Shown: one piece after another, positions 1 through 39,625 of the stretch
How the letters are laid out: each line of letters opens with the position of its first letter
Position numbering within the stretch: the stretch's first letter is position 1
Origin: Atribacteraceae bacterium
Lineage (GTDB): Bacteria; Atribacterota; Atribacteria; Atribacterales; Atribacteraceae
Direction: 5' to 3'
Length of the DNA: 39,625 bases
Assembly: GCA_035477455.1 (NCBI GenBank)
Contig: DATIKP010000172.1
Span: forward strand, 1-39,625
The notes under the pieces: model-generated
The model's database searches: none
The model's input: the letters and a program-made list of their open reading frames with translations, nothing else
What the model was told of the DNA's origin: nothing
Position numbers and translations under genes: made by a program

Positions 1-318
1 AATGACCTTTTTCTTGGGTAACACCAGGGTCAGGGGACCCGGCCAAAACCGGCGGGCCAGCGTCTGAGCGCGGGCGGGAAACTCCCGCACCAACCCTTCC
101 ACCTCCCGGGTCCCGGTACAGTGAACGATCAGGGGATCGAAGAAGGGACGGTCTTTGGCCAGAAAAATTCCGGCGGCGGAGCGTTCGTTGCGGGCGTCTG
201 CACCCAGGCCATAGACGGTTTCCGTGGGAAAGGCGACCAGCCCTCCCGCCCGCAAAATTCCGGCGGCCTCCCGGATGTGTTCGGCCCGGTCAGCGGGTAA
301 TACCCGGGTTTTTACCAT
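1..318 (-). CDS. tsaC: Threonylcarbamoyl-AMP synthase (Sua5/YciO/YrdC family), C-terminal part beyond window edge
   Basis: The first 106 codons are present; the rest lies beyond base 1. The family makes L-threonylcarbamoyl-AMP from threonine, bicarbonate and ATP, the first step of the t6A modification at position 37 of ANN-decoding tRNAs, in the cytoplasm. The visible N-terminus has the family hallmarks: an AGGLVAFPTETVYGLGADA segment (about residues 24-42), the KDRPFFDPLIVH segment and an FWPGPLTLVL segment near residues 92-101. The ATG at 318 is preceded by a purine-rich stretch (agaaagaaggg). It is divergent from uppP. Whether it is the short TsaC or the long Sua5 form cannot be told because the C-terminus is missing. 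Confidence 0.9.
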   Translation of the reverse strand, partial: MVKTRVLPADRAEHIREAAGILRAGGLVAFPTETVYGLGADARNERSAAGIFLAKDRPFFDPLIVHCTGTREVEGLVREFPARAQTLARRFWPGPLTLVLPKKKVI

Positions 319-411
319 GTATCGTATCCCTTCTTTCTCATCATCGCTGATACCGGTTCCCACAAGGTATGCCTAACCGGGCCGGCGAACCGGTAAAATG
401 CCTCGGTACAT

Positions 412-440
412 TTGCCATATCACCCAAGTTCCTCTACAAT
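412..440 (+). promoter_or_regulatory. Predicted sigma-70-type promoter for uppP
   Basis: TTGCCA (412-417), a 17-bp spacer, then TACAAT (435-440): five of six matches to each consensus box. Transcription would start near 447 and leave a leader of about 160 nt before uppP. The leader holds no riboswitch or terminator that I recognise. The 319-610 interval otherwise shows no gene. Confidence 0.5.
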
Positions 441-574
441 GGTTTTTCGGACCCTCCGCCCCATCCAGTGGCAACAAAGAGGAGTCCGACCGGTTGGTGC
501 GGCCGACAGCAGTGGAACACGAAAATTAAGGATGGGAGGAAGCAAGGAAGTGGTTCGCTCATCACTATTTGCTG

Positions 575-589
575 TTCACCGATCACCGT
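575..589 (-). repeat. 15-bp dispersed repeat, copy 1 (ACGGTGATCGGTGAA on minus strand)
   Basis: This intergenic 15-mer is identical to bases 4613-4627, there on the plus strand. Both copies lie in short gaps next to low-complexity 'tcatcactatt' or 'tgaatgaacga' type sequence. Only two copies are visible here, so its nature is unknown. Confidence 0.5.
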
Positions 590-610
590 TCTTTTTTCGG
601 AGGAGATCCT

Positions 611-1375
611 TTGACGCTTATCGAATCGCTTGGACTGGGACTGATCCAGGGTTTGACCGAGTTTTTTCCCATATCTTCCTCGGCGCACCTGATCCTTTTA
701 CGGCCGGTGTTCGGTTTCGGAGAACCGAACCTGTGGTTTGACGTGTTTCTCCATGGGGGCACCTGGTTGGCCGTGCTGTTCTACCTGATACCTCACTATA
801 GGCGATTGTGGGAAAAACCTTTCCTGATCGTTTCCATCCTTCTGGCCACCATTCCAGCCGGGGCATTCGGACTTCTTTTCGAAGAACCGGTGGAACAGTC
901 CCTCCGTACTCATTATCCGGTGATCATTACCGTCCTGATTGGGCTGGGCGTGGTCTTCCTCTTCGTGCGCCAATCCGGGGAAAAACCGCTCGAATCCCTG
1001 GGGCCGGGTGGCGCATTGTTCATCGGACTGGCCCAGGCGCTGGCCCTGCTACCTGGTGTTTCCCGCTCCGGTATCACTCTATTGGCTGCGCTGGCTTTGG
1101 GACTACAACGGAAAGACGCCGTGCTTTTTTCCTTTTTCCTTTCTCTGACGACTATTGGCGGTGCGTTGGCCAAAGGCACCTTGGAAATGCGCGCAGAAGG
1201 TGCAGTGGCCCTGGCGGAACTCCTGCCTGGCTTTCTGGTTTCACTGGGGTCCGGTTTCTTCGCCTGCCTGTTTTTACTCAGGATCGTGGCGGGTCGGAGC
1301 CTGTGGCCGTTCGGCCTCTATCGAATCATTTTCGGGGTCGGGATCATGCTCTTTCTTCTTTTCTCGGGCGGGTAG
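611..1375 (+). CDS. uppP: Undecaprenyl-diphosphatase UppP/BacA
   Basis: UppP removes a phosphate from undecaprenyl pyrophosphate at the outer face of the cytoplasmic membrane and so recycles the lipid carrier for peptidoglycan and other polymers; excess gives bacitracin resistance. The 254-residue length is normal. The two catalytic signatures are intact: LIQGLTEFFPISSSAHL (about residues 11-27) and PGVSRSGIT (about 148-156). The rest is a series of hydrophobic helices. I choose the TTG at 611 because GGAGGAG (599-605) stands 5 nt upstream and the protein then begins exactly where family members do; the upstream in-frame ATG at 569 would add an unrelated 14 residues. It is a single gene, convergent with the small minus-strand gene ending at 1409. 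Confidence 0.95.
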   Translation: MTLIESLGLGLIQGLTEFFPISSSAHLILLRPVFGFGEPNLWFDVFLHGGTWLAVLFYLIPHYRRLWEKPFLIVSILLATIPAGAFGLLFEEPVEQSLRTHYPVIITVLIGLGVVFLFVRQSGEKPLESLGPGGALFIGLAQALALLPGVSRSGITLLAALALGLQRKDAVLFSFFLSLTTIGGALAKGTLEMRAEGAVALAELLPGFLVSLGSGFFACLFLLRIVAGRSLWPFGLYRIIFGVGIMLFLLFSGG

Positions 1376-1408
1376 ACTCCAAAAGACAATACAGTGGGTT
1401 TTCCGGAA

Positions 1409-1714
1409 TCAGAGGAGCTCTTCGAAGGAGGTACGAAGCCTCTCCCTCAGAAGCAGCTCGATCTGATGAAACAGGTCATCGGAAAACCGACTGAAGGGCA
1501 GCCAAATCTTGATCCGTCCTTCCTCGAATGAGAGGTGCAGGCCCTCTAAAGTCTCACTGGTGACCGCCTCCCGGAGCACTCTCTCGAGAAAACCGGCAAA
1601 CTCCTGCAGGGAGATCATGCACGAGCGAAAGTACTCTTCGATTTCATATTCCCAGTAGATGACGTCTCCATCCGAACAGCGGTATGGAACCGGATTTAAA
1701 CTGATCCTGATCAC
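1409..1714 (-). CDS. Hypothetical 101-residue acidic protein downstream of ROK kinase
   Basis: I do not recognise this protein. It starts with GTG at 1714, preceded by AGGAGG with a 6-nt spacer; that Shine-Dalgarno overlaps the stop region of the ROK kinase gene (ends 1728), so the two are almost certainly co-transcribed and translationally close. An ATG four bases upstream is in another frame and too near the Shine-Dalgarno. The sequence mixes beta-like N-terminal segments (MIRISLNPVPYRC) with amphipathic helices and a charged C-terminus (LLLRERLRTSFEELL). There is no signal peptide or membrane segment. A real gene is likely from the ribosome site and context; its function is unknown. Confidence 0.6.
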   Translation of the reverse strand: MIRISLNPVPYRCSDGDVIYWEYEIEEYFRSCMISLQEFAGFLERVLREAVTSETLEGLHLSFEEGRIKIWLPFSRFSDDLFHQIELLLRERLRTSFEELL

Positions 1715-1727
1715 CCATGGCCTCCTT

Positions 1728-2729
1728 TCAATCTTCCCGATCCAAGCTGATCAAACCTTTCAGGAACTGCTCTTTTGACCAAGTCGCGGTCCCGATCACC
1801 GCCGCTTCCCGACCCAGTTCTGCCTGGACAAACCGGATAGTGTTCACCGGTAGGATGTGCAGGCGTTCCCGGAGACTTTGCCGGATCCGGTCAAAGAGAA
1901 TATCCCCTACCTGGGTGACCGTTCCACCGACAACGATCATTTCCGGGTTGATCACCGCACAGATCCCGGACAAGGCCAGGCCGATATAAAATCCGGTCCG
2001 CATGATGATGTCGGTGGCGGTTTCGTCCCCGGCCTTGGCGGCATCGACGATTGTCTTGGGAGTGACCTTGTTCAAGTCATCCTTGACCAGTTCCCGGATC
2101 AGGGTATCGTGCTGCTGTACCAGGGCCCGCAGGGCCTGACCGACCATAGCCGGTCCCGAAGCGTAGGCTTCGAGACATCCCCGGCTTCCGCATCCGCAAC
2201 GGATGCCAAACGGTTCCACTGGAATGTGTCCGATTTCCCCGGCTCCCCCTTCCCTTCCGCTGAAGAGTTCCCCATTCAGGATCAATCCTCCCCCGATCCC
2301 GGTCCCAACGGACAACATGACCATATTGGCGACTTCCCGTCCCGCACCGAAACGGTTTTCCGCCAGAGTAATCGCCCGGACGTCATTGATCGCCGCTACC
2401 GGAAGGCCCAACCGCTCTTCAAGCCATTTCTTGATCGGGACATATTTCCACTTTTGATGGAAGTTGGGCAGTAAATGACAGACACCCGCCTCCCAATCAC
2501 ACAGGCCGGGTAAGCCGATCCCGATCGCTGCCAGGGTATAACCGGCCCGTTGTGCTTCTTTGCAGAGCTTCTTGGCTTCTTGCTCGATGTCGGCAACCAC
2601 CTCTTCCGGTTCCCGCATCGGCCGGGTCGGAATCGTACTGTTGAAAAGAATATGCCCTTCCGAGCCGACTGCCCCGACCTTGGTTGTCGAGCCGCTCAAA
2701 TCAATACCCAGAAATACCTGGTTTGGCAT
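1728..2729 (-). CDS. ROK-family sugar kinase (glucokinase-like)
   Basis: ROK kinases phosphorylate hexoses or amino sugars using ATP in the cytoplasm. Visible features are the N-terminal phosphate-binding loop LGIDLSGSTTKVG (residues 7-19), the nucleotide-binding VGTGIGGGLILNGE segment (141-154), and the ROK zinc motif with H168 and C178, C180, C185 in GCGSRGCLEA. There is no N-terminal helix-turn-helix, so it is an enzyme rather than a NagC/XylR-type repressor. The usual catalytic NDANAA is here NDVRAI (residues 115-120): the Asp is kept but the second Asn is replaced, so substrate preference could differ from standard glucokinases. The length of 333 is typical. It lies 76 bp downstream of rarA and just upstream of a small unknown gene. 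Glucokinase is the most likely role; other sugars are possible. Confidence 0.85.
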   Translation of the reverse strand: MPNQVFLGIDLSGSTTKVGAVGSEGHILFNSTIPTRPMREPEEVVADIEQEAKKLCKEAQRAGYTLAAIGIGLPGLCDWEAGVCHLLPNFHQKWKYVPIKKWLEERLGLPVAAINDVRAITLAENRFGAGREVANMVMLSVGTGIGGGLILNGELFSGREGGAGEIGHIPVEPFGIRCGCGSRGCLEAYASGPAMVGQALRALVQQHDTLIRELVKDDLNKVTPKTIVDAAKAGDETATDIIMRTGFYIGLALSGICAVINPEMIVVGGTVTQVGDILFDRIRQSLRERLHILPVNTIRFVQAELGREAAVIGTATWSKEQFLKGLISLDRED

Positions 2730-2805
2730 TGTCCTTCACCTGTCGTCTACCCCCCGCGTACGGCGGGAAAATGATAACTTTCCACTTGCTTCTTACCGAT
2801 CGTGT

Positions 2806-4152
2806 TCAGTATTTCCTTTTTTTCCACAACACCTGCAACCACTGGGAAATCATTTTTTCGTAACCCCGTCCGCTTGGCCGGTAATACAAACGAGCGCTCA
2901 GTTCAGGTGGCCGGTAGTCCTGCTCGATAAAGCCCTCCGGAAAATCATGGGCGTACTTGTATTCCTGCCCATACCCGAGTTCGGCCAGCAAGCGGGTTGG
3001 TGCGTTGCGAAGATGAACCGGCACGGGGAGCGCCCCGTGTATCCGGACATCCGAGGCCGCGACCTGGAGGGCCCGGTACGACGCATTGCTTTTCGGAGCG
3101 CTGGCAACGTACAGGGTAGCCTGCGCAAGAGAAAGACGACCTTCCGGTTCCCCCAGGAAATCATACGCCTCCCGGGCGGCAACAGCGACCTGGAGGGCCC
3201 GGGGATCGGCGTTTCCGATATCCTCCGAAGCGCAGGCGATCAGGCGACGCAAGATGACATGGGGATCTTCCCCGGACTCGAGCATCCGACACATCCAATA
3301 AACCGCTCCATCCGGATCGCTTCCCCGTAGACTCTTATGATAGGCGGACAGGAGGTTGTAGTGCTCTTCTCCGCTCTTGTCATATAACAACGTGTTCTTG
3401 TGAAAAATTTCGCCGATGATATCCGGACTGACAGTCCGATTTTCTCGCTGCGCCACCTGGAGGATGATTTCCAGAAAATTGAGGGCTTGCCGGGCATCTC
3501 CGTCCGCCATGCGGGCCAAAAGCTCCAGTGCGTCCTCGCCAATCATAGGCGAGGGATTGTTCAGGGCACGCGGGTCAGTGAGAGTTTGGCGTAAGAGGCT
3601 GACCAGGTCAGCGACCGAAATTTTACGAAAAAGCAGGACCTGGCACCGGGAAAGGAGCGGGGCGATGACTTCAAAGGAGGGATTCTCCGTGGTCGCTCCG
3701 AGGAGAGTAATCGTTCCCTTCTCCACAAAGGGGAGCAGAAAGCTCTGCTGACCTTTGTGAAAACGATGTATTTCGTCGATAAAAAAAACCGTTTTGTTCC
3801 CCTGGCGCTCATTGACGAATTCCGCTTCCCGGATCGCCTCTTTCATGTCCTTGACGCCCGAGGCCACCGCACTCACCGATATCGTATGATACCCGCAGGT
3901 TTCGGCGAGGATAAAGGCGACCGAGGTTTTTCCGGTTCCCGGCGGCCCCCAGAAGAGTAGCGAGGGGAGAAATCCATCACGAACGATCCGGCTAAGGATA
4001 CCCTCCGGACCGGCCAATTCCGGCTGACCTACCACTTCCCCCAAAGTCCGCGGCCTCATCCGATAAGGGAGGGGCTCCCCACCCCCAGGGTAAATGGAAC
4101 GGACACCCGGTTCCGGAGCGTTTTCCGGAAGAGAGGACGGTTTTTTTTTCAT
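2806..4152 (-). CDS. rarA: Replication-associated recombination protein RarA (MgsA), AAA+ ATPase
   Basis: RarA is a clamp-loader-related AAA+ ATPase that acts at stalled replication forks. The N-terminus has the family RMRPRTLGEVVGQ box, then Walker A GPPGTGKT, Walker B FIDEIHRFHKGQQ, sensor 1 LLGATTENPSFEV and the arginine-finger LLSRCQV segment. The C-terminal part carries the tetramerisation region with the typical YKYAHDFPEGFIEQDYRPPEL motif. The 448-residue length is normal. I prefer the ATG at 4152, which has a GGGA a few bases upstream, over the in-frame GTG at 4170, which has no good ribosome site. The gene begins 24 bp after a small unknown gene and is probably in the same transcript. 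Confidence 0.93.
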   Translation of the reverse strand: MKKKPSSLPENAPEPGVRSIYPGGGEPLPYRMRPRTLGEVVGQPELAGPEGILSRIVRDGFLPSLLFWGPPGTGKTSVAFILAETCGYHTISVSAVASGVKDMKEAIREAEFVNERQGNKTVFFIDEIHRFHKGQQSFLLPFVEKGTITLLGATTENPSFEVIAPLLSRCQVLLFRKISVADLVSLLRQTLTDPRALNNPSPMIGEDALELLARMADGDARQALNFLEIILQVAQRENRTVSPDIIGEIFHKNTLLYDKSGEEHYNLLSAYHKSLRGSDPDGAVYWMCRMLESGEDPHVILRRLIACASEDIGNADPRALQVAVAAREAYDFLGEPEGRLSLAQATLYVASAPKSNASYRALQVAASDVRIHGALPVPVHLRNAPTRLLAELGYGQEYKYAHDFPEGFIEQDYRPPELSARLYYRPSGRGYEKMISQWLQVLWKKRKY

Positions 4153-4176
4153 AATTTTTCCCGAGAGCACTTTATC

Positions 4177-4587
4177 TCAATCGGTTATTTCATCTCCCTT
4201 TGGCCAATCGCCATCAGGAATACGGGACCAACTCAGGGATTCCCGGTCAAAAGGAAGCGATGTATACGCACTGATCGCCGCATCTATTTCCGCCAACCAT
4301 CCCAGGGTCGCTGTGGAAAGGATCAGTATCTTGTCCCCCATGATCTCCTGGATGGTATAAAAGAAGGGACACCGGGTAAAAATCATGCTGAAAACGTCCG
4401 CCGGGCATTCCGCCATCTCGGCGAGGTAGCCCTTGATGTCTTCCTGGGTGTTGAATTCCTCCAGGGAAAAACAGGTGTCATGGGGACATCCGTCAACCAG
4501 CCTGCGCAACAGTTCGTTCTTCAGCGCTTCGCGGTTGTCGCGGAAATCCTTCATCGTTGCGATTATGACATTCATTCGTTCATCCAT
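4177..4587 (-). CDS. Hypothetical 136-residue protein upstream of rarA
   Basis: I do not recognise this protein. The ATG at 4587 follows GAGGA with an 8-nt spacer. It has a helical N-terminus (MKDFRDNREALKNELLRRLVDG), four scattered cysteines (PHDTCF, MAECPAD, TRCPFF, and DGC near residue 34), and a C-terminal part rich in aromatic residues ending in acidic residues. No signal peptide is visible; one moderately hydrophobic stretch (DKILILSTATLGWLAEIDAAI) is too polar for a confident membrane helix. It is close enough to rarA (24 bp) to share its mRNA. The coding sequence begins inside a run of atgaa/atgga repeats, so an internal start at the ATG at 4575 remains possible. Confidence 0.55.
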   Translation of the reverse strand: MDERMNVIIATMKDFRDNREALKNELLRRLVDGCPHDTCFSLEEFNTQEDIKGYLAEMAECPADVFSMIFTRCPFFYTIQEIMGDKILILSTATLGWLAEIDAAISAYTSLPFDRESLSWSRIPDGDWPKGDEITD

Positions 4588-4612
4588 TCACTAATTCCTC
4601 ATCTCTCAAAAT

Positions 4613-4627
4613 ACGGTGATCGGTGAA
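4613..4627 (+). repeat. 15-bp dispersed repeat, copy 2 (ACGGTGATCGGTGAA)
   Basis: Identical to the minus-strand sequence at 575-589. It sits in the 79-bp gap between the sugar kinase end (4667) and the start of the small unknown gene (4587), next to a degenerate 'tcattcgttcatccattcac' stretch. Confidence 0.5.
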
Positions 4628-4666
4628 AGATTATCAACTTTTTCCCAACCTTCTGTCAACCTTCTC

Positions 4667-5635
4667 TCAAAATTTTCCGAACCCGGCCCGTATCTCTTTC
4701 TCCAAACCGGGCATGGCTAACACCTCATGAAGAAAAGGCGCTCCTTCCATGGGACCTTTCCGGGTGACAGCCAGCGCGCCGACCGCATTGGCAAAGCGAC
4801 CGCAGGAAAAGAGATCGAGGCCCCTTTGCAGGGCGACCAAAAACCCGGCGTCAAAACAGTCGCCGGCACCGGTGGGATCCACCTCGTTCACCTTAAAGGA
4901 TGGCACATCCCTTCTACCATCCGAAGTGATTACCGAACATCCCTCGTCTCCCCTTTTCAGAACGACGCAACCCGCCCCCCGGTCGATCAAAATTTGGCAG
5001 GCTCTTGCAACATCTGTTTCACCGGTGAGCATGGCCGCTTCTTCACCGCTGGGAAAAACGATATGTACGGCATCCAGAATCGGTTGACAAAGCTCCCGTA
5101 CCCGGTCGACCCCCAGAATTTCCGGCCGGATATTCGGGTCGAAGCTGACCTGAACCTCATATCGGCGGGCCAGTTCCAGGGAACGGTAAACGGTATTCCG
5201 CCAGGTTTCGTTGATAGAGATGGCCGATCCGTTCACATGAAGATAGCGGGCGCCCTGGAAATACGATTCAGGAATCCGCTCCGGCTCCATCAGGCCGCTG
5301 GCCGCGTTGCGGATGTGGTAGATGAATTTCCGGGATCCATCGGGGAAATAGGCGACAAACGCGACGCCGGTCGTCGACTCTTCCGTTTCATAAAAGCAGG
5401 AGAGGTCGACACCGTCTTCCTGGAGACGTTCCCGGATGACTTTCCCAAAGTCATCCCGACCCACTGTCCCAACGTACCCGACCTGGCCCCCTAACCGGGC
5501 TGCGCAATCAGCGAAAATAGCCGGCGCCCCGCTGGGGTAGGGACCGGTGAATACCTCCGGAGTATCCAGTCCGGCTCCGATTTTGTCCCGCATGATCTCG
5601 ACCAGAGCTTCCCCCATCGATATGATTTCAGGCAT
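4667..5635 (-). CDS. PfkB/ribokinase-family carbohydrate kinase
   Basis: A cytoplasmic ATP-dependent sugar kinase. It shows the N-terminal MGEALVEI strand, the first PfkB signature region around GGQVGYVGTVGRDDFG (49-64), and the second signature DPTGAGDCFDAGF (253-265) with catalytic Asp259 and the anion hole GAGD. The 322-residue length fits. The family includes 2-keto-3-deoxygluconate kinases, fructokinases, tagatose kinases and ribokinases; sequence alone does not settle the substrate, although the opening MGEALVEIM is most like the fructokinase/KDG-kinase branch. Its start has gggaggt a few bases upstream. It follows the threonine aldolase gene by 48 bp, with a possible weak promoter between them (TTGACT, then GATAAT with a short 15-bp spacer). 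Confidence 0.87.
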   Translation of the reverse strand: MPEIISMGEALVEIMRDKIGAGLDTPEVFTGPYPSGAPAIFADCAARLGGQVGYVGTVGRDDFGKVIRERLQEDGVDLSCFYETEESTTGVAFVAYFPDGSRKFIYHIRNAASGLMEPERIPESYFQGARYLHVNGSAISINETWRNTVYRSLELARRYEVQVSFDPNIRPEILGVDRVRELCQPILDAVHIVFPSGEEAAMLTGETDVARACQILIDRGAGCVVLKRGDEGCSVITSDGRRDVPSFKVNEVDPTGAGDCFDAGFLVALQRGLDLFSCGRFANAVGALAVTRKGPMEGAPFLHEVLAMPGLEKEIRAGFGKF

Positions 5636-5683
5636 CTCATACCTCCCGTGTCTTTTTTCTATTATCCCACACTCGGAGAAAAG

Positions 5684-6739
5684 TCAAAGGGTTTTACCGG
5701 AAAAACCGCGAAAAAAAGCCTCCATTATGGAGAGAGCCTGGCGTACGTCCCCAGTTCCGACTCGACTTGAGGTCACCAGCCGGATGCGGTGTTCCCCGGC
5801 GGGAGTCACCAGGACACCCTTCCCGGCGAATTTTCGGGTAATTTCGGGTGCCTTCACCGGCAGAGCGGAACAGTCAACAAGAACGAAATTAGTCTGGATC
5901 CGGGTAAGGTCGACTGTGATGTTATCAAGCACAGCCAGTCCTTCGGCCAAGAGCCGGGCATGACGATGGTCATCCTGCAGTCGGGCGATGTTTTCCCCGG
6001 AGATGGCGATCAGCCCACAGGCGCACAACCAACCGGTCTGGCGCATGCCCCCTCCCAGCATCTTCCGGTAGCGTCTTGCCTCCCGGATGAAGGCTTCCGA
6101 ACCGGCGAGAAGCGATCCAATCGGCGCACCCAGTCCCTTCGACAGGGAAACCATCACTGAATCCGCGTACCGGGCCAGGAACGAGGGATGGATTCCCAGG
6201 TACACCGCCGCATTCCAGAGTCGGGCACCGTCGAGGTGTACCGCCAGCTGATGGCGTCGGGAAAGTTCGTAAATTTCTCTCATTTTCTCCAGGGGTGGTA
6301 CAATACCCCCATAGCGGTAGTGCGTGTTTTCTATACAAAGCAATGACGTCCGGGGATAGTGAATATCATCCGGTCGTAGTACAGCCAGTACCGCCTCCGG
6401 TTCAGGAATGCCATCGGCTCCGAACAGGCCTCTTACCATCAGCCCGGCTACCGCCGCTAATCCTCCCGTCTCCGAGAGGCGGATATGAGCATTCTCTTCG
6501 AGTATAACCTCCTCCCCCCGCCGGGTATGAGTCAAAAGGGCGATCAGGTTCCCCATCGTCCCACTGGGAACAAAAAGAGCGGCTTCCTTACCCAACAACC
6601 GGGCAGCGGTTTCTTCCAGGGCGGCCTGATTCGGGTCTTCCCCGTAGACCGAATCACCGAGAGAGGCTTGAAACGCCTTTTCCTTCATCTCTTCGCTGGG
6701 AAGGGTGATCGTGTCCCTCCGCAGATCGATTGGCATCAT
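5684..6739 (-). CDS. ltaE: Low-specificity L-threonine aldolase, PLP-dependent
   Basis: It cleaves L-threonine or L-allo-threonine to glycine and acetaldehyde. The fold-type I PLP pattern is complete: LRRDTITLPSEEM at the N-terminus, GTMGNLIAL (60-68), the PLP-stacking His85 (ENAHI), the cofactor-binding Asp170 in VHLDGARLWNA, and the Schiff-base lysine K201 in VMVSLSKGLGAPIGS. The 351-residue length is normal. The start is preceded by GGAAGGAG; the second codon is also ATG. It is separated by 185 bp from the tetR gene upstream on the same strand, in which I see no clear terminator. Confidence 0.92.
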   Translation of the reverse strand: MMPIDLRRDTITLPSEEMKEKAFQASLGDSVYGEDPNQAALEETAARLLGKEAALFVPSGTMGNLIALLTHTRRGEEVILEENAHIRLSETGGLAAVAGLMVRGLFGADGIPEPEAVLAVLRPDDIHYPRTSLLCIENTHYRYGGIVPPLEKMREIYELSRRHQLAVHLDGARLWNAAVYLGIHPSFLARYADSVMVSLSKGLGAPIGSLLAGSEAFIREARRYRKMLGGGMRQTGWLCACGLIAISGENIARLQDDHRHARLLAEGLAVLDNITVDLTRIQTNFVLVDCSALPVKAPEITRKFAGKGVLVTPAGEHRIRLVTSSRVGTGDVRQALSIMEAFFRGFSGKTL

Positions 6740-6924
6740 AGATCATCAACTCCTTCCACCGATGGTGAACATTCAACAAACCGCCCCCAATAAATCTCTT
6801 TTTTCGGCAACGGTCTCATCTGGCCAGCGCCTGTTACGGGAACGAACGGCACCGGCTTTAATGATAGTCGATAAGGGGACAAGAGTATATCATCAGCTGC
6901 AGAAAGCCATGCAGAAAGAAACGA

Positions 6925-7536
6925 TCAGCGGAGAAAAGCGGTGAAAATCTCCTGAAAAAGGGTCCGCACATCCGGTGACAACAACCGGTTTTCCTTGATC
7001 TCTTCGATATAGTACCCGGCCAGACTGGGCAGGATCAGACGTAGAACCTGTTCACCGCTCACTCGTTTCCCCGATAGCGTCTGTAAGGGTCCAATGCGCT
7101 GTCCAACCTCCCAGCGGAGCTTTTTCATTTTTTCGAGGATTTGGTCAATACGTTTCTTGACCTCCAGATGGTGAAGGAAATCGAAGCCTGCCCTCTGAAT
7201 AATCAGAATCACGTCCTTTTTTTCCTCCATAAATCGGCAATGGGCTTCGATGATGTCCGCCAAGACCGCCTTTTTATCGTCTCGCGAGCAATCGATGGTA
7301 TGGAAATTTTCCTCTGCCTCGTGAATGGTAGTCTCCAATATATTCACCAGTAATTCGAATTTACTCCTGAAATAATAATAGATGGTCGACTTCTTCACCC
7401 CGGATACGTCAGAAATGTTTTCGAGAGTCGCCTCGAAGTAACTCTTTTCTGAAAATACTTTTTTGGCCGCTCCCAGAATCATGGTTCGTTTATCGTCCAG
7501 GTGCTTCTCTCCGGTAAAGGCAGTATTTTTCTTCAT
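6925..7536 (-). CDS. TetR/AcrR-family transcriptional regulator, last gene of the RND operon
   Basis: A 203-residue dimeric DNA-binding repressor. The TetR-type helix-turn-helix lies at about residues 37-58 (ATLENISDVSGVKKSTIYYYFRSKFELL), preceded by a helix with ILGAAKKVFSEKSYFEAT; the C-terminal ligand domain is helical and not informative about the effector. I start it at the ATG at 7536, directly after gaggaaggg; the longer reading frame overlaps the beta-barrel gene and would add 52 residues unlike the family. It lies 19 bp downstream of the beta-barrel gene, so it is the fourth gene of the RND operon. A 34-bp palindrome at the operon promoter is its probable binding site, giving negative autoregulation (inference). 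Confidence 0.9.
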   Translation of the reverse strand: MKKNTAFTGEKHLDDKRTMILGAAKKVFSEKSYFEATLENISDVSGVKKSTIYYYFRSKFELLVNILETTIHEAEENFHTIDCSRDDKKAVLADIIEAHCRFMEEKKDVILIIQRAGFDFLHHLEVKKRIDQILEKMKKLRWEVGQRIGPLQTLSGKRVSGEQVLRLILPSLAGYYIEEIKENRLLSPDVRTLFQEIFTAFLR

Positions 7537-7555
7537 CCCTTCCTCGCTATCCTGA

Positions 7556-8848
7556 TCAAAACGCGTACTGGGCGCTGAGGAAAATCCCGTCTCCGATGCC
7601 TGCCAGCTTGCCACCTGGAGGGCCGCTGGCAAAGGAATAGGTGAGGGAAATGTCCCAATCCGGCTGCGGTGTATAGGACACCCCGAGGGCATTGACCATG
7701 CTCCCGTCGGCCAGGCTTAGAACAGAATTAACGAACGGTTTCCACTTTCCGTCGTCGCTGGGACGCTCCGCCCGCAGGAACAGGTAAGAAGAAACGTCAT
7801 CGCCAGTTTCCTGGGGGGTACCCAGGATATAGCCCAGGTTAAGGTAGACATTGTCTTCGGTGGTATAATCGACTCCCAGAGAGGCTTTCCAGTAAGGTTG
7901 TTCAAGGACGATCTGCTCCTGTACGATCATGGTTCCGTCCGGCTGAGGTAACGATATCTGGTGGGTCCAGCGTTCCGGGAAAAAGAGGGCGACATCGCCA
8001 CGGAAGGTAGCACCGGGCAGCGCCTCGAGTTCCCCCTGGAATTCCAGACCGAGCATCTGCCGCTGTGGATACCCGAAATCAACATCGACCTGAAAGGGCA
8101 GGCCGTTCCCGGTCACCGAGGAGGTTATGGCCGTCCGGTAGGGGGTGGGATTCAGATAATACCCCCGGTAGTAGCTGAGGGCGAGATCGACACCGCCGAC
8201 TTTACCCCGAACTCTGACACCCCAAATCGGGTCCAAGAACCCGACCTCCGGCTCTCGGTATGTAAAATCGTAAACCAGATCGTCGGGACCGACTCCGAGT
8301 TGCGGGACCAAAGCCGCGGACATAAATTGCTTCTGCAGAGCTTCAGGAACCACGTTGGCCATAAAGGCAGGTTGATAGACCAACTCGAGCGACCAGACAA
8401 AATTCAGGTACCATTCCAGGTTGACGGCGGGAACCGGGATCTTCTCGCCCAGGAACCCCTCCCCGATTCCCCGGGCAAGCGGTGCGGGGTTGATCACATC
8501 CACCGGGCTCATGAGATCGCTGGCCCCCCATACCACCTGGATCCAGCCCAGCCGGAAGTCCGTCTCCTCCCAAGGAACCCCAAACCCCTTTAGGTATGCC
8601 TCCCGCCATCGAAAAAAATCAGGATCATAACCACCTTCCTCGTGCTGCAAGGTCAATGCTGTACTCAGGTAATAGTGATCAAAAATAGGCGTTTCATAAT
8701 TCAAATCCAGTTCAAGTCCGTAAGTAAGCCGACCGCCAGCCAGATCCCAGCTCGTACTTAAACTGGCTTCCCCGGTGATCGGGGAAGCCAGGACGGGAAA
8801 CACGGGTGTGATCAGGCAAAGTATCAAGATCAGGATCGAAATCGCCAT
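7556..8848 (-). CDS. Predicted outer-membrane beta-barrel protein (DUF1302-like)
   Basis: A 430-residue secreted protein. The N-terminal signal peptide (MAISILILILCLITPVFPVLA, cleaved near ASP) is followed by alternating strands rich in Tyr, Trp and Gly (for example GGRLTYGLELDLNYETP and DNVYLNLGYILGTPQ) and the chain ends in SAQYAF, with the C-terminal Phe recognised by the BAM machinery. I prefer the ATG at 8848 with AGAGGA 7 nt upstream over the ATG at 8863. The arrangement RND exporter, LolA-like protein and barrel protein recurs in anaerobic diderms; a role as outer-membrane partner of the exporter is an inference. Similarity to DUF1302 is a judgement from general appearance, not a search. 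Confidence 0.78.
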   Translation of the reverse strand: MAISILILILCLITPVFPVLASPITGEASLSTSWDLAGGRLTYGLELDLNYETPIFDHYYLSTALTLQHEEGGYDPDFFRWREAYLKGFGVPWEETDFRLGWIQVVWGASDLMSPVDVINPAPLARGIGEGFLGEKIPVPAVNLEWYLNFVWSLELVYQPAFMANVVPEALQKQFMSAALVPQLGVGPDDLVYDFTYREPEVGFLDPIWGVRVRGKVGGVDLALSYYRGYYLNPTPYRTAITSSVTGNGLPFQVDVDFGYPQRQMLGLEFQGELEALPGATFRGDVALFFPERWTHQISLPQPDGTMIVQEQIVLEQPYWKASLGVDYTTEDNVYLNLGYILGTPQETGDDVSSYLFLRAERPSDDGKWKPFVNSVLSLADGSMVNALGVSYTPQPDWDISLTYSFASGPPGGKLAGIGDGIFLSAQYAF

Positions 8849-8873
8849 CCGGCATCCTCTCATTGGCTTCGTC

Positions 8874-9644
8874 TCACAGTTCCGGACGCTGAATGGTCCG
8901 AACGCTGAAAAAACCGGCCGGAAGAGTAATGTTCTCCTCGACCTCGCCCATATTCATGAGGGTTTTTGTGTTTTCCTTTACATCCGTCAGGCTGAGTTTC
9001 TTGAACCGGTTGGTTCCGTCATCTCTAACTTCGATCTCATGAATCTCCAGAACCCTCCAGAGAGCTCCCTCCAAATCATAAAACTCCATCTTCCTCAGAT
9101 AAAATTTCTCCCGATCCACTGTCATCACCTGCTTTGAGTACTCGCTCTCTTCATCCAGCGGGATCAGTGCGAGGTAATAATTCTGCTCGTCTTCGCCGAT
9201 GAGGGTGTAGTTGAAATCCTCCCGTTGGAAGGCCATGCCGCCGACATCCTCGTAGGTAAAATCCGTGCCGGCGAAAGTCTCCTGCCGACCGGCCCCCGCG
9301 ATCCGGCGCACCCGGCGGAAGGCGGGCATGAACAGGTAGATCTGGTCCCCGTCGTTGAGGCTCAAAAGAGTGATGTCCCGCACGCTGGCCGGACTGAGAA
9401 AGCGAAAGATGCTGGAGGTCGTATCATCCCCCTCCTCTTGGGAAAACATGATCATTTCCCGTTTTTCCTCGTTACCCCGGGCGTCAACCACAATCAGGGA
9501 GCCGGTGGACCGGGACGTCTCGATGTCCGGCTGCCGGGCCTCCATCTCGTCAAAAATCTGGTCGGCGGTCATGGCCAGAGTCGGGAGCGTCAGGATCGCC
9601 ATAGTCAACAGAAAGAGAATAGAAAAAACCAGGGTTCTTCTCAT
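8874..9644 (-). CDS. Outer membrane lipoprotein-sorting protein-like (LolA/LolB superfamily), periplasmic
   Basis: A 256-residue exported protein with a signal peptide (residues 1-24, MRRTLVFSILFLLTMAILTL then ALA-type cleavage). The mature part resembles the RND-associated LolA-like family: an ADQIFDEMEARQPD helix, an F-R-F-L-S-P-A-S segment, an IYLFMPAFRRVRRIAGAGRQETFAGTD-type central region (about residues 102-127) and an FTYEDVGG motif. Family members form a half-open beta barrel that binds lipid. The start codon overlaps the exporter stop (ATGA), so translation is coupled. Its likely job is to carry the hydrophobic substrate of the exporter through the periplasm (inference). No lipobox is seen, so it is soluble. 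Confidence 0.82.
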   Translation of the reverse strand: MRRTLVFSILFLLTMAILTLPTLAMTADQIFDEMEARQPDIETSRSTGSLIVVDARGNEEKREMIMFSQEEGDDTTSSIFRFLSPASVRDITLLSLNDGDQIYLFMPAFRRVRRIAGAGRQETFAGTDFTYEDVGGMAFQREDFNYTLIGEDEQNYYLALIPLDEESEYSKQVMTVDREKFYLRKMEFYDLEGALWRVLEIHEIEVRDDGTNRFKKLSLTDVKENTKTLMNMGEVEENITLPAGFFSVRTIQRPEL

Positions 9645-12427
9645 ACCGTTGTTCCTCCTTTGTTTTTAAATGAATTTTTAAAAATCTTTTCCTCCGCCTG
9701 CAGGATCATGGGTAATAAAAACATGGTGAAAACGACACTGAGGAGAAGGACGGTGGCCATCAGTGCGCCGAAAACCCGCAGCATATGAATGCTCGAGGCG
9801 GCCATAACGTAGATTCCACCCGCCACCGCCACCGCATTGAGAAAAATTCCCCGCCCGGTCCGGGTGATGGCGATATGAATAGCTTCGGAGGGGCGCTTGT
9901 TCTGTTCGGCGTACCAGCGAGTCAGAAAATGGATGGTATAGTCGACGCCCGCCCCAATGGCGATGCTGGCCACCATCAGGGTGGCGACGTTGAGGGGGAT
10001 ACGGAAGTGGCCCATCAACCCGAAGGAGGCAAAGACCGTCAAAGCGATGGGAGTCATGGCGATAATCGCTCTCCTCCAGGAACGGAGCTGCAGCAGAAGT
10101 AGACCGAAAACTACGACAAACGCCAAGACGATGCTTTGGGATTGCTGGTCGAAGAGTTTTCCGGTGATATAGTTATTGATGATCGAGCTGCCGGTCACCC
10201 GGTAATCGATGACCAAGTCGCCGTTATCGTCGGGAATGTACACGACCTCGTCCAGAATTTGGAAGAACACGAAATCGTATGTATCATCGAATTCATGTCC
10301 GGTCATTTCCGCTACCCGATCCCGCAGGGCCGCCACTTTTCGGGAGGCAGCCACCCGCTCCGAGGCAAAATGCAGGGTGTCCTCCAAATACCAGGCATCG
10401 TCAGCGGATAGATCCAGCTCGCTGGTCAGGACGCCTGCGAGCGTTCGGTTTTCGTTCTCCCGGTAATAAGCCAGCAAGGCATCCACCACTTCTTCGGCGG
10501 TCAGCCCAAGGTCCTCGATTTCGAGCAGAACGTAGCGGGTGATTTCCCGGGCAAAGATTGGGTCCTCCCCGTAAAAACTCTCGACCGGTTCCTCGAGAAC
10601 CTCCCGGACGATCGCAGCCAACCGGTTCTGATCCGGAGGATTCAAGCCGAAGATAGCCAGATCCTGAACGATCGTTTCGACTAAAGCGTTTCTCGCCTGT
10701 TCTTCTTCGACCGGCGCCATCCTAAACCGCCGGGGACGTTCCGCGAGGAACTGCCGGAACGCGATGATTTCCTCTTCAAGAAGCTGGGACGAGGTTTCCG
10801 CCGCCCGAAAGTTGATAAGCACCCGGGACTCGTCAGCGGAGATCTGGTCCTGTACATAACTGTTATCGGCAACGAAAAACCAGAGGTTGTCGACCTTGTC
10901 CCGGGTGTCCGGGAGCGCCCGCCAGCCCTCGATCGCTTCATTGAGGTCCATGACCAGACCGGCGACGGAGGAGGCATCCTGAAAAGCGTTGAAACGGTTG
11001 GCATAACGGCTGATCCGGACCATTTCCCGCAGGACCTGGGGATGACGGATGGAGTCCGTGGTGAGGTGCAGGTAGTTGATGGATGTCCCTCCAAAACGTT
11101 CTTCGAAATAATCGAGAAGCCGGGTAATCGGATGATCTTCCCCGAGTTGGGTTTCCATGCTCATCTCCATACTGATGCGGGGAATGCCGAATCCGAGAAA
11201 TATCAAAAGGGCGATGATGACCACCAGGACGGCTCTTTTCCGCCCGGTAACCAAGCGGCTGATGCCGCTCAGCAACCGGTAAAGCGCGTCACCTTTTTTC
11301 CCCTCCTGCTGGATGAACTGACGGGGCGGGCGCTTCAGGGCAAATACCGTGTAAAAAGCGCCCAGCGAAAAGGTCGCGAAAACGAAGCCGAAGAGAATGC
11401 CCAAAGAGGAAAAGAGGCCGAAATCGGAAATCGGTTTGATCTCGGCGGTGAGAAGGGATAAAAAACCGCCCATCGTGGTGAGGGCGCTCAGGGCGATGGG
11501 AAAAAAGATGTTCCGCAGGGTGTTCTCCGCCGCCTGAGAACCCTCCAGGCGTCCGCAATCCTCGTAATACCGGTTGATAAAGTGGATGCCGTAGGCGCTC
11601 ACCAGGGCCAAAAGCATGATCGGAAGCATGGCGGAGATCATGCTCAGAGGTTCGCCCAGCGCTGCGGCGATTCCGATAGTAACGAGGGAAGCAAAGCCGG
11701 CGATGAAAACCGGCAACAAAACCCCCTGGATCGAGCGGAAACCGAGATAGAGGATAACCAAAAGCGCCAGCGTCGCCAGCGGGGTCAGGTTCATCATGTT
11801 CCGCTGGGCATCCAGAGAACTTTCCCGCTGAATGATCGGAAGGCCGAAATAGGTGATTTGGGCGTTGCCGGCCAATGGATCACAAACCTCGATGACCCGC
11901 TCGATGGCCGCGTATTCGTCCACCTCGTAGTAGAACGCCACCATGAGGATGGTAGCCCGGCCGTCTTCGGTGACCATCCGTCCCCAGATAAGTTCATCTT
12001 CTTCCAGGTCTTCCCGCAGATCTCTCGCTTCGGCGAGGGTCTGGGGAAGCACCTCCACTATATCACGTACTTCGATCCCAAACTCGGTAGTGAGCACTTG
12101 AGGCATGTTGGTCAGGGCATGGACGTTTTTCACCTCCGAAAGCCCTTCCACCGCCGTCACCATGTTCTGGACCGTGGCCAAGCTTTCCGGTGTGAACAGG
12201 TCGTCGAACTCCAGGGCGACGATCATCGATTTTCTCTGAAAACCAGCGAAGACATCTTCCAAAGAATTGAAAAAAGCCACTTCCGGATTGTGTTCCGGGA
12301 CATACTTGGTAAAATCGTCTTCGAAACGGAGATTTCTCAGGCTGAAACCGGCCCAAAGGATCAGGACGATTGTGGCGATCAAGATGATTTTCGAATAACG
12401 AACGATCAGCTGTACGAATTTGGTCAT
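9641..12427 (-). CDS. RND-superfamily transporter (MMPL/hopanoid-type)
   Basis: A 928-residue inner-membrane exporter with the duplicated RND topology: TM1 at about 14-30, a periplasmic domain (31-213), five helices at about 214-365 ending in a cytoplasmic RPPRQFIQ segment, TM7 at about 398-412, a second periplasmic domain (413-735) and a final five-helix bundle with VDYTIHFLTRWYAE. It belongs to the branch with HpnN and MmpL-like lipid exporters rather than the AcrB drug-efflux branch. The second periplasmic domain is enlarged by a helical acidic segment (LGLTAEEVVDALLAYYRENE and following). I start at the ATG at 12427 with AGGAGG 7 nt upstream; the longer frame adds 18 residues. It is the first gene of the operon. 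The proton-relay residues were not identified with certainty. Confidence 0.88.
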   Translation of the reverse strand: MTKFVQLIVRYSKIILIATIVLILWAGFSLRNLRFEDDFTKYVPEHNPEVAFFNSLEDVFAGFQRKSMIVALEFDDLFTPESLATVQNMVTAVEGLSEVKNVHALTNMPQVLTTEFGIEVRDIVEVLPQTLAEARDLREDLEEDELIWGRMVTEDGRATILMVAFYYEVDEYAAIERVIEVCDPLAGNAQITYFGLPIIQRESSLDAQRNMMNLTPLATLALLVILYLGFRSIQGVLLPVFIAGFASLVTIGIAAALGEPLSMISAMLPIMLLALVSAYGIHFINRYYEDCGRLEGSQAAENTLRNIFFPIALSALTTMGGFLSLLTAEIKPISDFGLFSSLGILFGFVFATFSLGAFYTVFALKRPPRQFIQQEGKKGDALYRLLSGISRLVTGRKRAVLVVIIALLIFLGFGIPRISMEMSMETQLGEDHPITRLLDYFEERFGGTSINYLHLTTDSIRHPQVLREMVRISRYANRFNAFQDASSVAGLVMDLNEAIEGWRALPDTRDKVDNLWFFVADNSYVQDQISADESRVLINFRAAETSSQLLEEEIIAFRQFLAERPRRFRMAPVEEEQARNALVETIVQDLAIFGLNPPDQNRLAAIVREVLEEPVESFYGEDPIFAREITRYVLLEIEDLGLTAEEVVDALLAYYRENENRTLAGVLTSELDLSADDAWYLEDTLHFASERVAASRKVAALRDRVAEMTGHEFDDTYDFVFFQILDEVVYIPDDNGDLVIDYRVTGSSIINNYITGKLFDQQSQSIVLAFVVVFGLLLLQLRSWRRAIIAMTPIALTVFASFGLMGHFRIPLNVATLMVASIAIGAGVDYTIHFLTRWYAEQNKRPSEAIHIAITRTGRGIFLNAVAVAGGIYVMAASSIHMLRVFGALMATVLLLSVVFTMFLLPMILQAEEKIFKNSFKNKGGTTV

Positions 12428-12585
12428 ATTTATTCCTCCTGCGGGTGAGACGGAGTACTTCAACAGGTTTCCTGACTCCACTCAACAGACCGACCACCGG
12501 GGTAGCCCGGTTTAGTCGAGGCAAGAATCAATATCACGCGAGCCGGAAATTGGTTCTCGCTCCGGCGGCCAGACGACATCCTGTA

Positions 12586-12619
12586 GTGGTTTTCAACTGA
12601 CCGTTCAGTCGAAAACCAC
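12586..12619. promoter_or_regulatory. 34-bp near-perfect palindrome, probable TetR operator
   Basis: The half-site GTGGTTTTC-A-ACTGA-CC is mirrored by GT-TCAGT-C-GAAAACCAC: 15 of 17 base pairs are complementary. The core ACTGACCGTTCAGT resembles operators of TetR-family repressors. Its upstream edge coincides with the expected transcription start (about 12618) of the RND operon promoter, so bound repressor would block initiation. The operon's last gene encodes a TetR protein. Confidence 0.8.
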
Positions 12620-12624
12620 CCCAC

Positions 12625-12654
12625 ATATTACAGAGTTTCCCCTTTAATAGTCAA
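12625..12654 (-). promoter_or_regulatory. Predicted promoter of the RND-LolA-barrel-TetR operon
   Basis: On the minus strand: TTGACT (12654-12649), 18-bp spacer, TAATAT (12630-12625). The -35 box lies 5 bp outside the stop codon of the upstream aroF-pheA gene, so the operon starts immediately after it. The leader to the ATG is about 190 nt. Confidence 0.6.
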
Positions 12655-12659
12655 GCGGG

Positions 12660-14552
12660 TCAACAGGTTTTTTTCCAGAGGTTCCGATAACTGCCCAGGA
12701 TGCGGATAAAAGCGGTGGTCTGTCCCAGTTCGGTAAGCATCACTTTAAACCGTTCTTCGACCAGATTTCCTTCCCAATCAGCGTAAAACAGGTATTCCCA
12801 GGGCTTGCCGGGAAACGGCCGGGATTCGAGTTTCAAAAGGTTCACTTCGTAACGGGCGAAAACCTGTAGGACTTCAAAGAGCGCTCCGGGACGATTGGCC
12901 ACGGAAAACACACCGGACACTTTCTCCTCATCGATTGACGGCGTGAAGAACGGAGAAAGAAGGATGAAGCGGGTAAAATTCCGGGGATTGTCTTCGATTT
13001 CCTCGGCGACCAACTCCAGCCGGTATTTGGCGATAGCCTCTTCGCCCGCGATGCAGCCTCCCCCTACACCGTACTCCCCCGCTCGTCGGGCGGCCTCCTC
13101 GGTATTCCCCACGTTCATGATTCTTACTTCCTGCCGGCTTTCCAGGAACCGCCCACACTGGGCAAACCCTTGGGGATGGGCAAAAATAATCTGCAGTGCT
13201 TCCGTCCGGGTTCCGGGATATACTCCTAAATGCTGGGCAACCCGAACAAAACGCTCTCCAACGATAAACAGGTCAGGATACTCCAGAAGTAAATCGAAAT
13301 TCGCGTGGATGCTTCCGGTGATGGTATTTTCGAGCGGAACCAGCCCCAAACTGACCGACCGGTCCTTCACTCGCTCGAACACTTCCCGAAAGGTTTGACA
13401 AGGCTTGAATTCCACATCTTTTCCAAAGGTGCGCCGGGCGACCAAAGAACTAAACGATCCGGGATTACCCAGATGAGCGACCCTAAGGGGTTGGACAGGC
13501 GTACCAGAAGCTTCTCCGGCTGGAAGGTTCCTTTGCGGCCAGGCTTCTCTGCGCAGTTCTTTGCCAACCAGAACACCAATCACAGCCAGGTCGTTGATCA
13601 GCCGCCGGAACTGTTCCGGATATAAGCTCTGCGGTCCGTCGGAAAGCGCCTTGTCCGGTTCGGAATGTACTTCGACCATAACTCCATGAGCGCCGCAGGC
13701 AACCGCCGCCCGGGCCATCGGGATGACCTTTTCCCGCAGTCCAGTTCCGTGGCTGGGATCAACCACCACCGGCAAATGACTCAGGTCCTGAACTACGGAG
13801 ATCGCCGTCAGGTCCAGAGTATTCCGGGTCAGCCGCTCGATGGTCCGAATACCTCGTTCACACAGGATCACCGAAAAATTTCCCAGGCTCAGGACATATT
13901 CGGCAGCCAGCAGCAAATCCTCGATAGTCGCGGACAGGCCTCGTTTCAACAACACCGGTTTCCCCAAGCGGCCGACCGCCTTCAACAACTCAAAGTTTTG
14001 CATGTTACGGGCACCGATCTGGATACAATCAGCATATCGCGCGACAATCGCCGCGTTTTCCGGGCTGGTGGCTTCGGTGACTACCGGAATAGCGAAAGCT
14101 TCCCGGGCTTGCGCTAAAATCTCCAAGCCACTTTCCCCCAGGCCCTGAAAACTGTAGGGCGAAGTACGGGGTTTAAAGGCCCCCCCTCTCAGGAGATGAG
14201 CGCCGGAGCGCTTGACTGTCTCGGCGATACGGAACAGCTGGTCACGGGACTCCACCGCACAGGGTCCGGCAATAACCACCAGATTGTCCCGCCCGATCTC
14301 CACACCACCCACCTGGACTACACTGCCTTCAGGCCGGAATGAGCGATGGGCCAGCTGATAAGGTGTCGGGACGTCGATAATCCGCGCAACCGGTTCCTGG
14401 AAGATTTCCTCGGGCCGGGGAACCGGCTTCTCGGTCACGAGCAAGGTCGAGTCCAGGTCGATCCAGCAGGGAAGTAAGTGCAACGACGATGCCCGTTGCA
14501 GGATGGCTTCCTTCCCGGACTGATCATATTTGTTTCGAAACACCACGATCAT
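12660..14552 (-). CDS. DAHP synthase fused to prephenate dehydratase with ACT domain
   Basis: A 630-residue bifunctional protein. Residues 1-75 form a ferredoxin-like regulatory domain as in Thermotoga-type DAHP synthase. Residues 76-335 are the DAHP synthase barrel (phosphoenolpyruvate + erythrose 4-phosphate), with KPRTSPYSFQGLG (127-139), GARNMQNFELL (180-190), the CERGIRT loop, the metal-binding DPSHGTG (265-271) and VEVHSEPDKALSDG (293-306). A linker (336-354) leads to prephenate dehydratase (355-530) with PLENTITGSIHANFDLLL and the catalytic TRF (527-529). An ACT domain (about 545-625) holds the ESRP phenylalanine motif (576-579). No chorismate mutase domain is present. There is no frameshift or stop between the parts. 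The fusion suggests joint feedback control by phenylalanine (inference). The start codon follows aaggag. Confidence 0.93.
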   Translation of the reverse strand: MIVVFRNKYDQSGKEAILQRASSLHLLPCWIDLDSTLLVTEKPVPRPEEIFQEPVARIIDVPTPYQLAHRSFRPEGSVVQVGGVEIGRDNLVVIAGPCAVESRDQLFRIAETVKRSGAHLLRGGAFKPRTSPYSFQGLGESGLEILAQAREAFAIPVVTEATSPENAAIVARYADCIQIGARNMQNFELLKAVGRLGKPVLLKRGLSATIEDLLLAAEYVLSLGNFSVILCERGIRTIERLTRNTLDLTAISVVQDLSHLPVVVDPSHGTGLREKVIPMARAAVACGAHGVMVEVHSEPDKALSDGPQSLYPEQFRRLINDLAVIGVLVGKELRREAWPQRNLPAGEASGTPVQPLRVAHLGNPGSFSSLVARRTFGKDVEFKPCQTFREVFERVKDRSVSLGLVPLENTITGSIHANFDLLLEYPDLFIVGERFVRVAQHLGVYPGTRTEALQIIFAHPQGFAQCGRFLESRQEVRIMNVGNTEEAARRAGEYGVGGGCIAGEEAIAKYRLELVAEEIEDNPRNFTRFILLSPFFTPSIDEEKVSGVFSVANRPGALFEVLQVFARYEVNLLKLESRPFPGKPWEYLFYADWEGNLVEERFKVMLTELGQTTAFIRILGSYRNLWKKTC

Positions 14553-14612
14553 AAGCGGTTGCTCCTTATCTATACAGGATAGAGAGGATTAACCTGTCAG
14601 GCGGTCAGGAGA

Positions 14613-14642
14613 TTTATAACAGGTTTACAATGCCTTCCTCAA
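14613..14642 (-). promoter_or_regulatory. Possible promoter for the DAHP synthase fusion gene
   Basis: Minus strand: TTGAGG (14642-14637), 18-bp spacer, TATAAA (14618-14613). A 7-bp inverted repeat, AACCTGT (14591-14597) and ACAGGTT (14620-14626), spans the predicted start site and could be an operator or leader stem. No T-box or Trp/Phe leader peptide is apparent. Confidence 0.4.
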
Positions 14643-14677
14643 ATCTGAGTGGAGTGCTACAAAAATACTGATTTCCC

Positions 14678-14706
14678 GTGACAAAGTCAAGTAATTGAGC
14701 TATAAT
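14678..14706 (+). promoter_or_regulatory. Predicted promoter for mgtE
   Basis: GTGACA (14678-14683), 17-bp spacer, perfect TATAAT (14701-14706). Transcription would start near 14713, about 130 nt upstream of the mgtE ATG. Confidence 0.6.
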
Positions 14707-14719
14707 CCCAGGAAGGCTT

Positions 14720-14745
14720 CCGTGAGGGAATCCCTCAGGTTTTTT
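14720..14745 (+). terminator. Intrinsic terminator-like hairpin in the mgtE leader
   Basis: CC-TGAGGG, AAT loop, CCCTCA-GG (with one bulged G) is followed at once by six T's (14740-14745). It lies between the mgtE promoter and its start codon and points toward mgtE. Just upstream, GGAAGGCTTCC (14711-14721) can form a small hairpin that shares two bases with the terminator stem. It could be an attenuator. Confidence 0.55.
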
Positions 14746-14843
14746 GCATGACACTCGGACAGCACGCTGCATTTTCAGAGAAATTTGCCACTTGCTTCCG
14801 ATCGGACACTGGACTTGCACCCACTTTTTAGAAGGTGATCGGC

Positions 14844-16205
14844 ATGGAACCAGGAGTGAATATCGATCTTGAACTACTAATCCGGGAATTTTCCGAGCTG
14901 GTTGAAAAAGGTTCTCTGGCGAAAATTAAAACCCGTATTCGGGAGATTCACCCAGCCGATATCGCTGAGATTATCACCAATCTGGATCGGAAAGACCAAG
15001 TCGTGCTCTTTCGGCTCCTATCCAAAAACACCGCCATTGAGGTTTTCGAGCGGATTGACTTGGTCCAGCAGGAAAATCTCCTTTCCCACTTTACCGACGA
15101 TAAGGTCTCAGAAATCCTAAACCAGATGTCGGCCGACGACCGGACAGAACTCCTCGATGAACTCCCGGCCAAAGTGGTCCGCAAGCTTTTACCCCTCCTG
15201 AGCAATGAACAGCGGGCTATTGCCTCACTCCTTCTGGGGTATCCCGAAAACAGCGCTGGACGGATCATGAACCCCCAGTTCATCGACCTCAAGGAATACC
15301 AGACCGTCTCACAAGCCATCGAACGGATCAGAAAGATTGCTCCTCCGGAAGAACTGACCTATATCGCTTACGTCATCGATGGGGAAAGGCATCTGATCGG
15401 TTCAGTCACTCTCCGAAAGTTGATTCTGGCTGATCCCGCAGCGCTGATCCGAGATATCATGAACAGGGAAGTGGTCTCCACTCACACGGACAGCGACCAG
15501 GAAAGCGTCGTCAGGACCATCCAGCGCTATGACCTTTTGGCCGCTCCGGTGACGGACCGGGAAAACCGCCTGGTCGGCGTGGTGACCGTCGACGACGCCA
15601 TGGACATCATTGAGGAGGAGGCCACCGAGGACATTCACCGGCTGGCCGCTATAAAAACCACCGAGGACGAATACCTGCGTTCGGGGGTCTGGCAGCGGGT
15701 CAAGAACCGGTTCGTCTGGCTCGCGCTTCTTCTGATGGGCGGGACCGTGGCCAGCTTTATCATCCAGAACTATGAAGGCTTCCTTCAAACCGTGATCGCC
15801 CTGGCCTTTTTCATTCCCGTACTAATCGACACAGGGGGGAATGTCGGCAGCCAGTCCACCGCGGTCATGGTTCGTGGATTAGCGTTACAGAATATCGACC
15901 GGAAAAACTTTCTGAAAATGATCTTGACCGAAGGGTTGATCGGGGGAATCCTGGGAATCCTGCTGGCCCTGATCGGCTTCCTCCGGGCTGCCCTGCTTGG
16001 GGAGGGATATTTGATCGGCATCGTGGTCGGTCTTTCCCTCTGGGTGATCGTGATTTTCTCGAATCTCCTTGGTCTTCTCCTTCCCCTGGTCCTGAAAAAA
16101 ATGAAATTCGATCCGGCCCTGTCCGCCACCCCGGTGATTACCACCATCGTGGACGTGGTCGGAGTCGCTATCTATTTCCAGATCGCTCGGATACTGTTGA
16201 CCTGA
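14844..16205 (+). CDS. mgtE: Magnesium channel/transporter MgtE
   Basis: A 453-residue inner-membrane magnesium channel. The N-terminal MgtE_N superhelical domain (roughly residues 10-130: IREIHPADIAEIITNLD, LSHFTDDKVSEILNQMSADDRTELLDELP) is followed by two CBS domains (roughly 135-255) that sense cytoplasmic magnesium, a connecting helix, and five membrane helices. The pore signature PVLIDTGGNVGSQSTAVMVRGLA is intact. The ATG at 14844 has AAGGTG 6 nt upstream; the in-frame GTG at 14835 overlaps that site and is unlikely. The gene ends 4 bp from the end of the convergent reductase gene. A terminator-like structure in its leader may control expression. Confidence 0.95.
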   Translation: MEPGVNIDLELLIREFSELVEKGSLAKIKTRIREIHPADIAEIITNLDRKDQVVLFRLLSKNTAIEVFERIDLVQQENLLSHFTDDKVSEILNQMSADDRTELLDELPAKVVRKLLPLLSNEQRAIASLLLGYPENSAGRIMNPQFIDLKEYQTVSQAIERIRKIAPPEELTYIAYVIDGERHLIGSVTLRKLILADPAALIRDIMNREVVSTHTDSDQESVVRTIQRYDLLAAPVTDRENRLVGVVTVDDAMDIIEEEATEDIHRLAAIKTTEDEYLRSGVWQRVKNRFVWLALLLMGGTVASFIIQNYEGFLQTVIALAFFIPVLIDTGGNVGSQSTAVMVRGLALQNIDRKNFLKMILTEGLIGGILGILLALIGFLRAALLGEGYLIGIVVGLSLWVIVIFSNLLGLLLPLVLKKMKFDPALSATPVITTIVDVVGVAIYFQIARILLT

Positions 16206-16209
16206 TTTT

Positions 16210-16767
16210 TTATCCCGCGAAAAAAGTCTTCGCAGCCTGCCTGATATCCAAAAGACAGGACGCACACCCGGCAATTTCGCCCTTTCGGTCGAATCCGCGA
16301 AAGACCAGTTCCCCCGTGTATGCACAGTTGAAACTGTCAAAAAAATACCGAGTGGTCAGGATCACCCCCGCAAAGAGTTTCTTTCCCCCCGTCGCCCCGA
16401 CCGAAAGCAGGAAACCTTTTTTCGGCGGGTAATCCTGCTTGAGGAAATATTTACGCGACCAGAGAAACTGGGTCCGGTCAACCAGCGTTTTCAGTGAAGC
16501 GGGAAGTCCATAGAAGAAAACCGGAGTGGCGACAACGATACGGTCTGCCCCCAGTATGTCTCCGGCGACACGCTCCATGTCGTCGTCAATGACGCACTCC
16601 CCGGTTCTTTCACAAACCCGACAACCCCGGCAGGAGTGAATGCGCAACTCGGAGGGGATAACCAGCGTTAGTTGGAAGCCTTCCCCGGCTTCGGCCAGGA
16701 AGGTATCGAGCATCACTTCAGTATTGCCTCCCCGACGGGGGCTCCCCATGATGGCGAAGATGTTCAT
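16210..16767 (-). CDS. NADPH-dependent FMN reductase / iron-sulfur flavoprotein-like
   Basis: A 185-residue flavodoxin-fold protein. It begins MNIFAIMGSPRRGGNTEVMLDTFL, the FMN phosphate-binding loop GSPRRGGNT being typical, followed by the cysteine cluster SCRGCRVCERTGEC (about residues 49-62), which matches the CxxCxxC pattern of archaeal-type iron-sulfur flavoproteins, and the ATPVFFYGLPASLKTLVDR FMN-ring region. Family members shuttle electrons between ferredoxin-type donors and various acceptors; the partner here is unknown. Two further cysteines (GCASC) sit near the C-terminus. The ATG at 16767 follows gaaggga with an 8-nt spacer. It is convergent with mgtE and divergent from the glycerol-1-phosphate dehydrogenase gene. 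Confidence 0.85.
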   Translation of the reverse strand: MNIFAIMGSPRRGGNTEVMLDTFLAEAGEGFQLTLVIPSELRIHSCRGCRVCERTGECVIDDDMERVAGDILGADRIVVATPVFFYGLPASLKTLVDRTQFLWSRKYFLKQDYPPKKGFLLSVGATGGKKLFAGVILTTRYFFDSFNCAYTGELVFRGFDRKGEIAGCASCLLDIRQAAKTFFAG

Positions 16768-16951
16768 TGTTTTTATCCCTTCACCCAACCTTTAGCGAGC
16801 CTTCTCCCGGCAGCGGAAAAACGTATCCGATTCTGATACACTATGGGGAGCAACGGGTTTCCCGGTTCCTCCGGCGGTTCCTCTCTCGCGCCCAAAGCGC
16901 CGGGCCGAACCGGACCGGACCGGACCATACCTGAATCGGAGGGTGAATTCA

Positions 16952-18295
16952 GTGATCAATGACCTGTTTTTTTTCGAAAGGGAATCGACATTTTCCTGCC
17001 GCTGCGGGAAAACCCATCATATACCAGTCCGCCGTACCCTGCTCGGCAATGATGTGCTCAAGCGCATTCCCTCCGTTCTTCACGAACTGGTTTCCCCGAC
17101 GAAGATCCTCTTGGTGGCCGATGAAAACACCTACGCCGCCTGCGGGGAAAAGGTGGAGCGAATCCTCGTCGGCCACCGCTTCAAGACCATCACCGCGTGC
17201 CTGAAAAAACAAGACCGTTTCGCTTTTCTCGAACCGGACGAGGAGGCCCGCAGCCAATTGGGACAGTTTCTGCATCAGGATCCCGACCTGATTTTGGCCG
17301 TAGGTTCCGGAGTGATCAACGATCTGGTCAAGTTCGTCAGTCACCGGATCGGCATTCCTTACGCGGTGGTGGCCACCGCCCCCTCGATGGACGGATACCC
17401 CTCCCCCGGAGCTCCCATGCTCGTGGGGGGCTACAAAGAGACTCTACCGGCTTCACCTCCCCAGGCTATCTTCATGGACCTCGCCATCCTGTGTGCGGCC
17501 CCCCTTGAACTAATCCAGTCCGGGTTTGCCGACCTGATCGGAAAAATCACCGCCAATGCCGACTGGGAACTGCGCCGTTACCTGCTGGGTGAAGACGTGT
17601 GCGAATACACCTGGGAACTGGTGGAAGGGGCCCTCAACCTTCTGGAAGAAAAAGCCGAGGCGATCGGCCGCCGCGACCCGGACGCTGTTTACGCTTTGGC
17701 TGTCGCTCTGCTCAATTCCGGGTTCAGCATGGTTATTACCGGTGATTCCCGCCCGGCTTCCGGGGCGGAGCATCTAATCGCCCACTACCTGGAGATCATG
17801 AGTCTCCAGCAGGACCGGCATCCTTCGCTACACGGTTTACGAGTAGGTGCGGCGACCATCCTGGTGAAACGGATGTTCGACCACTTTCTCAGACACCTCC
17901 CTGATTTCGACTGGGAAAAACTTATGACCGGAACCATAAAGAAAGAAAGCTTTGATGAGGTCATGCTCCACTTTGGTCCGCTCTTCCCCTTCGTTGAACA
18001 GGAAGCCCGGGAGAAAGTCACCGGAGGTCTCCGCCTCGCCCGCCTTCCCAACCCGGCAACTATTGAAGAGATGAGGCGTTCCGTCGAAAAAACCCTCGCT
18101 CCGGTTCCCGATCCGAAAAAAACCCTGAAGCGGTGCGGAGCGCCGGTCACCTTCCAGGAACTGGGATTTCCGGAGACCTTACTCCGGAACGCCTGCCGCT
18201 TTTCCCGGTATGTCCGCGGCCGGATCACCCTGTTGGATCTTCTGGCCCAAGCAGACCTGCTCGACGAATACCTGGTGGAAGCCCTCGCTCGTTAA
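16952..18295 (+). CDS. araM: sn-Glycerol-1-phosphate dehydrogenase (AraM/EgsA family)
   Basis: This iron-containing alcohol dehydrogenase-fold enzyme reduces dihydroxyacetone phosphate to sn-glycerol-1-phosphate, the backbone enantiomer of archaeal lipids; Bacillus AraM is the known bacterial form. Seen here are the cysteine-bearing start CRCGKTHHIP, the nucleotide motif AVGSGVINDLVKF, the diagnostic ATAPSMDGYPSPGAPM (AraM usually SMDGYAS), the metal ligand region SGFADLIGK, the SRPASGAEHLIAHYLE histidine motif and HGLRVGAATI. I choose the GTG at 16952, with GGAGG 9 nt upstream; an in-frame GTG at 16943 lies right against that site. The resulting 447 residues is longer than archaeal homologues but near AraM. 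The gene stands alone; no geranylgeranyl/heptaprenylglyceryl phosphate synthase is in the window. Confidence 0.9.
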   Translation: MINDLFFFERESTFSCRCGKTHHIPVRRTLLGNDVLKRIPSVLHELVSPTKILLVADENTYAACGEKVERILVGHRFKTITACLKKQDRFAFLEPDEEARSQLGQFLHQDPDLILAVGSGVINDLVKFVSHRIGIPYAVVATAPSMDGYPSPGAPMLVGGYKETLPASPPQAIFMDLAILCAAPLELIQSGFADLIGKITANADWELRRYLLGEDVCEYTWELVEGALNLLEEKAEAIGRRDPDAVYALAVALLNSGFSMVITGDSRPASGAEHLIAHYLEIMSLQQDRHPSLHGLRVGAATILVKRMFDHFLRHLPDFDWEKLMTGTIKKESFDEVMLHFGPLFPFVEQEAREKVTGGLRLARLPNPATIEEMRRSVEKTLAPVPDPKKTLKRCGAPVTFQELGFPETLLRNACRFSRYVRGRITLLDLLAQADLLDEYLVEALAR

Positions 18296-18337
18296 AAAAA
18301 GCGGAGAGGCCGGGTCACTCACCCTTTCCCTCTCCGC
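18294..18337 (-). terminator. Intrinsic terminator for the minus-strand tlpA transcript
   Basis: On the minus strand GCGGAGAG pairs with CTCTCCGC (8 bp, 21-nt loop) and is followed at once by seven T's (complement of 18294-18300). The araM stop codon overlaps its T-tract on the other strand. Confidence 0.7.
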
Positions 18338-18386
18338 CACACATTCTAAAAACCCGGTGGACCGGCCGGGAGAAAATCCCCGGGCC

Positions 18387-18932
18387 TTAAAATATTTGAT
18401 TCAGGTACCATCCAAACACGGCTTCGTCCCTGTTCCCCAGCACTTCGTCTTGCACCTCGCCCCGCCGGTTGATGAAGACGTTGGCCGGAACACCGCCGGT
18501 AAAAAACTGCCGGTAGACGGTGCGGTCAAAATCGTTAAGAACCGGGAATGTCCATCCGTATCTGGTGCGAATCTGTCTGAGCTGGGCGCTGTTCGTTTCG
18601 ATACCGATACCCAACACCACCAACTCTTCAGTATCACGGTATCGATCGTAAAGCCGAGCGACTATCGGAGCCTGATCCGTACAAGCAGGACAACCAGGCC
18701 GGAAGAACACCAGCCAGACCGGTCTTCCCCGGAAATCGCTCAAGGACACCGTGCCGCCATCAATGTTGGGAAGGGTGAAGTTTACTGCGTCCGGTGATTC
18801 AATTGGTTCTTCCGGGGTGGGACTGGGAGTGGGAGTGGGCGTCGGCCCCATATTCAAACACCCGGAAAAAACAACCATAACCAGTACGAGCAATACGACC
18901 AGCCTACTCAGGTGAATCAGACGAAACTGCAT
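18387..18932 (-). CDS. TlpA-like thioredoxin-fold lipoprotein
   Basis: A 181-residue exported protein. A lipoprotein signal peptide (MQFRLIHLSRLVVLLVLVMV, then VFSGC with the lipidated Cys25) is followed by a Pro-Thr repeat linker (PTPTPTPSPTP), which would hold the domain off the membrane. The thioredoxin-like domain starts at about residue 50 and has the redox motif RPGCPAC (CPAC), a GIGIETN strand and a cis-Pro region GGVPANVFIN. This is the TlpA/ResA type of periplasmic thiol-disulfide reductase or AhpC/TSA-like domain, often serving cytochrome maturation or protein repair; the partner is unknown. The ATG at 18932 has GGGGGT 7 nt upstream. The lipobox position -3 is Phe, slightly unusual. 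Confidence 0.85.
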   Translation of the reverse strand: MQFRLIHLSRLVVLLVLVMVVFSGCLNMGPTPTPTPSPTPEEPIESPDAVNFTLPNIDGGTVSLSDFRGRPVWLVFFRPGCPACTDQAPIVARLYDRYRDTEELVVLGIGIETNSAQLRQIRTRYGWTFPVLNDFDRTVYRQFFTGGVPANVFINRRGEVQDEVLGNRDEAVFGWYLNQIF

Positions 18933-19004
18933 GCAAAATACCCCCTTTGTTCGTTTATGACTCCGCACACCCTTCAGAGAAACGGCAGGCGAACCCATCT
19001 TCTT

Positions 19005-19013
19005 ACTATACCA
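19005..19013 (-). promoter_or_regulatory. Possible extended -10 promoter for tlpA
   Basis: Minus-strand TGG-TATAGT (extended -10 pattern TGnTATAAT) lies about 75 nt upstream of the lipoprotein start, in the 158-bp gap after mtaB. No good -35 box precedes it. Confidence 0.35.
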
Positions 19014-19090
19014 TAGGTAACCGGGCCAGAACAGGTATTGTTCCTTCGTGAATGAAACGGCGGTCACGAACCGGTATGCCATTCCCGGGT

Positions 19091-20353
19091 TCAAATCAAC
19101 CGCCCGGTGAGCACTCCCCCTTCGACGCCTTCGACAAATACGTCAACGAGGTCCCCGGGTGACTCTTTCTCCACACCGTGAATGGTGACTCCAACGTATC
19201 GGTCACTGTGTCCGGCGGCCACTCCATCCCGCACTGACTCGATCAGGACGGGTACCGTTTTTCCCAGGAAGTGTTTTTGAAATGCCTCATGGCTTTTTTC
19301 GGCTAATTCCAGGATAATTTTCTTTCGCCTTCTTATTTCCTCTCTACCGATCCTCCCCTCGCGATCCAGAAGAAGCGCCGAAGTCCCGGGGCGGGGGGAA
19401 AAAACAAAGAGGTGGATCCGAGCAAAGTCCATCTCCCGGATGAAAGACGTCGTTTCTGTAAAGAGCGTTTTCGTCTCTCCGGGAAAACCGACCATCAGAT
19501 CGGTCGTCACTGCTGCCAACGGGCTGTGAAAGCGCAGGTGTTCCACGATGCGGGCATATTCTTTAACCGTATAGCCCCGGTTCATCAGGGTAAGAATCCG
19601 ATCGCTACCACTTTGCAGGGGGAGATGAAAATGCGGGCAGACCCGGTCTCCCAAAGCACAATAGCGCTCGATAAACGGTTTGGTCACCGCGAAAGGTTCC
19701 AGGGAACTCAGCCGAAAACGGACCCGGCCGGTCTCCCGCACCAGCCGCTCCAAGAGATCAATCAATCCGGGTTTGTAAAGGTCTTTCCCGTAATACCCCA
19801 CGTTGATTCCACACAGTACAATCTCCCGGTATCCCGCCTCCTCGAGAGTGCGAACAGACCGGAGAACCCGTTCCGGTGGAAGGCTAACGACCGGCCCTCT
19901 CAGGTGGGGAACGATACAGTAACTACAATAATGGTCACACCCGTCCTGAATTTTGAACCACACCCGGGCGCGAGTTCCCCGGGGGATCTCGGCTTGAACT
20001 GGTGCATACCCGTCAGATCCGCTGAAGCGACTCAGTAGCTCTTCGATTTTGTCCGGAGAGGAAAGAACTTCGACCCGCTGGTCAAAGGATGAACGATCCG
20101 GGGGGGACAGTCTGCGAGCCAGGCAACCAGTCAATATAACCCGGGCATCGGGATTGGCTCGGAGCACTCGACACACGAACTGGCTGGATTTGCGTTCCGC
20201 TTCCCGGGTACCCGCACAGGAGTTGATCACATACACATCAGCCCGCTCCCAGAAAGAAACCGTCTCCCAACCGGTATTCCGGATACTGGTCAAAAACAGG
20301 TCGCTATCGGCCTGGTTGACCTTACAACCAAGGGTTTTCAGGGCAACTTTCAA
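19091..20353 (-). CDS. mtaB: tRNA t6A37 methylthiotransferase MtaB
   Basis: A radical-SAM enzyme that adds a methylthio group to t6A37 of tRNAs reading ANN codons, making ms2t6A; it therefore acts on the product of the pathway that includes tsaC at the left edge. The N-terminal UPF0004 domain carries the three cluster cysteines (KTLGCKVNQ, INSCAGTREAE, LTGCLARR). The radical SAM motif is CDHYCSYC, and a C-terminal TRAM domain (LGKTVPVLIES to the end) binds tRNA. I choose the TTG at 20353 because GGAAGA lies 5 nt upstream and the protein then opens MKVALKTLGCKVNQ as in the family. This makes a 32-bp overlap with rsmE, which suggests translational coupling. The 420-residue length is normal. Confidence 0.92.
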   Translation of the reverse strand: MKVALKTLGCKVNQADSDLFLTSIRNTGWETVSFWERADVYVINSCAGTREAERKSSQFVCRVLRANPDARVILTGCLARRLSPPDRSSFDQRVEVLSSPDKIEELLSRFSGSDGYAPVQAEIPRGTRARVWFKIQDGCDHYCSYCIVPHLRGPVVSLPPERVLRSVRTLEEAGYREIVLCGINVGYYGKDLYKPGLIDLLERLVRETGRVRFRLSSLEPFAVTKPFIERYCALGDRVCPHFHLPLQSGSDRILTLMNRGYTVKEYARIVEHLRFHSPLAAVTTDLMVGFPGETKTLFTETTSFIREMDFARIHLFVFSPRPGTSALLLDREGRIGREEIRRRKKIILELAEKSHEAFQKHFLGKTVPVLIESVRDGVAAGHSDRYVGVTIHGVEKESPGDLVDVFVEGVEGGVLTGRLI

Positions 20354-21077
20354 GGTCGTCTTCCAAAAAAGCGGACAAGAGGGAGGCTCCATAGAAGAGA
20401 GCCGTCTCACTGCGGAGGATGTCCTTCGTCAAGCGAACCGGTCTGGAACGCGGAAGACCGGCCAAAGTGGCTTTTTCCCCAGAAGTGAAGTCTCCTTCCG
20501 GCCCGATCACCAGCACTGCTCGGTCCCTGGCGCAATCGCCAAGCCTCCGCAATAAGGTCATGTCTTCATCGGGAAACGCCGGGTAGACTATGCCGCCCTC
20601 CTGAATGAGATACCTGATGAAGTCCTCCCACCGTTCCAGCCAGAGCAGGCGGGGCAGAACCGTTTTCCCCGTCTGTTTCCCGGCTTCCCGGATTATTTTT
20701 TCCATCCGTGCGAGGTGATTCACGGTGAGGGATTGGCGGATGCTGTGCGCCGCAGGAAAAAAAACGATTTCTCCGGCACCCAGTTCAGTCATTTTCTCCA
20801 CGGCCCAGTCCAAGCGGTTTTGGCTTTTGATCAGAGCCAGACAACAACAGAGCAAAGAGGGCGTTTGGGGTACAGGGCGGTTTTCGACAATGTCCAGTAA
20901 AGCGCGTTCCTCCCGCCACCCCTGTAAGACGGCCGTAACCACGGAACCCTTCCCGTCACTTAAAACCACTTCCGCACCGGGCTTTACCCGATCGGAACGC
21001 AGGTGACGGCTTTCCTCCGGCCGCAGCAGAATTCGACGGTCTTTTTTCAATGATGGGGCAAAATAGTACCGAGCCAT
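20322..21077 (-). CDS. rsmE: 16S rRNA (uracil-1498-N3)-methyltransferase RsmE
   Basis: A 251-residue SPOUT-family methyltransferase that modifies U1498 in the decoding region of 16S rRNA using SAM. The N-terminal PUA-like domain is about residues 1-70 (MARYYFAPSL, EESRHLRSDRVKPGAEVVLSDGKG). The knotted C-terminal domain contains QNRLDWAVEKMTELGAGEIVFFPA, the SAM-binding LVIGPEGDFTSGEKA and the knot segment RLTKDILRSETALFYGASLL. It sits 7 bp downstream of dnaJ and overlaps mtaB. The order dnaJ-rsmE-mtaB recalls the dnaJ-prmA-rsmE-mtaB order in many bacteria, without prmA. Confidence 0.95.
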   Translation of the reverse strand: MARYYFAPSLKKDRRILLRPEESRHLRSDRVKPGAEVVLSDGKGSVVTAVLQGWREERALLDIVENRPVPQTPSLLCCCLALIKSQNRLDWAVEKMTELGAGEIVFFPAAHSIRQSLTVNHLARMEKIIREAGKQTGKTVLPRLLWLERWEDFIRYLIQEGGIVYPAFPDEDMTLLRRLGDCARDRAVLVIGPEGDFTSGEKATLAGLPRSRPVRLTKDILRSETALFYGASLLSAFLEDDLESCPENPWL

Positions 21078-21084
21078 TGCCGTC

Positions 21085-22248
21085 TCATTCTTCGGTATGC
21101 GTAAAAGCTTCTTTCAGGCGGTCAAAAATACCTCCCTGTTTCTTGTTCCCGTTAGTCGGGGCCGTCTTCACCCGTTCGAACTGAAGCAACTGTTCGAGGA
21201 GACGTCGGTGTTCCCCGGTGACATGACGGGGAACCCGAAGCTGTACCCGAATCACTTCATCGCCTTGTCTGCCGGTTTGGGGGTCAACCAATCCTTTTCC
21301 CCGCAATCGTAACAAGGTGTTTCCTTCAGTTCCCGCAGGAACCCGGATCGTTTCCTGGCCATGCAGCGTAGGTACTTCAACTTCCTCCCCCAAGACCAGT
21401 TGCGGGTAGGAAAGCTCCAATTCAAAGTAGATGTCTTTCCCCTTGCGGGTCAGTTCCTTGTGCGGGTTGACCTTGATCTGCAAAAACAAGTCACCGGGCG
21501 GTCCCTGATTGGGACTGGCCTCCCCCTCTCCGCTTATCCGTAAACGATAACCGGTATCGACACCGGGAGGAATCTTGATCTTGATTTTACGTTCTTTGCG
21601 GTGTTTTCCTGACCCACGGCAGGTTGCACACTTGTCTTCAGCCATCCAACCACGCGCTTGACAATAGGTACAGGGCCGCGCGACGGTCATCGAGCCAAAA
21701 AACGAAGTCTGGGTATGGCGAGTTTCACCGGTTCCCCGACAGTGGGAGCAGGACGTTTTTTTCTTTCCTCCGATCCCTTGACAATCCGGACAAATCTCCG
21801 ATCTCTGGAAACTCAACTCTTTTTCCACACCGAACGCCGCCTCGAGAAACTCCAGGGTCACTTCGAGATCAATATCCATCCCCTTCGTGACATAGGTCGA
21901 GCGTTCTTGGTTCCGGGTCCGGGTACTTCCTCCAAAAAACATATCAAAAATATCACCGAAGCCGGAAAAATTACCGAACGGGTCAAAATTTTGCCCGTAT
22001 CCTCCCTGTCCCGTCACGGAAGAGCGATCAAACGCGGCATGACCAAAACGGTCATAGGTCGTCCGTTTTTCCGGGTCGGAGAGAATCTGGTAGGCTTCGT
22101 TAATTTCCTTGAAGCGAGCCGCCGAATCCTTGTTCCCGGAATTGACATCGGGGTGGTGTCTGCGGGCCAGACGCCGGAACGATTTCTTAATCTCTTCCGG
22201 GGATGCGGTACGCTCTACCTCCAGAACTTCATAATAATCCCTTTTCAT
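21085..22248 (-). CDS. dnaJ: Chaperone DnaJ (Hsp40)
   Basis: A 387-residue type I DnaJ that delivers substrates to DnaK and stimulates its ATPase. The J domain (1-70) has the HPD tripeptide (RRHHPDVN). A Gly/Phe-rich region (about 75-110) follows, then four zinc-binding CxxCxGxG-type repeats (CPDCQGIG, CSHCRGTG, CTYCQARG with a less usual second Gly replaced, CATCRGSG) and the C-terminal substrate-binding domains. It has its own candidate promoter upstream but follows dnaK by 158 bp. Confidence 0.96.
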   Translation of the reverse strand: MKRDYYEVLEVERTASPEEIKKSFRRLARRHHPDVNSGNKDSAARFKEINEAYQILSDPEKRTTYDRFGHAAFDRSSVTGQGGYGQNFDPFGNFSGFGDIFDMFFGGSTRTRNQERSTYVTKGMDIDLEVTLEFLEAAFGVEKELSFQRSEICPDCQGIGGKKKTSCSHCRGTGETRHTQTSFFGSMTVARPCTYCQARGWMAEDKCATCRGSGKHRKERKIKIKIPPGVDTGYRLRISGEGEASPNQGPPGDLFLQIKVNPHKELTRKGKDIYFELELSYPQLVLGEEVEVPTLHGQETIRVPAGTEGNTLLRLRGKGLVDPQTGRQGDEVIRVQLRVPRHVTGEHRRLLEQLLQFERVKTAPTNGNKKQGGIFDRLKEAFTHTEE

Positions 22249-22285
22249 AAAAAACCACCTTTAGCAATAGATCCACACTTCATGT

Positions 22286-22316
22286 ATTATACCGCTAAGA
22301 GGCAAGAGTTGGTCAA
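22286..22316 (-). promoter_or_regulatory. Possible promoter for dnaJ
   Basis: Minus strand TTGACC (22316-22311) and perfect TATAAT (22291-22286), but the spacer is 19 bp, longer than optimal. No CIRCE inverted repeat is present nearby. Confidence 0.4.
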
Positions 22317-22406
22317 TGTCCCTCTTGGTACAGGATAGTACGCTTGGTTGACGTCAAGCCCCGGACTTCCAATCGGAGCCGGTAAGCCGGGGCCGCTGGT
22401 TTTGAT

Positions 22407-24329
22407 TTACTTGTTTTCCTCATCGACGACCCGGTAGTCAGCGTCGACAACATTCTCGTCCTCACGCGACCCTGCTCCGCCGGAGGGCCGTTCCCCGGCA
22501 CCACCTGCGGTAGATCCGGACGAGGCGGTTTTCTGATACAGTTCCTGAGCCATGGCATGGGCAACGTTTTGAAGTTCCTCGGTCTTCCGCCGGATATCGG
22601 GAATGTCTGATCCCCGCAGAGCTTCCCGGAGATCTTTAACCGCACTCTCCACCCGGGATTTCGTTTCCGGCGACACATTACCCCCGGATTCGCGTAGTGT
22701 TTTCTCCGCTGAATAGGCTAGATTATCGGCCTGATTCTTTGCTCCGACTTCTTCCTTTTTTCGCCGGTCTTCTTCGGCGTGAATTTCCGACTCCCGGATC
22801 ATCCGCTCGATATCTTCTCTGTTCAAACCGCTGGAGGCCTTGATGGTAATCGCCTGTTCCCGCCCCGTCGCGGTATCCTTCGCCGACACGTGCAGGATAC
22901 CGTCGGCATCGATATCGAACTTAACCTCGACCTGCGGAACTCCCCGGGGAGCCGAGGGAATGCCGGTCAACTGGAACCGTCCCAGGGAAACGTTGTCTGG
23001 TGCCATCGGTCGTTCCCCCTGCAGGACATGGATTTCCACGGTGGTCTGGCTGTCGGCGGCTGTCGTAAATACCTGGCTCTTGGAAACCGGAACCGTCGTG
23101 TTCCGTTCGATGATTTTGGTGTAAACAGCGCCCATGGTCTCGATACCCAGAGAAAGCGGCGTGACGTCGAGAAGCAGGACATCCTTGACGTCCCCCTTCA
23201 ACACCCCGCCCTGAATCGCCGCGCCGATAGCGACCACCTCGTCCGGGTTGACCCCTTTCCGGGGTTCTTTTTTGAAAATCTGCTCGACAATCTCCTGAAC
23301 CTTGGGCATTCTGGTCATGCCCCCCACAAGGACAACCTCGTTGATTTTATCCGGCTTCAAGTCAGCGTCCCGCAGGGCAGCCTCACATGGACTCATGGTC
23401 CGCTCGATAAGATCCATGGTCAGTTGTTCGAGCTTACCCCGGGTCAGAGTCATGACCAGATGTTTCGGACCGCTCGCGTCCGCGGTGATGAACGGCAGAT
23501 TGATTTCAGTCTGGACCGAGCTGGAAAGCTCCATCTTAGCCTTCTCCGCAGCTTCCTTCAGACGCTGCAACGCCATTTGGTCCCCCCGCAAATCAATCCC
23601 CTGATCTTTGCGGAACTCTTCAATAATATGGTTCATCACCCGCTGGTCGAAATCGTCACCGCCCAGGAACGTGTCACCCGAGGTTGATTTAACCTCGAAA
23701 ACCCCTTCGCCGATTTCCAAAATGGAAACGTCGAACGTACCTCCGCCCAGGTCGTACACCGTGATCGTTTCTTCCTTCCCCTTCCCCAAACCGTAGGCCA
23801 GGGAGGCGGCCGTCGGTTCGTTGATGATCCGCTTGACTTCAAGGCCGGCAATTTTTCCGGCGTCTTTCGTCGCCTGGCGCTGGCTGTCGTTGAAGTATGC
23901 CGGAACGGTAATCACCGCTTCGGTGATTTTCTCCCCCAGATAATCCTCCGCATCTTCTTTGAGCTTCCGAAGGATCATCGCTGAGATCTCGGGCGGGGTA
24001 TAGCTCTTATCACCGATCTTCACCGCAACTTCGCCGTGTTTTCCGGGAACGATTTCATAGGGAAGCACCTTTTTCGCCTTGCTGATCTCCTCATCCTCAT
24101 AGCGTCGTCCCATGAGCCGCTTGATGGAGAAAACCGTATTGCGGGGGTTCGTAATGGCCTGACGTTTTGCGAGTTGCCCGACCAGAATTTCACCGTTTTT
24201 CGCAAAAGCGACGATGGACGGCGTCAACCGCGATCCCTCTTTGTTGGGTATGATAACCGGCTGTCCACCTTCCATGTAGGAAACAGCCGAGTTGGTTGTG
24301 CCCAGATCAATACCGATCACTCGTGCCAT
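22407..24329 (-). CDS. dnaK: Chaperone DnaK (Hsp70)
   Basis: A 640-residue ATP-dependent Hsp70. It contains the three Hsp70 signatures: [14 protein letters not shown] near the N-terminus, [14 protein letters not shown] in the middle of the ATPase domain, and [14 protein letters not shown]; then the linker [16 protein letters not shown] and the beta-sandwich peptide-binding domain, and a helical lid ending in a Gly-rich tail and the acidic [14 protein letters not shown]. The gene is 20 bp downstream of grpE and shares its promoter. Confidence 0.98.
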
Positions 24330-24349
24330 AATTTCCGACCTCCTTCTTC

Positions 24350-24943
24350 TCAGGCGAATTTATCCACGTCGCTTCGATTGACCTTGACCTGTGCCGCTCG
24401 AAGCATTTCTTCGTGAAATAGATATCCCTTGCGAATTTCCTCCACCACTGCATAGTCCTCATGACCGGGCGAGGAAACCATCATCACTGCCTCGTGATAC
24501 TTGGGATCGAACTTCTCCCCGACCGAAACGGTCGGCCTGACTCCCATCTTTTCCAACGTATTCATCATCTTTCGGTAAATCAATTCAAAACCTTCCAGGA
24601 ACAAGAGACCTGCCGCGTGTTTCCGGCTCTCCTCAAGCGCTTTTTCCATGTCATCGACCAGGGGTAAAAACTGAACAATCAAGTCTCGGTTCGCCCCCTG
24701 GATGAAATTCTGACGGTTCTGGATCTCCCGCTTTTGGAAATTTTCAAAATCAGCCTTCAACCGCTTTAGATTATCAAGATATTCATCGGCTTTGCGCCGG
24801 TTCTCTTCGGATATTCTCTGTTGTTCCTCGAGCGCTTTTCTCAAATCGTCTATATCCGCTCGCACCTGTGTCTCTTCGTTTTCAAGTTCCAAAGAAGGTC
24901 TCGGAGGCTCATCTCCTGCCAGGTTGAACTTCCCTTCATTCAT
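24350..24943 (-). CDS. grpE: Nucleotide exchange factor GrpE
   Basis: A 197-residue GrpE that releases ADP from DnaK. A long N-terminal coiled coil ([27 protein letters not shown], about residues 28-65) leads into the [11 protein letters not shown] helix and the C-terminal beta domain with [20 protein letters not shown] and [23 protein letters not shown]. It is the first gene of the grpE-dnaK pair; hrcA, which often precedes it, is replaced here by a Lon-like protease gene 83 bp upstream. Confidence 0.95.
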
Positions 24944-25008
24944 TTATTTCACCGCCCTTTCCGGACCGCCATTGTGCTGTCTACGTTTTTACCTTCTTCG
25001 ACTATCAA

Positions 25009-25037
25009 ATTTAATCACCTTGTCATTCATTTGTCAA
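25009..25037 (-). promoter_or_regulatory. Predicted promoter of grpE-dnaK
   Basis: Minus strand: perfect TTGACA (25037-25032), 17-bp spacer, TTAAAT (25014-25009). The -35 box lies inside the last codons of the Lon-like gene. No CIRCE element is visible, so HrcA control is not supported. Confidence 0.55.
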
Positions 25038-27540
25038 GTAAGGTCAAAGAAGAGTGATCACTTTTCTCCTCGGCCGGATCCGTATTTTCTTTTTTCTCTT
25101 TCTTCTCCTCATCGTTCTTTTCACTGAGCCGGCGAAGAAGCAGTACATTCTCACGAAGACGCCGGTCAATCAGATCATTGAAGGTCTCCGGGTCGTAGTT
25201 CCCATCCTCCCGCCGTTCCCCTACGGGCATACCGCTCAGGATTTCCAGAGCTTCGTCCACCGTCCGGACGGCATAGACATGAAAACGCCCCTCCCGGACC
25301 GCCTGGACGACCTCTTCTTCGAGCATGAGGTTCCTGACGTTGCTGGTGGGGATGATGACCCCTTGGGTGCCACTCAAGCCCCGTGCCTCACAGGTTTTGA
25401 AAAACCCTTCGATTTTTTGGTTTACCCCGCCGACTGGCTGAACCTCGCCTTTCTGGTTGATTGAGCCGGTTACCGCGATATCCTGCCGTAACGGAATGGA
25501 CACAAGAGATGAAAGAAGGGCACAGGTTTCGGCCAGCGACGCCGAATCTCCTTCGACACCTTCGTACGATTGCTCGAAACATACCGAGCCGGCCAGGGAC
25601 AGCGGCTTGTTCTGAGCATACCGGTACCCCAGATAGCCTCCCAGAATCATGACCCCCTTGTCATGGATCCGGCCGCTTAAGCGGGACTCCCGTTCAATAT
25701 TCACAATACCCTGTTTGCCGAGGTAGGTCCGCACAGTGATCCGGGATGGACGTCCGAAACTGTAATCACCCAGATCGGTAACCGACAGGCCGTTGATCTG
25801 GCCAGGCACCGCCCCGTCAGTATCAATGAACAGGACGTCTGCGAGTATATATTCTTGAAGTCGCTCTTCGATAAGGCCGTGTCGCCTCCGTTTTTCTTCG
25901 ATCGCCCTCTGAACATGACTGGCTGAAACCACTTGGGCACTGTCCTGCCGAGACCAAAAATCGGCTTCGATTAAAAGATCCTTAACGGCCCCCAGTCGGG
26001 ACGTCAGTTTGTTTTGGTCAGAAATCATGCGGGAGGCATATTCGAGAGACTTGGCCACCCCGCCCCGGTCAAAAGGTAAAAGCTTTTCCAAATCGCAACA
26101 CGCTTTGACAAAGCAGGCATAACTGGATAGGATCGAGTCGGTACGAAGAATCTGGGTATCAAAATCGGCTTTGACTTTAAAAAGATCACGAAATTCTTCA
26201 TCGTAAAACGTGAGCAGGCGGTAGAGAAGGTCATCGGCGATGAGTACCACTTTAACCTGAAAAGGCAAAGGGTCCGGTTTCAACCCTTGAGGGGCGATCA
26301 ACCCATATTGTTCCCAGGGGTCTTCCATTTTCAACTCACCGGTTTTCAAGACTCGTTTCAAGCCATCCCATACACCGGGATTAACAATAAGATCACGAAA
26401 ATACATGATTATATACCCGCCGTTAGCCTGGTGCAGCGCCCCGCTCTTCAGCATGGTATGGTCACTGAAATAGGTCCCCATGAACGCCCGCCGTTCAATT
26501 CGGCCGAAGAGATTGCTCCAGTTCGGGTGGTTTTCCTGAATGATCGGTGGCTGAGTACGTTCGGCATTGTCGACAAACACATTCACCCTGAAGGGATTGA
26601 ATGGGTCCTGGATACGCTGGAAGGCCGCCGTCTGGGGATGCTGTGCCTGAGATTCCGGCGATTCCCGAAACAAGTGGATAAACGAAAGGGTGAAATCCTG
26701 GAGGCGGTTCAGAAAAGACCGGACTTCAGGCGAAGCGGAGTATTTTTCAGAAAACGCGACAAAAACCGGCGTAATGGAAAGACCCGCTACTTTCCGGTCG
26801 AGCTCCGCCACCTGGTTCTTCAGTTCAGACTCCAGAAGGTGCACGTTTTCAAAAGCTTTATTGATCCGGCTGAGCAGGGCCTGCCGGTGGTTCTCGATAT
26901 CTTCTTTCTCGGCATCATCAAGAGCCACGTATTGCTCCTGAGTCATGGCCTTACCCTCGCGCATGGGCACCAGGATCGGACCAATGGAAGTCATACGAAA
27001 AGCAAAGCCCCCATCAGAGGCTTGTTTTTCCAGGTCCTGAATTGCCTGCCGGTGTCGGCGCTGGTGTTCGTCGATCAGCAGTTGCTTTTGATTTTTGTAA
27101 TCATCGCTGGCAAAAGTCTTAGAAATGACCTCCTTTAAATTTTTCAGTAAAGCGTCGGTATCGGCAGCAAACAATTTCCCTTCCCCGGCTTTCAGTCGGA
27201 GGCCGTTTGGACAGTCTGGGTTATCGAAATTAAATATATAACACCAATCATACAGGGGGAAGCTTTCCCCGTCGGTGATTTTTTTTTGGATCAGGCTTTC
27301 GATGGAACTCTTCACGGCCGTCGCCCGTCCACTGCCGGACAAGCCGGTCACAAAAATATTGTATCCTGTCCGATGAATGTTCAAACCAAAATCAATTGCC
27401 CGTAACGCTCGATCCTGTCCGATGAACTGCTCGAGCGGCTCGACACTGTTCGTACAATCGAAACCGAACTGTTCCGGGTCGCAAAACCAGCGAAGCTGAT
27501 TTGGATCTAAGCGGTATCTTGCCGTATCGATCGTCATCAT
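25027..27540 (-). CDS. Lon-related AAA+ ATP-dependent protease (LonH/YcbZ-like)
   Basis: An 837-residue protein with a Lon-type protease domain but without the classical Lon N-terminal domain. Walker A is degenerate, GLSGSGRAT (66-74) with Arg instead of Lys, as is common in this family. The middle region contains the AAA module interrupted by a long helical insertion (about residues 150-250). The C-terminal protease domain holds Ser666 (GDSAS) and Lys709 (VNQKIEGF), a 43-residue spacing equal to that of the Ser-Lys dyad in E. coli Lon, so it should be catalytically competent. The charged tail (KNDEEKKEKKE) is disordered. It is encoded just before grpE-dnaK, which suggests a protein quality-control role; substrates are unknown. 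Confidence 0.9.
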   Translation of the reverse strand: MMTIDTARYRLDPNQLRWFCDPEQFGFDCTNSVEPLEQFIGQDRALRAIDFGLNIHRTGYNIFVTGLSGSGRATAVKSSIESLIQKKITDGESFPLYDWCYIFNFDNPDCPNGLRLKAGEGKLFAADTDALLKNLKEVISKTFASDDYKNQKQLLIDEHQRRHRQAIQDLEKQASDGGFAFRMTSIGPILVPMREGKAMTQEQYVALDDAEKEDIENHRQALLSRINKAFENVHLLESELKNQVAELDRKVAGLSITPVFVAFSEKYSASPEVRSFLNRLQDFTLSFIHLFRESPESQAQHPQTAAFQRIQDPFNPFRVNVFVDNAERTQPPIIQENHPNWSNLFGRIERRAFMGTYFSDHTMLKSGALHQANGGYIIMYFRDLIVNPGVWDGLKRVLKTGELKMEDPWEQYGLIAPQGLKPDPLPFQVKVVLIADDLLYRLLTFYDEEFRDLFKVKADFDTQILRTDSILSSYACFVKACCDLEKLLPFDRGGVAKSLEYASRMISDQNKLTSRLGAVKDLLIEADFWSRQDSAQVVSASHVQRAIEEKRRRHGLIEERLQEYILADVLFIDTDGAVPGQINGLSVTDLGDYSFGRPSRITVRTYLGKQGIVNIERESRLSGRIHDKGVMILGGYLGYRYAQNKPLSLAGSVCFEQSYEGVEGDSASLAETCALLSSLVSIPLRQDIAVTGSINQKGEVQPVGGVNQKIEGFFKTCEARGLSGTQGVIIPTSNVRNLMLEEEVVQAVREGRFHVYAVRTVDEALEILSGMPVGERREDGNYDPETFNDLIDRRLRENVLLLRRLSEKNDEEKKEKKENTDPAEEKSDHSSLTLLDK

Positions 27541-27587
27541 TATCCGTCGACTCCTTATTCAATTTTCTCATGCGCGTTTCTGCCGGT

Positions 27588-27617
27588 ATTCTATCGCAAC
27601 AGGGGAAAATAATGCAA
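27588..27617 (-). promoter_or_regulatory. Possible promoter for the Lon-like protease gene
   Basis: Minus strand TTGCAT (27617-27612), 18-bp spacer, TAGAAT (27593-27588), within the 91-bp gap after the UPF0280 gene. Confidence 0.4.
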
Positions 27618-27631
27618 AGATGTCCTTCGGT

Positions 27632-28411
27632 TCACAATGAATTCATAGGGAAGAAGTTGGCCGGATTATCCCAGCCGCTGTAATCCACTTCGGTCAATTG
27701 AACAGCTCCCCACACCCCCAGGCGGTCATGATAACAGACCACCACACCCTCCATTTCCGGGAAACGGGCCGAAAATTCCAAGATTCGTTGGATATCTCCA
27801 TCCGTTTTCACTTCGTTCGCGAGCCTGGTAGCCCAGGCATCAGCCAAAGCCGAGGAAGCGGCCAGGACCGTGACCGAATCGGCCTGTCCGAAGCTGAACG
27901 ACGGACCCACCACTCCTGAGGAGGTGGCCACGCCCCAGTACCGTCCGGGCGGGAGAACGATACCCAGTTTGTCCCGAAAAGGCGATCGTTTTCCGGTATA
28001 CACACCGACAACCCGCTCCCGTTTCGAGTACACTAAAAGATCACCACCGTTTTCCAGGATCAATTCACCAAAGGTCGTCCCGAACAGCGACCCAATCCGG
28101 TCGTTCATCGCTCCGGCAACCGCGGCCATGGGACCCACTCCGGCCAGAAAAGACATGCGGGACATCAGGCGTACGACAGGCGGGGCTTCGGGAAAAACAC
28201 CGCGGGGAATCAGGGTGTTTTGAAAAAAGGGATCCACCGTCAAATACCGGAGAAGAGCCTCTCTTTCCCGGCGGAGCTGATCACGAACCAGACTGGAAAT
28301 GTCCCTTTGGGCGAGAACAAAAATGTCACTCTCTCCCTCTCTGACTATAAAGGCGTGGAGGCCGGCTCCTCTCAGTCGGTCCCGGTAAAACCGGCGCTCA
28401 TACAGGGCCAT
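27632..28411 (-). CDS. UPF0280 (COG2122) family protein, ApbE-like, homocysteine operon
   Basis: A 259-residue cytoplasmic protein of the UPF0280 family, distantly related to ApbE. Characteristic segments are the N-terminal YERRFYRDR, the central FLAGVGPMAAVAGAMNDRIG (about 110-129), ELILENGGDLLVYS and SSGVVGPSFSFGQADSVTVLA. In methanogens and anaerobic bacteria the family is genetically linked to the DUF39 and NIL-ferredoxin proteins of sulfide-dependent homocysteine synthesis, and it sits third in that operon here, 7 bp after the ferredoxin gene. Its exact reaction is not established to my knowledge. Its ribosome site is weak, so coupled translation is likely. Confidence 0.85.
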   Translation of the reverse strand: MALYERRFYRDRLRGAGLHAFIVREGESDIFVLAQRDISSLVRDQLRREREALLRYLTVDPFFQNTLIPRGVFPEAPPVVRLMSRMSFLAGVGPMAAVAGAMNDRIGSLFGTTFGELILENGGDLLVYSKRERVVGVYTGKRSPFRDKLGIVLPPGRYWGVATSSGVVGPSFSFGQADSVTVLAASSALADAWATRLANEVKTDGDIQRILEFSARFPEMEGVVVCYHDRLGVWGAVQLTEVDYSGWDNPANFFPMNSL

Positions 28412-28418
28412 CGAACAT

Positions 28419-28829
28419 TTAGATTAACGCTTCCATAGCGTGGGTAGGACAGGACAGTATACATATTTCACAGGCGATGCACTGCTTTTCTTCAAAGCTG
28501 ACGAGATATGACTCCCGATCGCACGTGAGCGCTCCGGTCGGGCAAACGCCGACACAGGCTCCACAATGAAAACAGCGTTCTTCGATTTTCCGGATATCCT
28601 GGCTGAGCGCCTCGATCCCCAGTCCTTTATCCGCAAGATAACGGAGTCCCTCCTCCTGCCGGTCCGGTTCTCCGACTATCTCCAGAAGCATCAACCCTTC
28701 CCGGTGCGGAGAGATCGATGCCCGAAGGATATTGAAAACCAGCCCGAATTTCAATGACAGTTCGCATACCAAGGGTTGGTTAGCTGCCTGCGGGGGGAAA
28801 CGCAACACCACCTTCCGTGAACTGGTCAT
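28419..28829 (-). CDS. NIL domain-4Fe-4S ferredoxin protein of homocysteine biosynthesis
   Basis: A 136-residue protein. The N-terminal NIL domain (about 5-78; RFPPQAANQPLVCELSLKFG) resembles the substrate-sensing domain of methionine importers. The C-terminal part binds two 4Fe-4S clusters via CFHCGACVGVCP and CIACEICILSCP. Homologues in Methanosarcina act with the DUF39 protein to convert aspartate semialdehyde and sulfide to homocysteine, so this is the likely electron donor. I start it at the ATG at 28829, 8 nt after a perfect AGGAGG; the in-frame GTG at 28838 overlaps that site. The Shine-Dalgarno overlaps the stop of the DUF39 gene. Confidence 0.88.
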   Translation of the reverse strand: MTSSRKVVLRFPPQAANQPLVCELSLKFGLVFNILRASISPHREGLMLLEIVGEPDRQEEGLRYLADKGLGIEALSQDIRKIEERCFHCGACVGVCPTGALTCDRESYLVSFEEKQCIACEICILSCPTHAMEALI

Positions 28830-28834
28830 CCGAT

Positions 28835-30067
28835 TCACCTCCTGATCGCCGTCTGATGATGATTGGCCGGCCGTTCCGTCAGATTACGAAAAATTACGCC
28901 GGATTCAGGTCCAGGCAGTAAGGCAACCGGTCGGCTGAGCTGAAACGACCCTGCCTGTATCCATGATTTCAGGATATTGGCTATCTCACGGGCTTTGCTA
29001 TAGCTCGACAAGGGGGATGCGGCTATTTCCTTGCCGGCCAGGGTAAACCGGCCGGTCCTGAGTTGAGCATAGCTGACATAGCCAAGCATTTCACCGGTCC
29101 CATTGGGATATGCGTCGCTGTAATCGATCACCGGCGCCAGGATATCCTCATCGGCGATGGCGCAATGGTTTAACGTTTCTTCGTCCAGGACCGGGATCGG
29201 AACGCCTATACCCAGGGCCAGCGAACAGCCATAACCCCGCAGGCTGACCCCCCACAGCCAGTCAGAATGCATGCCTTTCATATCTCCCGCCACCGCGAGT
29301 GTTCCCGCTCCGCTCAACGGAACACCCTTTTCATTTCTTTTCACTCCCGGATTGTGCTGAGTTCCCTGCCAGCTGACATAGCCAGTCCCCCCTCCGAGGA
29401 AAATTCTCGTCCCAATCCCAATGATTCGGTAATATGGATCCTTGAGAAGGGGACTGAGTTGTCCGGCCGAAGAAAACCCGGCATTGCCCAGGTTGGGAAG
29501 CAATACACCCATATAGGTAAAGAGCGTCCGGTCAGAACAGTTGACCGCTACATTGTAATTTTGATAGGCATTACGAGGATTGTAAAGATAGGCTTGGTTT
29601 AAATCTTTCAGGGCAATCCAGGTTGACAATGTCCGGCGGGGGTAGCAATCCGTGCCATATCCAAAGGCTTCCAGGTGAACGTCTTTTCCGGCCACCAGAT
29701 CGGCAATGACGTGTGCACCACCATATTTAAACTCTCCGGGGTGGACCTTGTTCAGTGGATCGTCTTTGGCCGGCTGAGTCGCCCCGATATAGAGGTCAAC
29801 CGCGGCCAGACCTCCATAGGCCGCCACACCGTTCAAGAAGGCTTCGCTGATTTTCATGCGCGGCTTGGTATGACCGACATTCAAAAAGGCACCGGAAGAA
29901 CACATAATTCCAAATGTCCCACTGGTGACGACGTCAACCTCTCTGGCTACCCGCTCCAATCCTTTCTGCCGAACCAGGCCGATCGCTTCTTCGGCGGTGA
30001 CCACCACCGCCTTTCCCCGTTTGACCTTTTCGTTGATTTCCTCATATGTACGCAATGTTTCCCCCAA
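28835..30067 (-). CDS. Homocysteine biosynthesis protein (DUF39/COG1900)
   Basis: A 410-residue protein of the family shown in methanogens to be needed for homocysteine synthesis from aspartate semialdehyde and a sulfur donor without O-acylhomoserine. The catalytic cysteine region SGTFGIMCSSGAFLN is present with Cys56, and a second conserved Cys lies in GYGTDCYPRRT. Other family segments are VDLYIGATQPAKDDPLN, LGGGTGYVSWQGTQHNP and MHSDWLWGVSLRGYGCSLALGIGVPIPVLDEE. It lacks the C-terminal CBS domains found in some homologues. First gene of a three-gene operon with a long leader carrying a terminator hairpin. Confidence 0.92.
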   Translation of the reverse strand: MGETLRTYEEINEKVKRGKAVVVTAEEAIGLVRQKGLERVAREVDVVTSGTFGIMCSSGAFLNVGHTKPRMKISEAFLNGVAAYGGLAAVDLYIGATQPAKDDPLNKVHPGEFKYGGAHVIADLVAGKDVHLEAFGYGTDCYPRRTLSTWIALKDLNQAYLYNPRNAYQNYNVAVNCSDRTLFTYMGVLLPNLGNAGFSSAGQLSPLLKDPYYRIIGIGTRIFLGGGTGYVSWQGTQHNPGVKRNEKGVPLSGAGTLAVAGDMKGMHSDWLWGVSLRGYGCSLALGIGVPIPVLDEETLNHCAIADEDILAPVIDYSDAYPNGTGEMLGYVSYAQLRTGRFTLAGKEIAASPLSSYSKAREIANILKSWIQAGSFQLSRPVALLPGPESGVIFRNLTERPANHHQTAIRR

Positions 30068-30091
30068 CAGTCATCCCTCCCCATCGGAAGC

Positions 30092-30133
30092 CTGAAAATA
30101 AAATCCCCCTCGTCCCAGGGACGAGGGGGATTT
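30092..30133 (-). terminator. Leader terminator hairpin of the homocysteine operon
   Basis: A perfect 15-bp stem (30101-30115 with 30119-30133, 3-nt loop CAG) followed on the minus strand by TTTTATTTTC. It stands between the operon promoter and the first gene. Just upstream on the transcript, GGGGAT (30143-30138) can pair with ATCCCC in the 5' arm of the stem, a candidate antiterminator. Confidence 0.75.
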
Positions 30134-30187
30134 GCTCATCCCCTTTTCAACCAAAGCCATACATTTTTTCGTTAGTCTTAGCATAGT

Positions 30188-30217
30188 AGTATAGACTCCC
30201 TCTCGTGGGCCTGTCAA
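30188..30217 (-). promoter_or_regulatory. Predicted promoter of the homocysteine operon
   Basis: Minus strand: perfect TTGACA (30217-30212), 18-bp spacer, TATACT (30193-30188). Start near 30181. The ISL3 remnant's target duplication begins 2 bp upstream of the -35 box. Confidence 0.65.
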
Positions 30218-30218
30218 C

Positions 30219-30226
30219 CAGTGTGC
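30219..30226. repeat. 8-bp target-site duplication, left copy (CAGTGTGC)
   Basis: Identical to 30579-30586. ISL3-family elements usually duplicate 8 bp of target. Confidence 0.8.
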
Positions 30227-30578
30227 GGCTCTACTTTATATTGTGTGGAAAAGAATATCAAAAAAACTTATGGTGGTAAGGACCCCGGAACAGAAAATTA
30301 AAGGGAAGGAGGTCTTACCAGCATGGTCAGAGGCCAAGATGATGGTACCACAATCCTGCTCGGACTTAAAGATTACAAAGTGGGGGGAGGTCTGGGGAGG
30401 GGAGGAGAAGGTGGTAGCAAAGACAGAGGTTAAGCTTCACCGAGGGGTGCCATACCAAGATTAAGATGCTAAAACGGGCATCCTGTGGCTTGAGAAACGT
30501 GAAGGTCTACTGGAGAAAAATGCTTTTGGGGTTTGTACCATCTCGAAGCTATTTCCCCACAACTTGACAAAAGAGCCC
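30227..30578 (+). mobile_element. ISL3-family insertion sequence remnant (internally deleted, 352 bp)
   Basis: The element is flanked by an exact 8-bp duplication. Its ends are imperfect inverted repeats: the left end opens GGCTCT and continues to TTGTGTGGAAA; the right end, read inward, opens GGGCTCT and continues to TTGTGGGGAAA. Between them lies only the C-terminal end of an ISL3-type transposase. The left two thirds is purine-rich and matches no transposase segment I recognise. It cannot move by itself; it may be a MITE-like derivative of a full-length relative. Confidence 0.8.
30436..30567 (+). pseudogene. ISL3-family transposase, C-terminal fragment
   Basis: This frame reads FTEGCHTKIKMLKRASCGLR and then NVKVYWRKMLLGFVP before a stop at 30565. 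That is the conserved C-terminal end of ISL3-family transposases (family pattern: GFTEGxHTKIKxLKRxSYGFRN). There is no start codon or DDE catalytic region. Only about 35 recognisable codons survive. Confidence 0.8.
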
Positions 30579-30586
30579 CAGTGTGC
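30579..30586. repeat. 8-bp target-site duplication, right copy (CAGTGTGC)
   Basis: Exact match to 30219-30226, immediately outside the right inverted repeat. Confidence 0.8.
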
Positions 30587-30738
30587 CCGGCGGAAAATAA
30601 CGCTCCTCCGGCTGAGACGCCCGGCTGATTGTTTTTGACCCCCCCCCAATGTATAATTGAAAACGAAGGAGTACTCCGCCGCTGCGCTTTGACCTGGCGG
30701 AATGGGAAAAAACGAGCTGTCAGACTGTGAAAAACAAA

Positions 30739-30836
30739 CAGGCATTTAGGTTGTAGAGGGTTAGCCTGTTAGGTAAAAAAAGGATAATTGTTTTGGTCGT
30801 ACCTAACCGCCTAAATCGCTAAACCGCTACAGCCTG
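30739..30836. repeat. Imperfect 37-bp inverted repeat in intergenic DNA
   Basis: Left arm 30739-30775 and right arm 30800-30836 match in about 25 of 37 positions, with both ends exact (CAGGC outside, TTAGGTA inside) and a 24-bp spacer. The arms are built from variants of a TTAGG/TTAGC motif; the right arm reads CCTAACCGC-CTAAATCGC-TAAACCGC. It lies just upstream of the small ACT-like gene. The rest of 30587-30857 shows no gene; it holds a C9 tract (30639-30647). Confidence 0.55.
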
Positions 30837-30857
30837 TATTTCCGGGAGGTGAACTGT

Positions 30858-31106
30858 ATGGCACGCAAGCTTTTAATTATCAAGATTGAAGCCCGCTCGA
30901 ACCAGGCACCGAAAGTCCAGGAGGCTCTGACCAAACATGGATGTGTTATCCGGACCCGGTTGGGAATTCATGAAGTGTCGACGGATTTTTGCTCAGAAGA
31001 TGGGCTGGTGATCCTGGAACTTCTGGATAACAAGGAATCGATCATGAAACTCAAGGCGGATCTGGAAACCATGGAGAAAGTCACCCCTCATTACCTGGAA
31101 ATCTGA
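30858..31106 (+). CDS. Small ACT-like ferredoxin-fold protein (TM1266-like)
   Basis: An 82-residue protein with a predicted beta-alpha-beta-beta-alpha-beta pattern: MARKLLIIKIEAR, APKVQEALTKHGCVIRTRLGIHEV, EDGLVILELLDN, KESIMKLKADLETMEKV. The RLGIHE and GLVILELL segments are reminiscent of the family annotated as putative iron-only hydrogenase system regulators (TM1266) and related ACT-like proteins. No hydrogenase gene is nearby, so the role is open. The ATG at 30858 has GGGAGGTGA upstream; the in-frame GTG at 30849 falls inside that site. It is a single-gene unit between the ISL3 remnant and a convergent operon. Confidence 0.7.
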   Translation: MARKLLIIKIEARSNQAPKVQEALTKHGCVIRTRLGIHEVSTDFCSEDGLVILELLDNKESIMKLKADLETMEKVTPHYLEI

Positions 31107-31107
31107 T

Positions 31108-31172
31108 AAAAAAAACGTTCACCGTAGGAGAGAGGCTGGTGTCATCTGTCGTCAATGCTCCGTCCTCTCTCC
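31108..31172 (-). terminator. Weak candidate terminator for the fab-plsY-trx-deacetylase transcript
   Basis: Minus strand: GGAGAGAGG pairs with CCTCTCTCC (9 bp, 28-nt loop); eight T's (complement of 31108-31115) follow only after 11 nt, so the geometry is not canonical. Confidence 0.3.
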
Positions 31173-31293
31173 CCCCACCGCACAGGACAAGTCGGCCCCG
31201 CGACTGCCGGACCCCCGGCTTCAAAGCCTTTCCCCTTTATCTCTTTTTACGAATAATCATTAATCGGGGTCCTGGAAAAAGCGTCTGGATCTC

Positions 31294-32013
31294 TCAATAA
31301 CGAAAGAGTTCGGAGGCCGGGACTATACTGTAGCCCTGATTGAGAAGTCCTTCGATAATCAGAGGGAGCGCTTCCACGGTCTGGGGAAGATCGTGAAGAA
31401 GAATGACCGAACCGGGCCGGGTCTGTTGCAAAACATTTTCTACGATTACAGCGCTCTCTCCCCGTAATGCCCAATCACGAGAATCCACGTCCCAGAGCAT
31501 GATACTGTACCCCCTCCGGCCGCTGGCCTCTTTCACCGTTTCAGTGATCACTCCTCCCGGTGGTCGAAAGTAAAGAGGAATCCTGCCGCTGACATTCACA
31601 ATCGCTTTTTCAGCCCGTTCAATATCCCGCTCCAGTTCTTCGAGGGTTGCTCCAGAGACACAGAGATGTAAATAGGTATGATTCCCTAAGTCGTGCCCGG
31701 CCTGGACTATTCTCGACACTAGACTGGCATGCCGGGACACCTGGCTTCCAATCAGGAAAAAAGTCGCCCGGACCCGATACCGGTCAAGTATCCGAAGAAT
31801 CTCATCTGTCTGCCGGTTGGGCCCGTCGTCGAAGGTCAAGGTTACCATTTTTCTCGAACGAGCCTGGTTCCAGATCAAGCGGGTTCTGTTATATCCGTAG
31901 ACTTTGCTCTCATCAACGACCAGAGCCCGGACGGGTTCCCCGGGCCACCAATCGGTCAAGATGATTCCCAGGAAGAACAGGATAAACCCGAAAGCAGACG
32001 AGTATCTTCTCAC
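31294..32013 (-). CDS. Polysaccharide deacetylase (NodB homology domain), membrane-anchored or secreted
   Basis: A 239-residue carbohydrate esterase family 4 protein. The N-terminal hydrophobic segment (residues 8-23) is a signal peptide or anchor. NodB motifs in order: TFDDGP (60-65, catalytic base and metal Asp), HxxxH as NHTYLH (111-116), RPPGG (about 151-155), WDVDSRDW and LLHD. All metal and catalytic residues are in place. The probable substrate is peptidoglycan or another N-acetylated glycan in the envelope. Its start overlaps the thioredoxin stop by 4 bp (ATGA), so the two are co-translated. Confidence 0.9.
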   Translation of the reverse strand: MRRYSSAFGFILFFLGIILTDWWPGEPVRALVVDESKVYGYNRTRLIWNQARSRKMVTLTFDDGPNRQTDEILRILDRYRVRATFFLIGSQVSRHASLVSRIVQAGHDLGNHTYLHLCVSGATLEELERDIERAEKAIVNVSGRIPLYFRPPGGVITETVKEASGRRGYSIMLWDVDSRDWALRGESAVIVENVLQQTRPGSVILLHDLPQTVEALPLIIEGLLNQGYSIVPASELFRY

Positions 32014-32342
32014 GTCTTAGTCAGCGTTTTAATTTTCCCCTCGATCGTCGTCTTCGGCACATATCCTACGATCCGGTCTCGTTCCTGGCCTCCCTGGAAA
32101 ATTATGAGGGTCGGTATAGCGCTAATCCCATAACGTCCGGCTATCTCCGAAACCTCATCGGTGTTGAGTTTGCAGACCTTGACTTTGCCAGCCCACTCTT
32201 GGGCCACCTCTTCCAGGACCGGGGCCATCATCCGGCAGGGCATACACCAGGAGGCCCAAAAATCGACCAGGACCGGAGAGTCCGATTGCAGTACTTCCCG
32301 TTCAAAATCCTCTTGACCCAGTTCATGAACCAATCCAGCCAT
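32010..32342 (-). CDS. trxA: Thioredoxin
   Basis: A 110-residue cytoplasmic thioredoxin. The active site is WCMPC (Cys33 and Cys36), with Met instead of the usual Gly, and the cis-Pro loop is AIPTL; VDFWASW and the C-terminal YVPKTTIEGKI helix are typical. The CMPC variant would shift redox potential somewhat (inference). Lies 2 bp after plsY and overlaps the deacetylase gene. Confidence 0.93.
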   Translation of the reverse strand: MAGLVHELGQEDFEREVLQSDSPVLVDFWASWCMPCRMMAPVLEEVAQEWAGKVKVCKLNTDEVSEIAGRYGISAIPTLIIFQGGQERDRIVGYVPKTTIEGKIKTLTKT

Positions 32343-32344
32343 GA

Positions 32345-32944
32345 TTATTCACTCTCCCCTTTTTGTCCAATCTTGAGTTCCTTGCCCTGGTACAATCGCC
32401 TCAGGTTTTCCTTGTGCCTGAGAAACACAAGTCCTCCGGTCAATATTCCCCACCAAATCGCTGTGGATTTTTCCTGGAACACGTACAGGAACACCGGCAT
32501 AAGGATGGCCCCCATCAATGAGCCCAAGGATGAATATCGGCTGACGGCAACGGTCAGAATCCAGCTCAGAAAACAGATGATTCCCGTCGGCCAAGAGAGA
32601 TAAAAAACCACTCCCAGGGTTGTCGCAACCCCTTTCCCCCCCTTGAAACCAAGAAAACACGACCAATTATGACCCACAACGATAAGCAAAACCGCCGCCA
32701 GCCACAGATACGGGTCGGGAACAAAACGAGTTGCAAGATAGGCCCCAACAAAACCTTTCAGGGCGTCACAGACTCCGGAAAGTACACCGGGAGCGAAGCC
32801 GGCAACCCGGAAAAGATTTGTGGCTCCAATATTTCCGCTCCCATATTTTCTGATATCCACGCCCCGGACCAGCCAGCCGAGAAGAAGCCCAAAAGGTAGG
32901 GACCCTATCAGGTAGTTAACCGGTAAAACCCACCAGGCCGACAT
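32345..32944 (-). CDS. plsY: Acyl-phosphate:glycerol-3-phosphate acyltransferase PlsY
   Basis: A 199-residue membrane enzyme that makes 1-acyl-glycerol-3-phosphate from acyl-phosphate. The three PlsY motifs are present: GSGNIGATNLFR, GHNWSCFLGFKGGKGVATTLG and RHKENLRRLYQGKE. Five hydrophobic helices are visible. It starts 3 bp after the fabF stop. Together with fabF, fabH and fabZ it links fatty acid elongation to phospholipid synthesis, and shows that this cell makes bacterial glycerol-3-phosphate lipids. Confidence 0.95.
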   Translation of the reverse strand: MSAWWVLPVNYLIGSLPFGLLLGWLVRGVDIRKYGSGNIGATNLFRVAGFAPGVLSGVCDALKGFVGAYLATRFVPDPYLWLAAVLLIVVGHNWSCFLGFKGGKGVATTLGVVFYLSWPTGIICFLSWILTVAVSRYSSLGSLMGAILMPVFLYVFQEKSTAIWWGILTGGLVFLRHKENLRRLYQGKELKIGQKGESE

Positions 32945-32947
32945 GTT

Positions 32948-34189
32948 TCAGGCCTCGCATCGGCGAAAAATCAGGGTTCCGTTATGTCCGCCGAAACCGA
33001 AGGAATTGGACAGGGCATTGCGGATCCGGAGTTTCACCGCTCGAAGTGGCGTATAATTCAAATCACATTCGGGATCCTGGTCCTCAAGGTTGATCGTGGG
33101 AGGAATGATCCCGTGGTAGATTGCGAAAATGGTGGCCGCCGCCTCGAGGGCACCTCCCGCTCCCAGGAGATGTCCGGTCATCGATTTCGTCGACGAAACA
33201 TGCAGGCGGTCAGCCCATTTCCCGAATGTTTTTTTGATGGCCATGGTTTCCATTCGGTCATTGAGCGGCGTTGAAGTCCCATGGGCATTGATATAATCCA
33301 CGTCCTCAGGTCTGATCCCGGCATCCAGGAGAGCGAGGATCATGGCTCGTGCGGCACCAAGCCCTTCCGGATCGGGTGCGGTAATATGGAACGCATCACA
33401 GGTTGAGGCATACCCGGTGACCCGGCAATACGCCTTTGCGCCCCTCATACGGGCAAATTCTTCTTCTTCGAGAATGAGCGCAGCCGCTCCCTCAGACATA
33501 ATAAATCCGTCCCGGCCGGCGTCAAAGGGGCGGGATGCTCTTTGGGGTTCGTCGTTTTTAGTGGAAAGGGCTTTCATGGCGCAAAAACCAGCCAAGGCCA
33601 GAGGAGTAATGGATGCTTCCGAGCCGACCGCCACCATCACATCGGCGTCTCCCCGTTGAATGATACGAAAAGCCTGACCAATCGCACTCGTCGAAGCTTC
33701 ACAGGCGGTTGAGACACAACCGTTTGGTCCCTTCAAGCCGAGTTGCAGCGCCACATTGGCCGCTCCCATGTTGACGATCATCATCGGGATAAAAAAAGGA
33801 CTTACCTTCTGGGGGTCTCTTTCCAGTAAAACCCGATGCTGTTCTTCAAAGGTATTGATCCCACCGATTCCGGATCCCAGGATGGCCCCAGCCCGATTCC
33901 GGTCCATATCATCAAGCACCAAAGCGGCGTCACTTACCGCCATACGTGACGAACAGACGGCAAACTGGGAAAACCGGTCCATCCGGCGCGCATCCTTGCG
34001 GGTAAGGAAGTCTTCCGCCCGAAAACCTTTCACTTCACCAGCGATTTGCGTATCGAACGCCGAGGGATCAAAGTTTCTTATCCGATCGATGCCGGACCGC
34101 CCTTCCACCAGGGATGTCCAAAATTCATCCTTCCCCAGACCGACGGGACTGATAATACCTATCCCGGTCACTACAACATTTCGATTCAA
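32948..34189 (-). CDS. fabF: 3-Oxoacyl-ACP synthase II FabF
   Basis: A 413-residue elongating ketosynthase of type II fatty acid synthesis. The Cys-His-His triad is intact: Cys163 in VSTACEAST, His in NAHGTSTPLND and His in KSMTGHLLGAGG; the C-terminal NSFGFGGHNGTLIFRR is typical. The residues after the catalytic Cys (EAS) differ from the more usual ATG/TSG. Follows fabH by 15 bp. Confidence 0.95.
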   Translation of the reverse strand: MNRNVVVTGIGIISPVGLGKDEFWTSLVEGRSGIDRIRNFDPSAFDTQIAGEVKGFRAEDFLTRKDARRMDRFSQFAVCSSRMAVSDAALVLDDMDRNRAGAILGSGIGGINTFEEQHRVLLERDPQKVSPFFIPMMIVNMGAANVALQLGLKGPNGCVSTACEASTSAIGQAFRIIQRGDADVMVAVGSEASITPLALAGFCAMKALSTKNDEPQRASRPFDAGRDGFIMSEGAAALILEEEEFARMRGAKAYCRVTGYASTCDAFHITAPDPEGLGAARAMILALLDAGIRPEDVDYINAHGTSTPLNDRMETMAIKKTFGKWADRLHVSSTKSMTGHLLGAGGALEAAATIFAIYHGIIPPTINLEDQDPECDLNYTPLRAVKLRIRNALSNSFGFGGHNGTLIFRRCEA

Positions 34190-34204
34190 TCGTTCAAACC
34201 TCCT

Positions 34205-35188
34205 TTACCAGCGGATAAGGGCGGAGCCCCAGGTCAGACCTGCTCCAAAACCGACCAGAAGCACAAGGCTACCATCCTGAATTCTCCCCTCCTCGCGGGC
34301 TTCACTCAAAGCTATCGGGATGGAAGCCGAAGAGGTGTTCCCGTATTTGTGAACATTGACAAAAATCCGGTCCGGCGAAACGGCCAACCGTTTGGCCGCT
34401 GCATGTATAATCCGGATATTGGCCTGGTGCGGAATGAACAGATCGACCACCTCAATGGACATACCGGCCCTACGCAGGACCTCCCGCGAAGCCTCTTCCA
34501 TGATTCGTACCGCGAACTTGAAGACCTCATTGCCATTCATATGGATAAAGTGCAATCTCTCGGACAGCGTTTCAGAAGAGGCCGGAAAACGGGAACCGCC
34601 AGCCGGAAGTTCGAGAAGTCGGCCGCCACTTCCATCGGCACCGAGATAGGTCGCATAAATACCCGGTTCGGAAGCCAAACCCAGAACCGCTGCACCAGCG
34701 CCGTCACCAAACAGGACACAAGTCGACCGATCCTGCCAGTCAACGATTTTTGATAGGGTTTCCACGCCAATCACCAGCGCTTTCCGCCCTCCCCCTCCCG
34801 TTAAATATTTCTCGGCAATGGAAAGAGCATAGACAAAGCCAGTACACCCCGCTTCCAAATCGAAGCAGGCGGCTTTTCGGGCCCCGATCTCATTTTGGAC
34901 AAGACAGGCAGTCGCCGGGAACAACATATCCGGTGTGACGGTCGCGACAATAATCAAATCAAGCTCAGACGCATCGATGCCGGCATCTTCGAGAGCTTTT
35001 CGACTGGCCGTAACGGCCAAGGCGGAAGCCGGCTCGTCATGAGCGGCGATACGCCGCGCGGCAATGCCGCTTCGCGACGTAATCCATTCATCGCTGGTTT
35101 CAACCATCCGTTCCAAATCCCGGTTGGTAAGACACGCTTCCGGGATCCCGGTACCGATCCCCAATATTTTCACGAAACGCTCGTTCAA
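34205..35188 (-). CDS. fabH: 3-Oxoacyl-ACP synthase III FabH
   Basis: A 327-residue initiating ketosynthase that condenses acyl-CoA with malonyl-ACP. Active-site Cys115 lies in EAGCTGFVYAL (usual AACAGF; Gly before Cys is a small difference), His in PHQANIRII and Asn in YGNTSSASIPIAL. LGIGTGIPE at the start and VLFGDGAGAAVL are family hallmarks. The start overlaps the fabZ stop by 4 bp. Confidence 0.95.
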   Translation of the reverse strand: MNERFVKILGIGTGIPEACLTNRDLERMVETSDEWITSRSGIAARRIAAHDEPASALAVTASRKALEDAGIDASELDLIIVATVTPDMLFPATACLVQNEIGARKAACFDLEAGCTGFVYALSIAEKYLTGGGGRKALVIGVETLSKIVDWQDRSTCVLFGDGAGAAVLGLASEPGIYATYLGADGSGGRLLELPAGGSRFPASSETLSERLHFIHMNGNEVFKFAVRIMEEASREVLRRAGMSIEVVDLFIPHQANIRIIHAAAKRLAVSPDRIFVNVHKYGNTSSASIPIALSEAREEGRIQDGSLVLLVGFGAGLTWGSALIRW

Positions 35189-35628
35189 GCGTTTTCCTCC
35201 CCGTTTTCAACCAGGGAAAAGCCAATTTCCCCCTCCACAGCGATCGCCTCACCAACCCGGGCGACGCCTCTGAGCTTTCCAATCTGTCGGCGCATTTTCA
35301 AGAGTACTACCTCGATCAGCAGCTGGTCACCGGGTACCACCGGCCGGCGAAACTTGACGTTGTCCAGCGAGGTCAGAAAGGGTATACGGCCAGCGAACTC
35401 CTTCATGTTCATCATCATCGTCGCGCCCACCTGGGCCATGCTTTCCAGGATCAACACCCCGGGCATGATCGGTCTTCCGGGAAAATGCCCCTGAAAAAAC
35501 CATTCATTCATCGTCACGTTCTTCAAGCCAACCGCCCGGCCTTCTTCAAGGGTCAGTATCTTGTCGATAAGGAGAAAGGGGTAGCGGTGAGGGAGAATCG
35601 TTTGAATTTGACAAACGTCTATTTCCAT
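35185..35628 (-). CDS. fabZ: 3-Hydroxyacyl-ACP dehydratase FabZ
   Basis: A 147-residue hot-dog-fold dehydratase. The catalytic His is in QGHFPGRPIMPGVL and the Glu in LILESMAQVGA; the N-terminal ILPHRYPFLLIDKI is conserved. It is the first gene of the fabZ-fabH-fabF-plsY-trxA-deacetylase run. Its ribosome site is GAGG 5 nt before the ATG, with a second AGGAGG further upstream. I see no clear promoter in the 35629-35829 gap. Confidence 0.95.
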   Translation of the reverse strand: MEIDVCQIQTILPHRYPFLLIDKILTLEEGRAVGLKNVTMNEWFFQGHFPGRPIMPGVLILESMAQVGATMMMNMKEFAGRIPFLTSLDNVKFRRPVVPGDQLLIEVVLLKMRRQIGKLRGVARVGEAIAVEGEIGFSLVENGEENA

Positions 35629-35829
35629 TATGACCTCAACCTCCTGGCTGACAACCCTGGTATCGGGATATAAATTATCGTTTCATCAATTTCGTGACCG
35701 GACAAAGTTAACCGCCAAAGCCGGCGACGTTACGTGAAGAGTGTCGACCAGCCGGTGAAAACGCCGTATTTCGTCAAGGGGAACATTTTACCAGGAATTT
35801 TGGTATTACTGTAACGAATCGGCCCGAAA

Positions 35830-35858
35830 TTGACAAGGGTTCCGGTCTCGGGTAGTAT
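35830..35858 (+). promoter_or_regulatory. Predicted promoter for the SurA/PrsA-like gene
   Basis: Perfect TTGACA (35830-35835), 17-bp spacer, TAGTAT (35853-35858). Start near 35865, leader of about 35 nt. Confidence 0.6.
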
Positions 35859-35899
35859 GGAAAAACAAAATCGTTTCCGACTGAGGTGGAAAAAGTATT

Positions 35900-37096
35900 A
35901 TGATGAGGAGCATTCGCAAAAATCTCAATGTCATCCTGATCGTCGTTGTGGCGGCGTTCGCTGCGACCATTTTTTATGGGTACGGCGCACGTCAACCCCT
36001 CCAACCGGGAGGAGCCGCCAATGCGGCCGCCACGGTCAACAACGCTGCGATCAGCTTTAACGATTTAAATTTAGCTTTTCAAAGCGTCATTGCTCAGTAT
36101 GATCAGGCTACCCTGAGCGCATTAGACGAAAACGCCATCGTTTTATTACGCAGGATAGTCCTGGAAAACTTGATCAACAACGAATTGCTATATCAGGAAG
36201 CCCGGTCTCAGGGTGTCCGCACTACCGATGCCGAAGTAAGCACCCGGATCGACGAACTCCGCACGCAATTTCCATCTCCGGAGGATTGGAACCGTTTCCT
36301 GCAATTCCAGAACCTGGACATGCGAACGTTGCGGGAGGCTTTCCGAAGAGAAACGATGATCAGGAAACTATCTGAAACCCTGGGAAGCGACATTGTCATT
36401 CCCGACGATGCAGTACGATCGTATTACGATGAAAACCGTGAGCTTTTCACCGTACCGGCCCGTTACTCCCTATCCCAAATCACAGTCCCGACCCGGGAAG
36501 AAGCGGATGCCTTACTCACCAAGCTGTACCTCGGTCGTGACTTTTCTGAACTGGCCCTGGAGAACTCCACCGACCCCTTCCGGGAACGAGGGGGTGAGCG
36601 GGGTTGGGTTACAGAAACTCTCCTTCCGGAGAATGCCCGAGAGACCATCGCCCTACAGGCCGGACAAAACGGCGGCTTGACGGAACCCATAGAAGGGACC
36701 GATGGATTTACCATTTATAAGGTACTTGAATACCAGCCCGGAGAAGAAACCTCCTACGAAGAAGGTCAGGAGCAGATTCGCGATTTTCTCAGAAGAGAAC
36801 AGGAACAGATCCGGATCAATAACCTCCTCACCGAATTGCGGGGGAAGTCGGAAATCGTCATCTCGGAACTGTTAATCCCAGAAATCGGCGAAGCAGCCGA
36901 TAGATCCGAAGATCCCTCAGTCGCTCCTGAGGATTCCGAGGCTGAAATCCTGCCGGGGGACGCTTTGGAACTAAGGGTACCGGAAACTACCGAACCGGAT
37001 CAACAGCCCGAGGCGCTCGATGAGCTCGGTGATGCGCCGGGTGCGCCGATGACCGAAGAGGATCGAGGGCTGGACACCTCTACCCTCCCCGAATAA
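35900..37096 (+). CDS. Parvulin-type peptidyl-prolyl isomerase with SurA-like N-domain
   Basis: A 398-residue envelope foldase. The N-terminal TM anchor (residues 10-27, LNVILIVVVAAFAATIFYG) is followed by a helical SurA_N-like domain (about 45-165: VNNAAISFNDLNLAFQ, LENLINNELLYQEARSQG, EVSTRIDELRTQFPS), then a PpiC rotamase domain (about 190-280: RYSLSQITVPTREEADALL, GRDFSELALENSTDP, GGERGWVTE, FTIYKVLEYQPGE) and an acidic, Pro-rich tail from about residue 325 that looks disordered. It resembles SurA, PrsA or PpiD and probably helps outer-membrane or exported proteins fold. The ATG pair at 35900/35903 follows gaggtgg. It is divergent from fabZ and just upstream of the VanW gene. Confidence 0.88.
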   Translation: MMRSIRKNLNVILIVVVAAFAATIFYGYGARQPLQPGGAANAAATVNNAAISFNDLNLAFQSVIAQYDQATLSALDENAIVLLRRIVLENLINNELLYQEARSQGVRTTDAEVSTRIDELRTQFPSPEDWNRFLQFQNLDMRTLREAFRRETMIRKLSETLGSDIVIPDDAVRSYYDENRELFTVPARYSLSQITVPTREEADALLTKLYLGRDFSELALENSTDPFRERGGERGWVTETLLPENARETIALQAGQNGGLTEPIEGTDGFTIYKVLEYQPGEETSYEEGQEQIRDFLRREQEQIRINNLLTELRGKSEIVISELLIPEIGEAADRSEDPSVAPEDSEAEILPGDALELRVPETTEPDQQPEALDELGDAPGAPMTEEDRGLDTSTLPE

Positions 37097-37164
37097 TAGC
37101 TACCGGAGCGCGACCGTCTATGACACTGTCTGACAGCAGCACCGGAAGATAGCGGGAGTCTGGA

Positions 37165-38364
37165 TTGAGGAACGTACGACTTCTCCTTATAGTTTGTACT
37201 ACACTCGGTATCCTTGCGGGTGCCTTGGTTCTGGGAAACCCCTTTCCCGGGGACCGGAAGAATACGGTTCTTGGCAGGAGTCTGCGGGGTCTCAGATCCT
37301 CGGAGATCATCCTCTTCCTTCAAATCCTGGAAGAGAAATGGCTGGAAAAGCCGTTTTCTCTTATTCTGGACGGAAAGACTCTTCCCATCGAGAAACAGCG
37401 TCTGGGCATTCGCTTTGATATGCCCCGGATGAGGAATACGATCAGGCAAAGCCAGGAAGGGGAAATTTCCCTCCGTCTTCTTTGGGATGAACAGGCAGTC
37501 GAAGAACTTTTACGATCGATTGCCGAACAGGCTTATCGCGCACCGGTCGATGCCCGGATGGAAGACTCTGTGATCATTCCCTCTCAACCGGGGCGATCCC
37601 TGAATGTCAAAAAGAGCAAATCCAGGCTTAAGGAGGCACTCAGTAACGGCTTCGTAGAAATACCCGTCGAAGATTTCAACGTCCAACAACCCTACCGAAC
37701 GACCGAAATCCTGATGGTTTCGCTGGGTCTGCCCCATCTCCTCGCCTCCCACACGACATCACTGGCAGGCCGGAATGAGGAAACGTTATTCAATATCCGC
37801 AAGGCCAGCAACAGCATCAGTGGCCTCATTCTGGAGCCGGGAGAGGAGTTTTCCTTTAACCAAGTGGTTGGTCCGGCGGAAAAGGAAGATGGGTATCAAA
37901 AAGGGTGGATCGTGGTAAGCGGGAGACTGGTTCCCGGGTACGGAGGGGGCATATGCCAGGTTTCTTCCACACTCTTCAATGCCCTGTTGCAAACCGGCGC
38001 TAAGGTTCTCGAACGCTCTCCCCACTCCGGGTTTTCCGAAACAACCTCCTATGTCCTGCCGGGTCGTGATGCGGCGGTGAGCTACGGCTTTAAAGACCTG
38101 CGGTTTCGTTTCTCAGGTCAGAGAACCGCCATACTCGCCTTGATCCAAGAGGACTCTCTGATCACCGAAGTATGGGGAGAGGAGGAAAACCGGATAAATC
38201 GCCGTTTGGAGACCAGCATTGTTGATTTTCTGGAGACAGGACAAGGTGAGGGCTTCCTCTATGTCCGCACCGTCGCGTACCTGAATGAAGAAAAAGAATT
38301 CGAATACCATGACCGTTATCGGATTTGTGCCGACCTTGCCCACTCGTTGATTGCGAAACTCTGA
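37165..38364 (+). CDS. VanW-family protein, membrane-anchored
   Basis: A 399-residue protein with a signal-anchor (residues 4-22, VRLLLIVCTTLGILAGALV), a putative peptidoglycan-binding-4-like region (about 70-190, including IIPSQPGRSLNVKKSKSRL), and a C-terminal VanW domain: ISGLILEPGEEFSFNQVVGPAEKEDGY, RLVPGYGGGICQVSSTLFNALL, HSGFSETTSYVLPGRDAAVSYGFKDLRF. The biochemical function of VanW domains is not settled; they occur in cell-wall and vancomycin-resistance contexts. TTG start at 37165 with GGGAG 6 nt upstream. It lies 68 bp after the foldase gene, so the two probably form an operon ended by a strong hairpin. Confidence 0.88.
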   Translation: MRNVRLLLIVCTTLGILAGALVLGNPFPGDRKNTVLGRSLRGLRSSEIILFLQILEEKWLEKPFSLILDGKTLPIEKQRLGIRFDMPRMRNTIRQSQEGEISLRLLWDEQAVEELLRSIAEQAYRAPVDARMEDSVIIPSQPGRSLNVKKSKSRLKEALSNGFVEIPVEDFNVQQPYRTTEILMVSLGLPHLLASHTTSLAGRNEETLFNIRKASNSISGLILEPGEEFSFNQVVGPAEKEDGYQKGWIVVSGRLVPGYGGGICQVSSTLFNALLQTGAKVLERSPHSGFSETTSYVLPGRDAAVSYGFKDLRFRFSGQRTAILALIQEDSLITEVWGEEENRINRRLETSIVDFLETGQGEGFLYVRTVAYLNEEKEFEYHDRYRICADLAHSLIAKL

Positions 38365-38374
38365 AAGACCGAAT

Positions 38375-38431
38375 AAAGAACAAACCAAAGGGCCGGGTCC
38401 CGAAGAACCCGCCTTTTGGTTTGTTCTTTTT
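38375..38431 (+). terminator. Strong bidirectional intrinsic terminator after the VanW gene
   Basis: A long stem, AAGAACAAACCAAA-(G)-GGC-GGGT pairing with ACCC-GCC-(T)-TTTGGTTTGTTCTT around an 8-nt loop, followed by T's on the plus strand. Preceding A's give a T-tract on the minus strand, so it also serves the convergent lipoprotein gene ending at 38456. Confidence 0.85.
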
Positions 38432-38455
38432 GTGCCAGCCTGGACGGGTTTCGAC

Positions 38456-39055
38456 TTACCCTCCCCGGGAAATCACTTCAACATCAAAGGTCGGTTTTTG
38501 TTGATAGACCTGACCCAGATTAAGATCGAGAAACCAGACATCCTGATCGATCGCACCATCAACGAAGCTGAGAATCTCACCGGGCATATAAGCCTTGATT
38601 GTCAGATTGATATTGTGCAAAAACGGCCGGACCGTGGCGGCGGCCCCCAGCTGGTTGATGACCCCTTCCATTTCTGATCCCCTGAGCTGCGCCTGCAGGA
38701 TGATCAGATCCTGTTCCTTGGTTAATTGAGCGGTACTCCCCAGAAATCGCCGGGTGAATTCCTGAGCCGCCTCCTGGTCGGGAAAATTCCAGACCCAGGC
38801 AACGATATACGGTGCGCCGTCTTCCTTGGTCTGGATTTGCACATGTTGCCTTTCCTCGGGAGACAACTTCTGATACTCGTCAACAGCCGCTCTCTTGAGC
38901 TGGTTGAATATTGTGTACTCACTCGTCGAAATAGCCAGTCGGGCAGCGGGGATGCTGGCGTTACTATCCACCCGGATAGCGACTTCCACCTGGGCACATC
39001 CGGCCAACAACATGACCACACACACGGCGATGACGACGTAAAGAGCTCTCTTCAT
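38456..39055 (-). CDS. Hypothetical lipoprotein (possibly DUF3153/LppM-like)
   Basis: A 199-residue exported lipoprotein: signal peptide MKRALYVVIAVCVVM then LLAGC (Cys20). The mature part has beta-strand pairs (VEVAIRVDSNAS, YIVAWVWNFPDQ), a helix (EAAQEFTRRFLG), and a C-terminal beta stretch (INLTIKAYMPGEILSFVDG) that loosely recalls DUF3153/LppM proteins; this is a weak resemblance. Shine-Dalgarno AGGAGG stands 5 nt before the ATG. It lies between convergent VanW and divergent OsmC genes. The function is unknown. Confidence 0.75.
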   Translation of the reverse strand: MKRALYVVIAVCVVMLLAGCAQVEVAIRVDSNASIPAARLAISTSEYTIFNQLKRAAVDEYQKLSPEERQHVQIQTKEDGAPYIVAWVWNFPDQEAAQEFTRRFLGSTAQLTKEQDLIILQAQLRGSEMEGVINQLGAAATVRPFLHNINLTIKAYMPGEILSFVDGAIDQDVWFLDLNLGQVYQQKPTFDVEVISRGG

Positions 39056-39119
39056 AACAGCCTCCTAAAAAACACATAGTATAATGGTCACATAATACAG
39101 AAACCGGGGGTTAAGGGCA

Positions 39120-39515
39120 ATGGCACAAGTAATTTTAACGGCGGAGGAAGGTAGAATCGCAGCCCGGATCGGAGACAGCACCATATTGTTCAAGAGCAGC
39201 GGGGCCGAGAGCCAAACCGGGCACTGGCCCACCCAGTATATCGCCGCCGCCCTGGGCAGTTGTTTCGCCGGAACCGCATTCAAATATGCCGCCACAAAAA
39301 ATTTTTCCCTTACCAAAGTAACGATTTTTCTCAGTTGGCATCTTGCCTCCGCCCCCGCCCGGATCGGGGGAATCGAGATGCAGGTCACCCTGGAAGGAGA
39401 CCTCTCCGAGTCGGAAAAAGACCGTATCGTTCAAGCCAGTGAACGGGCCTGTCTGGTGATGAATACCCTTCGCCGGGGGGTCGATGAAATCAAGACAATA
39501 CGAAAGGATGTTTAG
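39120..39515 (+). CDS. OsmC-family protein
   Basis: A 131-residue OsmC/Ohr-fold protein. The first conserved cysteine is Cys48 in AAALGSCFAGTAFKYA and the second is Cys111 in ACLVMNTLRRG (usual CPVHNTL). Dimeric members reduce organic hydroperoxides with these two cysteines; the Pro-to-Leu change after Cys111 is unusual. The protein is slightly short at the N-terminus. The intergenic gap to the divergent lipoprotein gene is only 64 bp and contains a TATAAT at 39080-39085 but no clear -35. Confidence 0.88.
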   Translation: MAQVILTAEEGRIAARIGDSTILFKSSGAESQTGHWPTQYIAAALGSCFAGTAFKYAATKNFSLTKVTIFLSWHLASAPARIGGIEMQVTLEGDLSESEKDRIVQASERACLVMNTLRRGVDEIKTIRKDV

Positions 39516-39592
39516 TCCGAAGTTCCCAGGAAACTCGTAAATAAATGCTTTTGTAGCAGGCATTTAGCCCACTTCACAGGGGATTTTTCCGT

Positions 39593-39625
39593 CTACTGCT
39601 TTTCCGGTTCATCTTCAGACCTACG
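39593..39625 (-). CDS. Possible C-terminal end of a minus-strand gene entering from the right
   Basis: The minus strand from the edge reads RRSEDEPEKQ then TAG. Such a charged tail is a plausible protein end, but ten residues prove nothing. The preceding interval 39516-39592 contains a 7-bp hairpin (TAAATGC/GCATTTA, 39542-39566) and no gene. Confidence 0.25.
   Translation of the reverse strand, partial: RRSEDEPEKQ

Follow-up and report, generated by a model that had tools for sequence, protein, structure and literature searches.

A probable remnant of a methionine T-box riboswitch upstream of an Atribacteraceae homocysteine operon

The homocysteine operon and its short leader

The window, as the whole stretch of DNA analysed here is called, comprises 39,625 nucleotides of an Atribacteraceae genome (contig DATIKP010000172.1) and carries on its minus strand a homocysteine operon in the order DUF39, NIL-ferredoxin and COG2122-like gene. 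The first of these (28835 to 30067) is an intact HcyBio/DUF39 homocysteine biosynthesis gene encoding 410 aa, with a TTG start at 30067 (PF01837, E 1e-152), preceded by the Shine-Dalgarno-like sequence GGGGAGGG at 30075 to 30082. It is followed by a gene combining a NIL domain with two 4Fe-4S motifs (28419 to 28838) and by a COG2122/UPF0280-like gene (27632 to 28411) whose top NCBIfam matches are PRK04334 models, under their cut-offs. Homocysteine formation in Desulfovibrio vulgaris requires these three proteins, namely DUF39, the NIL-ferredoxin and a COG2122-type protein (PMC5764234). The HcyBio tree leaves the position of the window's gene inside the order undecided, and as the gene is intact and its branch is not unusually long, the operon is probably still used.

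Upstream of the operon lies the promoter TTGACA-18-TATACT (30217 to 30188, minus strand), the top sigma-70 match (11/12) between 26000 and 33000 and matched by that of the T-box leader of L019, a relative of the same family (TTGACAGG...CTATACTAC). It is followed by an intrinsic terminator (30133 to 30101, minus strand) with a perfect stem of 15 pairs, nine of them GC, a loop of 3 and the tail TATTTTCAGG, which is the longest terminator in the same range; the end of the stem and the bases beyond it form the U-rich tract TTTTATTTTCAGG (30104 to 30091). The leader ahead of the terminator measures about 50 nt, close to the 45 nt or so of the original prediction. Folding of the 93-nt leader RNA gives -35.4 kcal/mol (z = -3.6), equalled by none of 200 shuffles. 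In computed structures, GGGGAU (30143-30138) pairs with AUCCCC (30131-30126) at -9.5 kcal/mol in a shorter transcript, while a longer 9-bp pairing, GGGGAUGAG/CUCGUCCCU (30143-30135 with 30125-30117), reaches -12.5 kcal/mol and is the minimum free energy structure at transcript lengths of 67-70 nt. From about 79 nt onward the minimum free energy structure is the terminator (-27.4 kcal/mol). The 9-bp helix, spanning 30143 to 30117, resembles an antiterminator without the tRNA-binding UGGUACC bulge. In the window, no Rfam family, SAM riboswitches included, scores at its threshold or above, and a relaxed search (E<=10) of 29980-30330 returns just sub-threshold matches to unrelated families and no T-box. 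Promoter, perfect stem with U-tract, competing GGGGAT and the missing SAM-I core are thus as originally described.

The leader is a single-copy sequence in this genome and not a repeat element. Farther from the operon, a 98-bp stretch (30226-30323) is 98% identical to the apparent end of another contig (G000:C137:10893-10990) and probably belongs to a multi-copy element. Pfam lends no support to a transposase relic suspected at 30302-30635. A dispersed repeat at 30729-30841, ending near 30841, is partially repeated at about nine other places in the genome, at 71-88% identity.

Methionine T-boxes in relatives and their probable trace in the window

The nearest named relatives of this genome are Atribacteria, including Caldatribacterium. 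A full T-box riboswitch (RF00230) precedes the orthologous HcyBio gene (73-76% identical) in 19/19 relatives at 95-146 bits, above the gathering score, the 19 loci being those from the same family or order for which sufficient upstream sequence is available. Their specifier reads AUG, for methionine, within GAA(C/T)-AUG-G[CT]C. This register is supported by the genome's own T-boxes, in which it reads CTC before ilvB (acetolactate synthase), TGG before trpX and TCC before a phosphoglycerate dehydrogenase-like, serA-like gene. The genome contains five T-box matches below E 1e-8, before ilvB, trpE, trpX and the serA-like gene (L036, L037, L038 and L039) and before argC. The argC match (L040:1440-1690) is a divergent T-box that scores 44.9 bits, below threshold, and has its GGTGGTACC motif intact. 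Relocation of the HcyBio T-box to another place in the genome was considered and rejected, as none of the five precedes HcyBio. At 73 HcyBio loci from other groups, no T-box motif is found within 500 nt upstream, so the methionine T-box is, as far as sampled, an Atribacterota trait. Within the order it occurs before HcyBio in all four sampled families, and this distribution together with the remnant itself argues for loss in the window rather than a primitive state. Descriptions of T-boxes from this phylum seem scarce, with no publication treating Atribacter and T-box together in the limited literature collection searched.

The window has no covariance match at the gathering threshold of RF00230, and its leader retains recognizable T-box parts. 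The 5′ strand of stem I is represented by GGTTGAAAAGGGGATGAGCA (30152 to 30133, minus strand), for which relatives have, e.g., GGCGATGAAAGGGATGAGTA. A 20-nt profile of the stem I start built from 18 relatives ranks this place first among 79,212 window positions on both strands, at a score of 18.4, the relatives' own sequences scoring 18.8-29.9, and a terminator-arm profile likewise places this site first in the window. Aligned directly with L019, the 5′ segment scores 28 vs 16.3 +/- 3.0 for shuffles, and 10 of 2000 shuffles reach 28. The 5′ arm of the terminator contains CTCGTCCCT, which in a T-box is shared with the 3′ strand of the antiterminator, here lost. Promoter, stem I start and terminator follow one another collinearly in the window and in the relatives: in L019, GATGAGTAACC lies about 49 nt past the -10 box of TTGACAGG..CTATACTAC, and in the window GATGAGCA follows the same promoter elements after about 47 nt, both distances counted by eye, with the terminator immediately after. 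The terminators of the relatives range from -17 to -28 kcal/mol, and that of the window is about as strong as their strongest and displays no decay.

The stretch absent from the window corresponds to 178-205 nt in the relatives and includes the specifier codon in the stem I loop, stems II/III and the UGGUACC bulge; the bulge motif, AGGGTGGTACCRCGAG, is not found in the window leader. This comparison shows the promoter, the first stem I bases and the terminator to be present and four elements to be missing, namely specifier loop, stems II/III, antiterminator 5′ strand and UGGN bulge; GGGGAT appears to be the stub of T-box stem I. The putative deletion junction lies within GAGCA (30137 to 30133, minus strand), and GAGTA/GAGCA-like letters flank the missing stretch in many relatives. 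Such GAG(Y)A-like ends fit the trace expected of a deletion that joined two short matches.

Taken together, the data indicate that the leader very probably derives, by deletion, from a methionine-specific transcriptional T-box riboswitch. The attenuator-type layout of the original prediction holds, with promoter, competing pairing and terminator in place. Its suggestion of a new or protein-mediated signal does not, since the orthologous leaders in all 19 relatives are methionine T-boxes; the window leader appears to be the stump of a known riboswitch, disabled rather than new. A single deletion of about 180-205 nt between two GAGYA-like matches would have removed the tRNA-reading core, leaving an RNA unable to read tRNA-Met. 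Without the four missing elements named above, no tRNA sensing by the T-box mechanism is expected. As the residual helix is weaker than the terminator, equilibrium energies predict mostly unregulated termination by default with some read-through, such that the operon would run at a fixed, low level from its own promoter. Continued use of the operon, which is probable, is hard to reconcile with a terminator that forms strongly by default, and this counts against a remnant.

A second homocysteine route and other readings of the leader

The genome also has a metY-metA route to homocysteine, which probably made loss of the T-box tolerable. It is encoded at L123:432-3700 by a consecutive cysteine synthase-like gene (a name based on sequence), metY (TIGR01326, over cut-off) and metA (PF04204). 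Among the 25 genomes searched, metY and metA occur together in three, all of one family: this genome, G001 and G002. MetX (TIGR01392) is found in none of the 25, but MetA is present. In G002, which is 87% complete, the metY match is partial and under cut-off, and no DUF39 match is found at E <= 1e-60. This pattern fits pathway replacement with tolerated loss of DUF39 control, in a small sample of incomplete drafts that can miss genes. G001 has metY-metA yet retains its T-box, which counts against a weakened need. The family presents four apparent stages, namely DUF39 with a T-box, both routes with a T-box, both routes with a broken T-box, and the metY-metA route where a DUF39 gene is not found, the last three represented by one draft genome each.

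A related but unlikely outcome is that the T-box became a short, ligand-free attenuator in which the bulge-less antiterminator sets a tuned read-through while the second homocysteine pathway takes over; if true, this would be a natural case of a riboswitch converted to a fixed-level device. It is improbable that the short leader was rebuilt as a working attenuator, with the 9-bp helix as an antiterminator governed by RNA polymerase speed, an RNA-binding protein or a small RNA. The competing helix does exist as a minimum free energy structure and the terminator stem is still perfect, but the terminator is more stable than this helix by about 15 kcal/mol, both strands of the helix are accounted for as T-box leftovers, and no relative has a comparably short leader.

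An assembly or amplification artefact, with about 190 nt dropped from a T-box that is complete in the living cell, is quite improbable. The deletion is known from a single 2.16-Mb draft genome of 174 contigs, the join sits at a short match (GAGYA) and every relative has the T-box, but a k-mer assembler is not misled by a match of about 5 nt, and no orphan T-box core lacking its gene is found elsewhere in the assembly. The deletion may instead be a strain variant. For an independent small RNA ending at the terminator, raised in the original prediction, the probability is very low: promoter and terminator make an RNA of about 90 nt likely as a by-product, but its components are T-box parts and no conserved short RNA is found among the relatives. 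Leader-peptide attenuation by the reading frame MLRLTKKCMALVEKGMSK... (ATG at 30185), open across the leader and hairpin with Cys and Met codons, is rejected as extremely improbable for want of a usable start: the ATG has no ribosome site and lies 3 bases past the -10 box, so that transcription probably begins there or farther downstream. The relatives, moreover, use T-boxes.

Comparison with known systems

As the probable remnant of a T-box, the leader offers a clear snapshot of riboswitch death, in which the sensor is excised and the stop signal remains. The leaders of the relatives indicate methionine T-box control of the DUF39 homocysteine pathway in Atribacterota, a mostly uncultured phylum, and connect this pathway more closely with methionine. 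SAM-I and other methionine-pathway riboswitches likewise place a leader terminator on a methionine-pathway operon, but Rfam finds no aptamer of these in the window leader. Unlike the transcriptional T-box (RF00230) of Atribacterota HcyBio operons, the window has no specifier loop, stem II/III, antiterminator 5′ strand or UGGN bulge, and tRNA binding is not expected. What it shares with that T-box is its position, its type of promoter, the start of stem I and the kind of terminator, CTCGTCCCT arm included.
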